From: Roseovarius mucosus
Lineage (GTDB): Bacteria > Pseudomonadota > Alphaproteobacteria > Rhodobacterales > Rhodobacteraceae
NCBI RefSeq assembly: GCF_002080415.1
Contig: NZ_CP020474.1
Location: 1,482,001-1,546,000 of the forward strand
Length of the DNA: 64,000 nt
Direction of reading: 5' to 3'
Shown here: positions 1 to 64,000 of the stretch, piece by piece
How the letters are laid out: each line of letters opens with the position of its first letter
Numbering within the stretch: the stretch's first letter is position 1
Translations under genes and position numbers: made by a program
The notes under the pieces: model-generated
Seen by the model: the letters and a program-made list of their open reading frames with translations, nothing else
What the model was told of the DNA's origin: nothing
The model's database searches: none

Positions 1-723
1 GCCCGAATCCGGTCCCACCGGCTTGCCCAGATGGGTGGTGTTTTCCGGATCAATCAGCGTGTCGCTGTCTGGCCCCATGGAATAGGCGCGCCAGACCAGT
101 TCGCCGGTGTTCATGTCATAGGCAGTGGTATGACCGCGCACGCCGAATTCCCCACCGGAAATGCCCACGATCACCTTGTCCTTGACCGGCAGCACGGTCG
201 CGGTGTTGGTCTCGCCAATGGACGGATCGCCATTCACTGCTGTCCACTTGACCTCGCCGCTCTTGGCGTCCAGCGCCACAACCGTGGTATCAGCCTGGTG
301 CAGGAAAATCTTGCCATCCGCATAGGCCACGCCCCGGTTGACCGTGTCACAGCACATCACCGGGATCACGTTGGGATCTTGCTTGGGCTCGTATTTCCAG
401 ATGATCTTGCCGTTGTTGCTCAGATCCAGCGCATAAACGATGTTGGGAAAGGGCGTGTGGACATACATGATGTCCCCGATCACCAGCGGCGAGCCCTCAT
501 GCCCGCGCAGCACGCCGGTGGAAAATGTCCAGGCGACCTGCAATTTGCCAACGTTGTCCTTGTTGATCTGTTCCAACTCGGAATAGCGGGTGTTGGCGTA
601 GTCGCCGGTCTGGATCGCCCATTGCGTTGGATCGTCAATCAGCGCTTGAAGATCGCTGTTGGCCGTGGCCATGCCGGATGCGCCGACAAAGAACGCCGCC
701 GACATCAAGAGTGATTTCTTCAT
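1..723 (-). CDS. xoxF: Lanthanide-type PQQ methanol dehydrogenase, N-terminal part (cut by left window edge)
   Basis: Periplasmic quinoprotein alcohol dehydrogenase that oxidises methanol with PQQ and passes electrons to a c-type cytochrome. The reading frame is open from the ATG at 721-723 to the window edge, so about 241 of roughly 600 residues are present. A signal peptide begins [17 protein letters not shown]. The beta-propeller follows with [13 protein letters not shown], the adjacent-cysteine motif [11 protein letters not shown] (the disulfide that contacts PQQ) and [13 protein letters not shown]. The last motif reads like XoxF rather than MxaF. A GGGAGG ribosome site precedes the ATG. 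The extra Asp that would prove lanthanide use lies outside the window. The glutathione-formaldehyde dehydrogenase just upstream and the PQQ operon nearby fit methanol oxidation. Confidence 0.9.
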
Positions 724-838
724 TTTGTCCTCCCTGGATAAAACTTCAGTCGTTTCTGTCATCCCGGCCCGCACCGCCCTCCTCTGCGATGGAACCGGGT
801 CACATTCTTTTGGTCGCGGTCCCTCTTTGGGATCGCAC

Positions 839-1951
839 TTAGTAAATCACCACGCTGCGGATGCTTTCGCCGGCGTGCATGAGCTCAAACCCTTTGTTGA
901 TATCCTCGAGCGACATGGTGTGGGTGATCATCGGGTCGATCTCGATCTTGCCCTGCATGTACCAATCGACAATCTTGGGCACATCCGTGCGCCCGCGCGC
1001 GCCGCCAAAGGCCGTGCCGCGCCAGCTGCGCCCCGTGACCAGTTGGAACGGCCGCGTGCTGATTTCCGCACCCGCAGGCGCCACGCCGATGATGATGCTC
1101 TCGCCCCAGCCCTTATGCGCCGCCTCGAGCGCCGTGCGCATCACGCCCACATTGCCGGTGGCATCGAATGTGTAATCGGCACCCCCGCCGGTCAGCGCCA
1201 CAAGATGCGCCACCAGATCGCCCGTGACCTCTTTGGGGTTGACGAAATCGGTCATGCCAAAGCGCGTCGCCATCTCGATCCGGCCCGGATTGATATCGAC
1301 GCCGACGATCTGATCCGCCCCCGCCAGCCGCAGCCCCTGCAGCACGTTGAGGCCGATGCCGCCCAGACCGAACACAATCGCCCGGCTGCCGATCTCGACC
1401 TTGGCGGTGTTGATCACCGCCCCCACACCCGTGGTGACACCGCAGCCGATGTAGCAAATCTTGTCAAAGGGCGCATCCTTGCGCACCTTCGCGAGCGCAA
1501 TCTCGGGCAGGACCGTGTGATTGGCAAAGGTCGAGCAACCCATGTAATGCAGGATCGGCGTGCCATCCAGCATCGAGAACCGGCTGGTGCCGTCGGGCAT
1601 CACGCCCTGGCCTTGGGTCGAGCGGATTTTCTGGCACAGGTTGGTTTTCGGGTTGAGGCAGTATTCGCATTCGCGGCATTCGGGCGTGTAAAGCGGAATG
1701 ACGTGATCGCCCGGTTGCAGGCTGGTGACGCCGGGGCCCACCTCGAGCACGACGCCCGCGCCCTCATGCCCCAGAATGGCCGGAAACGCCCCCTCTGGAT
1801 CGGCCCCCGACAGGGTGAAATCATCAGTGTGGCACAGGCCCGTCGCCTTGATCTCCACCAGAACCTCGCCCGCCTTTGGACCCTCAAGGTTCACCTCCAT
1901 GATCTCCATCGGGCGGCCTGCCTCAACCGCAACCGCAGCACGTGTGCGCAT
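839..1951 (-). CDS. frmA: S-(hydroxymethyl)glutathione dehydrogenase / class III alcohol dehydrogenase
   Basis: Oxidises S-hydroxymethylglutathione, formed from formaldehyde and glutathione, to S-formylglutathione with NAD; a cytoplasmic zinc enzyme. The 370 residues match the usual length. Visible motifs are the catalytic zinc site ([12 protein letters not shown] and GHEGAGVV), the structural zinc loop [15 protein letters not shown], the second catalytic cysteine in [10 protein letters not shown], and the Rossmann [16 protein letters not shown] site precedes the ATG at 1949-1951. It lies upstream of xoxF on the same strand with a gap of about 115 bases, so the pair could form a methanol-to-formate unit. 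Some relatives are called flhA, adhC or adhI. Confidence 0.95.
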
Positions 1952-2099
1952 TCAGTCTGTCCTCCCTTGCATCCCGGAGGATACAACCTTTAGGCGATTT
2001 GACGTCAAAAATACTTTTCAAACCAGCCTGTTTCATCCTGTGACAATATGTGCCAAGATTACGCCATAACTCAGTAAGACCTTAGTCGTAGAGGACGGG

Positions 2100-2696
2100 A
2101 TGAGACCAGTTATTGCCGCCTTAGCCATTGTTATTAATGGATTATCTCCAGTTTTCGCCGCAGGATTGAATGACCCCGAGTGGCCCTGCATTCAGCGGCG
2201 CGTGGATACACTTTCTGCGGCGGTGATGTGGCCCCATCCGCCTGAGAATCAGGCCGCCGCGCCGGTTCTCTCGCCCGAAGCCGCGCGGCTGGCAGAACAG
2301 CTCGCGCTGCGCCGACTCACCCTCGAAGAGGCCGAATCAGCGGTCGACGCCACGCCGAATCTGACCAAGGACGACTACACCGCAATCTTCTCTGACGTGT
2401 TTGACCGCCTCAATCAGCGCCGGGGCGAGATCATGGGCGGTATCACCCGCTACGCCCGCAATCAGGCGCGCATGGCCGAGGAAATCGAAGCGCTGCGCGG
2501 TGAAATCGCCACGCTCACCAAGGCCGAGAGCCCCGACTTCGACCGCATCGACCAATTGGAAGAGGATCTTGATTGGCGCGCGCGTGTGTTTGATGATCGC
2601 CGCCGCTCGCTGACCTATGCCTGTGAAACGCCGGTCCTGTTGGAAAAGCGGCTTTATGCACTGGCGCAGATTCTGGCGGCGCACGTCCCCGACTAA
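2100..2696 (+). CDS. Exported coiled-coil protein of unknown function near the methanol/PQQ genes
   Basis: A 198-residue protein with a signal peptide (MRPVIAALAIVINGLSPVFAAG) followed by PEWPCIQRRV. The middle is charged and helical (residues about 95-165), consistent with a coiled coil. There are two cysteines in the mature part, Cys30 and one near the C-terminus (TYACETPV), which could form a disulfide in the periplasm. GAGG at 2091-2094 sets the ATG start. It is divergent from frmA and shares its 148-base promoter region. Position suggests a role in the quinoprotein system, but no enzymatic motif is visible. Confidence 0.75.
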   Translation: MRPVIAALAIVINGLSPVFAAGLNDPEWPCIQRRVDTLSAAVMWPHPPENQAAAPVLSPEAARLAEQLALRRLTLEEAESAVDATPNLTKDDYTAIFSDVFDRLNQRRGEIMGGITRYARNQARMAEEIEALRGEIATLTKAESPDFDRIDQLEEDLDWRARVFDDRRRSLTYACETPVLLEKRLYALAQILAAHVPD

Positions 2697-2702
2697 GGCG
2701 CG

Positions 2703-3734
2703 TCACTCCCATTCCAGCTCGGTAAAGGCCGCCGTCACATTGCGCGGGTGGAAAAGATCAAAGAGCGCCCAGTGCGCCGCCTCGCTTTGTCCAACCGTCT
2801 CAATCGCCTCGCCAAGGCGCAGACCTTGCGACACCGCCGCGCGCGTCTCATCGCGCAAGACCAACAGATAACGCCGCAAATCCACGAGCCCCTCCGGCCA
2901 CTCCAGCACCGGCCCGCCATGCCCCGGCACGATGCGCGCAGGCGCGGGCGCGCCCATCGCCTCAAGCACCCGCAACCATCCCATAACTGATCCATCAAGC
3001 GCGGGGCTGTGCGCGTCGAACACCAAATCGCCGGTAAAGAGCGTCGCTGTTTGCCGATCGAACACGGTCACATCGCTCTCGCTATGTGCGGTCTCCCAAG
3101 CCACCAGATCCAGCATACGGCCCCCAAGATCAATTTCGGCCCGGTCTGCGATTCCCTCGCCCACCGTTGGAACCCGGCTGCCGATGAACCCTGCCCCCAT
3201 CAGCCGGGCAAAGCTGGTCTCATAGGTTTCGGCCCGCGCCGCCAGCGCTTGCCCCAGCTTGCGATGCCCGACAACCTGCGCCCCCGCCTCGATCAGCACC
3301 TCAGCCCCCATCACATGATCGGGGTGCATATGGGTCAGGATCAGATGCGAAATCGGCTTCTCGGTGATCTGCCGGACTGCCAGATAAACCGCCTCGCCCA
3401 CGGCACGGCTACCGCCCGCATCAATCACCGCAACGCTGTCTTCCCCGATGATGAATCCGATATTGGCCACATCGCCCAGATTGTCCGGCGTCACATCCGC
3501 CACCTGCCCGAGATGCACAAAGACGCCCGGCGCTATCTGCGCGAACGCCATCCCGCTATTGGGCCTCTCCACACAGTCAAACGGCCCCGCGATCAGCGCA
3601 TCACCCCAATCCGGCGCGATCTCTTCGGCCCGCGCCAGCGCCTGCGCGCAATCCGCAGCCCCCACCGGCAAAAGCCGGGTCTCGCAAGTCTCGGGATTGG
3701 CCAACAGACAGAGGCTCAGAACGATCTCGAACAT
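2703..3734 (-). CDS. Quinoprotein relay system zinc metallohydrolase (SoxH-like metallo-beta-lactamase fold)
   Basis: A 343-residue exported protein with two parts. Residues 1-60 begin like a signal sequence but carry four cysteines (9, 17, 29, 54). From about residue 65 it is a metallo-beta-lactamase domain with THMHPDHV (the HxHxDH zinc motif), a later His in WETAHSESD, Asp in FTGDLVFDAHSP and PGHGGPV. SoxH-like hydrolases of this type accompany PQQ dehydrogenases together with the SoxYZ-like carrier, which is encoded divergently 99 bases away. The substrate is unknown; a thioester or persulfide on the carrier cysteine is a reasonable inference. The N-terminal domain resembles the stand-alone protein at 5647-5850. 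Confidence 0.85.
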   Translation of the reverse strand: MFEIVLSLCLLANPETCETRLLPVGAADCAQALARAEEIAPDWGDALIAGPFDCVERPNSGMAFAQIAPGVFVHLGQVADVTPDNLGDVANIGFIIGEDSVAVIDAGGSRAVGEAVYLAVRQITEKPISHLILTHMHPDHVMGAEVLIEAGAQVVGHRKLGQALAARAETYETSFARLMGAGFIGSRVPTVGEGIADRAEIDLGGRMLDLVAWETAHSESDVTVFDRQTATLFTGDLVFDAHSPALDGSVMGWLRVLEAMGAPAPARIVPGHGGPVLEWPEGLVDLRRYLLVLRDETRAAVSQGLRLGEAIETVGQSEAAHWALFDLFHPRNVTAAFTELEWE

Positions 3735-3833
3735 CTCGGACTCCGCGCAAAACTGCTACCAAAGGTTGATACAACCCGCATCCGATCCGTGATACTGTCC
3801 AATAGTGCGAGTATGCCCGATCCGGAGGCCCAG

Positions 3834-4646
3834 ATGACCCGATTTCCCATGACCGCCCTTTGCCTGAGCCTGACGCTCGGCACCGCAGCCCTTGCCGAAG
3901 AGCCGCGCAACCCGCTGCAAGATGGCGAGACTTGGGACTATCTGCGCGCCGACATTCTCGACGCAAACAAGGCACTCAGCCCCGGTGCGGTCTTTGCCGT
4001 CGATGCGCCCTACCGCGCCCATGACGCGGCCACCGTGCCCGTGGTCGTCACACAAACCGATCAGAGCGTGGGGCCGATCACCACGCTCAAGATCGTGGTC
4101 GATGAAAACCCGGCCCCGCTTGCTGCTGAAATCAAATTTGGCCCTGCCATGGCCCCGCTCAGATTTGAGGCACGGGTGCGCGTCAACGCCTATTCCAATC
4201 TGCGCGTCATTGCCGAAACCGCCAGCGCCAGCTATCTCGACGGGCGGTTCGTCAAGGCCGCCGGTGGCTGTGCCGCCCCCGCCACCCGCGATCCCGAGGT
4301 GGCGCTTGCCCATATGGGCGAAATGCGCCTGCGCCATTTCGATAGCGCGCCGGTGCAGATCGGCAGCCGTCGCGATGCGCAATTGATGATCCGCCACCCC
4401 AATTACTCGGGCCTGCAACGCGACCAGATCACCCAGCTTTTCGTGCCGGCGCATTTCATTCAGGATCTGACCGTCTGGCAGGGTGACGAGATGCTCTTTT
4501 CCCTGACAGGTGGCATTTCCATCTCCGAGGACCCGGTGTTCCGCTTTAGCTATACAGACAACGGCACGCCCGATCTGCGCATCCGCGCCGAAGATACAGA
4601 GGGCAATGTGTTTGAAGAGGTGCTGCCCAAGGCCAGCGCCTCCTGA
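3834..4646 (+). CDS. Quinoprotein dehydrogenase-associated SoxYZ-like carrier protein
   Basis: A 270-residue periplasmic fusion resembling SoxY followed by SoxZ, the sulfur-carrier pair of thiosulfate oxidation. A signal peptide ends near TLGTAALAEE. The SoxY-like half ends in KAAGGCAAPA, where Cys146 corresponds to the swinging-arm GGCGG cysteine. The SoxZ-like half follows with MLIRHPNYSG-type sequence (here LMIRHPNYSG) and an immunoglobulin-like C-terminus. The open frame extends upstream to 3009, but the start at 3834 is supported by GGAGG at 3824-3828 and by the signal peptide. Divergent from the zinc metallohydrolase. In this family the carrier is linked to PQQ dehydrogenases rather than sulfur oxidation; its cargo is not established. 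Confidence 0.88.
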   Translation: MTRFPMTALCLSLTLGTAALAEEPRNPLQDGETWDYLRADILDANKALSPGAVFAVDAPYRAHDAATVPVVVTQTDQSVGPITTLKIVVDENPAPLAAEIKFGPAMAPLRFEARVRVNAYSNLRVIAETASASYLDGRFVKAAGGCAAPATRDPEVALAHMGEMRLRHFDSAPVQIGSRRDAQLMIRHPNYSGLQRDQITQLFVPAHFIQDLTVWQGDEMLFSLTGGISISEDPVFRFSYTDNGTPDLRIRAEDTEGNVFEEVLPKASAS

Positions 4647-4652
4647 TGCCGC

Positions 4653-5000
4653 TTACTTGAAGCAAATGATCTCGGCTTCCGCCTGCGCACGGCGTAGGTC
4701 GGCAACAATCCCCTCGCTCACCGGCCCTGCCTTGAACATCGACATGCGCTCGCCGTTGCCCTGACGCAGCGCCAGCACCGTCTCTGCCGAGACATAATCC
4801 TTGTAGGGCAAGATCGCGGCAATCTCGTCGATGGAACAAGAGCAGCGCCGCAGCATTTCGCGCGTGTTTCCATTTGCCGCCATGCAGCCAAAGACGTAAT
4901 CCGCGCGCGCCTCGGTTGGATAATCGTTAAGCTGGTCCGCCACGCTCTGCGCCAGCCCCATCGTGGGAAACAGACAAAGCAAGATCGCCAGACACCTCAT
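4653..5000 (-). CDS. Small exported Cys-containing protein, unknown function
   Basis: 115 residues with a signal peptide (MRCLAILLCLFPTMGLAQ). The mature part has cysteines at 39, 53, 55 and 113, including the striking RRCSCSIDEIA. Two disulfides or a metal site are possible. Its ATG overlaps the stop of the upstream gene by four bases (ATGA at 4997-5000), so the two are translationally coupled. It is the last gene of a three-gene minus-strand operon embedded in the quinoprotein cluster and converges on the SoxYZ-like gene with only six bases between stops. No family function is recognised. Confidence 0.75.
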   Translation of the reverse strand: MRCLAILLCLFPTMGLAQSVADQLNDYPTEARADYVFGCMAANGNTREMLRRCSCSIDEIAAILPYKDYVSAETVLALRQGNGERMSMFKAGPVSEGIVADLRRAQAEAEIICFK

Positions 5001-5650
5001 TCTTCGGTCTCCGACAGCGCCAGCGTTGAGCTAAAATAGCGTCCGCCACTGTCGCGCTCAGGCGTCTCGGCGCGCATCGAGTGATACCAGCCGGGCACCG
5101 TCTCTGACACCTCGAACACCACCTGCAATTCGGCAAAAGGGCCCAATCGCGCGGCATTGGCATCGCCGACAAACGGCGCCAGCAGCACCTCTTGCCCGGC
5201 GTGGTCCTTTCCCTGCCAAGTCACTTGCACCGGCGAAATCCCCACCGGCGCCAAAAGCGATTCCTTGATCCGGTTGCGGATATAGAAAGTGCTGCCGCCC
5301 GTGGCCTGCGCCAGATCGCGCACCAGCCGTTCTAGAAAGAACATCGCCATCGGATTGCCCACCGTGGCATCGAACCCGGCAACAGGCTGCTGTCCGGTGT
5401 CCAAAACCCGCATCAACCGCGCTGTGCCGCCCTCTTCGATCCGCAGATCGTAGCCCTGCGCGCCTTGCGCCTCGGGCGGTGCGGCTGCGTTCTCGGTCTC
5501 GCTTTGGTAATGCAGCGCATCCCCTGGCGCGAAGTCTTCAAGGGTGCCGGTGCGAAAAATCAGATCATAGCCCTCATGGGCCGTCCCCGCCAAAACCGGA
5601 CCAACCGCCAACATCAGGCCTAGAAAAATCCCGGATACTTTGCGTCTCAC
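4997..5650 (-). CDS. Exported protein of unknown function in quinoprotein cluster
   Basis: 217 residues from a GTG start at 5648-5650. An upstream ATG would add 36 residues, but the GTG is preferred because it gives a clean signal peptide (VRRKVSGIFLGLMLAVGPVLAG), is preceded by GAGG eight bases away, and overlaps the stop of the upstream gene as GTGA. The mature part contains GYDLIFRTGTLEDFAPGDAL, a region FFLERLVRDLAQATGG and a mainly beta C-terminal half. No cysteines or catalytic motifs stand out. Middle gene of a coupled three-gene operon of small exported proteins; role inferred only from context. Confidence 0.75.
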   Translation of the reverse strand: MRRKVSGIFLGLMLAVGPVLAGTAHEGYDLIFRTGTLEDFAPGDALHYQSETENAAAPPEAQGAQGYDLRIEEGGTARLMRVLDTGQQPVAGFDATVGNPMAMFFLERLVRDLAQATGGSTFYIRNRIKESLLAPVGISPVQVTWQGKDHAGQEVLLAPFVGDANAARLGPFAELQVVFEVSETVPGWYHSMRAETPERDSGGRYFSSTLALSETEE

Positions 5651-5850
5651 GCCCGCGTCCTCGCCCCGCCTAGGGGCTGACACGACCAGCGCGCAATGCG
5701 CCAGCGCGGATGCGTCGCCGCCCATTTGCTCAATTCTGGTATCGCCTCGGCCATACATCCCCGCGCTGTCCGGTCGGTATATTGAAACGCCCGCTCTTCA
5801 CAAATCTCTGGCTGACGCGCCAGACAGGCCACAAACAACCGCTCGATCAT
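5647..5850 (-). CDS. Small four-cysteine protein resembling the N-terminus of the relay metallohydrolase
   Basis: 67 residues from the ATG at 5848-5850, preceded by AGGAG. The cysteines are at 9, 17, 32 and 57 in CLARQPEICEER, GCMAEA and WSCQP. The same spacing occurs in the first 60 residues of the metallohydrolase at 2703-3734 (Cys 9, 17, 29, 54; CLLANPETCETR), so this is probably a stand-alone copy of that domain. A cleavable signal peptide is not obvious, and the first cysteine falls inside the hydrophobic start. Its stop overlaps the next gene's GTG start. First gene of the operon, divergent from pqqA. A structural zinc site or paired disulfides are possible; function unknown. Confidence 0.7.
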   Translation of the reverse strand: MIERLFVACLARQPEICEERAFQYTDRTARGCMAEAIPELSKWAATHPRWRIARWSCQPLGGARTRA

Positions 5851-5962
5851 GATCCTACTCCTGCACTTTGTCGGCCTCGCCGCCACATGCCCAGATATGG
5901 GCTAAGTGTCACTCAGGTCCAGCCTGCGACACAAGCCCCTCATCCCCTGATTGCACTAAAGT

Positions 5963-5982
5963 CGTAGGTCTCTAAGACTACG
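5963..5982. promoter_or_regulatory. Inverted repeat upstream of the pqqA promoter (candidate activator site)
   Basis: CGTAGGTCT at 5963-5971 and AGACTACG at 5975-5982 form an imperfect inverted repeat just upstream of a TTGACA box. The octamer AGTCGTAG, which overlaps its left arm, also occurs at 2084-2091 between frmA and the exported coiled-coil gene. A shared regulator of methanol/PQQ genes is an inference from position and the repeated octamer. Confidence 0.4.
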
Positions 5983-5988
5983 GCAAAG

Positions 5989-6017
5989 TTGACATGTCTG
6001 GGATCGGAATATCTATT
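5989..6017 (+). promoter_or_regulatory. Candidate sigma-70-type promoter of the pqq operon
   Basis: TTGACA at 5989-5994 is followed by the AT-rich stretch TATCTATTAAA at 6010-6020, which offers a -10 hexamer at slightly variable spacing. This leaves a leader of about 30 bases to the GGAGG and ATG of pqqA. The inverted repeat at 5963-5982 lies immediately upstream of the -35 box. Confidence 0.45.
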
Positions 6018-6052
6018 AAACCTATCGACCACATCTAAGAGGAGGATAGACG

Positions 6053-6148
6053 ATGGCATGGAGCAAGCCGGTTCTGCGTGAACTGAACTGTGGAATGGAA
6101 ATCAACATGTACGGCCCCGCCCAAGAAGGCGACGGCGTCCTGTTCTGA
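6053..6148 (+). CDS. pqqA: PQQ precursor peptide PqqA
   Basis: A 31-residue ribosomal peptide that is the substrate for PQQ synthesis. Glu16 and Tyr20 in the motif EINMY are cross-linked by PqqE and excised to form the cofactor backbone. The start has an excellent site, GGAGG at 6041-6045. It is the first gene of pqqABCDE, 31 bases before pqqB, and too short for routine gene callers. The sequence MAWSKPVLRELNCGMEINMY is typical of the family. Confidence 0.96.
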   Translation: MAWSKPVLRELNCGMEINMYGPAQEGDGVLF

Positions 6149-6179
6149 AAAATCCCGACTGGTCGCAGCGAGGTAACAG

Positions 6180-7073
6180 GTGTTTAAGGCTCTGATACTA
6201 GGCGCTGCGGCCGGCGGTGGCTTGCCACAGTGGAATTGTGGCTGCGAGAATTGCAATCTTGCCCGAGACGGTAAGATTCCTGCCTCAACCCAGTCATCCC
6301 TTGCCGTGACAACAGATGGGGTAAGTTGGGTTATTTTAAACGCTTCCCCAGACATTCGCGCGCAACTCGCGGCTAATCCGGCACTTCATCCGCGCAGCCT
6401 GCGCGATACGCCGATCGCGGGCGTGCTGCTTACGAACGGCGATATAGATCACGTGGCGGGGCTGCTCAGCCTGCGAGAGCAACAGCCCTTCGCCCTCTAT
6501 GCCACCGGTGAAATTCATGGCGTTCTGGCCGACAACCCATTGATGCAGGCGGTTGATCCCGCTCGGGTGCCGCGCGTGGCCATTGCCCTTAATCAACCAG
6601 TTCCCCTGCTACCCGGCCTCACCGCGACACTCTTTGCCGTGCCCGGCAAGGTGCCGCTCTATCTTGAGGGCGAGACCGTGCAAACCGATCTTGAGGGCGA
6701 ACAGACCACCGGCGTGCATCTTCAGGCCGAGGGCCGCAACATCTTTTATATTCCCGGCTGCGCTGCTGTCACCGACCGGCTTGCCGAACGCCTGCGGGGT
6801 GCTGACATGGTGTTTTTTGACGGCACGCTCTGGCGCGATGACGAGATGATCACCATGGGCCTCAGCCAGAAAACCGGGCGTCGCATGGGCCATATCTCGA
6901 TGAGCGGCTCCGACGGCTCGATTGCCGCCTTGCGCGATCTGGGGATCGGGCGCAAAATCTACGTCCATATGAACAACTCGAACCCTGTTCTGCGCCCCGA
7001 CGCATCCGAGCGTGCCGAGGCCGAATCGGCCGGCTGGACGATTGGACAGGACGGCATGGAGATCACCGCATGA
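6180..7073 (+). CDS. pqqB: PQQ biosynthesis protein PqqB
   Basis: A 297-residue metallo-beta-lactamase-fold protein needed for PQQ formation. It is proposed to hydroxylate the tyrosine-derived precursor or to handle the finished cofactor. The start is GTG at 6180. Typical motifs are ILGAAAGGGLPQWNC, the zinc-binding CGCENC near residues 21-26, TNGDIDHVAGLL and HMNNSNP. Its stop overlaps the pqqC start by four bases (ATGA). The alternative ATG upstream in this frame does not fit the conserved N-terminus. Confidence 0.96.
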   Translation: MFKALILGAAAGGGLPQWNCGCENCNLARDGKIPASTQSSLAVTTDGVSWVILNASPDIRAQLAANPALHPRSLRDTPIAGVLLTNGDIDHVAGLLSLREQQPFALYATGEIHGVLADNPLMQAVDPARVPRVAIALNQPVPLLPGLTATLFAVPGKVPLYLEGETVQTDLEGEQTTGVHLQAEGRNIFYIPGCAAVTDRLAERLRGADMVFFDGTLWRDDEMITMGLSQKTGRRMGHISMSGSDGSIAALRDLGIGRKIYVHMNNSNPVLRPDASERAEAESAGWTIGQDGMEITA

Positions 7074-7819
7074 CCCCAACCCGCGACGCTTTTGAGGCCC
7101 GCTTGCGCCAGATCGGGGCAGAGCGCTATCACGACCGCCACCCGTTTCATCACATGCTTCACGGCGGCCACTGCACCCCCGATCAGGTGCGCGCGTGGGT
7201 CATCAACCGCTACTATTATCAATCCCGCATCCCGATGAAGGATGCCGCCTTTCTCAGCCGGGTCGACGACCCCGACCTGCGCCGCATCTGGCGCTCGCGG
7301 ATCGAGGATCATGATGGCACCGCCGAGAATGAGGGCGGGATTCGCCGCTGGCTGCGCCTTGCCCAAGCGGTCGGGCTTGATCCCGATTACGTGGCCTCTG
7401 CCCAAGGCGTGCTGCCCGCGACCCGCTTTGCGGTTGATGCCTATGTCGCCTTTGTCCGCGAAAAACCGCTGCTCGAGGCGGTTGCCGCCTCTCTGACAGA
7501 GCTTTTTGCGCCCAAGATCCATGCCCAGCGCATCGAGGGGCTTTTGGCCAACTACGCCTTTGCCGATGACAGCAGCCTCGCCTATTTCCGCAACCGCCTG
7601 AAAGAGGCGCCCAAGGATGTGGCCTTTGGCCTCAAATGGGTGCTCGACCGCGCCGATACCACCGAAAAACAGGATGCCGCCGCTGCCGCACTGACCTTCA
7701 AGACCGATGTGCTCTGGTCGCAGCTTGACGCGCTCTCTTCTGCCTATGTCGACCCCGCGCGTATCCCGCCGGGCGCATGGCACCCCGGTGAGGGACTGCT
7801 CGCCAAAGGCGCGGCATGA
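7070..7819 (+). CDS. pqqC: Pyrroloquinoline-quinone synthase PqqC
   Basis: A 249-residue cofactorless oxidase that carries out the last ring closure and eight-electron oxidation to PQQ in the cytoplasm. Characteristic motifs include HPFHHMLHGGHC, the active-site segment VINRYYYQSRIP, ENEGGIRRW and LKWVLDRADT. The protein is a helical bundle of normal family length. The ATG overlaps the pqqB stop, and its own stop overlaps the pqqD start, so these three are translationally coupled. Confidence 0.97.
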   Translation: MTPTRDAFEARLRQIGAERYHDRHPFHHMLHGGHCTPDQVRAWVINRYYYQSRIPMKDAAFLSRVDDPDLRRIWRSRIEDHDGTAENEGGIRRWLRLAQAVGLDPDYVASAQGVLPATRFAVDAYVAFVREKPLLEAVAASLTELFAPKIHAQRIEGLLANYAFADDSSLAYFRNRLKEAPKDVAFGLKWVLDRADTTEKQDAAAAALTFKTDVLWSQLDALSSAYVDPARIPPGAWHPGEGLLAKGAA

Positions 7820-8088
7820 CCCCCGACAGCATCCCCAATCTGCCGCGCGGCGTGCGCCTGCATTATGATCGGGTGCGCGAGGATTGGGTGCTTTTGGCCC
7901 CCGAACGCGCCGTGCGGCTCGATCCCATCGGTCACGCCATTCTTAGCCGGGTGGACGGGGTGCAAAGCTTTGGTGCGCTCACCGCCGATCTCGCCGCCAC
8001 GTACAACGCGCCGCTTGACGATGTCACCCGCGACAGTGCCGAATTCCTGCAAGGTTTGGCCGAGCGGCGCTTTCTGGAGATGCGCTGA
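7816..8088 (+). CDS. pqqD: PqqA-binding chaperone PqqD
   Basis: A 90-residue peptide chaperone that binds PqqA and presents it to PqqE. The sequence begins near PRGVRLHYDRVREDWVLLAPE, followed by DPIGHAILSRVDG and a small winged-helix-like C-terminus, as in other PqqD proteins and RiPP recognition elements. It overlaps pqqC by four bases, and pqqE begins one base after its stop. Confidence 0.95.
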   Translation: MTPDSIPNLPRGVRLHYDRVREDWVLLAPERAVRLDPIGHAILSRVDGVQSFGALTADLAATYNAPLDDVTRDSAEFLQGLAERRFLEMR

Positions 8089-8089
8089 A

Positions 8090-9181
8090 ATGGCCAATCC
8101 CCCAATCGCCATGTTGGCGGAACTCACGCACCGTTGCCCGCTCTCGTGCCCCTATTGCTCCAACCCGGTGGAACTGACCGCACGGGAAACGGAACTCGGC
8201 ACCGCCGACTGGGTATCGGTCTTTCAACAGGCCGCTGACTTGGGTGTGCTGCAACTTCACATCTCGGGCGGCGAACCCGCCTCGCGCCGCGATCTAGAAG
8301 ATCTGATCAAGGCTGCGCGTGACGCGGGCCTCTATACCAACCTCATCACCTCCGGCATTGGCCTGACCGAGAAACGTCTGGCTGCGCTCGATGACGCGGG
8401 CCTCGACCATATCCAACTGTCGCTGCAAGGAACCGATGCCGAAATGGCCGACCGCATCGGCGGCTATATGGGCGGCTTTGACCGCAAGATGCAGGTGGCC
8501 AAATGGATCGCCGCCATCGGCTTTCCGCTCACGCTCAATTTCGTCATGCATCGCGGCAACATGCACCAACTGCCCCGCGCGATTGAAATGGCGCAAGACA
8601 TGGGTGCGCGCCGGATCGAGGTGGCGACCGTGCAATTCCACGGCTGGGCCATGCTGAACCGTGGCGCGCTCATGCCTGACCGCGCGCAGGCCCGCGAGGC
8701 CAGTCGCATCGTCGCCGAGGCGCGCGCCGCCCTCAAGGGGCGTCTGGTGATCGATTATGTGCCCGCCGATTATCACGCCGATTATCCCAAGACCTGCATG
8801 GGTGGCTGGGCCACAACCGGCCTCAACGTAGCCCCTGATGGGCTGGTCTTGCCCTGCCACGCGGCGCAGACGATCAAGACGCTCACCTTCGACAATGTGC
8901 GCGACCGGCCCTTGGCCGATATCTGGCACAACGGCGCAGCCTTCAACGCCTTTCGTGGCACCGACTGGATGCAGGAGCCCTGCCGTTCCTGCGAGCGCAA
9001 GACGATTGATTTCGGTGGCTGCCGCTGTCAGGCCATGGCGATTGCGGGCGATCCGGCGGCGACCGATCCGGTCTGCATCAAATCCCCCCACCACGCGCAA
9101 ATGCGCGCCCTGGCCGAGGATTTCTCGGGCCAGTCTGACGCAGACCTCACATGGCGGGTGATGGAGAAAACGCCGCTTTAG
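8090..9181 (+). CDS. pqqE: Radical SAM PqqA peptide cyclase PqqE
   Basis: 363 residues. Uses a radical SAM [4Fe-4S] cluster to link the PqqA Glu and Tyr side chains. The cluster motif is C16-x3-C20-x2-C23 in THRCPLSCPYCSNP, followed by ISGGEP. The SPASM domain near the C-terminus carries further cysteines (TCMGGW, LPCHAAQ, EPCRSCERK, FGGCRCQAM, PVCIKS) for auxiliary clusters. The frame is open upstream to 7865, but the ATG at 8090 matches the family start and sits one base after the pqqD stop. No pqqF or pqqG protease gene lies in the window. Confidence 0.96.
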   Translation: MANPPIAMLAELTHRCPLSCPYCSNPVELTARETELGTADWVSVFQQAADLGVLQLHISGGEPASRRDLEDLIKAARDAGLYTNLITSGIGLTEKRLAALDDAGLDHIQLSLQGTDAEMADRIGGYMGGFDRKMQVAKWIAAIGFPLTLNFVMHRGNMHQLPRAIEMAQDMGARRIEVATVQFHGWAMLNRGALMPDRAQAREASRIVAEARAALKGRLVIDYVPADYHADYPKTCMGGWATTGLNVAPDGLVLPCHAAQTIKTLTFDNVRDRPLADIWHNGAAFNAFRGTDWMQEPCRSCERKTIDFGGCRCQAMAIAGDPAATDPVCIKSPHHAQMRALAEDFSGQSDADLTWRVMEKTPL

Positions 9182-9190
9182 ACACCGTGT

Positions 9191-9958
9191 CTACCGCGAT
9201 TGCTCGTGCTCATAGCGCTGCTTGGCAATCGCCTCGTTGCGATCCGCCTTTTGCTGGTCGGCCAGTGCCTTTTCAACATAGTTGAGATGGTCATTGACCG
9301 CCGCGCGCGCCGCCTCGGGATCGCGCGCCTGAATGGCGGCGTTGATTGCACGGTGCTGATCCAAGAGCGCGCCGCGCGTCGTGCGCTGTTTGAACATCAC
9401 CTGACGGTTGTAAAACACCCCCTCACGCAGCAATTGGAACATCGAACGCATCATGTGCAGCATGATGACATTATGGCTGGCCTCGATGATCGCCATGTGA
9501 AACTCGGCATCCAACCGGGCCTCATCCGCCGGATTGGTCTTTTTATGGGCCGCCTCCATCTTATCCATCAGCGTCTGGATCACCTGCAAATCGGTATCCG
9601 ACGCAAGGCGCGCCGCGCGACAGGCGGCCAGACCCTCTAGGTCGCGGCGAAACCCGATATAGTCAAATACCGCCTCGTCATGCTCGGCAAAAAGCCGGAT
9701 CAGCGCATCAGAAAAGGCGCTGCCCAACACATCAGCCACATAGATGCCCGCGCCTGCCCGCGCGCTCAGCAATCCCTTGTCCTGCAACTCCGCCACCGCC
9801 TCGCGCAGGGACGGGCGCGACACCCCCAACTTCTCTGCCAGATCGCGCTCTGCAGGCAGCCGTTCACCGGGACGCAAAATGCCTTGCAACACGAGCTTTT
9901 CGATTTGCCGCGTTACGGCAGTCGAGAGTTTTTCGGGGGTAACTTTCTGAAATGGCAT
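9191..9958 (-). CDS. GntR-family transcriptional regulator, FadR/FCD subfamily
   Basis: 255 residues. The N-terminal winged helix (about residues 10-75) includes LRPGERLPAERDLAEKLGVS followed by RPSLREAVAELQDKGLL, a classic GntR pattern. The C-terminal part is an FCD all-helical ligand domain with the metal-type residues DAEFHMAI and a terminal DHLNYVE His. It is convergent with pqqE, nine bases from its stop. Homologues in this subfamily respond to pyruvate, lactate, glycolate or other organic acids. The ligand and targets cannot be read here, and a link with the PQQ genes is not shown. A palindrome lies 20 bases upstream of its start. Confidence 0.88.
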   Translation of the reverse strand: MPFQKVTPEKLSTAVTRQIEKLVLQGILRPGERLPAERDLAEKLGVSRPSLREAVAELQDKGLLSARAGAGIYVADVLGSAFSDALIRLFAEHDEAVFDYIGFRRDLEGLAACRAARLASDTDLQVIQTLMDKMEAAHKKTNPADEARLDAEFHMAIIEASHNVIMLHMMRSMFQLLREGVFYNRQVMFKQRTTRGALLDQHRAINAAIQARDPEAARAAVNDHLNYVEKALADQQKADRNEAIAKQRYEHEQSR

Positions 9959-9977
9959 GCGCGCGCCCTTGCTGAAT

Positions 9978-9996
9978 TGGTCAGATCATATGACCA
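9978..9996. promoter_or_regulatory. Candidate GntR/FadR-type operator, probably autoregulatory
   Basis: TGGTCA, seven bases, TGACCA is a perfect hexamer palindrome preceded by AAT, in the style of FadR-subfamily operators (TGGT...ACCA). It lies 20 bases upstream of the GntR start codon, where binding would block transcription of the regulator gene. Confidence 0.55.
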
Positions 9997-10060
9997 CATC
10001 GAAAGGGCGGCAAGCCTGTGCTTTGGTCTCAGGGTCTAAGGAAAAAGGGCGAGGGTGCCA

Positions 10061-10426
10061 TCACGCCCCCAACACCCATTTCCCCACCTGCGACGGAAAG
10101 AACGCCTCAACCGCCGCCGTCGCGATCACCAGCGTCTCACCGCTGCCCGGATCGGTCACATTCTGCCCGCCAAACACCACCTGAACGGTCGCGCACCCAC
10201 GCGGCAAACCAGCCTTCAGCGCCTCGGGATCAACGCGCTCCGGCTCTTGCACCCCCACCGTGACCTTGACCGCCATATCCTGATGATCAAGCGGCGTGTT
10301 CAGGAACATCGGGATCGTCGAATGCCGGATCGCATCCTCGATCGCCCGCACGGCGGCCTTTTGATAATCCATCCCATGCAGATCGTTGCCCATGCCCATC
10401 TCGATAATGAACCGCTGCGCGCTCAT
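10061..10426 (-). CDS. Lin0512 family protein (second of two tandem copies)
   Basis: 121 residues of the small Lin0512 family, whose biochemical role is unknown. It starts RFIIEMGMGNDLHGMDYQKA and shares the pattern (E-M/F-GMG-L...DY..AA.RA..DA) with its neighbour at 10423-10770, showing an old tandem duplication. Its ATG overlaps the stop of the upstream copy by four bases. Operon order is cobO, Lin0512, Lin0512. The repeated linkage with cobO hints at a corrinoid-related function, perhaps as a hetero-oligomer, but this is inference. Confidence 0.8.
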   Translation of the reverse strand: MSAQRFIIEMGMGNDLHGMDYQKAAVRAIEDAIRHSTIPMFLNTPLDHQDMAVKVTVGVQEPERVDPEALKAGLPRGCATVQVVFGGQNVTDPGSGETLVIATAAVEAFFPSQVGKWVLGA

Positions 10427-10770
10427 GCCTTGGCCTCCATGTCGAATGAAACCGAGATGCAGGCATTGGCGATCACCGTGGGCTTGCCCACCGCGCGCGG
10501 AATGTCCAATCCGCCCCGCGCCACCTGCACGCGCACCTGCCCATAGGGAAATATCGCGCGCAACACCTCGACATCCACCTCTTCGGGCGCCTGCACGGCA
10601 ATATCGAGATCAATCAGCATGTCGGCCTTCTCGAACCCAAACAACTCGGCCAGATTGATCGAATTGTGCCACAGCGCATCGCGCACTGCCCGCGCCGCCG
10701 CCTCGGTGTAATCCTGCCGCCGCAGCGACGTGCCCATGCCGAATTCGGTCAATAATCTTGTCCGCGCCAT
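10423..10770 (-). CDS. Lin0512 family protein (first of two tandem copies)
   Basis: 115 residues beginning RTRLLTEFGMGTSLRRQDYTEA, homologous to the downstream copy. The C-terminal half has GKPTVIANACISVSFD, matching GETLVIATAAVEAFFP in the paralogue. It begins three bases after the cobO stop and overlaps the next gene. Neither copy has a signal peptide or membrane segment. Function unknown; context suggests cobalamin metabolism. Confidence 0.8.
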   Translation of the reverse strand: MARTRLLTEFGMGTSLRRQDYTEAAARAVRDALWHNSINLAELFGFEKADMLIDLDIAVQAPEEVDVEVLRAIFPYGQVRVQVARGGLDIPRAVGKPTVIANACISVSFDMEAKA

Positions 10771-10773
10771 GGC

Positions 10774-11382
10774 TCAGAACTCCACCCCGATCTGCGCCTT
10801 GATGCCGGAGCGGAACGGATGCTTGATCAGCTCCATTTCCGTCACAAGATCGGCAATCTCGATCAACTCGTCCTTGGCGTTGCGCCCGGTCAACACGACA
10901 TGGGTCATATGCGGCTTTTCCTCGGCGAGAAATTGCACCACCTCGTTGATGTCCAGATAATCGTAGCGCAGCGCGATGTTGATCTCATCGAGCAGGACCA
11001 TCTTGTTGGTCTCGTCGCGGATCAACTCCTTGGCCTTGGCCCATGCGGCCTGCGCCATTTCGGTGTCGCGGGTGCGGTCCTGTGTCTCCCAGGTAAACCC
11101 CTCGCCCATTGTATGAAAGGCGCAGGCGTCCGAGAATTTCGACAGGATCAAATCGCGCTCGCCGGTGCTCATGCCGCCTTTGATGAACTGCACCACGGCG
11201 CAGGGCATGCCATGGGCAATGCAGCGAAAAATCATACCAAACGCCGCCGAGGATTTACCCTTGCCCTTGCCGGTATGAACGATGATCAGCCCCTTTTGAT
11301 CGGTCTTGGTCGCCATGATCTTATCGCGCGCGGCCTTTTTCTTGGCCATTTTCATCGCGTGGCGGTCGGGATCGTCGGTCAT
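10774..11382 (-). CDS. cobO: Cob(I)yrinic acid a,c-diamide adenosyltransferase
   Basis: 202 residues. Adds the 5'-deoxyadenosyl group from ATP to the cobalt of a corrinoid in B12 synthesis or salvage; cytoplasmic. The P-loop-like HTGKGKGKSSAAFGM lies near residues 32-46. KMVLLDEINIALRYDYL and VVLTGRNAKDELIE are typical of CobO/BtuR/CobA. The frame runs upstream to 11667, but the ATG at 11380-11382 is chosen for its AAGGAG site and because the family starts with a short charged tail. It heads an operon with two Lin0512 genes; other B12 genes are not in the window. Confidence 0.93.
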   Translation of the reverse strand: MTDDPDRHAMKMAKKKAARDKIMATKTDQKGLIIVHTGKGKGKSSAAFGMIFRCIAHGMPCAVVQFIKGGMSTGERDLILSKFSDACAFHTMGEGFTWETQDRTRDTEMAQAAWAKAKELIRDETNKMVLLDEINIALRYDYLDINEVVQFLAEEKPHMTHVVLTGRNAKDELIEIADLVTEMELIKHPFRSGIKAQIGVEF

Positions 11383-11462
11383 GTCAGGCTCCTTGGCGGG
11401 GTCTCGGGACCGGCAGAGTGTCGCAGACCGGCCCAGACGTGCAAGGCCTTTCTGCGCCGCCT

Positions 11463-12401
11463 TCAGATCCGGTTCAACACCAGCGACACCCAAAGCGCAA
11501 AGGTGCTGATCCGGCTCTGCCGATACAGCCCCAGACGCCACAACCGCGCCAGCCGCGCGGGCATCGGCCCCCGCCGCATCGCTGCAAATTCCGCCAGAAT
11601 CGCCCGGTTTTCCGGCGTGAGATACCCGTCCAGCCGCGACAAGGCCGCGATGTTCACCTCGTTCCACGCCCGGAAATGCCCCTGCAACAATTGCCGGATA
11701 CGCCGCAACCGCGCAAGCCGCGTGTCGTTGGACCCGATCTGGTTCACATCATGCTGCCGGTAATAGAGCGTGGGCGTATCGTCATGCACCACGCGCCCGC
11801 CCGCCCCGGTGATAAGCTGATACACCCACCAGTCATGCACCACGACACGCTCGATTTTCTGCGCCGCCTCCTCGACCAGCCGTGCCGCCGCTGGATTAAG
11901 CAGGATGGTATTGCCCGAGGCCACATTCTGCACCAACGCATTGCGAAAGGACGGCGGGCGCGGGCGCGCCGCCGACAGCCGCCGCTCACCAAGCGCGGTA
12001 TCCGTGATCCAGGTGCGGCTGCAATAAAGCGCCGGGCGCGGATCATCGGTGGCGCCCAGCGCTGTAATCCCGCGCGAGAGCTTGTCTGGCAGCCAGACAT
12101 CGTCTTGATCACAAAACGCCATCCAATGCCCGGCGGGCGCATGATCCGGTGTCTGGCGGATAAGTGACAGGAAATTCGTCGCGGCCCCGGCACCCGGCCC
12201 GCTCAAGCATGTGACGGGATGCGTCGCCGCAAACCCCTCAAGAATCTTCCGGCTGCTGTCCTTGGACCCGTCATCGCTGGCAAGAACCTGCCAGTCGTCA
12301 TGCGTCTGCCGGGCGATGCTTTGCAACTGATCGGACAGGAAATCGCCACCGTTATAAACGGCGAGCAGGATCACGACATGCGGTGCCTGCGGCCCATCCA
12401 T
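11463..12401 (-). CDS. Family 2 glycosyltransferase, probable rhamnosyltransferase
   Basis: 312 residues with a GT-A fold. The N-terminal nucleotide-sugar site reads VVILLAVYNGGDFLSDQLQS and LASDDGSKDSS. The metal-binding acidic motif is in FCDQDDVWLPDK. The C-terminal half includes VVHDWWVYQLITGAGG and YYRQHDVNQIG, common in transferases placing rhamnose on polysaccharides. It starts three bases after the rfbA stop, so it is the last gene of the dTDP-rhamnose operon and its likely donor is dTDP-L-rhamnose. The acceptor is unknown. Confidence 0.85.
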   Translation of the reverse strand: MDGPQAPHVVILLAVYNGGDFLSDQLQSIARQTHDDWQVLASDDGSKDSSRKILEGFAATHPVTCLSGPGAGAATNFLSLIRQTPDHAPAGHWMAFCDQDDVWLPDKLSRGITALGATDDPRPALYCSRTWITDTALGERRLSAARPRPPSFRNALVQNVASGNTILLNPAAARLVEEAAQKIERVVVHDWWVYQLITGAGGRVVHDDTPTLYYRQHDVNQIGSNDTRLARLRRIRQLLQGHFRAWNEVNIAALSRLDGYLTPENRAILAEFAAMRRGPMPARLARLWRLGLYRQSRISTFALWVSLVLNRI

Positions 12402-12404
12402 ACC

Positions 12405-13298
12405 TCAGCCCTTGACCCGGCCACCATGCAGCAGCCGCCCCAGATAGGCACCGTAATCAGTTTTCTTGAACAGCGCGACACGCGCCTCTAGCGCCGCCGC
12501 GTCGATCCAACCCTTGTCATAAGCGATCTCTTCCGGGCAGCCAACTTGCTGGCCCTGCCGCTGTTCCAGCGTGCGCACAAAGTTTCCTGCATCAAGCAGG
12601 CTGGCATGTGTCCCTGTATCAAGCCAGGCATAGCCCCGCCCCATCATCTCGACCGAAAGCAAACCATCGCGCAAATACATCTCCAGCAGCGCGGTAATCT
12701 CCAACTCGCCCCGCTCAGAGGGTTGCACAGCCTTGGCGCGCTCTGACGCCTCACCATCCAGAAAATAAAGCCCCGTTACGGCAAAATCGGATTTCGGCTC
12801 TTGCGGCTTTTCCACGATCGAGACCGCGCGCCCGGCACCGTCAAACTCGACCACACCATAGCGCTCGGGGTCCGCCACGCGGTAGCCAAAAACGGTGCCG
12901 CCCTTTTCCTGCTGCGCGGCACGCTCCAATTGCTGCGGCAATCCGTGACCGTAGAAAATATTGTCGCCCAGCACGAGCGCCGAGGCCTGCCCGCCCAAAA
13001 ACCCCTCTGCCAGCAGATAGGCCTGCGCCAGCCCATCCGGCGAGGGCTGCACGATATACTCGAATGTCAGCCCCCATTGGCTGCCATCGCCCAGCAGGCG
13101 TTGGAACTGCGCCTGATCCTGCGGGGTGGTGATGATCGCAATCTCGCGGATACCCGCCAGCATCAGCGCCGTCAACGGATAGTAGATCATCGGCTTGTCA
13201 TAGACCGGCAACAGCTGCTTGCTCAGCCCCATGGTGATCGGATAAAGCCGCGTGCCCGATCCGCCCGCCAAAACGATGCCCTTGCGTGCCGTGGTCAT
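12405..13298 (-). CDS. rfbA: Glucose-1-phosphate thymidylyltransferase
   Basis: 297 residues. Makes dTDP-glucose from dTTP and glucose-1-phosphate, the first step toward dTDP-L-rhamnose. The nucleotide-binding signature [16 protein letters not shown] is followed by [17 protein letters not shown] and [12 protein letters not shown]. The ATG at 13296-13298 overlaps the rfbD stop (ATGA). A longer in-frame extension upstream is inside rfbD and lacks the family's short N-terminus. Length is typical. Confidence 0.95.
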
Positions 13299-14140
13299 GC
13301 TTGCTCCAGTTCTTTCAGGACGCGGGCCAGACCCGCACGCCAGTCGGGCCGCCCGATGCCAAACTCTGCCGCCAGCGATCCACAATCAAGCCGGGAATTC
13401 TGCGGGCGTACGGCGGGGGTCGGATAGTCGCGGGTGGGAATACCTGTCACAACCGTCGCCCGCCCGGCTTGGGCAAAAATCTCACGCGCGAAATCGGCCC
13501 AGCTCGCATCGGGCGCACCGCTGAAATGGTATAACCCGCCCGCATGGCCCGCGACCATCGCCCGCCCCATGATCAAGAGCGCCGCCGCGATATCCGCCGC
13601 CGGGGTCGGACCGCCGATCTGATCATCGACGACGCTCAGCGCATCACGCGTCTCTGACAGGCGCAGCATGGTTTTCACGAAGTTGCCGCCATGCGCCGAA
13701 AATACCCAAGAGGTGCGCAAGATCGCGGCTTGGCCACCTGCGGCGCGCACCGCCTCTTCGCCTGCCAGCTTGGAGCGGCCATAGGCATTGCAGGGCGCCA
13801 CCGGATCAGACGGCGCGCGCGGGGCCGCGCCACTGCCGTCAAACACGTAATCGGTCGAGACATGACAAAACGGGATGCCCAGATTGACACAGGCCCGCGC
13901 CATCGCGCCCGGTGCCACCCCGTTGATGACCGTCGCCAAATCCTCTTCGCTCTCGGCGCGGTCCACAGCCGTGTAAGCGGCGGCATTGATCACCAGATCG
14001 GGCGCGTGGTCGCGGATCGCCTCGGCGCAGGCCATGGGGTCGGACAGGTCCGCCAGCTCTCGGCCCAGCGCCGTGACCTCTGCCTGCCTCTGTATCTCGG
14101 TGGCCACCTGCCCGGTGCGACCGAAAACCAGTATTCTCAT
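13295..14140 (-). CDS. rfbD: dTDP-4-dehydrorhamnose reductase
   Basis: 281 residues. Reduces dTDP-4-keto-L-rhamnose to dTDP-L-rhamnose with NAD(P)H, the final step. The N-terminus [17 protein letters not shown] is a short-chain-dehydrogenase nucleotide site. It is followed by [14 protein letters not shown], a catalytic Thr-Tyr-Lys set (STDYVFDG and YGRSKLAGE), and ILRTSWVF. It lies between rfbB (24 bases upstream) and rfbA (four-base overlap). Confidence 0.95.
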
Positions 14141-14164
14141 TCCGCGTCCCTTGCTTCTGTCTGC

Positions 14165-15214
14165 TCAGCCTGCGCCCAACCGCTTGCCAACACCGTCGCG
14201 CGCCAAGAGCGCGCGCCACCACGCCTCATTCTCCAGATACCACCGCACTGTGCGCCGCACCCCTTCGTCCACCGTCACCGAGGGCCGCCAGCCCAATTCG
14301 GCCCGGATGCGTGTGGGATCAATCGCATAGCGCGCATCATGCCCCGGACGGTCTGTGACAAAGCTGATCTGCGCGGCATAAGACAGACCATCGTCGCGCG
14401 GGGCCAATTCATCCAGCACCGCGCAAAGCTTACGCACCAAGTCCAGGTTGCTCAGCTCATTCTCGCCGCCGATGTTATAGGACCGCCCCGGCACGCCCCG
14501 TTCCAGCACCGTCAAGAGCGCCTCGGCGTGATCCTCGACATAGAGCCAGTCGCGCACGTTCGACCCATCGCCGTAAATCGGCAACGGCTTGCCCGCCAAA
14601 GCGTTGAGAATGATCACCGGAATAAGCTTTTCCGGGAAATGGAACGGGCCGTAATTGTTCGAGCAATTGGTGATCAGAATGGGCAAGCCATAGGTCTCGT
14701 GCCACGCGCGCACCAAATGATCCGACGCCGCCTTGGACGCTGAATAGGGGCTGCGCGGATCATAGGGCGTGTCTTCGGTAAACTTGATCCTTGGGTCACT
14801 TGGCAAAGAGCCGTACACCTCATCGGTCGAAATATGCTGAAACCGAAACCCCTCGGGCTTGTTTCGCGCCTGCCAATACCCGCGCGCCGCCTCCAAGAGG
14901 TTGTAGGTGCCGGTAATATTGGTCTCGACAAAGGTGCCGGGGCCATCAATCGAACGGTCCACATGGCTCTCGGCGGCCAGATGCAGCACCGCGTCGGGCG
15001 CATGGGTGGCAAACACCCGGTCAAGGGCCGCGCGGTCGCGGATATCGGCATGCACAAATGTATAGAGCGGGCTGTCCGCCACGCTCGCCACATTCTCGAG
15101 GCAGGCGGCATAGGTCAGCGCATCGAGGTTGATCACCTCATGCCCCCGCGCCACCGCCAGCCGCACCACCGCCGACCCGATGAACCCGGCCCCGCCCGTG
15201 ATCAAAAGCCTCAT
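14165..15214 (-). CDS. rfbB: dTDP-glucose 4,6-dehydratase
   Basis: 349 residues. Converts dTDP-glucose to dTDP-4-keto-6-deoxyglucose using tightly bound NAD. Motifs are [42 protein letters not shown], the catalytic [15 protein letters not shown] and [17 protein letters not shown]. The start overlaps the rfbC stop by four bases. Operon order in transcription is rfbC, rfbB, rfbD, rfbA, glycosyltransferase. Confidence 0.96.
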
Positions 15215-15780
15215 GCCTTGGCCTCATAAACAAAAGGGCTCACAAACTCGCGTAGCAAGGGCGCTTTGGCATCCTTACCGCTCAGCACCGCCGCCGCGGG
15301 ATCAATCCCCCAATCAATGTTAATCTCTGGATCATCGAACCGCACCGCACCATCGCACTCAGGCGCGTAGTAATCCGAACATTTATAGATGATCTCGGTC
15401 ATCGGCGCGCGCGTCACGAAACCGTGCAAGAACCCCTCGGGGATCAGCAATTGACGCCCGTTCTCAAAACTCAGGTCCACGCCCACCCATTGCCCATAGG
15501 TCGGGCTGCCGCGCCGAATATCCACCGCAACATCATAAAGCGCCCCACGCCCACAGCGCACCAGCTTGGCCTGTGCATGCGGCGGCGATTGAAAATGCAG
15601 CCCCCGCACCGTACCCACCTGCTCTGACAGCGAATGGTTGTCCTGCACGAAATCAATCGTGATCCCAGCCTCTTGCATGCGCCGCCGGTTCCAACTCTCG
15701 CTGAAAAAGCCACGCGTATCGCCATGACGGGCGGGCGTGAGGATCACCACGCCGGGTAGGTTAGTCTGTTCAATCTGCAT
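15211..15780 (-). CDS. rfbC: dTDP-4-dehydrorhamnose 3,5-epimerase
   Basis: 189 residues from the ATG at 15778-15780. Epimerises C3 and C5 of the dTDP-4-keto-sugar; cupin fold. [37 protein letters not shown] (catalytic His) and the Tyr-containing [10 protein letters not shown] are as in RmlC. Two further in-frame ATGs at 15801 and 15810 would add 7 or 10 residues. The chosen start matches the family N-terminus ([11 protein letters not shown]), although the GAGGG site is closer to the longer forms. First gene of the rhamnose operon. Confidence 0.93.
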
Positions 15781-15896
15781 GCCGTGCTCGTCGTCCCTCA
15801 TGTGGCGCAAGGCAATTGCCCCACTGCGCCTCTATTCCTTACCTTCTGGCAAATCGACGCGTTTTTGGCCAGACACAAAGTCCGAGCGGCTGGTTT

Positions 15897-16544
15897 CTAG
15901 CTATTCTCCACGATTAAACCCGGCGTCAGAAGCCGCCGAAACAGCGCCTCCAGATGCGCCGCCGCCCCGGTATGAACATCCACTTCGCCCATCAGCACCC
16001 CCACCTGCGCCTCGAAATCGGCATAATGCTGCGTTGTGGCCCAGATCGAAAACAGCAGATGGCGCGGATCGACCGGCGCCAATTTGCCCTGCACGCACCA
16101 ACCCTCGATCACCGCTGCGGTCTGATCGACCAGCGGCTTCAGCACACTGTCGAGATGTGGCACCATGCGCGGCGCACCTTGCAGGATCTCATTCGCAAAC
16201 AGCCGGCTTTCGCGCGGCAGATCGCGCGACATCTCCAGCTTGCGGTGCACATAGCCCATCAACTCGTCCAGCGGTTCCCCTTGCGGATCAATCGCGCGCA
16301 ACGGGGCCAACCAGGCATCCAGCAACTGATTGAGCAAGGTGACGTGAATCTCTTCCTTGCCCTCGAAATAATAGAGGATGTTTGGCTTGCTCAGCCCCGC
16401 CTCTGCCGCGATCTGATCCAGCGTCGCGCCGCGATAGCCATGGGTGGAAAACACCTCAAGCGCCGCCTCCAGAATCCGCTTGCGGTTGCGCACTTGGATC
16501 CGGCTGGATTTACGACCGGCCTGCGCAGCGGGGGATTGCGGCAT
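15897..16544 (-). CDS. rutR: Pyrimidine-responsive TetR-family regulator RutR
   Basis: 215 residues. RutR binds uracil or thymine and releases its operator, controlling pyrimidine catabolism. The N-terminal TetR helix-turn-helix reads GATLDQIAAEAGLSKPNILY. The C-terminal ligand domain includes SIWATTQHYADFEAQV, very similar to E. coli RutR. The frame extends upstream to 16700, but the ATG at 16542-16544 with its purine-rich AAGGAAGAGG gives the normal length. It is divergent from the amidohydrolase, and the 146-base gap holds a RutR-type palindrome. Confidence 0.92.
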   Translation of the reverse strand: MPQSPAAQAGRKSSRIQVRNRKRILEAALEVFSTHGYRGATLDQIAAEAGLSKPNILYYFEGKEEIHVTLLNQLLDAWLAPLRAIDPQGEPLDELMGYVHRKLEMSRDLPRESRLFANEILQGAPRMVPHLDSVLKPLVDQTAAVIEGWCVQGKLAPVDPRHLLFSIWATTQHYADFEAQVGVLMGEVDVHTGAAAHLEALFRRLLTPGLIVENS

Positions 16545-16659
16545 CCTCTTCCTTTCCTTGCAAGGCACATTTTTCAGCGCCCCGTTGCCCAGCTTAGCCA
16601 GATCAGGGGCTGGCCCCAAGACGAATCTTGACACTGCCCATGCCCCAAGCAATCGTAAG

Positions 16660-16675
16660 TTTACCAAATGGTAAA
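16660..16675. promoter_or_regulatory. RutR-type operator upstream of pyrimidine catabolic genes
   Basis: TTTACCA, AA, TGGTAAA is a perfect 7-2-7 palindrome. It matches the RutR consensus TTGACCA-nn-TGGTCAA at all but one base per half. It ends 15 bases before the amidohydrolase ATG and overlaps any leader or ribosome-site region, so bound RutR should repress that operon. Confidence 0.75.
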
Positions 16676-16690
16676 AAAGCGAGCAATCCC

Positions 16691-17941
16691 ATGGCAGCAC
16701 CCGGCGAAAACCTCAAGATCAACAGCACCCGGCTCTGGGACAGCCTGATGGAGATGGCCAAGATCGGCCCCGGTATCGCGGGCGGCAACAACCGCCAGAC
16801 CCTGACGGATGAAGATGCCGAGGGGCGCGCTCTCTTTCAAACCTGGTGCACTGCGGCGGGCCTGACCATGGGCGTGGATGAAATGGGCAATATGTTCGCC
16901 CGCCGAGAGGGGACCGACCCGCAGGCTTTGCCGGTCTATGTCGGCTCCCATCTCGACACGCAGCCCACGGGCGGCAAATATGATGGCGTCTTGGGCGTGC
17001 TGGCCGGGCTCGAACTCATCCGCACCCTGAATGATCTGGATATCAAAACCAAGCACCCGATCGTCCTTACAAACTGGACCAACGAAGAAGGCACCCGCTT
17101 TGCCCCCGCGATGCTGGCCTCGGGCGTCTTTGCAGGCGTTATGGATCGCGATTGGGCCTATGACCGGGTGGATGCAAAGGGCAAACGCTTTGGCGATGAA
17201 TTGGAGCGTATCGGCTGGAAAGGCCCGGAAAAGGTTGGCGCGCGCCAGATGCACGCGTTTTTCGAGCTGCACATCGAACAAGGCCCGATCTTGGAGGCCG
17301 AAGGCAAACAGATCGGCGTCGTCACCCACGGGCAGGGCCTGCGCTGGATCGAATGCACGGTCACAGGCAAAGGCCAGCACACCGGATCGACGCCCATGTA
17401 TATGCGCCGCAACGCCGGGCGCGGGCTGGCGCGGGTCACCGAACTGGTGCATGAAATTGCCCTGCAATATCAACCTAATGCCGTGGGCGCGATTGGCCAT
17501 ATCGACGTCTACCCCAACAGCCGCAACGTGATCCCAGAAAAGGTGGTGTTCACCGTCGATTTCCGCTCTCACGTTCTGGAAACACTCGAGGCCATGGCAG
17601 AGGAACTCATGTCCACCGCCCCCGGCCTATGCGCAGACGTGGGCGTGAAATTCAGCGCCGAAGTCGTCGGGGCCTTCGACCCACCCGCCTTTGACGAAAC
17701 CCTCACCGCCCGCGTGCGCGACGCCGCCGACCGGCTGGGCTATAGCCATATGGACATCGTCTCGGGCGCGGGTCACGATGCCTGCTGGATCAACAAAGTG
17801 TATCCCACCACCATGGTCATGTGCCCCTGCAAGGACGGGCTGAGCCATAACGAGGCCGAGGAAATCACACCGGACTGGGCGCGCGCCGGCACAGATGTGC
17901 TCCTGCATGCCGTGCTGGAAACGGCGGAGGTGGTGGAGTGA
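16691..17941 (+). CDS. hydC: Zn-dependent N-carbamoyl-beta-alanine amidohydrolase (beta-ureidopropionase)
   Basis: 416 residues of the M20/hydantoinase-type amidohydrolase family. Hydrolyses N-carbamoyl-beta-alanine to beta-alanine, CO2 and ammonia, the last step of reductive pyrimidine breakdown. Metal ligands appear in VGSHLDTQPTGGKYDGVLG, TNWTNEEGTRF, ELHIEQGPIL and GAGHDACWI. The ATG at 16691 is preferred over an upstream in-frame ATG (16628) because that would overlap the RutR box. Next to dihydropyrimidinase and RutR, which supports pyrimidine rather than N-carbamoyl amino acid substrates. Confidence 0.9.
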   Translation: MAAPGENLKINSTRLWDSLMEMAKIGPGIAGGNNRQTLTDEDAEGRALFQTWCTAAGLTMGVDEMGNMFARREGTDPQALPVYVGSHLDTQPTGGKYDGVLGVLAGLELIRTLNDLDIKTKHPIVLTNWTNEEGTRFAPAMLASGVFAGVMDRDWAYDRVDAKGKRFGDELERIGWKGPEKVGARQMHAFFELHIEQGPILEAEGKQIGVVTHGQGLRWIECTVTGKGQHTGSTPMYMRRNAGRGLARVTELVHEIALQYQPNAVGAIGHIDVYPNSRNVIPEKVVFTVDFRSHVLETLEAMAEELMSTAPGLCADVGVKFSAEVVGAFDPPAFDETLTARVRDAADRLGYSHMDIVSGAGHDACWINKVYPTTMVMCPCKDGLSHNEAEEITPDWARAGTDVLLHAVLETAEVVE

Positions 17942-17987
17942 TTGGGGGCCAGCCCCCAAACCCCCGAGGTATTTAGAGCCAGATGAA
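17940..17987 (+). repeat. GC-rich intergenic repeat, copy 1
   Basis: A 48-base element found three times in the window (also 24852 and 35043). It starts with a perfect hairpin TTGGGGGC-CA-GCCCCCAA, followed by ACCCCCGAGGTATTT and ending GCCAGATGAA. This copy overlaps the last two bases of the hydC stop codon and precedes the dihydropyrimidinase gene. A terminator or mRNA-end role is likely but the T-run is short. Confidence 0.85.
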
Positions 17988-18020
17988 CGCCCACGCGGCA
18001 CAAAGACAGGGAGACCCCCA

Positions 18021-19484
18021 ATGACCACCAAAGTCATCAAGAACGGCACCGTCGTCACCGCCGACCGCACATGGAAGGCCGATGTGCTGATTGAAGGCGA
18101 AACCATCAAACAGATCGGCACAGACCTGAAGGGCGACAGCACGATCGACGCCACAGATGCCTATGTCATCCCCGGCGGCATTGACCCGCATACCCATCTG
18201 GAAATGCCCTTCATGGGCACCACCGCCGCAGAAACCTTTGAAACCGGCACATGGGCGGCGGCCTGTGGCGGCACGACCATGATCGTTGATTTCTGCCTGC
18301 CCGGTGCCGATGGCAGCATCAAGAACGCCATCAACGACTGGCACCGCAAGAGCGCGCCGCAGATTTGCTCTGACATCGGCTATCACATGGCCATCACCGG
18401 CTGGAATGAAACCGTGTTCAACGAAATGAAGGACGCCGTCGATATGGGCGTCAATTCCTTCAAGCATTTCATGGCCTACAAGGGGGCCTTGATGATCGAG
18501 GATGATGAGATGTTCGCCTCGTTCAAACGCTGTGCCGAACTGGGCGCGCTGCCGATGGTTCATGCCGAAAACGGCGATCTGGTGGCCGAGATGCAGCAGA
18601 AATACTTTGATCAGGGGATCACCGGGCCAGAGGGCCACGCCTATTCCCGCCCCCCCGAATTCGAAGGCGAGGCCGCCAATCGTGCCATCTGCATCGCCGA
18701 CGCGGCGGGCGTGCCGCTTTATATCGTGCATGTGTCTTGCGAACAGGCGCATGAGGCGATCCGGCGCGCGCGGCAAAAGGGCATGCGCGTTTACGGCGAA
18801 CCGCTGGTTCAATTCCTGACACTGGACGAATCCGAGTATTTCAACAAGGATTGGGACCATGCCGCGCGCCGCGTCATGTCGCCCCCGTTCCGCTCCAAGG
18901 ATCATCAGGATAGCCTCTGGGCCGGGTTGCAGGCGGGGTCACTACAAGTGGTCGCCACCGATCACGCCGCCTTTTCCACCGCGCAGAAACGCGCCGGGCG
19001 CAACGATTTCCGCATCATCCCCAATGGCTCCAACGGGCTCGAGGAACGGCTTGCCGTGCTCTGGACGCATGGTGTGGAAACCGGGCGACTGACGCTCAAC
19101 GAATTCGTCGCCGTCACCTCGTCCAACGTGGCCAAGATCCTGAACATCTACCCCAAGAAGGGCGCGATTGTCGAAGGTGCCGATGCCGATCTCGTGGTCT
19201 GGGACCCCAAGATCACCAAGACGATCAGCGCCTCCAACCACCATTCCATCCTTGATTACAATGTCTTTGAGGGGTTCGAGGTCAAGGCGCAGCCGCGCTA
19301 TACAATCAGCCGTGGCGAGGTGATCTGGGCCTGGGGACAAAACTCGCAGCCGCAACCGGGGCGCGGCCGCTTTGTGCCTCGCCCGGCCTTTCCTTCGGCC
19401 CATCAGGCGCTGTCAAAATGGAAGGCGCTGACCGCCCCCAAGATGATCCAGCGCGACCCGCTGAATATCCCGGCGGGGATCTGA
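18021..19484 (+). CDS. hydA: Dihydropyrimidinase / D-hydantoinase
   Basis: 487 residues. Opens dihydrouracil or dihydrothymine rings to N-carbamoyl-beta-amino acids. Binuclear zinc amidohydrolase: DPHTHLEM (metal His57 and His59), the SFKHFMAYK segment holding the carbamylated lysine, MVHAENGD, YIVHVSCEQ and the catalytic Asp in ATDHAAFS. The ATG at 18021 follows a GGGAG site; upstream in-frame sequence runs through the repeat and is not coding. Together with the preceding amidohydrolase it covers steps two and three of reductive pyrimidine catabolism. Dihydropyrimidine dehydrogenase is not in the window. Confidence 0.93.
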   Translation: MTTKVIKNGTVVTADRTWKADVLIEGETIKQIGTDLKGDSTIDATDAYVIPGGIDPHTHLEMPFMGTTAAETFETGTWAAACGGTTMIVDFCLPGADGSIKNAINDWHRKSAPQICSDIGYHMAITGWNETVFNEMKDAVDMGVNSFKHFMAYKGALMIEDDEMFASFKRCAELGALPMVHAENGDLVAEMQQKYFDQGITGPEGHAYSRPPEFEGEAANRAICIADAAGVPLYIVHVSCEQAHEAIRRARQKGMRVYGEPLVQFLTLDESEYFNKDWDHAARRVMSPPFRSKDHQDSLWAGLQAGSLQVVATDHAAFSTAQKRAGRNDFRIIPNGSNGLEERLAVLWTHGVETGRLTLNEFVAVTSSNVAKILNIYPKKGAIVEGADADLVVWDPKITKTISASNHHSILDYNVFEGFEVKAQPRYTISRGEVIWAWGQNSQPQPGRGRFVPRPAFPSAHQALSKWKALTAPKMIQRDPLNIPAGI

Positions 19485-19490
19485 GAATAT

Positions 19491-19525
19491 GGCGCGCGCG
19501 GCCCTCATGGCCGGGCGCGCCTCTT
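19491..19525 (+). terminator. Strong GC hairpin after dihydropyrimidinase
   Basis: GGCGCGCGCGGCC (19491-19503) and GGCCGGGCGCGCC (19509-19521) pair with one mismatch around a five-base loop, seven bases after the hydA stop. Only a weak T-tract (CTCTTG) follows, so it may attenuate rather than fully stop transcription into the ABC genes. Confidence 0.5.
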
Positions 19526-19579
19526 GACAAGCATCAGCCAGCCGGGCGCAGTAGCGACCGGGCCAGCAGGGGATAGGGT

Positions 19580-20365
19580 TTGAGCAGCAATACAGTCATC
19601 AGCGCGCGCGATCTGTCGCTGACATTTCAGACCGGCGACGGGCCGGTCCACGCGCTCAAGGACGTGAGCCTTGAGGTCGAGAAGGGCGATTTCGTCAGCT
19701 TCATCGGCCCGTCTGGCTGTGGCAAGACCACCTTTCTACGCTGCATGGCCGATCTGGAGCATCCCACCGGCGGCAGCCTGACCGTCAATGGGGCCAGCGC
19801 CGAAGAGGCACGCAAATCGCGCGCCTATGGCTATGTGTTTCAGGCGGCGGGGCTTTATCCGTGGCGCACCATCGGCGGCAATATCCGCCTGCCGCTCGAG
19901 ATTATGGGCTATGCGCGCGACGATCAGGAGGCCCGCGTCAAGCGCGTGCTGGAACTGGTCGATCTCGCGGGGTTCGAGCGGAAATACCCTTGGCAGCTTT
20001 CCGGGGGCATGCAGCAGCGCGCCAGCATCGCCCGCGCGCTTGCCTTTGATGCCGATCTGCTTTTGATGGATGAACCCTTTGGCGCGCTTGATGAGATCGT
20101 GCGCGATCATCTCAACGAACAACTCTTGCATCTCTGGGATCGCACCAACAAGACGATCTGTTTCGTCACCCATTCCATCCTCGAGGCGGTGTATCTGAGC
20201 ACCAAGATCGTGGTGATGTCGCCCCGCCCCGGTCGTATCACCGATGTGATCGAGAGCACGCTGCCGCGCGTTCGCCCGCTCGACATCCGCGAAACGCCGG
20301 AATTCCTCGACATCGCCCATCGCGTCCGCGAGGGGCTGCGTGCAGGGCATAGCGATGACCTCTGA
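19580..20365 (+). CDS. ABC transporter ATP-binding protein (nitrate/taurine/pyrimidine-type)
   Basis: 261 residues from a TTG start preceded by AGGGGATAGGG. Walker A is GPSGCGKTT, the signature is LSGGMQQRASIARAL and Walker B is LLLMDEPFGALD. The protein resembles TauB/SsuB/ThiZ-type ATPases. It is the first of four genes encoding a complete importer (ATPase, two permeases, binding protein) downstream of RutR-controlled catabolic genes. Uptake of uracil, thymine or another pyrimidine-like compound is inferred from context. Confidence 0.88.
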   Translation: MSSNTVISARDLSLTFQTGDGPVHALKDVSLEVEKGDFVSFIGPSGCGKTTFLRCMADLEHPTGGSLTVNGASAEEARKSRAYGYVFQAAGLYPWRTIGGNIRLPLEIMGYARDDQEARVKRVLELVDLAGFERKYPWQLSGGMQQRASIARALAFDADLLLMDEPFGALDEIVRDHLNEQLLHLWDRTNKTICFVTHSILEAVYLSTKIVVMSPRPGRITDVIESTLPRVRPLDIRETPEFLDIAHRVREGLRAGHSDDL

Positions 20366-20413
20366 CGCCCGCTTTTCGCAGTGCGCCCCCTCCCCTCTGA
20401 CAGCAGCGGGGCT

Positions 20414-21289
20414 ATGATGCGCAATCTCCTGCCTGTTCTTACCATCGTCGCCACGCTTCTGGCGCTCTGGTATGCCGCCGCTGTGGCGCTCAACGCGCAA
20501 TGGGCGCGGGATCAGGCGGCGCGGGCAGGCGAGACGTTGACCATGAGCGCACTGGTGGCGGACACTTGGTCTCAGGACAAACCCAAGCTACCCGCGCCGC
20601 ATCAGGTTGTCACCGAGATATGGAACACCACCGGTGCCATGGTGCTGGAGGGGCGCGGATTTTCCAAACGCTCGCTCTTTTATCACAGTTGGATCACCTT
20701 CAGCGCCACAGCGCTCGGGTTCGTTCTTGGCACCGCCCTTGGCGTCGCGCTGGCCATCGGCATCGTCTATAACCGCACCATGGACATGAGCGTGATGCCT
20801 TGGGTCATCGCGAGCCAGACCATTCCCATTCTGGCGATTGCCCCGATGATTATCGTTGTGCTGAATGCCGTGGGCATTTCAGGGCTGCTGCCCAAGGCGA
20901 TGATCTCGATGTATCTGTCGTTCTTTCCGGTCGTCGTCGGCATGGTCAAGGGGCTGCGCAGCCCTACACCCATGCAGCTTGACCAGATGCGCACCTGGAA
21001 CGCGAGCGCCAGCCAAACATTCTGGCGGCTGCGCCTGCCCTCGTCGATGCCCTATCTCTTTACCTCGCTCAAGGTCGGCATGGCGGCAAGCCTTGTGGGG
21101 GCCATCGTTGGCGAATTGCCCACAGGTGCTGTCGCGGGCCTTGGCGCGCGCCTGCTGGCTGGCAGCTATTATGGCCAGACCATCCAGATTTGGTCGGCGC
21201 TCATCATGGCGGCGACACTGGCGGCGGTTCTGGTAGGGCTGATTGGCCTGATCCAGCGGATCACGCTGAAACGCATGGGGATGGCGTGA
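20414..21289 (+). CDS. ABC transporter permease (TauC/SsuC-like)
   Basis: About 291 residues with an N-terminal membrane segment, a periplasmic stretch and a standard binding-protein-dependent permease core. The core includes LGTALGVALAIGI, PWVIASQTIPILAIAPM and the cytoplasmic EAA-like loop TFWRLRLPSSMPYLF. Two adjacent ATGs (20414 and 20417) are possible starts, and a GTG at 20381 gives a longer form lacking a good ribosome site. Its stop overlaps the next permease's start. The unusually long N-terminal region before the core is typical of some pyrimidine or riboflavin-type permeases. Confidence 0.85.
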   Translation: MMRNLLPVLTIVATLLALWYAAAVALNAQWARDQAARAGETLTMSALVADTWSQDKPKLPAPHQVVTEIWNTTGAMVLEGRGFSKRSLFYHSWITFSATALGFVLGTALGVALAIGIVYNRTMDMSVMPWVIASQTIPILAIAPMIIVVLNAVGISGLLPKAMISMYLSFFPVVVGMVKGLRSPTPMQLDQMRTWNASASQTFWRLRLPSSMPYLFTSLKVGMAASLVGAIVGELPTGAVAGLGARLLAGSYYGQTIQIWSALIMAATLAAVLVGLIGLIQRITLKRMGMA

Positions 21290-22134
21290 TGGGGTGGCTC
21301 GCGCTTGGAGTGCTGACATGGGCGCTTGGCTGGGGGATCAATTCCCGCCTGTCGCACGGGCCTAAAACACGGGCCACGCGGCTATTGGTGCCTGTGATCT
21401 TTGGCCTTACCATCGTGGTGATCTGGGAATGTCTGGTGCGGGGCCTTGCCATCTCACCGGTCCTTTTGCCTGCGCCCACCGCCATTGCCGCAACCTTCGC
21501 CAAATCCACCCATATCCTTTGGGCCGATTTCGTGCAGACGGCGCTCAAGGGCGCGCTGACCGGCTATATCATGGGCTGCGGTGCGGCCTTCCTGACCGCC
21601 ATCGCCATCGACCGTTTTCCCTTCCTGCAACGCGGCCTGCTGCCCGTGGGCAATTTCGTGGCCGCTCTGCCGATCATTGGCATGGCCCCCATTCTGGTGA
21701 TGTGGTTCGGCTTTGACTGGCAGTCCAAGGCGGCGGTCGTCGTTGTCATGGTGTTCTTTCCCATGCTGGTGAACACCGTTCAGGGCCTGACGGATACCGA
21801 CGCCATGCAGCGCGACCTGATGCGCACCTATGCCGCTGGCTATTGGCAAACCCTGTTCAAGCTGCGCCTGCCCGCTGCGATGCCCTTTATCTTCAACGGG
21901 CTCAAGATCGCGACAACTCTGGCGCTGATCGGGGCGATTGTGGCAGAGTTCTTTGGCTCGCCCATCAAGGGCATGGGATTCCGCATCTCGACCTCGGTCG
22001 GGCAACTGGCGCTCGATCTGGTCTGGGCCGAAATCGTGGTCGCGGCCATCGCGGGCTCTGGATTTTACGGCGCTGTGGCGCTTGTGGAAAAGGCAGTGAC
22101 ATTCTGGCATCCGTCCCAACGGAGCCGGGCATAA
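21289..22134 (+). CDS. ABC transporter permease, second subunit
   Basis: 281 residues starting at the ATG of a TGATG overlap with the previous gene. It has about six membrane spans. PIIGMAPILVMWFGFDW and the EAA loop TLFKLRLPAAMPFIFNGLK match the first permease and identify the pair as paralogous subunits of a heterodimeric channel. The C-terminus reads VALVEKAVTFWHPS. Thirty-one bases separate it from the binding-protein gene. Confidence 0.87.
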   Translation: MGWLALGVLTWALGWGINSRLSHGPKTRATRLLVPVIFGLTIVVIWECLVRGLAISPVLLPAPTAIAATFAKSTHILWADFVQTALKGALTGYIMGCGAAFLTAIAIDRFPFLQRGLLPVGNFVAALPIIGMAPILVMWFGFDWQSKAAVVVVMVFFPMLVNTVQGLTDTDAMQRDLMRTYAAGYWQTLFKLRLPAAMPFIFNGLKIATTLALIGAIVAEFFGSPIKGMGFRISTSVGQLALDLVWAEIVVAAIAGSGFYGAVALVEKAVTFWHPSQRSRA

Positions 22135-22165
22135 GATCAAGAAACCACCAACACGGGAGAGAACC

Positions 22166-23158
22166 ATGAAGAAACTGACAGGACTATTCAGCCTCGCCGC
22201 ACTGGCAAGCGTCGCAGGCATGGCGCAGGCGGCGGATGATCTGACGCTGCAACTCAAATGGGTGACGCAAGCACAATTCGCGGGCTATTACGTGGCCCTC
22301 GACAAGGGCTTTTACGAGGAAGAAGACCTCGACGTCACGATCAAGCCGGGCGGGCCGGATATCGCCCCCACGCAGGTGATCGCAGGGGGTGGCGCGGATG
22401 TCACCGTGGAATGGATGCCCGCCGCCCTTTCGGCCCGGGAAAAGGGGCTGCCACTGGTGAATATCGCACAGCCCTTCAAATCCTCGGGCATGATGCTGAC
22501 CTGCCTCAAGGAAACCGGCGTCACGGGGCCTGCGGATTTTCCGGGGCGCACGCTCGGGGTCTGGTTCTTTGGCAATGAGTTTCCGTTCCTGTCCTGGATG
22601 AGCCAGCTGGGCATTCCAACCGAAGGCGGGGCCGACGGCGTGACCGTGCTCAAACAGGGCTTCAACGTCGATCCCCTGTTGCAGAAACAGGCCGATTGCA
22701 TTTCGACCATGACCTATAACGAATACTGGCAGGTGATCGACGCAGGCATCACCGAGGATCAGCTCATCACCTTCAAATACGAGGATCAAGGCGTCGCCAC
22801 GCTGGAAGACGGGCTTTACGTTCTAGAAGAAAAGCTGAGCGATCCAGCAGAGGTGGACAAACTGACGCGCTTTGTGCGCGCCTCGATGAAGGGCTGGAAA
22901 TGGGCCGAGGAAAACCCCGAAGAGGCCGCGATGATCGTGCTCGACAATGACGCAACCGGCGCGCAGACCGAAGAGCACCAGATCCGCATGATGACCGAGG
23001 TGGCCAAGCTGACCGCAGGCTCCAACGGCGCGCTCGACCCCGAGGATTACGAGCGCACGGTGCAATCGCTGCTCTCGGGCGGCTCTGACCCGGTGATCAG
23101 CGCGCATCCCGGTGATGGCGCGTGGACCCATGTGATCAGCGATGCGGCGCTGAACTGA
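22166..23158 (+). CDS. ABC transporter substrate-binding protein (NMT1/ThiY-like)
   Basis: 330 residues with a signal peptide (MKKLTGLFSLAALASVAGMAQA). The mature N-terminus LTLQLKWVTQAQFAGYYVAL and the segments FYEEEDLDVTIKPGGPDIAP and MTYNEYWQV are characteristic of the ThiY/NMT1 family, which binds pyrimidine-like rings (HMP precursors, riboflavin-type or similar). Context with dihydropyrimidinase and RutR makes a pyrimidine base or hydantoin-like compound the best guess. Last gene of the operon and followed by a strong terminator. Confidence 0.87.
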   Translation: MKKLTGLFSLAALASVAGMAQAADDLTLQLKWVTQAQFAGYYVALDKGFYEEEDLDVTIKPGGPDIAPTQVIAGGGADVTVEWMPAALSAREKGLPLVNIAQPFKSSGMMLTCLKETGVTGPADFPGRTLGVWFFGNEFPFLSWMSQLGIPTEGGADGVTVLKQGFNVDPLLQKQADCISTMTYNEYWQVIDAGITEDQLITFKYEDQGVATLEDGLYVLEEKLSDPAEVDKLTRFVRASMKGWKWAEENPEEAAMIVLDNDATGAQTEEHQIRMMTEVAKLTAGSNGALDPEDYERTVQSLLSGGSDPVISAHPGDGAWTHVISDAALN

Positions 23159-23179
23159 TCCCTGATCCAAAGACACACA

Positions 23180-23210
23180 ATGGCCCGGCGCTTGTCCGGG
23201 CCATTTTTTT
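23180..23210 (+). terminator. Intrinsic terminator after the pyrimidine-uptake operon
   Basis: ATGGCCCGG (23180-23188) pairs perfectly with CCGGGCCAT (23196-23204) around a seven-base loop and is followed by seven T residues. Confidence 0.93.
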
Positions 23211-23383
23211 GACCCGTCATTGATCTAGGGGTTTGAACTACTCCCCCCACCACATCTTGTCAGCGCATCTCAAAAATCTATTCAAATGAACACTTTAAAC
23301 GAAAACATGGTTGTGATACGCTAAAGCTATAAATCAATGCCAGCCGGAAAACCGGCGGCGCGAGGCAGTAAAAGAGCGGTTCT

Positions 23384-24841
23384 ATGAAAACACGGGGCAG
23401 ACAGCCGGTCCGTTGGGGCTTGGTGGCGTTCGCAACTTTCTGGATGCTGGTGATTGTGCCGCTGAGCGCGGTCGCCGCACCCTATGCAGCATTGGTGATG
23501 GACGCCCGCAATGGCGAGGTGCTTTATTCCAACAACGCAGACACGCGGCTGCACCCGGCCTCATTAACCAAGATGATGACGCTCTACGTGGTCTTCGAGG
23601 CGATCGAGAATGGCGAAATCGGCCTTGACGACAAAGTCGTGATTTCCAAACACGCCGCGTCTGAACCGCCCAGCAAACTTGGCGTGCGCGCGGGCAGCTC
23701 GATTGCGCTGCGCTATCTCATCCGCGCCGCAGCGGTGAAATCCGCCAATGATGCCGCCACCGCCCTTGGCGAGGCGATCGAAGGGTCCGAGGCGCAATTC
23801 GCCCGCCGTATGAATCGCACCGCCGAGGCGCTTGGCATGACGCGCACCACTTTCAAGAATGCCCATGGGCTGACCGAGAATGGCCATCTGTCCACCGCCC
23901 GCGATATGACTATTCTGGGGCGGCACCTGTTTTATGATTTTCCGCAATATTACAACCTCTTCTCCCGCATCACCACCGATGCTGGCGTGACGTCGGTCAG
24001 CCACACCAATCGCCGCCTGCTCGAGGCTTACCGCGGGGCTGACGGGATCAAGACGGGCTATACACGCGCCGCAGGGTTCAACCTGACCGCCAGCGCCGAG
24101 CGCAATGGCGAACGGATCATTGCCACCGTCTTTGGCGGCCAATCCACCGCCTCGCGCAATGCCAAGGTGGCCGAGCTTTTGGACTTGGGCTTTAACAAGG
24201 CACCGACGCAGGTTGCCGTGCATCGCCCGGCGCGCCCGCCTTATCTGGGCAAACTTGGCACCGCCCCGGTGATGATCGCCGCAGGCGAGGACCGCCCAAG
24301 CGTCGCCGCCAAGACCGTGCGCCTCACCACCGCTGCCGCTGTAGTCAAGAGCCTGCGCCCGCAATCGCGCCCCTTGCCCGCCGCCCCGATACCAGCCATC
24401 GCCGCGCGGGATGACATCGAACGCGCGCTACTGGCCGCCCAACAGGTCGCAACAGCCACAACAGAACCCGCCCCCCTGCCCCAAGGCAGCGCCGCTGTCA
24501 CCCCCGAAATCCGCCCGGAACAGCGCCCGACCGAGATTGTGCTGGCCAGCGCCCCCGCACCGGAACCAGAACCCGAGGTCGTGACCCGCGTCTCTACCTC
24601 TGGCGGGCGGCATTGGGGGATCAACGTGGGCCGCTATTCCAGCGAATACAAGGCGCGCCAGATGCTTTTGCAAACGGCGTTGAACGAGATGGCGACACTG
24701 GATGGCAGCCTGCGCAAAGTGGTGCAACGCCCCGCCGGATTCGACGCCAATTTCATGGGCATGACCCGCGAAAGCGCCGATCTTGCCTGTCGCCGCCTTC
24801 AAGCCAAGAAAGTCACCTGCTTCATGATCGGCCCAAGCTGA
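23384..24841 (+). CDS. dacC: D-alanyl-D-alanine carboxypeptidase (PBP5/6 type) with C-terminal SPOR domain
   Basis: 485 residues. Trims the terminal D-Ala from peptidoglycan stem peptides in the periplasm. After a membrane/signal segment, the penicillin-binding domain carries SxxK (ASLTKMM), SxN (KSANDAA) and KTG (GIKTGYT). A Pro/Ala-rich linker (about residues 300-395) leads to a SPOR-like domain starting near HWGINVGRYSSEYKAR, which would bind denuded glycan at the septum. No terminal amphipathic anchor typical of E. coli DacA is seen; the SPOR domain may replace it. The repeat copy 2 follows the stop. Confidence 0.92.
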   Translation: MKTRGRQPVRWGLVAFATFWMLVIVPLSAVAAPYAALVMDARNGEVLYSNNADTRLHPASLTKMMTLYVVFEAIENGEIGLDDKVVISKHAASEPPSKLGVRAGSSIALRYLIRAAAVKSANDAATALGEAIEGSEAQFARRMNRTAEALGMTRTTFKNAHGLTENGHLSTARDMTILGRHLFYDFPQYYNLFSRITTDAGVTSVSHTNRRLLEAYRGADGIKTGYTRAAGFNLTASAERNGERIIATVFGGQSTASRNAKVAELLDLGFNKAPTQVAVHRPARPPYLGKLGTAPVMIAAGEDRPSVAAKTVRLTTAAAVVKSLRPQSRPLPAAPIPAIAARDDIERALLAAQQVATATTEPAPLPQGSAAVTPEIRPEQRPTEIVLASAPAPEPEPEVVTRVSTSGGRHWGINVGRYSSEYKARQMLLQTALNEMATLDGSLRKVVQRPAGFDANFMGMTRESADLACRRLQAKKVTCFMIGPS

Positions 24842-24851
24842 GCACACGGCG

Positions 24852-24899
24852 GATTGGGGGCCAGCCCCCAAACCCCCGAGGTATTTCCGGCCAGATGAA
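24852..24899 (+). repeat. GC-rich intergenic repeat, copy 2
   Basis: Same 48-base element as 17940-17987, differing only in the spacer after GTATTT (CCG in place of AGA). It lies 10 bases after the dacC stop and just beyond the ccoS stop on the opposite strand, so its symmetric hairpin could serve both convergent genes. Confidence 0.85.
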
Positions 24900-24906
24900 A
24901 TCAGTG

Positions 24907-25065
24907 TCAGGGTTTGGGGCGATCATCCCAATCGTCGGACAGAATGCGCCGCGAGTCGCCCTCAGGATCGTCATATTGGTTTGAGCGCACCGTATACACA
25001 AACGCCACAAGCCCGACGCCCCCAAGGATCAGGGAAATCGGGATCAGATAGGTGAGGATATTCAT
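24907..25065 (-). CDS. ccoS: cbb3 oxidase maturation protein CcoS
   Basis: A 52-residue single-span membrane protein needed to insert cofactors into cbb3 oxidase. The sequence begins MNILTYLIPISLILGGVGLV, then the membrane anchor ends at VYTVRSNQYDDPEGD and the tail is acidic (RRILSDDWDD). Too short for ordinary callers. It starts three bases after the ccoI stop, completing ccoGHIS. Confidence 0.93.
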   Translation of the reverse strand: MNILTYLIPISLILGGVGLVAFVYTVRSNQYDDPEGDSRRILSDDWDDRPKP

Positions 25066-25068
25066 CGC

Positions 25069-27252
25069 TTATCTCAATCTCAGCGCGTTGAGGGATACGG
25101 TGATCGAACTCAGCGACATGGCCAAGGCCGCAATGAGCGGTGAACACAGCCCCACCACGGCCAATGGCACGGCAATGACGTTATAGACCGTAGCGATCTG
25201 AAAGTTTTCGCGAATGCGGCGCGTGGCGGATTTCGCCGTCACGCAAGCTGCGGCAATTGGCGCAAGGTCATTGCCCAAAAGCACGATATCCGACGCCACC
25301 CGCGCGGCATCAAGCGCCGTAGCCGGCGATATTGACACATGCGCCCCGGCCAAGGCGGCCGTATCGTTGAGCCCGTCGCCCACCATCAGCACATGCGCCC
25401 CGTCGGCGGTCAATGCCGCCACGCGCGCCGCCTTGTCGGCGGGCAGCGCCTCGGCCATCCACTGCGGAATGCCAAGGCGCGTGGCAAGCGCCTCGACCGC
25501 AGGAGTGGTATCGCCGGAAATCAGGATCACCCGCTTGCCCTGATCCATCAACCCCTGCACTGCCTCGGCGGCACCGGGCCGCAGCGCATCAGCAAAGGTA
25601 AAGGCGAGCGGTGCCTGATCAGCAACCTTGAGAAAGGTCGCCGTCTCGGCGCGGCCCTGCGCCCCGGTCCAGCTGGCGCGCCCCAAGCGGATCTCTTGGC
25701 CCATATAGCTGGCCTTGGTTCCATATCCGGGCACTTCTGTGAGGTCTGTAAGGTCAGCCGCCACAATCCCCGCCGCGCGCGCAGCGCGGGTAATCGACTG
25801 CGCAAGCGGATGCGAAGACCCCTGCGCCAACCCCAACGCCAATTCCACCGCCTCACGCGGCAGGTCATCCAGATTGGTGACTTGCGGCGCGCCGGTGGTC
25901 AACGTGCCGGTCTTGTCAAACACGACCGTGTCCACCTGTGCCAACCGCTCCAGCGCCGTTTCATGCTTAATCAACATCCCCCGCCGGAACAGCCGCCCAG
26001 AGGCCGCCGTCGTGACCGCAGGCACCGCCAGCCCCAGCGCGCAAGGGCAGGTGATGATCAAAACCGCAGCGGCGATATTGAGCGCGGTGCGCACATCCCA
26101 TGTGTAGAGATACCAGCCCAGAAAGCTGAGCCCCGCAAGGATATGCACCCCCGGCGCATAGAGCTTGGCGGCGCTATCGGCCAGAGAGGTATAGCGCGAG
26201 CGCCCCGACTCCGCGATGGCCACCAGATCGGCCATGCGGTGCAGCGAGGTTTCACGCCCCACCGCCGTGGCGCGAATCGTGAGTGGCCCGGTCAGGTTCA
26301 CTTCACCTGCACTCACCACCTGCCCCAATCCCGCAAAAACCGGCAGGGTCTCGCCCGTCAAAAGCGAGCGGTCGATCTCGGACGTGCCGCTGACAATCTC
26401 GCCATCCACCGGCATCCGCCCACCGGGCCGTACGAGGATCAGATCACCAACGGCCAGCTGTGCGACGTTGACAACGTCTTCTACGCCATCGACCAGCCGC
26501 GTCGCGCGTGGCACCTCGAGCGCGGTCAGCTCCTCTGCCGCAGAGCGCGCTATCGCCCGCGTCCGGTGATCCAGATACCGCCCCGCAAGCAGAAAGAACG
26601 TGAGCGCCATCGCTGCATCGAAATAGGCATGATGGCCCGACAGCATGGTTTCCCAAAGCGAGGTGATGATAGCCAGCACAATCGCCAGCACAATCGGCAC
26701 ATCCATATTGAGCCGCCCGTTGCGCAGCGCGGCCCAGGCATTGCGAAAGAACGGCACACCGGAAAAGGCAATCGCCGGCAGGGTGATCGCGGCGGAAATC
26801 CAATGGAACATATCGCGCGTTGCGTCCTCGGCCCCGGACCACACCGAGACCGACAACAGCATGACATTCATGCTGGCGAATCCGGCAACAGCCAACCGCA
26901 TCAAGAGGTCGCGCCCGGCGCGGTCATTCGCCGTGGCGTTCAGCGTGCCTTGATCCAGTTCATAGGCCTCGTATCCCAGCCCCTCAACCAGCGTGCGCAT
27001 CTCTTCGGCGGTCACGCCTGGAGCCGCGTCAATGCTGGCCCTTTTTAGGGTCAGGTTGACACGCGCCGAATTCACCCGGCTATCCGCAGCGAGCGCCCGC
27101 TCGATCTTGGAAATGCAGGCCGAACAGTGAATTGTGGGCAAAGACAACGCAATTTGCGCCCGTGGCAAGGCGCTTGCCGCCAAAGCCTCGGCCGCCGGGG
27201 CGGCAGCGCAGGCCGGACAAGCCGAAGGCGAGGGGCGCATCGTGGCGGTCAT
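25069..27252 (-). CDS. ccoI: Copper-translocating P-type ATPase CcoI (FixI)
   Basis: 727 residues. Exports copper for assembly of the CuB centre of cbb3 oxidase. An N-terminal CPAC (12-15) precedes a heavy-metal domain with HCSAC (C43, C46). Further motifs are the membrane CPC in TCPCALGLAVP, the phosphorylation site FDKTGTLTTG, the TGES-type LTGETLPV and the hinge MVGDGLNDTAAL. It belongs to the ccoGHIS maturation operon, three bases after ccoH. Confidence 0.95.
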   Translation of the reverse strand: MTATMRPSPSACPACAAAPAAEALAASALPRAQIALSLPTIHCSACISKIERALAADSRVNSARVNLTLKRASIDAAPGVTAEEMRTLVEGLGYEAYELDQGTLNATANDRAGRDLLMRLAVAGFASMNVMLLSVSVWSGAEDATRDMFHWISAAITLPAIAFSGVPFFRNAWAALRNGRLNMDVPIVLAIVLAIITSLWETMLSGHHAYFDAAMALTFFLLAGRYLDHRTRAIARSAAEELTALEVPRATRLVDGVEDVVNVAQLAVGDLILVRPGGRMPVDGEIVSGTSEIDRSLLTGETLPVFAGLGQVVSAGEVNLTGPLTIRATAVGRETSLHRMADLVAIAESGRSRYTSLADSAAKLYAPGVHILAGLSFLGWYLYTWDVRTALNIAAAVLIITCPCALGLAVPAVTTAASGRLFRRGMLIKHETALERLAQVDTVVFDKTGTLTTGAPQVTNLDDLPREAVELALGLAQGSSHPLAQSITRAARAAGIVAADLTDLTEVPGYGTKASYMGQEIRLGRASWTGAQGRAETATFLKVADQAPLAFTFADALRPGAAEAVQGLMDQGKRVILISGDTTPAVEALATRLGIPQWMAEALPADKAARVAALTADGAHVLMVGDGLNDTAALAGAHVSISPATALDAARVASDIVLLGNDLAPIAAACVTAKSATRRIRENFQIATVYNVIAVPLAVVGLCSPLIAALAMSLSSITVSLNALRLR

Positions 27253-27255
27253 GGT

Positions 27256-27714
27256 CTATTCCTTATGCAGAACGACACGCTGTTGAAAAAGAGTGCCGTC
27301 ACGATCCCAAGCCTTCATGCGGATGTTCCAGTTGCCATCGCCCAAATCCATCGGGGCAACATAGGCCTGCCCATCATAGCTGAAGTCGGGCGTCTGGTCG
27401 TCCTGCACATGGGTGGCCCGCCCCACGGTCGCCTCAAGCTGCGCCACCTCGACGGGATTGCCAGCCACATCGGTGATATGCAGCATCAAGAGCCCGCCCG
27501 CGTGATCCGCCACCACGGTCCAGCCCAGCCCCTCTTGCGCGGCTTTGCGTTCGTTGAATTCCTGACTGGCCACATAGGAATTCTTGACCTCAAGCCCCGG
27601 AAAGGTTCGCACCGCTGAATACGCCAGCACCAGATTGACGCCGATGATCACGGAAAAAGCCCCGACAAAGCCGATCAACACATGCCTGCCGGTGATTTGA
27701 CGCTCGGCCATCAT
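27256..27714 (-). CDS. ccoH: cbb3 oxidase assembly protein CcoH (FixH)
   Basis: 152 residues with one N-terminal membrane span (residues about 10-32) and a periplasmic domain beginning near TFPGLEVKNSYVASQEFN. This is the family pattern for FixH, which stabilises the CcoP/CcoQ intermediate during assembly. The ATG overlaps the ccoG stop by four bases. Confidence 0.93.
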   Translation of the reverse strand: MMAERQITGRHVLIGFVGAFSVIIGVNLVLAYSAVRTFPGLEVKNSYVASQEFNERKAAQEGLGWTVVADHAGGLLMLHITDVAGNPVEVAQLEATVGRATHVQDDQTPDFSYDGQAYVAPMDLGDGNWNIRMKAWDRDGTLFQQRVVLHKE

Positions 27715-29153
27715 TCTCCCTTTCCGTTAAAGACTGTGTCCTTATAGGCGCGCTCGCCATTGGTCAGATCCTCGATCCAGATCCGCACATCGCTGCGCTC
27801 GGCCGTGGCGGGCTCAGAGCCCGGCGGTGCCACCAGATAAACCCGCTGCAGGTACATTTCATCGGCGGCAACGCTGATCCGGCCCGCTTCCGCCCCCTCC
27901 AGTTCGACAGCAATGGCCGGGCTGCCCTTGACCGTAACCTCGAATTCGCGCGTCTCGTGCTGCATGTTGCGGATGCGCACCTCATAGGTATTGCGGATCG
28001 AGCCATCGGACAGGGTGACATAGGTCGGATTACGCACCGGTGCGACAGTCAGGTCGATATCCGACCGGATGAACAGCGCAAACACAAGCCCGATCCCCAC
28101 CAGCGACCAGAGCGCGGTGTAGAGGATCGTGCGTGGGCGCAGGATATGTTTGAAGATCGGTTTGGGCTTGCCGCCCGCCCGCTCTGCCTCTTCATCGGTA
28201 AAGGCCATATAGTCGATCAGACCACGCGGCTTGCCGATCTTGGCCATGATGTCATCGCAGGCGTCGATACAAAGCGCACAGGTGATGCACTCCAACTGCT
28301 GCCCGTCGCGAATGTCGATCCCCACCGGGCAAACATTGACGCAAGCCATACAGTCGATGCAATCACCTTGCGGCGCGCCCTCTTTGACCGCCTCTGAATT
28401 CTTGCGCGGCTCGCCCCGCCATTCGCGATAGCCGACGGTCAGCGTGTCCTCGTCCATCATCGCGGCCTGAATGCGCGGCCAGGGGCAGGCATAGATGCAA
28501 ATCTGCTCGCGCGCGAACCCGCCGAAAAAGAACGTCGTGCCGGTCAGCACCGCAATCGTGGTATAGGCGATAGGATGGGCGTCGAGGGTAAAGAGATCGA
28601 CCAACAGCGTCGGCGCATCGGTGAAGTAAAACACCCAAGCGCCCCCCGTGGCCACCGCAATCAATAGCCATGTGATCCACTTGGTCAGCCGCAGACGTGC
28701 CTTGCGAACATCCCATTTCTTCTGCCGATGCAGGCGCAGCCGCGCATTGCGATCCCCCTCGATCCAACGCTCGACCAGAATGAAAAGGTCAGTCCAGACC
28801 GTTTGAGGACAGGCATAGCCACACCACACCCGGCCCAGCGCCGAGGTGAACAAGAATAGCCCCAAGCCCGCCATCACCAAAAGACCGGCCACGAAATAGA
28901 ACTCGTGTGGCCAAATCTCGATCCAGAAAAAGAAAAACCGCCGATTGGCGAGATCCAGCAAAACCGCCTGATCCGGCAGCGCAGCCCCCCGATCCCAGCG
29001 AATCCAAGGCGTCACATAATAGATGCCCAAGGTGACGATCATAATGACCCACTTCAGGTTGCGGAACTTGCCATACACCTTCTTGGGAAACACCGGTTCG
29101 CGCGCAGCATAGAGGGATTGCGGTTCGGTTGGATGGGAATCGGCCACGGACAT
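27711..29153 (-). CDS. ccoG: cbb3 maturation ferredoxin-like membrane protein CcoG (FixG/RdxA)
   Basis: 480 residues with several membrane spans, a membrane-embedded WCGYACPQTVW cysteine motif and two [4Fe-4S] sites (CIDCMACVNVCP and CITCALCIDACD). A C-terminal immunoglobulin-like domain follows. CcoG is thought to reduce copper for CuB insertion. The ATG at 29151-29153 has a GGAG almost touching it, so spacing is poor. An FNR-type box is centred 63.5 bases upstream of the start. Confidence 0.94.
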   Translation of the reverse strand: MSVADSHPTEPQSLYAAREPVFPKKVYGKFRNLKWVIMIVTLGIYYVTPWIRWDRGAALPDQAVLLDLANRRFFFFWIEIWPHEFYFVAGLLVMAGLGLFLFTSALGRVWCGYACPQTVWTDLFILVERWIEGDRNARLRLHRQKKWDVRKARLRLTKWITWLLIAVATGGAWVFYFTDAPTLLVDLFTLDAHPIAYTTIAVLTGTTFFFGGFAREQICIYACPWPRIQAAMMDEDTLTVGYREWRGEPRKNSEAVKEGAPQGDCIDCMACVNVCPVGIDIRDGQQLECITCALCIDACDDIMAKIGKPRGLIDYMAFTDEEAERAGGKPKPIFKHILRPRTILYTALWSLVGIGLVFALFIRSDIDLTVAPVRNPTYVTLSDGSIRNTYEVRIRNMQHETREFEVTVKGSPAIAVELEGAEAGRISVAADEMYLQRVYLVAPPGSEPATAERSDVRIWIEDLTNGERAYKDTVFNGKGE

Positions 29154-29209
29154 ACTCCGGTATGATCATTCTCTTGATCGTGTTCTGTCAGGATGCGGGC
29201 GCAACAGCT

Positions 29210-29223
29210 TTGACCTGCATCAA
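29210..29223. promoter_or_regulatory. FnrL/FNR box upstream of ccoG
   Basis: TTGAC-CTGC-ATCAA fits the alphaproteobacterial FnrL pattern TTGAY-N4-RTCAA. A class II promoter with the box at -41.5 would start transcription near 29175, giving a leader of about 22 bases for ccoG. Confidence 0.75.
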
Positions 29224-29243
29224 ATTCTGAATCCTGAATCGAT

Positions 29244-30134
29244 CTATTGCGCCACGCTATGTTGTCGAGCCATGCGCCGCAGCCAGACCACAAAGGTCCG
29301 CGCCGCAGGGCGCAGCACGCCAGGACGCGCCACCACATGATAACCGCTGTCTTCATGGTCTTGAAACAAGAGCCGTAGGCGACCCGCCGCGATATCCTGA
29401 CGCACCCAGTCCAGAACCGTCACAGCAACCCCCTGCCCGTCGCGCAATCCGTCCAGCAACAGGTTGCCCGGCACCTGCATCAGCCCGGCTGCCCGCTCGC
29501 GTGTGACACCCCGACGGCGCAGCCAGTCGCTTGCCTCATTGGTGCCGAATTCCTGCAGCCAAGGCAAATCGGCCAGATCTGATGGCTCTTCGATCCGCCG
29601 CCCCTCAATAAGGCGGGGGGCAGCCACCGCGACAATGGGCGAAGAGAATAGCAGCTCTGCCTCTAGCCCCGGCCATTTACCGGGCCCATAGCGGATTGCG
29701 ATGTCTATACCGCCCGGCTCTAGCGCAACCAACCGCGGGGTCGGGTCGATCATAAGGTCAATGTCAGGATGGCGATGGCGAAAATCACCCAAGCAAGGCA
29801 TCAGCCAGTGCGCCGCAAAACTCGGTGTGGTCGAGATCTGCAAAGGACGCTCGGAATTGCGCTGCGAAAGCGATTCGACCGCGCGCGCAATCGCGCCAAA
29901 GCCAAGCGACAGGGCATCCGCCAGATATTGGCCTTCTGCGGTCAGGCGCAATTGCCGCCCGCTACGGTCCACAAGCGCCAGGCCTATATGCGCCTCAAGC
30001 TGCTTGATCTGTTGGCTTACCGCCGCATGACTAACATTGAGCCGGTCACCCGCAGCCACCGTGCCGCCGGTTTCGGCCAAGGCCGCAAAGGCCCGCAATG
30101 CGGTCAAAGGAGGAAGAGACAGCCAATCCATCAT
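29244..30134 (-). CDS. LysR-family transcriptional regulator (GcvA-like)
   Basis: 296 residues. The N-terminal helix-turn-helix reads LTALRAFAALAETGGTVAAG and LNVSHAAVSQQIKQLE, characteristic of GcvA/TrpI-type LysR proteins. The rest is a two-lobed effector domain starting around PLQISTTPSFAAHWLMP. It is divergent from a 51-residue protein gene (98-base gap) and located between the two cco operons, but no cbb3 link is known for this subfamily. Target and ligand unknown. Confidence 0.9.
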   Translation of the reverse strand: MMDWLSLPPLTALRAFAALAETGGTVAAGDRLNVSHAAVSQQIKQLEAHIGLALVDRSGRQLRLTAEGQYLADALSLGFGAIARAVESLSQRNSERPLQISTTPSFAAHWLMPCLGDFRHRHPDIDLMIDPTPRLVALEPGGIDIAIRYGPGKWPGLEAELLFSSPIVAVAAPRLIEGRRIEEPSDLADLPWLQEFGTNEASDWLRRRGVTRERAAGLMQVPGNLLLDGLRDGQGVAVTVLDWVRQDIAAGRLRLLFQDHEDSGYHVVARPGVLRPAARTFVVWLRRMARQHSVAQ

Positions 30135-30232
30135 GTAACCATATCTTACAAATCGAAATTTTTCCAGATTCGTTATTTACGTCCGTTTTCTGCATAATGA
30201 ACACAGAAATGCCAGATCGAAAGGACGAAACA

Positions 30233-30388
30233 ATGCTCGGAATTCTTGCCAATACTTTCATGAACGCCACCCGTATGGATCAAGCCCCGCCGCGTCAGAC
30301 CCCTCTTCACTGGCCCCCGGCAGACCGCTTTGGCACGCGGACAGGGGCCGAGATCGAAGCGCATCTTATCGGACGCCGCCGCTACTGA
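30233..30388 (+). CDS. Small basic protein of unknown function, divergent from LysR gene
   Basis: 51 residues (MLGILANTFMNATRMDQAPP...), ending RRRY. An AAGGAC site at 30221-30226 precedes the ATG. The segment PLHWPPADRFGTRTGAEIEA looks like conserved coding rather than random sequence. No signal peptide or membrane span. The open frame extends upstream to 30098, overlapping the LysR start, so the shorter form is chosen. It may be a target of the divergent regulator. Confidence 0.5.
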   Translation: MLGILANTFMNATRMDQAPPRQTPLHWPPADRFGTRTGAEIEAHLIGRRRY

Positions 30389-30457
30389 GGCGCAAAACAA
30401 AAAAGGCCCACAAGGGGGCCAACCAGTTGACAGTTGCACTGAACCTATGGGTAATCA

Positions 30458-30541
30458 GCACCGGCCCTTCCAGGAAACGCGCGAACAGAACGGAAGGACC
30501 GGTGCCTAACCCCGAGCTTTGCGGCTCGGGGTATTCTTTTA
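30458..30541 (+). ncRNA. Candidate small RNA with two hairpins and an intrinsic terminator
   Basis: GCACCGGCCCTTCC (30458-30471) pairs with GGAAGGACCGGTGC (30492-30505), one G-U pair, around a 20-base loop. A second hairpin, ACCCCGAG (30509-30516) with CTCGGGGT (30525-30532), is followed by ATTCTTTT on the plus strand. The order stem-loop then terminator, in a gap between a small gene and the ccoP stop, resembles a trans-acting sRNA. It could instead be only the 3' end of the small gene at 30233 or the end of ccoNOQP. No promoter was identified. Confidence 0.35.
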
Positions 30542-30551
30542 GGGCTGGCGC

Positions 30552-31424
30552 TTACTCGCCGCCGCCAAGCTGGTGGACATAGATCGCCACGGCGCGAATT
30601 TCGGCTTCGCTCAGGTCGGCCCCGCCCATCGCCGGCATCACGCCAAAGCGCGAATAGATCACCGTTTCCTTGATCGTGTCGAATGATCCACCATAGAGCC
30701 AGATCGCATCGGCAAGGTTCGGCGCGCCCTGATAGATATCGCCCTCTGCGGCCTCGCCATGGCATGCCGCGCAATTGTCCATGAACACGGCCTGACCATC
30801 GGAAACCAACGTGGCATCCTGCGGCTCACCAGACAGCGACATCACATAGTTGACCACCTGATCAATCTGCGCCGATTCGAGAATGTCACCAAAGGCAGGC
30901 ATCTGCGAATAGCGCGCATCCGGATCTTCCTCGTTGCGGATACCATGGGCGATCGTGGCATGAATGTCCTCGATCGTGCCGCCCCAGAGCCAGTCGTTAT
31001 CCAGAAGGTTGGGATAGCCACCCGCCTGAACACCTGCCGCCCCCGAGCCATGGCACTGCGCGCACCATGTTTTGAACACGGCATTACCCGCCGATGTGGC
31101 ATAGCCCTGCAATTCAGGATCACCGGCAATCTCGGTCAGTTCGACCGAGGCCAGCCTGGCGTTGATCTCGGCATTGGCGGCTTCGGCCTCGGCCAATTCG
31201 ACCGCCACATTGGCGCGCGTCGACCAGCCTTTGTAGCCAGCCGTGGCCCCCTGAACCAGCGGCCATGCCGGATAGGCCACCACATACCACAGCGCCCAGA
31301 CGATACAGGCGTAAAACGTCCACAGCCACCAGCGCGGCAGGGGATTGTTATACTCTTCAATCCCGTCCCATTGATGGCCGGTGGTTTCGACCTCTTGGTT
31401 CTTCTTATTGGGTTGTTTGGCCAT
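30552..31424 (-). CDS. ccoP: cbb3-type cytochrome c oxidase subunit III, di-haem CcoP
   Basis: 290 residues. Membrane-anchored di-haem cytochrome that feeds electrons to the catalytic subunit. An N-terminal segment with the typical [13 protein letters not shown] is followed by a membrane span. Two haem sites are CAQCH (121-125) and CAACH (218-222), with methionine ligands likely in SQMPAF and VMPAMGG. Last gene of ccoNOQP, three bases after ccoQ. Confidence 0.96.
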
Positions 31425-31427
31425 GTC

Positions 31428-31622
31428 TCATGCCTCCTCGTGCCGGGCGCCGTTGGTCGGGGCCGGTTTGTCTTCGTGCCGGAACGGGATGGTTGACGGG
31501 TTCTCATAGCTCTTGGTGGCGCCGGGGCGGAACACCCAGAACACGACGCCAACAAAGAACGTAAAGAGTGCCAGCAACATCCAGCTATCGGCAAATTCAC
31601 GCAACAGCGAATAGGTTTCCAT
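31428..31622 (-). CDS. ccoQ: cbb3 oxidase small subunit CcoQ (FixQ)
   Basis: 64 residues with one membrane helix (ALFTFFVGVVFWVFRPG) and a charged tail, the normal form of CcoQ, which stabilises the complex. Located between ccoO and ccoP. Confidence 0.93.
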   Translation of the reverse strand: METYSLLREFADSWMLLALFTFFVGVVFWVFRPGATKSYENPSTIPFRHEDKPAPTNGARHEEA

Positions 31623-31634
31623 CGGTTCGCTCCC

Positions 31635-32360
31635 TTACCGGCTCGCGTCCGGGGTGAAGGTCGAGAAATCAACCAGCGTCCCCAGCATTTGCAGATAGGC
31701 GATCAGCGCATCCGCCTCGGAAATCCCGGGCTGCCCGTCGAAATTGCGCACTTGTGCCTTGGGATAGCGCGCCAAGAGACCCTCGGTATCGCCATCGGGA
31801 TCAATCTGCACCATAAAGTCAGCCTTGGCGTTCTCGATCATCTCGTCACTATAGGGCACGCCCACCAAACGATGTGTCTTGAGCAGATCCTCGATATGCG
31901 CAGGCTCGATCATCCGGTTTTCGAGAAAGCCATATTTCGGCATCACCGACTCTGGCACAACCGACTGCGGGTCGCGCAGGTGATCGACATGCCAGTCATC
32001 CGAATAGCGCCCGCCGACACGGGCCAGATCCGGCCCCGTCCGCTTGGACCCCCACTGGAACGGGTGGTCATATTTCGACTCCGCCGCCAGCGAATAGTGC
32101 CCATAGCGCTCGACCTCATCGCGCATCGGGCGGATCATCTGACTATGGCAGACGTAACAGCCCTCGCGGATGTAGATATCGCGGCCCGTCAACTCCAGCG
32201 GAGAGTAGGGGCGCATGCCCTCTACATCCTCGATGGTGTTTTCAAGCCAGAACAGCGGGGCGATCTGCACGATCCCCCCAACCGTGACGACAAGGAAGGC
32301 AAAGATCGCCAAGAGCGTGACGTTCTTTTCCAGGATTGCGTGTTTGTCCAGAATTGCCAT
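31635..32360 (-). CDS. ccoO: cbb3-type cytochrome c oxidase subunit II, mono-haem CcoO
   Basis: 241 residues with an N-terminal membrane anchor and a single haem-binding CYVCH at residues 68-72 in [15 protein letters not shown]. Typical segments such as [20 protein letters not shown] and [18 protein letters not shown] follow. Fourteen bases downstream of ccoN. Confidence 0.96.
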
Positions 32361-32374
32361 CTCTCCGGCCCTCC

Positions 32375-33979
32375 TTATTCAGCCGGGACTGCACTGTTCA
32401 CAGGCGCGACGGCCGGCGAACGTGTTACAGTCATCCAGAGGTTGTAGCACATGATCAACGCACCAGAGAGGAACAACACCCCACCCAGACCGCGCACCAC
32501 ATACATCGGGAACTTTGCGGCCACGGTATCGGCGAACGAGTTCACGAGGAAACCGTTGGCATCAACTTCGCGCCACATCAGGCCCTCCATGATCCCCGTC
32601 ACCCACATGGCAGCGGCGTAGAGAATGATGCCGATGGTGGCCAACCAGAAATGCCAGCTCACAAGGCTCAGCGAATAGAGCCGCTCGCGGTTCCACAACT
32701 TCGGTACAAGGAAGTAGAGCGCCCCAAAGGTGATCATACCGTTCCAGCCAAGCGCCCCAGAATGCACGTGCCCAATGGTCCAGTCCGTGTAATGCGACAG
32801 CGAGTTGACCGCGCGGATCGACATCATCGGCCCTTCAAAGGTGGACATGCCGTAGAACCCGATGGAAATCACCATCATCCGGATCACCGGATCGGTGCGC
32901 AGCTTGTCCCATGCCCCCGAGAGCGTCATCAGACCGTTGATCATCCCACCCCAGGACGGCATCCACAGCACGATCGAGAACACCATGCCCAGCGTCGAGG
33001 CCCAGTCCGGCAGCGCCGTGTAATGCAGGTGGTGCGGACCAGCCCAGATGTAGATAAAGATCAGCGCCCAAAAGTGGATGATCGACAGCTTATAGCTGTA
33101 AACCGGGCGTTCGGCCTGCTTGGGCACAAAGTAATACATCATGCCCAAGAAACCTGCCGTCAGGAAAAAGCCCACGGCGTTATGGCCATACCACCACTGT
33201 GTCATCGCGTCCTGCACGCCGGAGAAGACCTGCACCGACTTGGAGCCAAAGATCGAGACCGGAATGCTCAGGTTGTTGACCACATGCAGCATTGCCACCG
33301 TGATGATGAACGACAGGTAAAACCAGTTGGCGACATAGATATGCGGCTCTTTGCGCTTGACGATCGTGCCCAGGAACACAGCCAGATAGGCCAGCCAGAC
33401 CACCGTCAGCCACAGATCGACATACCATTCAGGCTCTGCATATTCCTTGGATTGCGTGGCACCCAGCAAATAGCCGGTCGCAGCCAGAACAATCACGAGT
33501 TGGTAGCCCCAGAACACGAACCACGCGAGATTGCCGCCCCAGAGACGCGCCGCAGAGGTGCGTTGCACAACGTAAAACGACGTGGCGATCAGCGCATTGC
33601 CCCCAAAGGCGAAAATCACCGCCGAGGTGTGCAGCGGACGCAACCGACCAAAATTCGCATAACCCTGCGCCCAATCGAAATTGAGCCCAGGAAAGGCAAG
33701 CTGAAAGGCAATGAACGTGCCCGCAAGGAAACCGACAACGCCCCAGATGGCCGTTGCAATCACCCCGGCGCGCACCACGCCATCCATGTATTCCCCCGAC
33801 AGATCCACTTGGGATTTCGGTTCGTCTGTGTGGCGCAGGGTCCACAGAAAAAGCCCACCAGCCACCAACGCCACCGTCAGCGCGTTGACCAGATAGGCCA
33901 GATCGCGCGCATAATTGGCCGCGATCAACGCCAGAAGCGTGACCAGACCAAGCACGATCAGCTTGATATAATTCGTCAT
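32375..33979 (-). CDS. ccoN: cbb3-type cytochrome c oxidase subunit I CcoN
   Basis: 534 residues with about twelve membrane spans. Catalytic high-affinity terminal oxidase subunit that reduces oxygen at a haem b3-CuB centre. Conserved His-containing segments include [44 protein letters not shown] (CuB ligands) and [16 protein letters not shown]. First gene of ccoNOQP. GAAGGG precedes the ATG. An FNR-type box is centred about 101 bases upstream. Confidence 0.97.
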
Positions 33980-34073
33980 GTTGCGTCCCTTCGTCTCTTT
34001 CTGCCCGAGTCGCCGTGACCCGCGCAGGCGCGTTAGACTGTGACCGTAATGCTAGGGTCAGACTCAACTATCC

Positions 34074-34087
34074 TTGATCTGTGTCAA
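34074..34087. promoter_or_regulatory. FnrL/FNR box, probably serving ccoNOQP
   Basis: TTGAT-CTGT-GTCAA fits TTGAY-N4-RTCAA. At -41.5 it predicts a minus-strand start near 34039 and a 60-base ccoN leader. It is separated by 18 bases from the second box in the same divergent region. Confidence 0.8.
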
Positions 34088-34105
34088 AACACTGACTTTG
34101 ATCAA

Positions 34106-34119
34106 TTGATCCGCGTCAA
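34106..34119. promoter_or_regulatory. FnrL/FNR box, probably serving uspA
   Basis: TTGAT-CCGC-GTCAA fits the FnrL pattern. At -41.5 on the plus strand it predicts a start near 34154, 28 bases before the uspA ATG. The two boxes thus divide neatly between the divergent genes. Confidence 0.78.
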
Positions 34120-34181
34120 AGCAGCCCCGGCAATACACTCCTAAGGTGACATAACGTGTGACACAGTCAAAGGAATGCGAC

Positions 34182-35021
34182 ATGACCTACAACAGCCTGT
34201 TTTCCGTTTTGACCGATGAGTCCCTTGTTGAGGAAACCTTGGCCCATGCCACCAGCATGGCTGCCCGCTATGATGCCCATCTTGATGTGCTCTGCTTGGG
34301 CGTGGATCGAAGCCAATCGGGCTATTATTATTCGGGCGCCAGCGCCATCGTGCTGCAAGAAACGATTGCCCGCGCCCAGCAAGAGGCCACCGCCATCGAG
34401 ACCAAAGCCCGCGCCCTGCTCAAGAATTCATCCCTACGTTGGGCGGTTGAGGCGGGCGTCAGCCAATTGGCCGATCTGGGGCGGCATGTTGCGGCCCGGG
34501 CGCGATTCTCGGATCTGGTCATTCTGGCGCAGCCCTATGGCAAGGGCCGCGGAGCCGAACTGGAACCTGCGACCGAATCGGCCCTGTTCGAGGCGCGGAC
34601 CCCGGTCATTATCGCCCCCGCCGGTGGCGAGCCGGTGCCCAATCCGGGCCGGATCATGATCGGCTGGAACGAAAGCAACGAGGCGCTTGGTGCCGTGCGC
34701 GCCGCCCTGCCCCTGCTGAAAGAGGCGGATGTGGTGCATGTGGTGGTGATCGACCCGCCGACGCATGGGCCCAACCGCTCGGATCCCGGTGGGCTTTTGT
34801 CGCAATACCTCGCGCGTCACGGCGTCAAGGTCGAGATTGACGTGCTCTCCAAAACCCTACCCCGTGTCTCGGACGTGCTCTTGCGCCATGCCCGCGATAT
34901 GGATGCCGATATGGTGGTGATGGGGGCCTATGGCCACTCGCGCTTTCGCGAGGCAATCTTTGGCGGTGCCACCCGCTATATGCTGGAACAGGCGACCATG
35001 CCGGTTTTCATGGCGCATTAG
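34182..35021 (+). CDS. uspA: Universal stress protein with two tandem Usp domains
   Basis: 279 residues. The second half ends in the nucleotide-binding-type motif MGAYGHSRFREAIFGGATRY, while the first half has a degenerate equivalent (around LVILAQPYGKGRG). An AAAGGAA site supports the ATG at 34182 over an upstream in-frame GTG at 34158. Adjacent to ccoNOQP and fnrL with an FNR-type box upstream, it is probably induced under low oxygen, as UspA-type genes near cbb3 loci often are. Confidence 0.9.
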   Translation: MTYNSLFSVLTDESLVEETLAHATSMAARYDAHLDVLCLGVDRSQSGYYYSGASAIVLQETIARAQQEATAIETKARALLKNSSLRWAVEAGVSQLADLGRHVAARARFSDLVILAQPYGKGRGAELEPATESALFEARTPVIIAPAGGEPVPNPGRIMIGWNESNEALGAVRAALPLLKEADVVHVVVIDPPTHGPNRSDPGGLLSQYLARHGVKVEIDVLSKTLPRVSDVLLRHARDMDADMVVMGAYGHSRFREAIFGGATRYMLEQATMPVFMAH

Positions 35022-35042
35022 GGAAATATCGCAGCTTGGGCG

Positions 35043-35090
35043 GATTGGGGGCCAGCCCCCAAACCCCCGAGGTATTTAGAGCCAGATGAA
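35043..35090 (+). repeat. GC-rich intergenic repeat, copy 3
   Basis: Identical over the 48 bases to copy 1 (17940-17987), including the TTGGGGGC-CA-GCCCCCAA hairpin and the GCCAGATGAA end. It begins 21 bases after the uspA stop and ends 22 bases before the convergent fnrL stop. Confidence 0.85.
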
Positions 35091-35112
35091 GCCCTGCAAA
35101 AGGCGCAAGGCC

Positions 35113-35859
35113 TCAGATCAGCATGCCGCCGTCGCTGTCATCACCCGCCTCTTCCAGCAGGCGGTTGAAATCCGGCACGGTGACACGGCGCTTGCCCTCA
35201 AGCTCGATCACCCCGTCCTTCTTCAGAGCAGACACCTGACGGCTTACCGTTTCGAGCGTCAGGCCGAGGTAATCCGCCATCGCTTCGCGCGTCAGCGGCA
35301 GATCAAACACCAGCGGCCCGCGCGTGCCGTTCATGTTCAGCGTGGCATCGCGCCGCGCAATGATCGCCATTAATGAGGCAATTTTTTCACGCGCCGTTTT
35401 GCGGCCCAAAACCAGCATCCACTCCCGCGCCGCATCCAGCTCGTCCAGCGTCATTTCGAGCAGGCGCTGCGCGATATGCGGCGTGCGCACCATCATCTCT
35501 TCAAACGGTTTCTTGCGGAAACAGCACATCACCATATCGGTTACCGCCACAACGTCATAGGCAGCGCTGCTGCGCCCCGGCCGGCCCACGAAATCGCTGG
35601 GCAAGAGCAAGCCCACCATCTGCGTGCGCCCGTCCTCCATTGTCTGGGTCAGCGTCGCAATCCCCGATACGACCGAACCCACGAAATCCATCGGATCGCC
35701 AGACCATATCAAGGTCTGCCCCGATTCGTAGCTTCGGTAGTATTTGATCTGATCCAGCAGCGCCAATTCATCGGATTCGCATCGCGCACAAACGGCCCGA
35801 TGCCGGATCGGACAATCCCCGCATTCATGGGGGATGATCGAGGCTTTCTCTTTCAGCAT
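35113..35859 (-). CDS. fnrL: FNR-family oxygen-responsive regulator FnrL
   Basis: 248 residues of the Crp/Fnr family. Four N-terminal cysteines (13, 16, 24, 27 in HECGDCPIRHRAVCARC) plus C112/C113 provide the ligands of an oxygen-labile [4Fe-4S] cluster. The cyclic-nucleotide-like beta-roll occupies the middle. The recognition helix TLETVSRQVSALKK has the E-SR pattern that reads TTGAT half-sites, matching the boxes found in this window. Divergent from hemN with one perfect FNR box between them, so autoregulation is likely. Confidence 0.95.
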   Translation of the reverse strand: MLKEKASIIPHECGDCPIRHRAVCARCESDELALLDQIKYYRSYESGQTLIWSGDPMDFVGSVVSGIATLTQTMEDGRTQMVGLLLPSDFVGRPGRSSAAYDVVAVTDMVMCCFRKKPFEEMMVRTPHIAQRLLEMTLDELDAAREWMLVLGRKTAREKIASLMAIIARRDATLNMNGTRGPLVFDLPLTREAMADYLGLTLETVSRQVSALKKDGVIELEGKRRVTVPDFNRLLEEAGDDSDGGMLI

Positions 35860-35894
35860 GGAGTTTCCACTATTCGGGGTGCTGTCAGGGTCGG

Positions 35895-35908
35895 TTGATT
35901 TAAATCAA
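35895..35908. promoter_or_regulatory. Perfect FNR box between fnrL and hemN
   Basis: TTGAT-TTAA-ATCAA is a perfect palindrome. Its centre is 41.5 bases before the A of the hemN ATG and 42.5 bases before the fnrL ATG, so a single dimer could regulate both genes. Confidence 0.88.
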
Positions 35909-35942
35909 TGCGGGATGGCAAGTTCCTGTTAACTCTAGGGGT

Positions 35943-37298
35943 ATGGACACAAAAACTCAACTAGGCAAACTGGGTCTCTTTGATGCCAAAGTGCCGCGCT
36001 ACACCAGCTACCCGACCGCGCCCCACTTCAACCGCGATGTGGGACAGGATCAATTTACAAGCTGGATCAACGCGATACCAGAAGGCGCAGAGATTTCTCT
36101 CTATGTACATGTGCCGTTCTGTCGGCGGCTTTGCTGGTTCTGCGCCTGCAGAACCCAAGGCACCCAGACAGATGCCCCCGTCGCGGCCTATCTTGAAACG
36201 CTCAAGACCGAGATCGCGATGCTGGGTCGGCAGCTTCCACGCGGTGTGCGCCTGTCGCGCCTGCATTGGGGTGGCGGCACGCCCACGCTTCTCTCGCCCG
36301 GCATGATGAGCGAATTGGCGGGGGCCATCCGTGATATCGCCCCCTTTACCGACACCACCGAATTCTCGGTCGAGATTGACCCGAATGAAATAGACGCCGC
36401 GCGTCTCGACGCGCTCGCGGGGGCCGGTATGAACCGCGCCTCAATCGGGGTGCAGGATTTTGACGAGCAAATCCAAAAGAGCATCGGTCGGATGCAGGGC
36501 TATGACATCACCCGCCACGCGGTCGATGAAATCCGCGCCCGCGGCGTCAAAAGCCTGAATGCCGATATCCTTTATGGTCTGCCACATCAGAACCGCGCCC
36601 GCATCACCGAGAGCGTGCAGAAACTCTTGTCGCTCAATCCCGACCGCGTTGCGCTCTATGGCTATGCGCATGTGCCGTGGATGGCCAAGCGCCAACAGAT
36701 GATCCCCTCGGATGCCCTGCCCACACCGCAAGAACGTCTGGCCCTGTTTGAAACCGCGCGCCGTCTGTTTCTGTGGGACAATTACGACGAAATCGGTATC
36801 GACCATTTCGCCACCGCCTCTGACGGGCTGAGCGTGGCGCAAAAATCCGGGCTGCTGCGTCGCAATTTCCAAGGCTACACCGACGACACCGCCGAGGTGT
36901 TGATCGGCTTGGGGGCCTCTTCCATCTCGCGCTTTCCGCAAGGCTATGCGCAGAACGCGCCCGCGACAGGGGCCCATACCGGTGCCATCCGCGACGGACG
37001 CTTTTCAACCACGCGCGGCCATATCTTTTCCCCCGAGGACAAGCTGCGCTCGCGTATGATCGAAATGCTGATGTGCGATTTCCGCATTGATAGCACCGAG
37101 ATTTTCCGCGAATTTGCCATCCCCGCCGCAGAGTTGCAGGCGATGCTCTCTGCCGTGGAACGCCGCTTTGACGGGCATCTGAAACTCGACGCCACCGGCC
37201 TTTCCATCCCGCTCGAGGCGCGCCCGCTGACCCGCATGATCGCGCGCCAGTTCGACACCTATGAGATGAACGCCGACGGCCATTCTTCGGCGATCTGA
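35943..37298 (+). CDS. hemN: Oxygen-independent coproporphyrinogen III oxidase
   Basis: 451 residues. Radical SAM enzyme that decarboxylates coproporphyrinogen III to protoporphyrinogen IX without oxygen, for haem and bacteriochlorophyll. The cluster motif is CRRLCWFCACRTQG (C-x3-C-x2-C). Other family segments are VPRYTSYPTAPHFN at the start, LHWGGGTPTLLSP and SLNADILYGLPHQ. The start is fixed by the conserved N-terminus. No properly spaced ribosome site precedes it (AGGGG lies within three bases of the ATG), so translation may be leaderless. Confidence 0.96.
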   Translation: MDTKTQLGKLGLFDAKVPRYTSYPTAPHFNRDVGQDQFTSWINAIPEGAEISLYVHVPFCRRLCWFCACRTQGTQTDAPVAAYLETLKTEIAMLGRQLPRGVRLSRLHWGGGTPTLLSPGMMSELAGAIRDIAPFTDTTEFSVEIDPNEIDAARLDALAGAGMNRASIGVQDFDEQIQKSIGRMQGYDITRHAVDEIRARGVKSLNADILYGLPHQNRARITESVQKLLSLNPDRVALYGYAHVPWMAKRQQMIPSDALPTPQERLALFETARRLFLWDNYDEIGIDHFATASDGLSVAQKSGLLRRNFQGYTDDTAEVLIGLGASSISRFPQGYAQNAPATGAHTGAIRDGRFSTTRGHIFSPEDKLRSRMIEMLMCDFRIDSTEIFREFAIPAAELQAMLSAVERRFDGHLKLDATGLSIPLEARPLTRMIARQFDTYEMNADGHSSAI

Positions 37299-37303
37299 GG
37301 GGA

Positions 37304-38899
37304 TCACACCTCTGTGCGCCCCTCAAGCGCCGCTGCCAGCAGCTTGCGCGCATAGTCGGTTTGTGGCGCGGTAAACAATGTTTCGGCATCGCCCGCCTCG
37401 ACCACATCGCCATCTTTCATCACCATCACCCGGTGACTCATGGCGCGCACCACATGCAGATCGTGGCTGATAAAGAGATAGGCCAGCGCATATTTCCGCT
37501 GCAATTCCCGCAAGAGATCGACGATCTGCACCTGCACGGTCATGTCCAGCGCGCTGGTCGGCTCGTCCAATACCACCAGCTTGGGCCGCAGGATCATGGC
37601 GCGGGCAATCGCGATGCGCTGCCGCTGCCCACCTGAAAATTCATGGGGATAGCGATCCATCATGGCTGGGTTCAGCCCCACCTCGTCCATCACCTCTGCC
37701 ACCAAGTCCCGCTCGGGCCGCCCATCGGGGTTGCCATGCACGCCCAGCCCCTCGGCAATGATCTGCGCGGCGGTCATGCGGGGGCTCAGGCTTCCGAATG
37801 GGTCTTGAAAGACGATCTGCATTTCGGCCCGCCGCCGCCGCAACTCGCGCGTGGACCAGCCATTCACATCTTCACCCGCAAAGCGGATGCCGCCCTCAGA
37901 CGCAATCAGCCGCATGATCGCCAAGGCCAGCGTGGTCTTGCCCGACCCGCTCTCGCCCACGATGCCTAGGGTTTCGCCCGCCCGCACGCTGAGCGTGGCG
38001 GCATTCACCGCCTTCACATGCCCCACAGTGCGTTTCAAAAACCCCTTCTGGATCGGGAACCACACCCGCAAGTCATGGGTTTCGGCCACCACCGGCGCTC
38101 CCTCTGTCACCGGCGACGGCAGCCCAACAGCCCGCGCGCTCAGCAGTTTGCGGGTATACGCATGCTGAGGGGCTGCAAAGACATCCGCCACTGGCCCAGC
38201 CTCGACAATCTCGCCGTCTTTCATCACGCAGACCCGGTCAGCAATGCGCTGCACGATCCCCAGATCATGCGTGATAAAGAGCAGGCCCATCCCCTCTTCG
38301 CGCTTTAATTCCGCCAGCAATTCCAGAATCTGCGCCTGAATGGTCACATCCAGCGCGGTGGTCGGTTCGTCGGCAATCAGGATGTCGGGCTTGTTGGCCA
38401 AGGCCATGGCGATCATCACCCGCTGCCTTTGCCCGCCAGATAGCTGATGCGGATAGGCCCCCAGACGGCTTGCTGCGTCACGAATACCCACGCGCTCGAG
38501 CAATTCCACAATCCGCCCGCGCGCCGCATCGCCGGTCAGCCCCTGATGCAACTCTAGGCTTTCTCGCAACTGCTTTTCCAATGTGTGCAGCGGGTTGAGC
38601 GATGTCATCGGCTCTTGAAAGATGAAACTGATGTCATTGCCGCGCACCTGCCGCAGGCGCCGTTCATCCGCGCCGACCATCTCTTGCCCGGCATAGGTGA
38701 CAGAGCCTGTGACCTGCGCCGACGACCCCAAAAGCGACACGGTCGACAGCGCCGTCACCGATTTGCCCGAGCCAGACTCGCCCACCAGCGCCACGGTTTC
38801 CCCTCGGTCCACGCTGAACGACACGCCCTTGACCGCCGGGATGACCTGCCCGTCCTGCCGAAAACTGATCCGCAGGTCTTTGACCTCCAGCATACTCAT
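37304..38899 (-). CDS. yejF: Peptide-type ABC importer ATPase with two nucleotide-binding domains, YejF-like
   Basis: 531 residues with two complete ATPase halves. Walker A is GESGSGKSV and GESGSGKTT, the signatures are [15 protein letters not shown] and [15 protein letters not shown], and Walker B is [12 protein letters not shown] and [12 protein letters not shown]. The fusion is typical of YejF, which powers uptake of oligopeptides and microcin C. Its ATG overlaps the yejE stop by four bases. Converges on hemN with five bases between stops. Confidence 0.93.
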
Positions 38900-40005
38900 T
38901 CAAAGGTCTTTCTGGGGTCAAAGGCATCGCGCACGCCCTCAAAAATGAAGACCAAGAGCGACAGCATGATGGCAAAGGCAAAGAAGGCGGTAAAGGCGAG
39001 CCAGGGCGCTTGCAGGTTCTGCTTGGCCTGTAGCGTCAACTCCCCCAGCGACGGGGCCGAGGACGGCAGGCCAAAGCCCAGAAAATCCAATCCCGCCAAA
39101 AGCGAAATCGTCCCGGTGATGACAAACGGCAGCATCGTCAGCGTCGCCACCATGGCATTTGGCAGCATGTGACGAAACATGATCGTGAGGTTGGATACGC
39201 CCAACGCCTTGGCCGCACGCACATATTCCAGATTGCGCGCCCGCAGGAATTCGGCTCGCACCACACCTACCAAAGCCATCCAGCCAAACAGCACCGTAAT
39301 CACGACAAGCAGCCAGAAACTGCGCGGTAGGATCGCGAAAAGGATGATGATCACATAAAGCTGCGGGGTCGAGGCCCAGATTTCGATGATCCGCTGGAAA
39401 ATAAGATCTGTGCGCCCGCCAAAATAGCCCTGCACCGCCCCCGCCGCGATGCCGATCACCGACGAGAGCGCCGTCACGATCAGCGTGAACAGCACCGACA
39501 ACCGGAATCCATAGATCACCCGCGCCAGCACATCGCGCTTGGTGTCATCCGTACCCAGCAGATTTTGCCCATTGGGCGGCAGCGGGGCCGCACCGGGCCG
39601 GTCCACAGTGGTATTGTAGCTATAGGGAATGGGCGGCCAAATCGCCCAACCCTTGGCAATCTCTTCGCCCTCGACCACCCCATCCTCGGCATCCACAATC
39701 ACGCCCTCGGGATCGTCAAAACAGATATCCAATCCACCCGACGCAATCAGACAACGCACCTCGGGGTCACGGTAAATCGCCTCGGTCTCGAAATCGCCAC
39801 CAAACTCTGTTTCCGGATAAAACCTGAAAATCGGCATGTAGAGTTCGCCGCGATATTGCACGAGGATCGGTTTGTCATTGGCCACAAACTCGGCAAAGAG
39901 CGTGATGGTGAAAATCACCGAAAACAGGATCAGCGACCAATAGGCCCGATTGTTGCGCCGAAAGTTGCGCCACCGGCGTTGGTTGAGCGGCGAGAGACGG
40001 ATCAC
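38896..40005 (-). CDS. yejE: Peptide-type ABC importer permease YejE
   Basis: 369 residues from a GTG start at 40003-40005, preferred because GGGAGGG lies eight bases upstream and it begins just after the yejB stop; an in-frame ATG at 40056 lies inside yejB. The N-terminal span is followed by a long periplasmic insert (about residues 45-150), as usual in YejE. The permease core has GTDDTKRDVLARVIYGFR and the EAA loop RAAKALGVSNLTIMFRHMLP. Confidence 0.92.
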   Translation of the reverse strand: MIRLSPLNQRRWRNFRRNNRAYWSLILFSVIFTITLFAEFVANDKPILVQYRGELYMPIFRFYPETEFGGDFETEAIYRDPEVRCLIASGGLDICFDDPEGVIVDAEDGVVEGEEIAKGWAIWPPIPYSYNTTVDRPGAAPLPPNGQNLLGTDDTKRDVLARVIYGFRLSVLFTLIVTALSSVIGIAAGAVQGYFGGRTDLIFQRIIEIWASTPQLYVIIILFAILPRSFWLLVVITVLFGWMALVGVVRAEFLRARNLEYVRAAKALGVSNLTIMFRHMLPNAMVATLTMLPFVITGTISLLAGLDFLGFGLPSSAPSLGELTLQAKQNLQAPWLAFTAFFAFAIMLSLLVFIFEGVRDAFDPRKTFE

Positions 40006-40009
40006 CCGA

Positions 40010-41104
40010 TCAGCCCTCCCGTTTTTCAAAGTCGATCCGTGGATCAACCAGCACATACATCAGGTCAGACAGGATCCCCACCACAAGACCAATGAGGCCA
40101 AAGAGAAAGAGCGTTCCGAACATCACCGGATAATCGCGCCCCACGGCGGCCTCAAACCCCAGCCGCCCCAGACCATCAAGGCTGAAAATCGTCTCGATCA
40201 GGACAGAACCGCCAAAAAACACTCCGATGAACACCGCCGGAAAGCCCGCAATCACGATCAGCATCGCATTGCGGAACACATGCCCATAAAGCACCTTGCG
40301 TTCGCTCAGCCCCTTGGCGCGCGCGGTCATCACATAGTGTTTCTTGATCTCGTCGAGAAAACTGTTCTTGGTCAACAGCGTCAGCGTCGCAAAGGCCGAA
40401 ATGGTCGAGGCAAGAACCGGCAAGGCGATATGCCAGAGGTAATCGCCGATCTTTCCCAACAGGCTCAGTTGCTCGAAATTATCCGATGTCAGGCCACGCA
40501 AAGGGAAGATCTGGAAATAGCTGCCCCCGGCGAACAGCACCAACAGCATGATCGCAAACAGAAACGCCGGAATAGCATAGGCCACGATGATGACACCGCT
40601 GGTCCATGTGTCAAACTTGGTGCCGTCACGCACCGCCTTGGCCACACCAAGAGGGATCGACACGATATAGGCAATAAGCGTCGACCACAGGCCCAGCGTA
40701 ATGGAAACCGGCATCTTTTCCAGAACCAGATCCAGCACTTCGATCTTGCGGAAATAACTCTCGCCAAAGTCAAAGCGCATGTAATTCCACATCATGTTGA
40801 AAAACCGCTCCAAGGGCGGCTTATCAAGCCCGAATTGCTCTTCCAGCTCCTTGATCAGTTCCGGCGGCAGGCCCCGCGCCCCAAGGTATTGGTCATTGCC
40901 GCCGGCAGCCCCCACCATCTCTTGCCCGGTGTCAGAGCCAGAGCCAGAAAAGCTCTCGAACACATTGCCCTGCCCCTGCATATTGGCAATCATCTGCTCG
41001 ACCGGACCACCCGGCACGAATTGCACCAGAGCAAAGTTGATCACCATGATGCCAAAGAGCGTGGGCACGATCAGCAACAGCCGCCGCAGGATATAGGCCC
41101 CCAT
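40010..41104 (-). CDS. yejB: Peptide-type ABC importer permease YejB
   Basis: 364 residues. Starts with the characteristic [19 protein letters not shown] and [13 protein letters not shown]. About six membrane spans follow with a long periplasmic loop and the EAA loop [19 protein letters not shown]. It lies 18 bases downstream of yejA and directly before yejE. Confidence 0.94.
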
Positions 41105-41122
41105 CTCAGTGGCTCCTCGGGA

Positions 41123-43057
41123 TCACAGCGCGCCCGCGTCTTTCAACGCCTGCGCCTTGTCGGCGTCATACCACCAGAAATCCAGCACGCCCGTCGCATA
41201 GGGCGGCAGCGGGTCTGGGTAGGCATACATATCCCAATAGGCCACCCAGCTTTTGTCCAGATACCATGTCGGGATCATGAAAAACTCATAGCGCAAGGCA
41301 CGGTCAAGTGCGGTCAAGGCCACGTCCTGTTCTTCCTTGCTGGCTGACTCGAGCGCGCGGTCAATGATCGCGTCGATCATCGGGCTTGCCAGCCCTGCCG
41401 GGTTGAACAGGCTGAACGCCGCTTCCTTGCTGCCATAACGCTGATGCAGGCCGGTGCCCGCCTCTAGAAACGCCACATAGCTGTCAAAGATCAGGTCATA
41501 ATCGCGATCCCGTTCGCGGGCGGTGTATTGCGCGGCGTCGATCTTGTCGAACTTGGCCTCAATCCCCATCAGTTGCAGATTGCTCACAAAACTCTCGACC
41601 ACCGCCGACATGGTGGCAGAGCCAGAGGCCGAAATCGGGATTTCGATCTTAAGCACCTCGCCCGCCGCATTTCGCCGCTTGCCATCACCGCCCACGGCCC
41701 AACCGGCCTCGTCCAAAAGCTTCATGGCCGCGCGCAGATTGCGCCGGTCATTCAGGCGCTCACCATCAGAGGTATGCGCCATCACCGCAGTCGCGGTCAG
41801 CATCTCTTCGGGCACGATATCGCCCAAGGATTGCAACAGCGCCAATTCCGCCCCCTCGGGCGCGCCCTTGGCCTCGAGCGGGGTGTCCTGCACAAAGGAG
41901 TGTCGCTGCTTGAAGAGGTCATATTGCAACGACGAATTGGTCCATTCGAAATTGAACCCCAGCGCAATCGCTTGCCGCACCCGCTTGTCCTGCAACTTTT
42001 CGCGGCCCAGATTGAAGACGAACCCCGAGGGTGTCGGCGGCAATCCATCGGGCAATTCCGCTTTGACCACATAGCCCGCATTGGCCGCCGGAAAATCATA
42101 TCCGGTGGCCCATGTCTTGGAATTTCCCTCAGGCCGGAATGTGTAAATCCCCGCCTTGAACGCCTCGAACGCGGCATTGTCATCGGCAAAATACTCGATC
42201 CGGATGCGGTCGAAATTATGCCGCCCCTTGTTGATTGGCAGGTGCCAGCCCCAATACTCCGGGTTGCGCTCATAGACGATGTTGCGGTTCACATCATAGC
42301 TTTTGACCTGATAGGGGCCTGATCCCGGTGCCGCCTCCAGCCGTGGCTCATCCAGCCGCGCGCCGGTGTCCTCATACCATTTGCGTGGAAACACTGGCGT
42401 GCCGCCCACCTGATCAATCAGCGACCGGCGTGAAATCCCCTCCGCAAAGGTGAACTTGACGGTGTGATCATCCAGCGCCTCGGCGCTCAGCACCCGCCGC
42501 TTGACCGCATCGGCATAGGATTTCAGCCCCTGCTCCAGAAACAGGTTGTGTGAAAACACCACGTCATGCGCCGTCACCGGCGTGCCGTCGGCAAACTTTG
42601 CCTCGGGGCGCATGTGGAAGATTACCCATGTTTTGCCAGCGTCATATTCCAGGCGTTCCGCCAAGAGACCGTAGCCCTCGTTATAGCTGTCTCCCGGCAG
42701 TGGCTCGCCGCTCGCCTCGGACGCGCCCAGCAGGCTCTCGTAAACCATCCAAGACAGCCGCCCGGCCCGCCCCTGCCGCGCGTAGGGGTTCATCGAATCG
42801 AATGTACCAGGCGCAAAAAGCGAAATTTCCCCGCCCTTGGGCGCTTCGGGGTTCACATAGTCGAAATGCGCGTAATCGGCGGGGTATTTCAGATCGCCGT
42901 AAAACGAATAGCCATGAGACGAGATCACCTCATCTTGCGCCAAGACCGCCTGCGCCATCAGCGTCGCAATCGAGAACCCGATCATCGTCACCCGAAGCCG
43001 CCATGGCACCAGACTCGCAAAGGTTCGGGTTTTGGTCAGGGTGTTCCGTACGGTCAT
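41123..43057 (-). CDS. yejA: Peptide-type ABC importer substrate-binding protein YejA
   Basis: 644 residues from the ATG at 43055-43057 with GGAGGAGG upstream. The signal region ends in ATLMAQAVLAQ. The mature sequence has the family-5 pattern (GYSFYGDLKYP, HFDYVNPEAPKGGEIS, GPYQVKSYDVNRNIVYERNP, YWGWHLPINKG). YejA proteins bind oligopeptides, including microcin C, in Gram-negative bacteria. First gene of yejABEF and following the terminator of the upstream cytochrome gene. Confidence 0.93.
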   Translation of the reverse strand: MTVRNTLTKTRTFASLVPWRLRVTMIGFSIATLMAQAVLAQDEVISSHGYSFYGDLKYPADYAHFDYVNPEAPKGGEISLFAPGTFDSMNPYARQGRAGRLSWMVYESLLGASEASGEPLPGDSYNEGYGLLAERLEYDAGKTWVIFHMRPEAKFADGTPVTAHDVVFSHNLFLEQGLKSYADAVKRRVLSAEALDDHTVKFTFAEGISRRSLIDQVGGTPVFPRKWYEDTGARLDEPRLEAAPGSGPYQVKSYDVNRNIVYERNPEYWGWHLPINKGRHNFDRIRIEYFADDNAAFEAFKAGIYTFRPEGNSKTWATGYDFPAANAGYVVKAELPDGLPPTPSGFVFNLGREKLQDKRVRQAIALGFNFEWTNSSLQYDLFKQRHSFVQDTPLEAKGAPEGAELALLQSLGDIVPEEMLTATAVMAHTSDGERLNDRRNLRAAMKLLDEAGWAVGGDGKRRNAAGEVLKIEIPISASGSATMSAVVESFVSNLQLMGIEAKFDKIDAAQYTARERDRDYDLIFDSYVAFLEAGTGLHQRYGSKEAAFSLFNPAGLASPMIDAIIDRALESASKEEQDVALTALDRALRYEFFMIPTWYLDKSWVAYWDMYAYPDPLPPYATGVLDFWWYDADKAQALKDAGAL

Positions 43058-43162
43058 GCCATCCTCCTCCTGCCGCACCCATTATCTGGTGCTTCATCGC
43101 GTGCTGGCAAGCTAAGGAGGGGGCGCGTCTTGTTCAAGCGCCGATCCTGTCCTCTGCCTACG

Positions 43163-43199
43163 AAAAAGGCCGCCACCCAAACCGGGCAGCGGCCTTTTT
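43163..43199 (-). terminator. Intrinsic terminator after the di-haem cytochrome gene
   Basis: AAAAAGGCCGC (43163-43173) pairs with GCGGCCTTTTT (43189-43199). Both strands carry a U-run after the stem, but the minus-strand cytochrome gene ending at 43216 is the natural user. Confidence 0.85.
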
Positions 43200-43215
43200 T
43201 TCAATGTGGCGCGGC

Positions 43216-44316
43216 TCAGTTCGCGGCGCTTTGCAGGTAGCCGATCAAATTTGCGCGATCCGCCTCATCCTTGAGGCCCGGAAAGCCCATGCGATTGCCG
43301 GGCGCGAACGCACGCGGGTTTTCGATCCAGTCGCTCAACTTTTCAGGCGTCCATGTGCCCTCAAGGCCCTTGAGCGCGTCGGAATAGGCAAAGCCCTCGA
43401 CGTTGGCGATGTCACGGCCCACGATCCCAAAGAGGTGCGGACCAGCCCCGTTTTTACCATCCTCCAGCTTGTGGCAGGCACCACAGCGACGATAGAGCTT
43501 TTCACCCTCAGCAATATCCGCCGCAGCCACGAGTGCCGCAAAATCGGATGCGCCGGCGTCCGCTGCAGGTTCAGCCGCAGCTTCTTCCGCTGCAGGCTCC
43601 GCTGCCGCTTCTTCCGCTGCAGGCTCTGCCGCCGCTTCCTCAGCCGCAGGTTCAGCCGCTGCTTCTTCCGCTGCAGGCTCCGCTGCTGCTTCCTCGGCTG
43701 CAGGCTCTGCTGCCGCTTCTTCTGCCGCAGGCTCCGCTGCCGCTTCTTCTGCCGCAGGCTCTGCCGCGGATTCTTCCACCGGCATTTCAAAAGTCGTGCC
43801 ATCGGTCTGGTCGAGATAGGCGATCAGATCGGCACGATCCTCAGCCTTGCGCATCCCGGCATAGCCCATCGAGGTTCCGGGCGCGTAAGCCTTGGGGTTC
43901 TCCAGAAACGCATCCAGCTCAACCGGGGTCCAGACCTGCGCGACGGCAGTCAGAGCGCCGGAATACGAACCGTAATCGGCGACGCCGCCAACCTCACGTC
44001 CCACAACACCATAAAGATGCGGGCCCACTTTGTTTTCGCCATCAACCACCGCGTGACAGGCGGCACAGTTGCGGAACAGGCCTTCGCCATTGGCCGGATC
44101 AGCGGACGCCATCAACTCGGCGATGCTCGGGCCCTCGTCCACAACTTCTTCCGCTTCATCTGCGCCGGTGTCGATCACATAGCCCTGCGCATGATCCTCG
44201 CCATGGCCCCCGCCCACCGAATAGATAGACTCAGCGGCCCAATTGCCCAAAAGGAACACCAAGAGCGCGCCGCACAGCGCACCCGCGGTCTTTGTCATCG
44301 TCATTGTGTCAAACAT
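43216..44316 (-). CDS. Membrane-anchored di-haem cytochrome c with a repetitive Ala/Glu/Pro linker
   Basis: 366 residues from the ATG at 44314-44316 (an upstream in-frame ATG would add 39 residues overlapping the divergent pheA promoter region). An N-terminal membrane anchor (GALCGALLVFLLGN) is followed by two homologous class I cytochrome c domains with CAACH and CGACH, each ending in a methionine-ligand motif (GTSMGYAG and GNRMGFPG). Between them lies a run of about eight nonapeptides of the type AAAEPAAEE. Probably a periplasmic electron shuttle between the bc1 complex and oxidases, like the membrane-tethered cytochrome cy. The duplicated haem domain on a flexible tether is unusual. Confidence 0.88.
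   Translation of the reverse strand: MFDTMTMTKTAGALCGALLVFLLGNWAAESIYSVGGGHGEDHAQGYVIDTGADEAEEVVDEGPSIAELMASADPANGEGLFRNCAACHAVVDGENKVGPHLYGVVGREVGGVADYGSYSGALTAVAQVWTPVELDAFLENPKAYAPGTSMGYAGMRKAEDRADLIAYLDQTDGTTFEMPVEESAAEPAAEEAAAEPAAEEAAAEPAAEEAAAEPAAEEAAAEPAAEEAAAEPAAEEAAAEPAAEEAAAEPAADAGASDFAALVAAADIAEGEKLYRRCGACHKLEDGKNGAGPHLFGIVGRDIANVEGFAYSDALKGLEGTWTPEKLSDWIENPRAFAPGNRMGFPGLKDEADRANLIGYLQSAAN
43561..43779 (-). repeat. 27-base tandem repeat encoding AAAEPAAEE units
   Basis: About eight imperfect 27-base units inside the cytochrome gene. Third positions vary among copies (GCC/GCT/GCA), so purifying selection on the protein is likely, but the array is prone to length changes. It forms an acidic, Ala/Pro-rich flexible linker. 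Confidence 0.9.
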
Positions 44317-44435
44317 AGGCCCGTTTCCATTTGATCCGTCGTTGGCCGCGTATCTATCCGCTTCCCCTACCGGCGCGCAAGGTGTAGTTTCCGCGACCAA
44401 ACGCCCGACCGGCCCAAAAATACGGAAAATCACCT

Positions 44436-45278
44436 ATGACCGACCGCATCGCCTTTCAGGGAGAGCTTGGCGCCTACTCGCATCAAGCCTGTCGCGAGAC
44501 CTATCCCGAGATGGAGGCGCTTCCTTGTCGTACCTTCGAGGATGCAATTTCTGCCGTGCGCGAGGGACAAGCGGAGCTTGCCATGCTGCCGGTCGAGAAC
44601 TCCACCTTTGGCCGGGTCGCCGACATCCATCACCTCTTGCCCGAATCGGGTCTGCACATTGTCGGCGAGGCGTTCGTGCGGGTGCATATCAACCTCTTGG
44701 CCCTGCCCGGCATACGCCTCGACGAAATCGAAAGCGCGATGAGCCACACCATGCTTTTGGGCCAATGCCGCGCCTTTCTTGAACGCCACGGTATCCACCG
44801 CGTGACCGGCGCCGATACCGCTGGCTCCGCCCGCCACGTCGCCGAAGCAGGACAGCCGGAAATGGCGGCCCTTGCCAGCGAACTTGCGGGCGAAATCTAT
44901 GGCCTCGACGTGATTGCCCGGCATATCGAGGATCAGGGCAACAACACCACCCGCTTTCTCGTCATGGCGCGCGAACCGGATTTCGCGGCACGCGGCGAGA
45001 ATGGCATGATGACGACCTTTGTCTTTCAGGTCCGCAACATCCCGGCAGCCCTGTACAAGGCGATGGGAGGCTTTGCCACAAACGGCGTCAATATGACCAA
45101 GCTCGAAAGCTATATGGTCGGCGGCTCCTTCACCGCGACGCAGTTCTATGCCGATATCGAGGGGCATCCCGATGATCCGGCTGTCGCCCGCGCGCTTGAC
45201 GAGCTCGATTACTTCACCTCGAACGTCACAATCTTGGGCGTTTACCCTGCTGATCCGCGCCGACACGATACCGACTGA
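44436..45278 (+). CDS. pheA: Prephenate dehydratase
   Basis: 280 residues. Converts prephenate to phenylpyruvate for phenylalanine synthesis. The catalytic domain starts IAFQGELGAYSHQACRE and includes MLPVENSTFGRVADIHHLL and the NNTTRFLVMA motif with the catalytic Thr. A C-terminal ACT domain (TTFVFQVRNIPAALYKAMGG, NMTKLESYM) mediates feedback by phenylalanine. No chorismate mutase domain. Divergent from the di-haem cytochrome gene. Confidence 0.95.
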   Translation: MTDRIAFQGELGAYSHQACRETYPEMEALPCRTFEDAISAVREGQAELAMLPVENSTFGRVADIHHLLPESGLHIVGEAFVRVHINLLALPGIRLDEIESAMSHTMLLGQCRAFLERHGIHRVTGADTAGSARHVAEAGQPEMAALASELAGEIYGLDVIARHIEDQGNNTTRFLVMAREPDFAARGENGMMTTFVFQVRNIPAALYKAMGGFATNGVNMTKLESYMVGGSFTATQFYADIEGHPDDPAVARALDELDYFTSNVTILGVYPADPRRHDTD

Positions 45279-45293
45279 ATACCGACGCTGTTT

Positions 45294-45761
45294 TTAGAGG
45301 GATCGCGTATACCGGTCCTCAACCTCTGCCGCGTATTCCGCCAGACGCACCTTGAACCGTTTGGTCAGGTTATTGCGTGCCAGCCGCAGCGATTGCATCA
45401 TCAACCGCGCCGCCAAGGTGCGCGGCTGCAACACCAGCGTGACCGTCATCCGCGTCCGCCCCCGCGACAGCGCCACCAGTTCCACAACCATCTGCCCCTC
45501 AATCGCGGGCGAGATCACACCCAGCTTGATTCCATTGGGCGGATCATATTCAGCAACGGTCACATCAACCTTGCGCTGCTTGCCACGCAGTTTGAACACG
45601 GCATGCCAACTCATGCCGACCCCTGGCACCTTTAGCTTGTCAGTGCGCCGCACATCCGCGCCACGCCGCAAAGCCGAGCGCTCAAACCCTTGAAAGTCCG
45701 TTATTTCCTCAAAAACCCGCTCAATGGGGGCTTCAATGTCTTCCTTGCCGGTGAACTGCAT
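45294..45761 (-). CDS. SRPBCC-fold protein (START/polyketide-cyclase-like)
   Basis: 155 residues with the helix-grip N-terminus KEDIEAPIERVFEEITDFQG and alternating beta strands (MSWHAVFKLRGKQRKVDVTV, MVVELVALSRGRTRMTVTL). These proteins bind hydrophobic ligands or lipids in a central cavity. No catalytic motif is visible. It converges on pheA with 15 bases between stops. Function unknown. Confidence 0.82.
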   Translation of the reverse strand: MQFTGKEDIEAPIERVFEEITDFQGFERSALRRGADVRRTDKLKVPGVGMSWHAVFKLRGKQRKVDVTVAEYDPPNGIKLGVISPAIEGQMVVELVALSRGRTRMTVTLVLQPRTLAARLMMQSLRLARNNLTKRFKVRLAEYAAEVEDRYTRSL

Positions 45762-45815
45762 CCCCAGACCGCCCTTTTCGGTTTGTTATCGCTTTTGCCC
45801 ACGCGCATTGTTGCC

Positions 45816-46790
45816 TCAATCCAGACAGTCGGCAAGCCAGTTCTCAAGCAGGAAATGCGCAATCGCTCCCTTGCGCGCAGGCATCAGGAACGGATGCTCG
45901 CCAGCAAAAGCCGAGAGGATCTCTTCACGGCTCATCCACAGCGCGTCTTCAATCTCATGCGGATCAATCGTGATATCCTCGCTCAGCGCTTCGCCACGAC
46001 AGCCAAACATGAGCGATGCGGGAAATGGCCAAGGCTGGCTTGCCAGATAACTGACCCGTCCCACCTTGATCCCTGCCTCTTCCCAGACCTCGCGACGCAC
46101 CGCCGCCTCGATGGTCTCGCCCGGTTCTATGAACCCCGCCAAAAGAGAATACATCCCCTCGGGCCACCCCGGAGATCGCCCCATCAGAACCGAATTTCCA
46201 CGCGTTATCAACATGATCACCACAGGGTCGGTGCGCGGAAAATGCTGACCGCCACAGTGATCGCAAGCCCGTTGCCATCCCGCGCGGATCATCCGGCTTT
46301 CTTTGCCGCAGCGCGCGCAGAACCTGTGCGTGAGGTGCCAGCCAAACACCGCCTTGGCCGTCGCTGCCAGCTCTGCATCGCGTGGGCTGAGCCGGGTCAT
46401 CACCCGACGCAACTCGGCAAAGGCGCTTTCTTCTGGCAGGTCCGGATGCACCTGCTCGGAGGCATCGAGAAAGCTATCAAGCTGATCCGGTTCCAGCCCC
46501 GGTGGCACCCAAGCGGAAATGTCATGCGCCAAGATCAGGTCGCCACTCTCATCTCGCCCCAATAGGATCGGCGGCACCTTGTACCGTGTCAAAACAGGAT
46601 GATCCGGCGCCAAAATGACCAACTCATCCAGCGTCTCTGCGCGCAAGAGCGGCTTACCCCGCCAGAGTACGATCGACCGCGCACGTCCCTCTGTCATCGC
46701 CGCCTGAAGCAAGCCTTCGTCAGAGCGTAGCTCATCCGCCCGGTCCAGCCCTGATCCCCCGAATGTAACCTGTTCCGACGTTCGCATCAC
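45816..46790 (-). CDS. nudC: NAD+ diphosphatase / RNA decapping Nudix hydrolase NudC
   Basis: 324 residues. Hydrolyses NAD(H), and in some bacteria NAD caps on RNA. The zinc-binding four-cysteine motif (CARCGKESRM and RACDHCGG) precedes the Nudix box GFIEPGETIEAAVRREVWEE. The downstream SQPWPFPASLMFG is the NudC-specific signature. The N-terminal domain begins at the ATG at 46788-46790. Confidence 0.94.
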   Translation of the reverse strand: MMRTSEQVTFGGSGLDRADELRSDEGLLQAAMTEGRARSIVLWRGKPLLRAETLDELVILAPDHPVLTRYKVPPILLGRDESGDLILAHDISAWVPPGLEPDQLDSFLDASEQVHPDLPEESAFAELRRVMTRLSPRDAELAATAKAVFGWHLTHRFCARCGKESRMIRAGWQRACDHCGGQHFPRTDPVVIMLITRGNSVLMGRSPGWPEGMYSLLAGFIEPGETIEAAVRREVWEEAGIKVGRVSYLASQPWPFPASLMFGCRGEALSEDITIDPHEIEDALWMSREEILSAFAGEHPFLMPARKGAIAHFLLENWLADCLD

Positions 46791-47018
46791 GCGTCTCCTT
46801 TGCCTGCCCCTCTACACAACGCCCATGACCGCAAGACAAGCCCCAAGCGGCACAAAGCATGGGCACATGACAGTTTGCAACTTATAGTGTATTGCCCAGG
46901 ACACGCAGACGTGCAAACCTGCCTAAGCCTCTGGCAACTATTATGATTGCAGCCAGCAAAGGCGGTTTGAATTCCACGGCACCTCCGGGCGTGAACCCGG
47001 CCTCAGAGCGTTGACGAT

Positions 47019-48965
47019 TTGACCGAATCCACCATTACTCAGACGCACCCTTTATCCGCCTGTGGCGCCACCCTGCGCCTGCGGATATTGCAGACCACCG
47101 ATGTCCACGGAAACCTTCTGCCTTTTGATTATTACACCAACCAGCCCGACCGCCCGTGGGGTCTGGCCCGGCTTGCAACACAGATAAAGCGCGCACGATC
47201 CGAAGTCGGAGCCGAAAATTGCCTGGTTCTGGACAACGGCGATTTTCTGCAAGGCACGCCGCTCACCGATCTTACTGCACAACCCGATAACGGTTGGACC
47301 GGACCACATCCAATCCTCGCGGCGATGAACGATATCGGCTATGATGCGGGTACAATTGGCAATCACGAGTTCAATTTTGGCCTTGAGTGGCTGATGGAAA
47401 CGCTTGCTCAGGCACGCTTTCCCTTGACCTGCTGTAATGTGCTGACGCGCCGTGGCGGGACGCCGGTCGACGATACAACCCTTTTGCCACCCTATCTGCT
47501 GCTCAACAAGCAGATGCAGGATCGCGATGGTGGATCGCATAGTTTGCGGATTGGTCTGTTAGGCCTTGTGCCTCCACAAATCCTGACATGGGATCACGCC
47601 CGTCTGTCGGGCCGGATTGACGTGCGCGATATGGTCGAGAGCGCGCGGGCTTGGGTGCCCACCCTGCGCGCTTTGGGGGCGGATCTGGTTCTGCTCTTGG
47701 CCCATACCGGCATCGACCCCGGCCCCGACCGCCCCTTTATGGAAAACGCCGCCCGCGCGCTTGCCCGCCTGCCCGGCATCGACGCGCTTCTGGCAGGCCA
47801 CAGCCACAAAAGCTTTCCCAGCACCGATCACAATGGCATAGCCGGAGCGAACGAGAGCAACGGCACCCTCCACGATACACCCTGCCTGATGGCGGGATTT
47901 CGCGGCAACCACCTCGGTCAGCTTGACCTGACCCTGACCCACGATGGCAACGCATGGCAGGTGACTGGGCATGACTCCCGTCTTTTGGCTGTGTCCAGCG
48001 CGCAACCTTGCCCAGCAATCTGCATCGCGGCCGACGCCGCGCATCGCCACACCCTCGCCCTCACAGCGCGTGAGATCGGCCAGACCGCGGCTCCACTCCA
48101 CAGTTATCTCACCCTCTTGCGCGACGATCCGATCCTGCATCTCGTCAATGACGCACAGCGCCGCGCCTTGACTTTGGCCTTGGCCAATAGCCCGCACGCC
48201 GGGCTGCCGCTGCTCTCTGCCTCCGCCCCCTTCAAGAGTGGTGGGCGCGGGGGCCCTGCGCATTTCACAGATATTCCCAAAGGCCCGCTTCTTCTGCGGC
48301 ACATCGCCGATCTCTATAGCTTTCCCAACACGCTCTGCGGTCTATTGGTTACGGGGGCAGACCTGCGCGACTGGCTGGAGCGCGCCGCCATCTGCTTTAA
48401 CCAAATCAACCCCGGCCTGCCCGATCAGCCACTGCTTGATCCAAGCGTGCCGGGGTATGATTTCGATGTGATCGACGGGCTTAGTTATACCATCGACCTA
48501 AGTCAGCCAGCGCGTTACGATCTTTCTGGTGCGCTTATTCATCCCAAGGCGGCGCGCATCCAAGATTTATGCTTTGCGCGCAAGCCTGTCCGCCCAGACA
48601 CGCCTTTCATCATTGCCACCAATAGCTATCGCGCGCATGGCGGCGGGCCGTTTGCGCCTCTGGCGGAACGAGGGTTGATCTACTCTGGCACCCGCACGGT
48701 GCGTGATCTGCTGGCCGATCATGTTGCGGCGGTGGGCCAGGTCGTACCGGCACCGCGCCCCACATGGCGCTTTGCGCCCCAGCCCGGAACCCGCGTCACG
48801 ATAGAGACTGGCCCCGGCCTGCGCGCCCATCCCGCCGACATCGCCGCCTTGGACGCCGTCGACCTCGGCGTTACGGACGCGGGGTTCTTACGTCTCGGCA
48901 TGCCCTTGCCGTTTGCCCAGCCTACCCTTGCGCATCCCGCAGCAGCGGCCTATATCACCCCTTGA
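47019..48965 (+). CDS. cpdB: Bifunctional 2',3'-cyclic-nucleotide phosphodiesterase / 3'-nucleotidase-like protein
   Basis: 648 residues from a TTG start at 47019 (no nearby ATG in frame; the family's LRILQTTDVHGN begins at residue 21). The metallophosphoesterase half shows TTDVHGN, LDNGDFLQGTP, IGNHEFNFGL and LAGHSHKSFP. The C-terminal 5'-nucleotidase domain includes NSYRAHGGGPFAPLAERG and GYDFDVIDGLSYTID. Classical CpdB is periplasmic, but no signal peptide is visible here, so either the enzyme is cytoplasmic or the start is wrong. The stop codon lies at the start of the SRP RNA. Confidence 0.88.
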   Translation: MTESTITQTHPLSACGATLRLRILQTTDVHGNLLPFDYYTNQPDRPWGLARLATQIKRARSEVGAENCLVLDNGDFLQGTPLTDLTAQPDNGWTGPHPILAAMNDIGYDAGTIGNHEFNFGLEWLMETLAQARFPLTCCNVLTRRGGTPVDDTTLLPPYLLLNKQMQDRDGGSHSLRIGLLGLVPPQILTWDHARLSGRIDVRDMVESARAWVPTLRALGADLVLLLAHTGIDPGPDRPFMENAARALARLPGIDALLAGHSHKSFPSTDHNGIAGANESNGTLHDTPCLMAGFRGNHLGQLDLTLTHDGNAWQVTGHDSRLLAVSSAQPCPAICIAADAAHRHTLALTAREIGQTAAPLHSYLTLLRDDPILHLVNDAQRRALTLALANSPHAGLPLLSASAPFKSGGRGGPAHFTDIPKGPLLLRHIADLYSFPNTLCGLLVTGADLRDWLERAAICFNQINPGLPDQPLLDPSVPGYDFDVIDGLSYTIDLSQPARYDLSGALIHPKAARIQDLCFARKPVRPDTPFIIATNSYRAHGGGPFAPLAERGLIYSGTRTVRDLLADHVAAVGQVVPAPRPTWRFAPQPGTRVTIETGPGLRAHPADIAALDAVDLGVTDAGFLRLGMPLPFAQPTLAHPAAAAYITP

Positions 48966-49057
48966 GAGGTTGGCGCGGGCAGGCACCTCGCCAACCCGGT
49001 CAGGTCCGGAAGGAAGCAGCCGTAACGAGCCCCGCTTGGGTCGTTGTCCAGCCTCTC
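48964..49057 (+). ncRNA. ffs: Signal recognition particle 4.5S RNA
   Basis: A single long hairpin: GAGAGG at 48964 pairs with CCTCTC ending at 49057. The universally conserved apical region GGTCAGGTCCGGAAGGAAGC lies at about 48998-49017. Binds Ffh and targets membrane proteins. About 94 bases, the usual bacterial small SRP RNA size. It overlaps the last bases of the cpdB stop codon and is followed by a terminator. Confidence 0.93.
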
Positions 49058-49088
49058 ACCCTATCCCCCTTAGGTCACCAAAGAAAAA

Positions 49089-49118
49089 GCCCCGTTGAAA
49101 AACGGGGCTGTAGTTTCT
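49089..49118 (+). terminator. Intrinsic terminator after SRP RNA
   Basis: AGCCCCGTT (49089-49097) pairs perfectly with AACGGGGCT (49102-49110) around a four-base loop, followed by the U-rich GTAGTTTC. Confidence 0.75.
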
Positions 49119-49120
49119 CT

Positions 49121-49675
49121 TTCGTCACTATCTTTAGCAATGAAATATGCTCAGAGTGGTGGACAAAGTGAGCAAGATGCCGCACGCAAATGCGACCTTT
49201 ACCCCCAAGATGCGGGGCAATCAATCTCACGCTCGCTCATTCGGTTCTTGGCCGCCGCGAGTCCTGTCTTTTCAGACAGGCATTTGAACAGCCCGCCGTT
49301 CCACGGTCAGCAGCGTTATAGAGCCGCCAATATCAAGGCGGGCAGGCCCAGCATACCTGTGCAAATGATGCCGATTGAAATTCCTAGGCCCTTGAACATT
49401 TGGTGTCTCCCACTTTGATGAATGCACCACTTGAAATTAGAGCAAAGCGCCGCAGTCCAATGCGGCAGGCTGCCGCAGCTTCCAAAAGCGCATCAAAAGC
49501 GACCTGACACATGGCTTTGAACGGACGGGGAAAACTGAGCCTTCACATGCCAAAAGAGTATCATGACGCGGCCAAGAACGCGGCTCTGCGGGCCCAGTCT
49601 TTTGCAGACTGAAACACTAGCCACCTTCGACCTAGGGGAATGATGTCGATTGGAGAGAAAGGGAGAACGACAGCT
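49121..49675. other. Long gap between SRP terminator and amiR, mostly unexplained
   Basis: About 555 bases without a convincing ordinary gene. It holds one possible 27-residue membrane peptide (49316-49399, separate entry) and two short hairpins, CCTGTCT/AGACAGG at 49264-49281 and AGTCT/AGACT near 49596-49609, neither with a U-run on a useful strand. No tRNA, insertion sequence or pseudogene was recognised. Confidence 0.5.
49316..49399 (-). CDS. Possible 27-residue single-span membrane peptide
   Basis: ATG at 49397-49399 with GGGAG six bases upstream. The product MFKGLGISIGIICTGMLGLP plus ALILAAL is almost entirely hydrophobic and would make one membrane helix. Similar tiny membrane proteins regulate transporters or oxidases, but no family is recognised. 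Length is too short for statistics; the ribosome site and composition are the only support. Confidence 0.35.
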   Translation of the reverse strand: MFKGLGISIGIICTGMLGLPALILAAL

Positions 49676-50275
49676 CTAGGTGTCGCCCATGTTACTCAGG
49701 ATGCTCTCTGCATTGATGATGGACTGTGCAATCTCGGTGGTCGTTGTACGCTTTGCCATCGCTTGTTTGCGGATGAGATCATAGGCTTCGCGCTCGGTGA
49801 TACCCCGGTGCCGCATCAGGATAAACTTGGCATCATTCACCTTCTGCACATTCTCAAGTTTTTCGCGCAGCTTCGACAGATCCTTTTCATAGCGCATTTG
49901 TTCAGATTGAAATCGCCGAGCCATCAACATGCTGCTCAGCACGCCTGCTGCGCGCACGGGTTTCATCAATACCGAATGTGCGCCAATCTCTAGGATGACA
50001 TCCAACGTGGATGGGTTTTCATAGCCGACAATGGCAATCGTCGTGATCGGGCGCTCGCGCCGGTCAAGAAATGCTTTCAATTCCTGAGGTGATTGGTCCG
50101 TGACGTCTACGAAAACCATATCGAACTTGTCCGGTAGGGTCCGGGGTAGCGGCCACATATGTTCGAAACTACAGCCGATCCTGTTTACCTGCTGCAAAAG
50201 CTCATCTGCGCTACGGTCACGCGGATGCACCAAGAGAACGTTTTGATCCCGTAAGTCCTGGATCAGGTCATGCAT
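49676..50275 (-). CDS. amiR: ANTAR-domain antitermination regulator AmiR
   Basis: 199 residues. RNA-binding antiterminator of amide catabolism, held inactive by AmiC. An N-terminal receiver-like domain lacks a full phospho-acceptor pattern (VLLVHPRDRSADELL, FVDVTD). A coiled-coil linker (QMRYEKDLSKLREKLENVQK) leads to the C-terminal three-helix ANTAR domain (KFILMRHRGITEREAYDLIR, KQAMAKRTTTTEIAQSII). The length is close to Pseudomonas AmiR (196). Its start overlaps the amiC end by eight bases. A candidate RNA target lies in the operon leader at 58542-58624. Confidence 0.93.
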   Translation of the reverse strand: MHDLIQDLRDQNVLLVHPRDRSADELLQQVNRIGCSFEHMWPLPRTLPDKFDMVFVDVTDQSPQELKAFLDRRERPITTIAIVGYENPSTLDVILEIGAHSVLMKPVRAAGVLSSMLMARRFQSEQMRYEKDLSKLREKLENVQKVNDAKFILMRHRGITEREAYDLIRKQAMAKRTTTTEIAQSIINAESILSNMGDT

Positions 50276-51437
50276 GACGCCCGCCGCTTGTCGTTACCTT
50301 ATGCGTGCGAAAGCTCCAATCATGGATCGCCGGGTAAACGAGATAGGGGTCCGGCTTGATCGCGCGACGCACCTTGAGGTCGATTTCAAACTCTCCCTCA
50401 GAGTTGACCACAGCTATCCGGGATTGCAGATAGGTGTGGTTATTGTCCGGATCGACCTTGATCTGGCCTTGGGGCGCATCGAAGGCTTCGCCCAACAAGG
50501 CCTCTCGCAGGCAATCAGTATCCATTTCCCCGGTCTCCTCTAACGCTGCCGCGAACAGATGCACCTGACTATAAGCCGCTTCGCAGCAACTGGTGACATC
50601 AATAGTGGAACCGAATTTCTGTTCATAGGCCTTCAGAAAGCGACGGTTTGCCAAGGAACTGATCGACCGGAAATAGGGGGCGGCTGTGATGTGGCCAACG
50701 GCGGCCTCAGCGCCGATAGCGCTGATTTCCCCTTCGTTCGTGGTAAGACTGGCAATCGGACAAACCCGTCCATCGCCACCCACAGCATGATAGGCACGGT
50801 AGAACTCGATGCAGGACTGACCCACGATTGTTGAGAAGATCGCATCTGGCTGCGCATCCCGGATTTCATCGAGCACAGCGCGGAACCCCTCGGCGCGCGT
50901 CTCAAGATCAAAATACCGCTCGCCAACGACTTCGCCACCACCTTGCCTTAGGACATTGCGCATCACACGATTGGATTCGTAGGGGTAGATGTAGTTGGAG
51001 CCGACAAAGAAAATCCGCTTGCCGTAAGCGCTCATCAGGTAGTTCGCTAGCGGCACACTGTTCTGGTTCGGGCAGGCCCCGCCATAGATGACATTTGGCG
51101 AATATTCAAAACCCTCATAAAGCGTGGGATAAAAGAACAGGGCATTCCGGCGCTCGACGACTGGCAAAACCTCTTTGCGCGACGACGACATGTAGCAGCC
51201 GAAAATGACGCTTACCTTGTCGTCCACGATCAGGCGTTCGGCCAACTCTCCGTATTGGGTCACAATCGAGCCGGGGTCATAGCTGACCGCCTCAAGTGGG
51301 CGTCCGCGCACACCGCCGCGCGCGTTGATCTGATCCAAGGCGAGCAACGCGCCATTCAGCTGCGACTGTTCAATGATCGAGGTGACGCCCGTCGTTGAAA
51401 AGAGCAATCCGATCTTCCAGCTTTCCTTTTGTGTCAC
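50268..51437 (-). CDS. amiC: Cytoplasmic amide sensor AmiC, ABC binding-protein-like repressor of AmiR
   Basis: 389 residues from a GTG start at 51435-51437 (AAGG upstream at moderate spacing). No signal peptide: it begins MTQKESWKIGLLFSTTGVTS, so it is cytoplasmic. Two-lobed periplasmic-binding-protein fold with VSYDPGS, FFYPTLYEGFEY, YGGACPNQNS and CEAAYSQVHLF. AmiC binds small amides and releases AmiR. It is visibly homologous along its length to the ABC binding protein at 57258-58493. Confidence 0.93.
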   Translation of the reverse strand: MTQKESWKIGLLFSTTGVTSIIEQSQLNGALLALDQINARGGVRGRPLEAVSYDPGSIVTQYGELAERLIVDDKVSVIFGCYMSSSRKEVLPVVERRNALFFYPTLYEGFEYSPNVIYGGACPNQNSVPLANYLMSAYGKRIFFVGSNYIYPYESNRVMRNVLRQGGGEVVGERYFDLETRAEGFRAVLDEIRDAQPDAIFSTIVGQSCIEFYRAYHAVGGDGRVCPIASLTTNEGEISAIGAEAAVGHITAAPYFRSISSLANRRFLKAYEQKFGSTIDVTSCCEAAYSQVHLFAAALEETGEMDTDCLREALLGEAFDAPQGQIKVDPDNNHTYLQSRIAVVNSEGEFEIDLKVRRAIKPDPYLVYPAIHDWSFRTHKVTTSGGRHA

Positions 51438-51453
51438 GTATTGATGCCTTCAT

Positions 51454-52581
51454 TCAGGAGTATTGGAACTGGACCTGGCCATCTTTATGATCTGCGAACA
51501 CCAAGGTCATAGCCTGACCAGAGGCGGGTGCATCCGGGGCGGGCCCGTCAAGCAGAAAACCTGCCAATGGAAATTCTAGGTTGCGCCGGATGGCCCGGCG
51601 TAGCCCTCGCGCGCCGAACCGCTTATCATATCCCTCTACCGAAAGAAAATCCCTCAGGGTTGTGCTGATACTCAACGACAGTTCATGTTTCCTGAGCCTA
51701 CGGTTCAACCTGGCCATCTCGACATCAACCAGAGCTGGCATCTTGTCGCGTGATATCCAGTTGAATGTATCAACATGATCTATCCGGTTGACAAGTTCTG
51801 GTGGGAACCGATCCAAGAGGCTGTTCATCACGATATCGTGGGCACGTTCACGCCGTGACTTGCCAGAGTTCCTGATACGCTGCCAAAGATTACCGCTGTG
51901 CTCATCCAAGGCCATCAGTTCCCGAGCCCCGAGGTTCGAGGACATGAACACAAGCGCATTTCGGAACGAGTAGGTGCGTTCGCCAGAGGCCACAGTCAAA
52001 AGCCCGTTATCAAAGACATTCATGAGGGCGAGCACGACCTCATTGCTTGCCTTTTCAAGTTCGTCAAATAGGACAAGCCCCGGCAAGTTGCGTGTGCCCT
52101 CGATTTTTTCCTGATCGAGAATGGTCGTCCCTTCTTTAGACCCCACATAACCCGGCGGAGCACCGGTAAGGGCAGCGGCGTAATGCTCTTGCGAAAGCGT
52201 ATTCATGTCGATCCTGCAAAACGCATCGGCATCCCCGTAGAGCGCACGCGCCAAGGTGCGAACGGTCTCGGTTTTACCAACGCCAGTTGGCCCACAGAAC
52301 AGAATTGTCGCCAAGGGTTTGCGGGGGTCTCCGATATCGGCGCGGACCACCTTGAGAATTTCCAAAAGCTGTTCGAGACTTTCGTCCTGCCCGATTATGG
52401 CCGCCCGCAACTCGGCTTCGACCTGGTCGAGGTCAAAAGTAAACCGAGTTTGCAAGCCTGCGTTTGGTGTCGGGCCCTTGGTAGACGATGCGCCAGTCAT
52501 ACGGGCATTCTCGTCGGCCAGTGCTGACGCAAGTTTTTGCTGGCGGGCAGTGTCGTGCAAGCGGTCCGTCAAAAAAGGCAT
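51454..52581 (-). CDS. amiB: AAA+ ATPase AmiB (ClpB-like) of the amidase operon
   Basis: 375 residues resembling the second ATPase module of Clp/Hsp100 proteins without the N-terminal domain. Walker A is FCGPTGVGKTETV, Walker B is GLVLFDELEKAS. GYVGSKEG and the sensor/arginine region KRFGARGLRRAIRRNLEFPL follow. In Pseudomonas amiB sits between amiE and amiC with no firm function, and was proposed to act with the membrane protein AmiS. No amiS is present in this operon. Confidence 0.92.
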   Translation of the reverse strand: MPFLTDRLHDTARQQKLASALADENARMTGASSTKGPTPNAGLQTRFTFDLDQVEAELRAAIIGQDESLEQLLEILKVVRADIGDPRKPLATILFCGPTGVGKTETVRTLARALYGDADAFCRIDMNTLSQEHYAAALTGAPPGYVGSKEGTTILDQEKIEGTRNLPGLVLFDELEKASNEVVLALMNVFDNGLLTVASGERTYSFRNALVFMSSNLGARELMALDEHSGNLWQRIRNSGKSRRERAHDIVMNSLLDRFPPELVNRIDHVDTFNWISRDKMPALVDVEMARLNRRLRKHELSLSISTTLRDFLSVEGYDKRFGARGLRRAIRRNLEFPLAGFLLDGPAPDAPASGQAMTLVFADHKDGQVQFQYS

Positions 52582-52609
52582 GGCATTTCCAGAAGCTTAG
52601 AGAGGAAAT

Positions 52610-52635
52610 GGAACGGCGCATTGAGGCGCCGTTCC
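52610..52635 (-). other. Hairpin between amiE and amiB
   Basis: GGAACGGCGC (52610-52619) pairs perfectly with GCGCCGTTCC (52626-52635) around a six-base loop, 20 bases after the amiE stop. No U-run follows on the minus strand, so it more likely protects the amiE mRNA 3' end or partly attenuates amiBCR. Confidence 0.7.
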
Positions 52636-52655
52636 CAATGAGGGCAAGAGGCCGG

Positions 52656-53699
52656 TCAATTCGCCTCTTTTTCCTTGGCCCCCGTTGGCAAGCCGCCGAC
52701 CGGACAGCATGCCACACCCACAGTTGTGCGGGTAAAGGATTCCACCTGCTCTCGGGTTTTCTCTGCGTCGTTGACCCAGTTTCGGTAGAATTCAAACGGG
52801 CATTCGGCCACGCCCTTGTCACCATCGCCCGAGGCATGGATGCCTGTGTAGCCACGATGCAAAAGCTTGAAGAGATGGTTTTGCGACTGGTCATTGGCGC
52901 GGGCATCACGGATCTCAGGAATAGAGAGCTGTGCATACTGGATGCCCATTTCCTCTTCGCCACATTCGCCCAAGGTGCGCCCATCAAAGCCGATGATCGC
53001 CGAATGGCCAAAGTAGCAATAGACCCCGTCAAACCCCGCCGCATTAGCGACAGCGACATAGGTGTTGTTGGCCCAAGCCATGGCCTTGGCCATGATCACC
53101 TGCTGGTCCTTGGCCGGATACATATAGCCCTGGCACCGCACGATGAGTTCCGCACCTTTCATGGCGCAGTCCCGCCAGATTTCGGGATAGTTGCCATCGT
53201 CGCAGATGATAAGGCTGACCTTGAGTCCCTTGGGACCATCGCAGACATAGGTCTTGTCACCGGGATACCAGCCCTCGATCGGGTTCCAAGGCAGCACCTT
53301 GCGGTACTTCTGCACGATTTCACCCTTGTTGTTCATCAAGATCAGCGTGTTGTACGGGGTTTTCTTGGGGTGATCTTCATGGCGTTCGCCAGTGATCGAG
53401 AACACGCCCCAGGTGTTCGCCTTGCGGCAAGCCGCCGCAAAGATCTCGGTCTCCTCGCCGGGGATGGTGGCTGCGGTCTCCATCATCTCGTCGGGGTCAT
53501 ACATAATGCCTTGGGTGCTGTATTCCGGAAAAATCACGAGATCCATACCGGGAAGCCCCCGCTTCATGCCGACGATCATGTCCGCAATCTTGTGGGCATT
53601 TTCAAGAACCTCGGCCTTGGTATGGAGCCGGGGCATCTTGTAATTCACGACCGCCACGCCAACCGTGGTATCGCTGCTGGAGATGTCACCATGTCTCAT
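52656..53699 (-). CDS. amiE: Aliphatic amidase
   Basis: 347 residues. Hydrolyses short-chain amides such as acetamide and propionamide to the acid and ammonia. Nitrilase-superfamily catalytic triad at the standard positions Glu59 (VIFPEYS), Lys134 (QKYRKVLPW) and Cys166 (LIICDDGN). The N-terminus [20 protein letters not shown] is that of AmiE rather than formamidase AmiF. AAAGGAAAAG precedes the ATG at 53697-53699. The gene lies downstream of urtE in a shared operon with the importer and regulators. Confidence 0.96.
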
Positions 53700-53736
53700 G
53701 TCTTTTCCTTTCCTTGATGCGCTTCATTGCTGATTG

Positions 53737-53757
53737 CCTGACCTTCAGAAGGTCAGG
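53737..53757 (-). other. Perfect hairpin at the urtE stop codon
   Basis: CCTGACCTT and AAGGTCAGG pair perfectly around a three-base loop. The urtE stop lies inside the structure. Without a U-run it is unlikely to terminate, but it could mark an mRNA processing boundary between the transporter and amidase segments. Confidence 0.65.
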
Positions 53758-54446
53758 TGCTTCTCCACGACAGAGTCGGTGAGATCCTTGCTGAGCCCGC
53801 TTAGAACAACGCGGCCCTTGTCGAGCACCATGAACCGGTCAGATGCTCGGCGGGCAAAGGGGACGTTCTGTTCGACCAGAATGATCCCAAGTCCGCGTTC
53901 TCTATTCAGGCGGATAATGGCGTCCTCGATCTGTTTGACGATGTTGGGCTGGATGCCTTCGGTCGGCTCGTCGAGGATGAGGATTTTGGGATCCATCGCC
54001 AAGGCCCGCGCAATGGCCAGTTGCTGCTGTTGTCCGCCCGACAGATCGCCGCCCTTGCGCCCGATAAACTCGTCGAGAATTGGGAACATCTCAAAGAGGT
54101 AGTCGGGAATTTCCCGCTTGCCGTCAGGACGGGCAAAAGTGCCCATCACGATGTTTTCCCGAACCGTAAAGTTCGGAATGATCTCGCGACCTTGCGGGAT
54201 ATACGCGATGCCCAGCTTTGCCCTTTGCGATGTGCTTCGGCTCAAAAGGTCCTGTTCGCCAAAAATGAGCCCGCCATCGCAACGGTCTGTTAGCCCCATG
54301 ATCGACTTGAGAAGTGTCGTCTTGCCAACGCCGTTCCGCCCGAGGATTGCCAAGAACTCGCCGGGCTCCAAGTCAAACGAGACGCCCTGTATCACCGGGC
54401 TCTTGCCGTAGAAGGAATAGAGGTCCTTTGCCTGCATGGTTTCCAT
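53745..54446 (-). CDS. urtE: Urea/amide ABC importer ATPase, UrtE/LivF-like
   Basis: 233 residues from the ATG at 54444-54446 (a TTG two codons earlier is also possible). Walker A is LGRNGVGKTTLL, signature LSGGQQQQLAIARALA, Walker B ILILDEPTEGIQP; the PTEGIQP ending is typical of UrtE. QGREIIPNFTVRENI matches the family. Pairs with UrtD as the ATPase heterodimer, two bases after urtD. Confidence 0.9.
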   Translation of the reverse strand: METMQAKDLYSFYGKSPVIQGVSFDLEPGEFLAILGRNGVGKTTLLKSIMGLTDRCDGGLIFGEQDLLSRSTSQRAKLGIAYIPQGREIIPNFTVRENIVMGTFARPDGKREIPDYLFEMFPILDEFIGRKGGDLSGGQQQQLAIARALAMDPKILILDEPTEGIQPNIVKQIEDAIIRLNRERGLGIILVEQNVPFARRASDRFMVLDKGRVVLSGLSKDLTDSVVEKHLTF

Positions 54447-54448
54447 GA

Positions 54449-55177
54449 TCAATGCCCCAGATATGCGGTTTTGACGTCTTCGTTGGTCTCGATCTCTTGG
54501 ATCGTACCCTGCGCCAGCATGGCCCCACGGTTCATGACCACAATCCTGTCAGCGACGGTGCGCACAAAGGACATGTCATGCTCGACGACGATCAGTGTGT
54601 GACTGTCAGAGAGCACACGAAAGATTTCGGCTGTGCGCTCGGTTTCCTGAATGGTCATCCCTGCGGTGGGTTCATCCATCAGGATCAACCGACTGTCCTG
54701 CGCAATCAGCATGGCAATTTCGAGCCATTGGGTCTCGCCGTGAGACAGGTTTCCCGCAAGATCGTTTGCCTTTGCCTCCAGCCCGACACGTTCGAGGATG
54801 GGGGCCGCTGCATGCCCGTCTGACAATGCAAAACGCGTGAGAGCGTGCCAGATTCCCGGTCGACGCGACCGCGCGACTGACAGATTTTCGGCAACGGTCA
54901 GTTCCTTGTAGACGGACGGCACCTGAAACTTGCGCCCGATCCCCAGACGCGCGCGCCGGAACTCCAGCATCTGTGAGATTTCCGTACCTTCAAAACGGAT
55001 CGAGCCGCCTGTGGGTTGTGTCTTGCCGCAAATCAGGTCAAGCGTTGTCGATTTGCCAGCGCCGTTTGGACCAAGAAGGCAAAGGATCTCGCCTTGGGCC
55101 ACATCAAAGCTCAGCCCATCAACGGCGCGCAATCCGCCAAAATCCACTTGCAGGTTCGTTACTTGCAGTTGGCTCAT
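54449..55177 (-). CDS. urtD: Urea/amide ABC importer ATPase, UrtD/LivG-like
   Basis: 242 residues from the ATG at 55175-55177; the open frame extends upstream to 55543 but that part is inside urtC. Walker A is LGPNGAGKSTTLD, followed by GIGRKFQVPSVYKELTVAEN. The signature is LSHGETQWLEIAMLI, which is the UrtD variant of the LSGGQ motif. Walker B is RLILMDEPTAGM. Two bases separate it from the urtC stop. Confidence 0.92.
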   Translation of the reverse strand: MSQLQVTNLQVDFGGLRAVDGLSFDVAQGEILCLLGPNGAGKSTTLDLICGKTQPTGGSIRFEGTEISQMLEFRRARLGIGRKFQVPSVYKELTVAENLSVARSRRPGIWHALTRFALSDGHAAAPILERVGLEAKANDLAGNLSHGETQWLEIAMLIAQDSRLILMDEPTAGMTIQETERTAEIFRVLSDSHTLIVVEHDMSFVRTVADRIVVMNRGAMLAQGTIQEIETNEDVKTAYLGH

Positions 55178-55179
55178 CG

Positions 55180-56292
55180 CTATCGCTCCTGTCCAGATTT
55201 GACCGGCTGTGCGCCGCGATTTGGGGTGGAAGAGGGCGTGCGATCTTTGCGCATGCCCTGGCACAGCCCTTGCCAAAGGTCGCTGATCACCCCGTGAAGC
55301 CCACGCGGCATAAACATGACGACCAGAACAAAGATCACGCCAAGCATCAGGTTCCAGCCTTCGACGAACACGTCGGAAAGGCGCCCTTCGAGCAGGTTGA
55401 CGATAATCGCGCCAATCGCCGCTGCGATGACCGAGTCCCGCCCGCCCACTGCGCACCAGATAACGATGGCCAAGCTGAACGAGACGCTCATGTAAGTGGG
55501 CGAGGCAAATTCCAGCACCAGCGTGTAGAGCATGCCAGACCAACCAGCGAGCGCGGCCGAAATACAGAAGATCACCGTCTGGTAATTGGCCACGTTATAG
55601 CCAAAGAACCGCGTACGATCTGCATCCTCACGGATGGCGCGCAGGATCAAGCCGAACTTGCTGTGCGTGAGATAGAGGCCAAACGTAACCGCCGCCATCA
55701 AGCAACCGGCAACAAGGTAGTAAAAGCCCACTCCGTAGGTATCGACCGTCCATCCCATCAGGCTGAGTGGGGCCAATCCCGTCAGGCCGTTTTGCCCGCC
55801 CGTGATCCCTTGCTGCTCGATCACGACCAGTTGAAACGCCACCAAAAAGGCCAAGGTGATGATCGCGACAAAGACGCCGGCAATTCGCGCGCGGAACATG
55901 AAGATCGCAATCAGCCCCCCCACGAATGCCGGCACCAGGAGCCCGGCCAACAGGGTAAAGCCGAGAGAGTGGAACGGAACCCAAAGCAACGGCAGTTCCG
56001 GAACATTGTTCCAGCCCATGAAATCCGGCAATGCCTCGCCGCTGGCCTTCAGCTTGAGATGCATGGCCATGGCATAAGATCCCATGCCAAAGGTTGCAGC
56101 CTGACCAAGGTTGAGCAACCCCGCGCTTCCCCAAGACAGGGCAAGGGCCAGTGAAACAATCGCCAATGCGAGATAACGGGCAAAGGTATTCAGCTCAAAC
56201 CCGTCAAAGCCCATCAGCGCGGGAACACCAAGCACGATCACAAGGGCAAAGAGGACCAGTGCCGCGAGGTCATAGTATAATCTGGTTGTCAT
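55180..56292 (-). CDS. urtC: Urea/amide ABC importer permease, UrtC/LivM-like
   Basis: 370 residues from the ATG at 56290-56292, preceded by GAGGAG. Ten or so membrane spans. Conserved segments include LNLGQAATFGMGSYAMAMHL and FGLILRAIREDADRTRFFGY, then ALAGWSGMLYTLVLEFASP. Works with UrtB as the membrane heterodimer. Confidence 0.92.
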   Translation of the reverse strand: MTTRLYYDLAALVLFALVIVLGVPALMGFDGFELNTFARYLALAIVSLALALSWGSAGLLNLGQAATFGMGSYAMAMHLKLKASGEALPDFMGWNNVPELPLLWVPFHSLGFTLLAGLLVPAFVGGLIAIFMFRARIAGVFVAIITLAFLVAFQLVVIEQQGITGGQNGLTGLAPLSLMGWTVDTYGVGFYYLVAGCLMAAVTFGLYLTHSKFGLILRAIREDADRTRFFGYNVANYQTVIFCISAALAGWSGMLYTLVLEFASPTYMSVSFSLAIVIWCAVGGRDSVIAAAIGAIIVNLLEGRLSDVFVEGWNLMLGVIFVLVVMFMPRGLHGVISDLWQGLCQGMRKDRTPSSTPNRGAQPVKSGQER

Positions 56293-56302
56293 AGTGCGCT
56301 CC

Positions 56303-57172
56303 TCAACGGCGGGTATTGGATGGGAAGAGGCCACGCGGGCGGAACCGGATCAGGACGATAATCCCCGCAAGGACCGCGATGCGCCCCAACGTGTCATTGA
56401 ACAGCATTGAGAACAGCGCCGTTGCCTCTCCGATAAGAACGGATGCGGTGGCCGCCCCCAAAAGACTGCCAAGGCCCCCGACGATGACGACAAGAAAGGC
56501 ATCCACCACCAGGCCAGTGCCCATGGTAGGGATTGTGCTGAAAAGCGGGGTGATGAGTGCGCCGGCGATGCCCGCAAGCCCCGCACCATAGGCAAAGGTG
56601 AATGAGTATATATTCTTTGCCTCTATCCCGTAGCATTCAGAAATCTTGCGGTTCTGAATGACGGCGCGCAGCTTCATGCCAAACTCTGTCTTGGTCATGA
56701 GTGCCCAAGACGCGGCGAGAACGGAAAGCGAGAAAACGATCACAAACAAGCGGTAGTTTGACATGATCAGGCCGCCAATCTGAGTGTTTCCACTCAGGAT
56801 CTCGGGGCCTTTGACAAAGCGCGACTCGGCGCCGACCGACAGACGCACCAGTTGTTGCAGGATAATGCCGATCCCCCAGGTCGCTAGGATCGTGTCCAGA
56901 GGGCGGTGGTAAAGGCGTTGCACGATCACCTTTTCGATGATCCAACCCACAGCGGCGACGGCGATAAAAACAAAGGGCAGCGCCACGATGATGCTAAAGC
57001 CGGCATAGCTCTGCAGGGCCCATGCCGCATAAGCACCCAGCATCACGAACTCGCCATGCGCAAGATTGATGACACCCATCGCACCATAGATGATCGCCAA
57101 CCCCAGAGCGATCATGAGCAGGATCGAAGCCATGCTCAGCCCTGCGAATAACTGATTTAGTATCACGTCCAT
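56303..57172 (-). CDS. urtB: Urea/amide ABC importer permease, UrtB/LivH-like
   Basis: 289 residues from the ATG at 57170-57172. About eight membrane spans. AIIYGAMGVINLAHGEFVML is the LivH/UrtB signature, and MKLRAVIQNRKISECYGIEA is the cytoplasmic coupling loop. GAGAGG lies upstream. Ten bases separate its stop from urtC. The UrtA gene lies 85 bases upstream with a hairpin between. Confidence 0.91.
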   Translation of the reverse strand: MDVILNQLFAGLSMASILLMIALGLAIIYGAMGVINLAHGEFVMLGAYAAWALQSYAGFSIIVALPFVFIAVAAVGWIIEKVIVQRLYHRPLDTILATWGIGIILQQLVRLSVGAESRFVKGPEILSGNTQIGGLIMSNYRLFVIVFSLSVLAASWALMTKTEFGMKLRAVIQNRKISECYGIEAKNIYSFTFAYGAGLAGIAGALITPLFSTIPTMGTGLVVDAFLVVIVGGLGSLLGAATASVLIGEATALFSMLFNDTLGRIAVLAGIIVLIRFRPRGLFPSNTRR

Positions 57173-57191
57173 CGAGACACGCCTCTCGCTG

Positions 57192-57217
57192 GCCCGGCCC
57201 AAATAGAGGGGCCGGGC
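57192..57217 (-). other. Hairpin between the binding-protein gene and urtB
   Basis: GCCCGGCCC (57192-57200) pairs with GGGCCGGGC (57209-57217), perfect nine-base stem and eight-base loop. No U-run follows in the transcribed direction. Such structures after binding-protein genes often raise the level of that protein relative to the permeases. Confidence 0.7.
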
Positions 57218-57257
57218 GATCCGTATTCTTGTTGTTGACGACGTTCGGCCTTGCGGC

Positions 57258-58493
57258 TCAGCCTTCTACGAGGCCCTGACCCGTGCAGCGCTGCCCCTCA
57301 TAGGCGGCATAAGGCAGGGGTGCGACGCGGCTCTGGGACTGAACCACAACCTCGGCCTGACCGTTGGCTTGCCACTGACCGATCTTGGGCCAGAGATGGG
57401 TGTGCAGGTTCTCATCAATCAGCACCTCACCTTGGGGGGCGGTCAGTGCCAGACCAACCGCGGCGTCGCGGATCGCCTCTGGGGTGATGTTTGACGGGTC
57501 GAGCTTCTCTAGAGCGGCCTTGAATTGGTACACTTGAAAGTAGGCCGCTTCGCTGACGAAATGCGTCACCTGATCCCCGCCATATCGGGATTTGTATGCC
57601 TCGACAAAGCGCTCGTTTTCCGGCGTCTGAGTGCCCATGAAATAGGGCGCGGACGAGAAGTGACCGGCAGCCGCCTCTCCGCCAATGGCCTTAACCTCGA
57701 CCTCAGAGCGTGTAAGGCTGATGACCGGCATCTTGGCCGGGTCCAGTTCTGCGGCATGATATTGCCGGGCAAAGGCCACATCGGAATCACCGACCACGGT
57801 GGCAAAAATCACGTCTGGTTCCTCGGCGCGGATGCGATTGATGACCGAGCTGAAATCGGAATGACCCAACGGCACATATTCTTCGTGCACCACCTCGCCG
57901 CCATGCTTTGCCAACAGGGTCTTGCAGTAATTGTTCTCTTCCTTGGGATAGACGTAATTGTTGCCGATCATGTAGAAACGCGGCCCGAAATTCTCGATCG
58001 CCCAGGGGATCAGATCGTCCTGCTGCTGGTTCGGTACAGCGCCGCCATACATGACGTTGCGCGAGCACTCGCGCCCCTCGTAGAGCGTCGGATACCAGTA
58101 AAGGTTATTGCGTTGCTCAGTCACCGGCAGAACCGCCTGCCGACTGGCCGAAGTGTAGGAGCCGAACACGCTGACGCATTTGTCGCGGATCATCAGACGA
58201 CGCGCCCGGTCGGCATAGGTTGCGGGATCAGAGGCGGGATCTTCGATGATCGGACGCAGTTGCATGCCATGCACACCACCGGCGGCATTGATTTCCTCAA
58301 TCGCCATCAAGGCCGCATCATGCAGCGTGCTTTCGACAACAGCCACCGCTCCGGTGAGGGAAAAAAGCAGACCCACGGGAATGTCGCTGCCCTGCGCTGC
58401 GGCGCGGCTCAGCGTCGAAAGAAGTGCCGGGGCGGAAAGCGCACTGCCCATCCCAACCGCACTGACCCCTCCTAGAAAATCACGACGTTTCAT
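57258..58493 (-). CDS. urtA: Urea/short-chain amide ABC importer substrate-binding protein, UrtA/FmdD-like
   Basis: 411 residues beginning with a Tat-type signal (MKRRDFLGGVSAVGMG) and ending it near SRAAAQG. Two-lobed binding protein with IPVGLLFSLTGAVAV, NNLYWYPTLYEGRECS, NVMYGGAVPNQQQDD and HFVSEAAYFQVYQF. First gene of the amide operon, with a GAGGAG site. Homology to both UrtA and AmiC, and the amidase in the same operon, favours short-chain amides; urea cannot be excluded. FmdD of Methylophilus is the nearest named analogue. Confidence 0.9.
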   Translation of the reverse strand: MKRRDFLGGVSAVGMGSALSAPALLSTLSRAAAQGSDIPVGLLFSLTGAVAVVESTLHDAALMAIEEINAAGGVHGMQLRPIIEDPASDPATYADRARRLMIRDKCVSVFGSYTSASRQAVLPVTEQRNNLYWYPTLYEGRECSRNVMYGGAVPNQQQDDLIPWAIENFGPRFYMIGNNYVYPKEENNYCKTLLAKHGGEVVHEEYVPLGHSDFSSVINRIRAEEPDVIFATVVGDSDVAFARQYHAAELDPAKMPVISLTRSEVEVKAIGGEAAAGHFSSAPYFMGTQTPENERFVEAYKSRYGGDQVTHFVSEAAYFQVYQFKAALEKLDPSNITPEAIRDAAVGLALTAPQGEVLIDENLHTHLWPKIGQWQANGQAEVVVQSQSRVAPLPYAAYEGQRCTGQGLVEG

Positions 58494-58541
58494 TCAGACT
58501 TCTCCTCTGTTGGAACCGAGCAGCCGTTTGATTCGGCAACG

Positions 58542-58584
58542 AAAAAAGGCCCTTCAACGCGGTGTGAACCGCAGTTGAAGAGCC
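58542..58584 (-). terminator. Regulated intrinsic terminator in the leader of the amide operon
   Basis: On the transcribed strand, an 11-base-pair stem (58584-58574 with 58558-58548, one G-U pair) is extended by a five-base-pair upper stem (GCGGT with ACCGC) after a single bulged U, closing a four-base loop, and is followed by UUUUUU (58547-58542). This is a full-strength intrinsic terminator, yet it lies 48 bases upstream of urtA and on the same strand, so it can only make sense as an attenuator. Confidence 0.9.
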
Positions 58585-58624
58585 TCTTTGCTCATATTGG
58601 CTTTTTAGACTCGCAATTGAGCCT
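58580..58624 (-). promoter_or_regulatory. Candidate ANTAR (AmiR) RNA target: two hexaloop hairpins
   Basis: Upstream of the terminator the leader forms P1 (58624-58607, stem AGGCUC/GAGUCU, hexaloop AAUUGC), a 13-base linker, and P2 (58593-58580, stem GAGC/GCUC, hexaloop AAAGAG). ANTAR targets are paired hexaloop hairpins with A at loop position 1 and G at position 4; P2 fits both and P1 has the A only. The P2 3' arm (GCUC) is part of the terminator 5' arm, so the structures exclude each other, the known antitermination mechanism. Confidence 0.75.
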
Positions 58625-59151
58625 GTAATAATCGTCAAGCAGAACGCTTATTTTTGCAAGATTATTTATTTGTTTAATATCATTCGTTTACACACAGAGT
58701 TTTCGCAAAGGTCACTTGAGTTTCTAAAAACTGCACCCGCCCGAAATCTTGATTTCAGAGGTGCAGATTGATCAGAAACACGGCAAGTTTCAGAATACTT
58801 GTCCGTTCCGATTTGAGGCGAAACATCGACAGTTAGGTCGTCACCGCAGGATAGGGTGGGATATCGCATCCGGCTCGTTTTGGGTAATCTTGCCAGAGAT
58901 CCCCGGGCGTTCTGGAGGTCGCGCCCGGGGATGCGGGGGCACTCACAAACCCCTGCCGACCTAGGAAGGCTTGGTCGCTCTGGGCCCGGTTGAGGCCCTT
59001 CCATAAAGACAGAATTTGAGTAGAATTTAAAGAGATTTCACGCAAATAATGAGACAGAGAGTCTCGATTACCTTGAAAAATCTCAGGGGGAAGTACTGTG
59101 AACACAAGAGCGAGCGGCTCTCATTAAGCTCAACAAGCAATCTTATCCGCG
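58625..59151. other. AT-rich region upstream of the amide operon, no gene resolved
   Basis: The first 70 or so bases (58625-58700) are very AT-rich and should hold the amide-operon promoter (TTGCAA and TTGACG hexamers on the minus strand are candidates). The rest, 58700-59151, has open frames of up to 112 residues, but none shows a ribosome site, family motif or believable composition. It may contain decayed sequence. Confidence 0.5.
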
Positions 59152-60099
59152 TCAAATCGGTGGCGCGGCGCGTTCGGTCATCAATTGGCGGGCCGTGACC
59201 CGTTCGCGGTGGATCATGTAAAGGCCCGAACCGATGATGATGGCAATCCCCGTAAGGGTAAGCGCATTGGGGAAATCGCGAAACACCAGATAGCCCAGCA
59301 ATGTCGCCACCGGCAGCTCTAGATATTGCAGAGGTGCCAGCGTGGCCGAAGGAGCAAGGGACAGCGCATACGTCATCATCATATGGCTCAGCGTGGCGAA
59401 AAAACCGACCCCCAGCAACCACAGCCATGCAATGCCCTCTGGCCAGACCGGATCGAGCATCTCAATCCCCGTGCCCTCGGCCAGTATCACCACCGGGAGG
59501 CAGAGCAGGCTGGCGATCAGGCCGGTGTGGAACTGCAACGTGACGGGATGCATCCGCCGTGACAGCCCGCGTGTCACCAGAATGTAGAACGCAAACCCAA
59601 CCGCCGTGCCCAGCGGAAACAGCGCCACCGCGCCAAAGGCCGCGAAGCTGGGCTGGATCACCAAGAGGACGCCCACAAAGCCCACCATCGCGGCGCCCAC
59701 GCGGCGCGGGCCAACATCTTCGCCCAAGTAGAACTTGCCCACCAAAAGCACGATGAACGGGGCAACGAACACAATCGCCAGCGCATCGGCCAGTGGCATC
59801 ACGCGGATCGCAGCGATGAAGCAGAAGGTGGAGACAAAGAGCAGCACCGCACGAAAGAGCAGTGCCAGCCAGTGCGCGCGCGGCACCCGCAGGGACAGGC
59901 CCATGATCAAAACAAACGGCGTCATCAGCGCGCATTGCACGATAAATCGCGCGGCGGTGATCTGTCCTACTGGTACGCTGGTCGATGCCAGCTTGGCCGC
60001 CACATCGAGGAGGGGTGCTGTCACGCAAAACCCAAGCATCAGGGCGACACCCGCTAGAATGCGGTCGGTCGACGGGGAGGCGGAGGAGGTATTGGTCAT
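59152..60099 (-). CDS. DMT-superfamily exporter with two EamA domains
   Basis: 315 residues from an ATG at 60097-60099 (another ATG two codons upstream). Ten predicted membrane spans in two repeated EamA halves: PLLDVAAKLASTSVPVGQIT and ALADALAIVFVAPFIVLLVG in the first, PLQYLELPVATLLGYLVFRD in the second. Members export metabolites or amino acids; the substrate is not evident. The long open frame upstream of the chosen start lacks family sequence. Confidence 0.85.
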   Translation of the reverse strand: MTNTSSASPSTDRILAGVALMLGFCVTAPLLDVAAKLASTSVPVGQITAARFIVQCALMTPFVLIMGLSLRVPRAHWLALLFRAVLLFVSTFCFIAAIRVMPLADALAIVFVAPFIVLLVGKFYLGEDVGPRRVGAAMVGFVGVLLVIQPSFAAFGAVALFPLGTAVGFAFYILVTRGLSRRMHPVTLQFHTGLIASLLCLPVVILAEGTGIEMLDPVWPEGIAWLWLLGVGFFATLSHMMMTYALSLAPSATLAPLQYLELPVATLLGYLVFRDFPNALTLTGIAIIIGSGLYMIHRERVTARQLMTERAAPPI

Positions 60100-60255
60100 G
60101 GCCATCGCATAGGGTGCTGCCCCGCGCGCGTCTATCCTTTTTGCGACGCATGGCTTAGCCTTGATGTAGAGACAGCCGGTGTGTCGCAGTGTGATTGATT
60201 GAACCTGTAACAATCTGGTGAAACTCTGCGCACATCTTTTAGGGGAGTCGCGCAG

Positions 60256-61398
60256 TTGCATATTCTGAGATCACTCGGCCCAGCCGTTGCCCGGGTTTCC
60301 GGCGCGGAGGCTGTGCGCGCAGGCGTTGGAGCGCTCATTGGCCTCGGACTGACCGGGCTTTTCCTTCTGTCGCCACAGATTGATCTCGATCTGGGCCTGT
60401 TTCTTGTGGCCCCCTTTGGTGCATCGGCTGTCCTTTTGTTCGCCGTGCCAAATAGCCCCCTTGCACAGCCTTGGTCCGCCATAGTCGGCAACACTGTTGG
60501 TGCTCTTGTCGGGGTGGCCGTATGCCTTGTCGTGGGGGACATCGCCCTCAGGATCGCATTGGCTGTTGGTCTTGCGATCACGGCGACAATCTTATGCCGC
60601 GCGCTGCATCCTCCGGCAGGTGCCGTGGCGATGACTGCCGCCATGTCGCCAGAGGCAATTGAACATCTGGGTTTCTGGTTTGCCCTGGCCCCTATCGCAA
60701 TCGGAACAACCGCGCTTGTCGTGCTCGCGACTGGATACGCGAGACTTACCGGGCGGCATTATCCGTTCCGGCAATTCGATGATCCAAGCAACCATCGCAC
60801 AGAAGATCGCAATCCTACAGAGCGGCTTGGCCTTTCAGAAGGCGAGTTGACCAGCATCCTTGAACGCTTCAGTCAATCATTCAACCTCGGTGTCGAGGAT
60901 CTGGCTCGGCTCATCGGTGCGGCGGAACTTCAGGCCGCTGCGCATTCCGCAGGCCCCTTGACGGCACAGGACATCATGTCGCGCAATCTTGTCACGGCCA
61001 ATCCAGACACCACGCTTGGTGAGATCGCGGATATCTTCAGAAAGCATCGATTCACGTCGCTTCCCGTCGTGGGGCCTGACACAAAATTCCTGGGCGTCAT
61101 CTTTCAGATGCATCTCATCAGTCAAGCCAGAGAAGATGCGCTGCGCCTGCATCGTGGCTTTTTGCCATCCTTTAAGCGCCTTTTGGACCGTGATCGAGCA
61201 GGACCGATGACGGCAAGTGACATCATGAGCGTCGCAGTCCCGCGCGTGACGACCAATACCCCGATCGGAGCACTCCTCCCCATTATGGCAGATGGTGATA
61301 CTGATGCTGTTCCCGTCATAGAGTACGGAAAAATCGTTGGCATTGTCACAAGAACAGACCTTATCGCCGCACTTGCCCGACGCGCTGCGCGGTCCTGA
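60256..61398 (+). CDS. HPP-family membrane protein fused to two CBS domains
   Basis: 380 residues from a TTG start with AGGGGAG upstream. The N-terminal HPP domain has about four membrane spans with FGASAVLLFAVPNSPLAQPW and the naming motif RALHPPAGAVAM. The C-terminal half carries two CBS motifs (AQDIMSRNLVTANPDTTLGE and ASDIMSVAVPRVTTNTPIGA), which usually bind adenine nucleotides. HPP proteins are linked to nitrite or anion transport in plastids and cyanobacteria. Transport gated by nucleotide binding is a plausible but unproven role. Confidence 0.88.
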   Translation: MHILRSLGPAVARVSGAEAVRAGVGALIGLGLTGLFLLSPQIDLDLGLFLVAPFGASAVLLFAVPNSPLAQPWSAIVGNTVGALVGVAVCLVVGDIALRIALAVGLAITATILCRALHPPAGAVAMTAAMSPEAIEHLGFWFALAPIAIGTTALVVLATGYARLTGRHYPFRQFDDPSNHRTEDRNPTERLGLSEGELTSILERFSQSFNLGVEDLARLIGAAELQAAAHSAGPLTAQDIMSRNLVTANPDTTLGEIADIFRKHRFTSLPVVGPDTKFLGVIFQMHLISQAREDALRLHRGFLPSFKRLLDRDRAGPMTASDIMSVAVPRVTTNTPIGALLPIMADGDTDAVPVIEYGKIVGIVTRTDLIAALARRAARS

Positions 61399-61622
61399 CA
61401 CATCATGCCTGGGCCTGATGCTGATCTGACGAGTCGCAAGTATGTGGTAAGACAAGAACAGCGCGGCCCCGGCTTTGCGCAAGGCCTTGATAATACGTAA
61501 ATATTCCACATCGAATACGGTGGGGTGGCTTTAAGAACCCAAACTTCGCTTGATGATCGTGTTAAGTGACGATCGCTGCCCAGCCTCTCACCTTTTCGTT
61601 GGAAGCTTTCGCGATGTAGGCA

Positions 61623-62204
61623 CTAGCCGCAGTAGCGGGATCGCACGTCGCGGCGTTGCGGCACTTCGTAGTCAGGGCCAACTGCACGCCTGTCCTCGCG
61701 CGGACGGATTATTGGCCGCGGGAAATCCGGCCGGAAGGATTGGCAGATACGCTGCTCCGTTATCTGCGCTTCTGTACCACGGCCCCGCAGGTCAACGATA
61801 TGCCCTGCTTTGGTGCCCAGCCCGCGCGTCTCGAACCGCAACACCCGGCGCAGTTCAAAGACCTCAGTGTCAGGCCCCTCACCAAAAAACAACGCCTCTC
61901 CCTGCCAGTGCTTGCCACTTGCAAATCGCAGCCGGTATACGCCCGGCGGGACCAACACTCTAAAAAACGCGCCGCCGCGGATATAGGCGGCCAAGGCCTC
62001 TTTTCCGGTCTCGGCGTCAATTAAAGTGACGACATGATCACGCCCTGGCAAGGTTTTGACCTGAAGGGGGAAAACGGCAGGCAAGCCGGTCTTGTTCCAC
62101 AACAGCCCAGCGGGCGGCGGTGCCACATCACCCGCGCGGGCCCCCGACACCGCAAACCCGAGGCACAGCAGCAACGCCAAGACGATGGGCAAAGCGCTTC
62201 TCAT
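61623..62204 (-). CDS. Exported protein of unknown function
   Basis: 193 residues from the ATG at 62202-62204, which overlaps the stop of the upstream SH3 gene (ATGA). A signal peptide (MRSALPIVLALLLCLGFAVSGARAG) precedes a beta-rich domain (FPLQVKTLPGRDHVVTLIDA, FFRVLVPPGVYRLRFASGKH). A basic tail rich in Arg and Pro follows. VPPGVYRLRFASG resembles carboxypeptidase-regulatory-like beta folds. Function unknown; coupling to the SH3 gene suggests a joint periplasmic role. Confidence 0.75.
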   Translation of the reverse strand: MRSALPIVLALLLCLGFAVSGARAGDVAPPPAGLLWNKTGLPAVFPLQVKTLPGRDHVVTLIDAETGKEALAAYIRGGAFFRVLVPPGVYRLRFASGKHWQGEALFFGEGPDTEVFELRRVLRFETRGLGTKAGHIVDLRGRGTEAQITEQRICQSFRPDFPRPIIRPREDRRAVGPDYEVPQRRDVRSRYCG

Positions 62205-62503
62205 AGCTTGCGTAGATAGGCCCAAGACACATGCCCCCGCAGCCCACGCGCCCGCTCCAGTGATACTTCACACCAGCGAGTGCCGCCCGTCTGTTGACAG
62301 CTATGCACCCGCAGCACCGTGCCATTCGGTAGGCCTACGATCACGTCATAGCCAATACCGGGCCCTGCCCGCATCTTGAGCATGTCGTCGCCCTCGACGC
62401 CGTGCACCTCAAACCGGCCAAGCGAGGCGGCAGTCGCCGGGGCCGCTCCGAGGAGTGCCCCAGACAGAAGGCCGACCAGAACGATGATAAGAGCCCTGCG
62501 CAT
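62201..62503 (-). CDS. Small exported SH3b-domain protein
   Basis: 100 residues with a signal peptide (MRRALIIVLVGLLSGALLGA) and one bacterial SH3 domain: MLKMRAGPGIGYDVIVGLPN, GTVLRVHSC and RGHVSWAYLRKL. Cys residues in HSCQQTGGTRWCEV may pair. SH3b domains bind cell-wall peptides or proteins. Upstream partner of the preceding entry. Confidence 0.85.
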   Translation of the reverse strand: MRRALIIVLVGLLSGALLGAAPATAASLGRFEVHGVEGDDMLKMRAGPGIGYDVIVGLPNGTVLRVHSCQQTGGTRWCEVSLERARGLRGHVSWAYLRKL

Positions 62504-62590
62504 CGCACTCTCCCGTTAATTGATGCGTTCAGTTCTACCCTCTGACACCCGGAAACGAAATAGCCAGTGCAACCGCGCCGGTTCTTCGAC

Positions 62591-63346
62591 CTAGAGCATC
62601 TCTCCGCCGTCGATCACAAGCGCCAGACCGGTCACAAAGCTGGAGCGGTCGGAGGCCAGATAAACAATCCCATGCGCGATTTCTTCGACACTGGCCCATC
62701 GCCCCATCGGGATAGACCCGGCAACGTAGGATTCGAGCGCCTTGCGCCCGCCCATCTGCGTCTCGAACCCGGCATTGAACGGCGTATCAACAAAGCCGGG
62801 GCATAGCGCGTTGAAGCGAATGTTCTCGGCCGCATAATCCACTGCCATCTGTTTGACCATCGCCACGGCGGCATGTTTGGTCGTGGCATAAGACACCATA
62901 CCCCGATCATACTGACAGCCGGAATTCGAGGCCGTGACGATCACCGATCCGCCACCCTGCGCGCGCATCGGGGCAATGACCGCGCGCGACAGAACGAAAT
63001 GCGCCCGCACATTGAGCGCCCAAGCAGCATCCATCTGCGCAGGTGTCACATCCTCGGCCCGCCCCGGTATCTGAATACCCGCGTGGCTGTGCAAGACGTC
63101 GATCCGTCCCCAATCCGCGACCACCTGCGCGACCATCGCAGCGCATGCCGCATCCTCTGTCACATCAAGCGCAAAGGCTGCCCCCCGTCCGCCTGCCGCT
63201 TCGATCTGCGCCAAGGTCTCTTGCGCCAGTCCGCCATCCAGATCGGTGACAATGACCACCGCCCCCTCGCGGGCCATCGCAACAGCCCCCGCCCGGCCAA
63301 TCCCTGACCCCGCCGCCGTGACCAGTGCGATACGATCCTTGAGCAT
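62591..63346 (-). CDS. Short-chain dehydrogenase/reductase
   Basis: 251 residues from the ATG at 63344-63346, preceded by AGGAGG. Classical SDR: cofactor motif TAAGSGIGRAGAVAM, the Ser of TASNSGCQYD, catalytic YATTK, and the C-terminal GLALVIDGGEML. An acidic residue after the second strand (VTDLDGG) suggests NAD. Located 19 bases downstream of an ABC permease gene. Substrate unknown; association with a polyamine-type transporter suggests a carbohydrate or amine catabolic locus continuing to the right. Confidence 0.85.
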   Translation of the reverse strand: MLKDRIALVTAAGSGIGRAGAVAMAREGAVVIVTDLDGGLAQETLAQIEAAGGRGAAFALDVTEDAACAAMVAQVVADWGRIDVLHSHAGIQIPGRAEDVTPAQMDAAWALNVRAHFVLSRAVIAPMRAQGGGSVIVTASNSGCQYDRGMVSYATTKHAAVAMVKQMAVDYAAENIRFNALCPGFVDTPFNAGFETQMGGRKALESYVAGSIPMGRWASVEEIAHGIVYLASDRSSFVTGLALVIDGGEML

Positions 63347-63365
63347 CCCTGCCTCCTGCATTCGG

Positions 63366-64000
63366 TCAGCGCCCTGCGCGCGGCGCACCGGGCCGCAACA
63401 GCACTTGCGCGATGATCAACAGTGTCAACGAGGCCACCATCACCATCGTGCCAATCGCATTGATTTCAGGCGTCACGCCCCGGCGGATCGACGAAAAAAT
63501 ATAGATCGGCAGGGTCGTTTCGGACCCTGCGACAAAGAAGGCCATGATGAAATCGTCAAAGCTGAAGGTGAAGGCCAACAGAAACCCCGCCAGAATAGCA
63601 GGGGCGATCTGCGGCAGCGTCACTTGCACAAAGGTCGCCACCGGACCGGCCCCCAGATCGCCAGAGGCCTCGATCTGCGCGCGATCAAAACTCTCAAGCC
63701 GCCCGCGCACCAGCAGGATCACCAAGGACATGGTGAACATGCCATGCAGCCCGATAAGCGACCCCATGCCCAAAGACAGCCTGCGGCCACTCATCGCCTC
63801 AAGCCACGGATTGATCAGATCGAACACCGTCACCAATGCGATCAGCGTGGCAATGCCGATCACGATGCCGGGGATCATCACCGCAACCTGAACCAGCGTG
63901 TCGAAAAACACCCGCAACTGCCCCCGCATGCCGGTAAGCGCCAGCGCCGCCATGGTGCCCATGACCGTCGCCAACACCGCTGACAGAAACGCCACCTTAA
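63366..64000 (-). CDS. ABC transporter permease, PotC/spermidine-putrescine type (cut by right window edge)
   Basis: The last 211 residues of a permease whose frame remains open to the window edge; about 60 N-terminal residues are missing. VMIPGIVIGIATLIALVTVF and the EAA-type loop QIEASGDLGAGPVATFVQVT are followed by LPQIAPAILAGFLLAFTFSF and DDFIMAFFVAGSETTLPIYI, the PotC/YdcV signature. A GTG at 63995 could be mistaken for a start but lies inside the permease core. Confidence 0.85.
   Translation of the reverse strand, partial: KVAFLSAVLATVMGTMAALALTGMRGQLRVFFDTLVQVAVMIPGIVIGIATLIALVTVFDLINPWLEAMSGRRLSLGMGSLIGLHGMFTMSLVILLVRGRLESFDRAQIEASGDLGAGPVATFVQVTLPQIAPAILAGFLLAFTFSFDDFIMAFFVAGSETTLPIYIFSSIRRGVTPEINAIGTMVMVASLTLLIIAQVLLRPGAPRAGR

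Follow-up and report, generated by a model that had tools for sequence, protein, structure and literature searches.

A very probable variant AmiR-ANTAR leader precedes a probable amide import and hydrolysis operon in Roseovarius mucosus

The window analyzed here, a 64,000-nucleotide stretch of the Roseovarius mucosus genome, carries on its minus strand genes for a five-gene ABC importer, an aliphatic amidase, an AAA+ ATPase, an amide sensor and an ANTAR-domain regulator, preceded by a structured leader (Table 1). Judged from the coordinates, all intergenic gaps within the urtA-amiR operon are shorter than 80 bases, and the nine genes fill 58493-49676 without leaving space for a further gene such as AmiS. 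Homologues of AmiE, AmiC and AmiR are all present in the operon, and a cognate ANTAR protein, AmiR, is encoded in the operon of the leader itself. The genome encodes three ANTAR proteins, including NasT and a second AmiR beside urease. The latter belongs to a further amiC-amiR pair (identities 43% and 36%) at the head of a group made up of the urease genes, another amiE (76%) and an ATPase of the CbbQ type (L050:492-9645; C1 1168000-1187500). No dual-hexaloop leader was found at that locus, either by our leader scanner or by the RNA model R1 at E <= 1 (both described below).

Table 1. Coordinates of the leader elements and operon genes in the window
Feature	Coordinates	Strand	Comment
-35-like element TTGCAA	58654..58659	(-)	TTGC (TTGA in one) nearly equidistant from P1 in 25 Rhodobacterales leaders
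-10-like element GACGAT	58631..58636	(-)	17 bases past -35; ends 6 bases ahead of P1
P1 hairpin	58607..58624	(-)	6 bp; RNA AGGCUC-[AAUUGC]-GAGUCU; hexaloop at 58618-58613
P2 (antiterminator) hairpin	58580..58593	(-)	4 bp; RNA GAGC-[AAAGAG]-GCUC; hexaloop at 58589-58584
Intrinsic terminator + U tract	58542..58585	(-)	Stem 58585-58547; U tract 58547-58542
urtA-like substrate-binding protein	57258..58493	(-)	Peripla_BP_5; AmiC-like pocket
urtB-like permease	56303..57202	(-)	
urtC-like permease	55180..56334	(-)	
urtD-like ATPase	54449..55180	(-)	
urtE-like ATPase	53745..54452	(-)	
amiE, aliphatic amidase	52656..53699	(-)	NF009802, 712.7 bits vs cut-off 427
amiB-like AAA+ ATPase	51454..52581	(-)	
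amiC-like amide sensor	50268..51437	(-)	Best PDB match AmiC 1PEA, E 3e-105
amiR, AmiR_N + ANTAR domain	49676..50275	(-)	Best PDB match AmiR 1QO0, E 2e-29

The importer is probably not specific for urea as its gene names would imply. UrtB, UrtC and UrtE score above their NCBIfam cut-offs while UrtA and UrtD fall below, the UrtA-like protein reaching 389.4 against a urea cut-off of 492.75. Trp120, Gln144 and Asn246 of urea-binding UrtA are reported to be strictly conserved and required for binding urea (PMC10392092). The UrtA-like protein of the window has Tyr, Leu and Val at these positions. The Leu144 and Val246 equivalents occur in 31/31 UrtA-like proteins (that of the window included), and Tyr at the Trp120 position was found in 30 of the 31 by pattern and in L090 by eye. 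Additionally, the UrtA-like segment YPTLYEG resembles YPTPYEG of AmiC, including the shared Thr, which we take to be Thr106 of the AmiC pocket. Based on the AmiC-like pocket and the missing urea residues, we regard the system as an amide importer whose UrtA-like protein probably binds amides; this suggests that some importers annotated for urea transport amides.

The RNA of the leader can fold into two hairpins, P1 and P2, separated by a 13-nt linker, and into an intrinsic terminator in which the 3' arm of P2 becomes part of the 5' arm. UUUUUU at 58547-58542 closes the terminator 3' arm, and the urtA ATG (58493) lies 48 bases further on. The original prediction had described a terminator 48 bases before urtA, two preceding hexaloop hairpins with loops AAUUGC and AAAGAG, and a P2 stem that uses the terminator 5' arm. 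The structures are present at 58624-58542 (-) with the loop letters as stated, and the shared arm is seen both in the window and in the alignment of Rhodobacterales leaders. The 95-nt leader folds at -39.5 kcal/mol compared to -19.9 kcal/mol (sd 3.2) for shuffled sequences (z -6.2, reached by 0/200 shuffles), a stability owed mostly to the terminator. The terminator fold is strongly favored (-39.1 kcal/mol vs -28.9 kcal/mol with P1 and P2 forced), indicating that the default state would be off and that the antiterminator would need help.

To locate such leaders we used a scanner that requires a P1 hexaloop with A1 and, after a linker, a P2 hexaloop that shares bases with a terminator carrying a T run. 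Over both strands of the window it returned exactly one site, the leader before urtA, compared to 6 matches in 20 dinucleotide shuffles of the window (1.28 Mb), or ~0.3 per window. Rfam searches of the whole window and of the leader alone gave the leader no match above the curated cut-off and, below it, four chance-level matches (E 0.55 to 3.6). A generic promoter and terminator scan left the leader strand (-) without any entry; in our opinion, the terminator was passed over because of its bulge and long apparent loop.

Upstream of P1 is a promoter-like motif that matches the sigma-70 consensus at 7/12 letters. Since the generic scan did not list this motif either, the case for a promoter is based on positional conservation. 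In the printed sequences, TTGC (TTGA in one leader) is nearly equidistant from P1 in 25/25 Rhodobacterales leaders, and in 22/25 the best hexamer pair chosen by script combined the TTGC element, across a spacer of 17 bases, with a second hexamer whose end lies 6-8 bases ahead of P1. The script preferred another pair in Rv_lutimaris, Loktanella and a Roseobacter MAG; TTGC is present there by eye, with a spacer of 18 in Loktanella and no A at position 2 of the second hexamer in the Roseobacter MAG. The transcript is thus predicted to start at about 58624, that is at P1 and upstream of 58580; a start downstream of 58580 had been named in advance as evidence against an antitermination leader. A sigma-54 promoter, suggested by the TTGCA motif, was dropped on reading the sequence, as GG is absent at the required spacing.

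Searches for AmiR identified 9/198 family genomes and 20/84 genus genomes at E <= 1e-20, and 17/398 phylum genomes at E <= 1e-15. Scanning named genomes yielded another 29 loci, 27 of which carry the leader. The other two, a degraded operon in which urtA was not found (L094) and a locus with an amiR fragment (L100), had no scanner match and were left out. Of 20 further stretches, 11 were duplicates and counted once (L034, L036, L037, L038, L040, L042, L043, L045, L046, L047 and L052), L035, L039, L041 and L044 were used, and L048-L051 and L053 were distant systems or a fragment.

These loci fall into two gene orders. Type A, found in Rhodobacterales (Roseovarius, Roseivivax, Mameliella, Thalassovita, Actibacterium, Paracoccus thiocyanatus and others), reads urtABCDE-amiE-amiB-amiC-amiR. 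Type B reads amiC-amiR, gap, urtABCDE-amiE-amiB (L092 and L095 being partial contigs) and occurs in Arhodomonas, other Ectothiorhodospiraceae, Billgrantia and a Rhodospirillaceae MAG; the arrangement is therefore found also outside the Roseobacter relatives. The leader precedes urtA in 24 loci from Rhodobacterales and in 7 of type B; in 7/7 of the latter the P2 hexaloop and terminator occupy the amiR-urtA gap (the urtA start of L092 was placed by eye). In L044 it lies 232 bases ahead of amiE, and no importer was found within the fetched 14 kb. The leader keeps to the first structural gene: urtA in types A and B, and amiE in L044 and L109, where no neighboring importer was found. Counterparts of the AAA+ ATPase at 51454-52581 are present in the complete operons of both types, L085 excepted. 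In L085 (Pontibaca salina, 8163-8837) amiE was undetected and amiB is only a fragment, while leader, importer, amiC and amiR are retained.

An earlier version of the scanner, run over 922 kb of loci (duplicates included), gave 39 matches, of which 36 are at the urtA leader (amiE in L044). The remaining three are before urtA in L071 (the same place as in L122), before amiC in L097 and, unexplained, in L081. This version missed true leaders in L034/L072, L047/L088, L092, L093 and L096, which were recovered by a simpler P2 search or by eye. In L109-L128 the scanner matched L109 (before amiE), L121 and L122 (before urtA), and L127, the last being unconvincing with a linker of 1 and no U run in the printed stretch. 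Among L050 and L129-L134 it matched L129 only, likewise unconvincing and without an R1 match at E <= 1. The distant AmiC-AmiR loci L048, L049 and L051 had no scanner match.

Conservation of the hairpins was assessed in an alignment (A2) of 25 Rhodobacterales leaders, comprising 24 from type A loci (L085, without amiE, among them) and that of L044; L039 and L082 are nearly identical. Base pairs of P1 and P2 are kept in 99.6% of 250 cells, and 5/10 pairs have double-sided changes, values reached by 0/500 shuffles that ignore relatedness among leaders. Slid controls were paired in at most 49.8% of cells and had double-sided changes in at most 3 pairs. Covariation of the P1 and P2 stems in relatives, a test named in the original prediction, is thus present. 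It is concentrated in P1, where 4/6 pairs have double-sided changes. All four P2 pairs are kept in 25/25 leaders, one with double changes and three invariant, so that the support for P2 comes more from conservation and from the terminator. Such invariance is as expected where bases serve two structures. In the terminator, 90.9% of 416 cells are paired and 11/17 pairs have double-sided changes; 23/500 shuffles reached that count and 0/500 reached the covariation score. Both hairpins have six-base loops in 25/25 leaders, and the linker in scanner-found Rhodobacterales leaders is 7-13 nt, within the 2-25 nt given in PMC8164766.

We then asked how R1 matches are distributed relative to AmiR. R1 has a single significant site in the R. 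mucosus genome (E 2.7e-16; next 4.3). In 198 family genomes R1 matches exactly the 6 with an AmiR of >= 54% identity, and in 84 genus genomes exactly the 11 whose AmiR is an ortholog, one of them truncated at a contig end. The positives in both runs belonged to the training set; the informative part of the co-occurrence is the silence of R1, under the stricter filters of the tool, in the other 192 and 73 genomes. Of the 20 genus genomes with AmiR, the 11 with orthologs have the leader, while 8 with only a distant relative and 1 with a fragment have no R1 match. In 394 family genomes R1 gave 8 matches, one of them false: the match in G852 (E 0.003) was rejected, as it lies on a 5.4-kb contig without any ami or urt match, beside an ORF that looks like soxB. 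The other genome added in this run (G811) is an Actibacterium that was part of the training set before. In loci that had not been used for training, R1 detected at E <0.01 the urtA leaders of L092 (8e-6), L095 (3e-6), L096, L097 (7e-4) and L098 (1e-5) and the amiE leader of L109 (7e-7), with weaker matches (0.011 to 0.35) in L093, L122, L091 and L121. Of the 25 R1 matches in this run, 4 are the same hairpins on the opposite strand. At E <= 1 there was no R1 match in L050, L129, L136, L137 or L138.

The loop letters depart from the published rule, which is A1 and G4 in each loop (PMC3369931, PMC8934654, PMC8164766). Across the 25 leaders the P1 loop has the consensus AANUGC (A1 25/25, A2 22/25, U4 20/25, G5 21/25, C6 23/25), with G4 in only 2/25; the window P1 carries U4. 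The P2 loop has A1 and A2 in 25/25 and G4 in 5/25, and no leader (0/25) has A1 and G4 in both loops. The original prediction had considered P1 possibly degenerate and read G4 of P2 as a signature. Neither view holds, as the P1 stem covaries and its loop is conserved, and G4 of P2 is kept in a minority of leaders. In type B urtA leaders, P2 has A1 in 6/7 and G4 in 7/7, while P1, scored in 5 of the 7, has G4 in 2/5 and G5 in 3/5. G4 is present in every resolved hexaloop of the type B amiC leaders (Gammaproteobacteria and one Rhodospirillaceae MAG). Some latitude in these letters has been reported: loop letters in an actinobacterial survey are >50% conserved and not identical (PMC8164766), and NasT-binding motifs in Bradyrhizobium are perhaps poorly conserved (PMC6759348).

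In the EutV complex (PMC8934654), Tyr164 is the stacking partner of G4, and three residues, Arg142, Lys149 and Glu160, hold the G4 of P2. The 21 Rhodobacterales AmiRs compared retain the equivalents of Tyr164 and Lys149, carry Glu or Asp at the Glu160 position, and have a hydrophobic residue in place of Arg142. In this comparison the segment taken from L050 is misaligned, and L109 yielded none. A link between an AmiR contact residue and G4 allowed no conclusion: P2 lacks G4 where the Glu160 position is Asp (7), and has G4 in only 4 of the 14 with Glu. Whether the Rhodobacterales AmiR-RNA pair has a changed code, with loops that start with A (AA in P2), G5-C6 mostly replacing G4 in P1, and a dispensable G4 in P2, seems to us an evenly balanced question. 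If so, antitermination would proceed without the flipped-out G4 of the EutV complex, and, as type B P2 keeps G4 in both urtA and amiC leaders, the P2 code would have drifted inside one orthologous system; the P1 shift would already be partly present in type B. An aligned set of natural leaders mostly without the supposedly essential G4 makes the reading of ANTAR hexaloops directly testable. The element fails the strict G4 letter rule and is very probably an AmiR-ANTAR leader of a variant kind.

We consider AmiR-type antitermination of the whole urtABCDE-amiEBCR operon to be the best explanation of the leader, with a probability of about 0.9. Alongside the structures, conservation, covariation, positional promoter motif, gene order and AmiR co-occurrence observed here, we infer RNA binding, amide induction and read-through by analogy to the AmiC-AmiR and EutV systems. 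The promoter at 58659-58631 would start the transcript at or beside P1. When amide is absent, AmiC would keep AmiR inactive and the nascent RNA would form the stronger terminator, ending transcription ahead of urtA. When amide is present, P1 would recruit free dimeric AmiR, which would next stabilize P2; P2 would then capture the terminator 5' arm, and polymerase would continue through urtABCDE, amiE, amiB, amiC and amiR. Levels of importer and amidase would rise in step with those of the sensor and the antiterminator, giving positive feedback. Amide-responsive antitermination, hitherto tied to an amidase, would thereby cover import and hydrolysis together with the regulator. Structure and gene order support the earlier proposal of a dual-hairpin ANTAR-type leader before importer, amidase and regulator genes, and its positive-feedback circuit, inferred from gene order, is supported by the additional leader found ahead of amiC in type B.

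Three other explanations were weighed. The terminator could simply end an upstream gene near urtA, with hairpins arising by chance: a minus-strand ORF (59152-60261) does lie upstream of the leader, intrinsic terminators are common, and R1 can match without ami or urt context (G852) or on the opposite strand (4/25). However, a promoter-like motif conserved in position stands between that ORF and the terminator, P1 covaries, the scanner finds ~0.3 sites per shuffled window, and the element precedes urtA in the 24 Rhodobacterales and 7 type B loci and amiE in L044, making this account very unlikely. It is just as improbable that a different ANTAR protein, NasT or the AmiR beside urease, acts on the leader. 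While the genome does encode three such proteins, in the count made for AmiR across genomes leader presence tracks the ortholog of the operon's AmiR, with 11 genus genomes having both and 9 genomes with only a distant AmiR relative or a fragment having no R1 match.

A ligand-binding riboswitch or a leader-peptide attenuator would also combine a terminator with an alternative fold. Against these, the leader has no Rfam match above the curated cut-off, its hairpins are small, with conserved letters in the loops and a linker of variable length, and do not form a large aptamer, and it would have little space for a leader peptide if the predicted start is correct. We therefore give a leader that is not read by protein very little weight, and AmiR-type antitermination remains the preferred reading.

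The type of switch is known; here, key letters depart from the textbook rule. The Pseudomonas aeruginosa amiE leader shares AmiC, AmiR, aliphatic amidase, amiB, P1 and a terminator overlapping P2 (PMC3369931, PMC3369936). In contrast, it precedes amiE in an amiECBRS operon that includes amiS (PMC3369936), whereas the leader in R. mucosus precedes a five-gene ABC importer and amiC-amiR come last. Published loops have A1 and G4 (PMC3369931; the P. aeruginosa leader was compared by description), while G4 is not the rule here. EutV leaders of Enterococcus faecalis share two six-base-loop hairpins, P2 inside the terminator, A1 and a constrained linker (PMC3369931, PMC8934654); EutV, however, is activated by phosphorylation, and here Arg142 is lost and G4 mostly missing. 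NasT leaders are known in Paracoccus (PMC5424462).

A 2012 covariance survey reported ANTAR RNAs ahead of urea transporters and so shares with this work an ANTAR-type leader ahead of a urea-annotated transporter (PMC3369931). Each loop of its seed had A1 and G4, and its available excerpts do not describe an amide import operon (PMC3369931); with such a seed, Rhodobacterales leaders would probably have scored low. Among the matches listed for open-licence papers, none concerned the Rhodobacterales urtA-ami leader, and open-licence papers gave nothing useful on the AmiC pocket or on Roseovarius and aliphatic amidase. A Klebsiella plasmid has an ABC importer with amiC, amiR and amidase, and no leader is mentioned in the available text (PMC13209695). 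The Klebsiella michiganensis plasmid locus L135 shares importer, amidase, amiC and amiR, with a P2-like hexaloop (AAUAGA) and terminator before the importer, but its enzyme is of the acetamidase/formamidase type and its AmiR is only 32% identical. No P1 with >=4 pairs was found in L135, and R1 matched only at E 4. Plasmids L135, L136 and L138 have the same importer and amiC-amiR frame with varying amidases, annotated as acetamidase/formamidase type in L135 and as 'amidase' in L136 and L138.

In type B, R1 also matched just before amiC in 6/7 loci, ending about 25-75 bases upstream of the amiC match (L098 4e-4, L095 0.0017, L093 0.0039, L092 0.022, L097 0.052, L096 0.21), and a similar structure is readable before amiC in L091. 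When each stem is required to have 4 or more unbroken pairs, a P1 with A1 plus G4 is seen in 5/7 of these leaders (L091, L093, L095, L097 and L098) and one with G1 plus G4 in L092; P2 has G4 in 5/7 (L091, L092, L096, L098, and L097 with G1). By eye, the other stems contain a mismatch. With this second leader, amiCR as a separate unit seems to carry its own switch, and type A would reach the same feedback through amiCR at the end of a single operon. This suggests that two gene orders preserve the same feedback.

Further leader-like sites lie elsewhere in some loci. An extra site in L122 (2748-2849) and L121 (10787-10888) precedes an apparently membrane-like ORF of 468 residues and is possibly a third target of the same AmiR; in L122 its P1 loop is AACGAG (with G4) and its P2 loop AAGAAG (without G4). 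Lastly, in Paracoccus thiocyanatus a dual-hexaloop-like site (AGGAUC, AAGAAA) at L081:11224, downstream of amiR, is either chance or another target.
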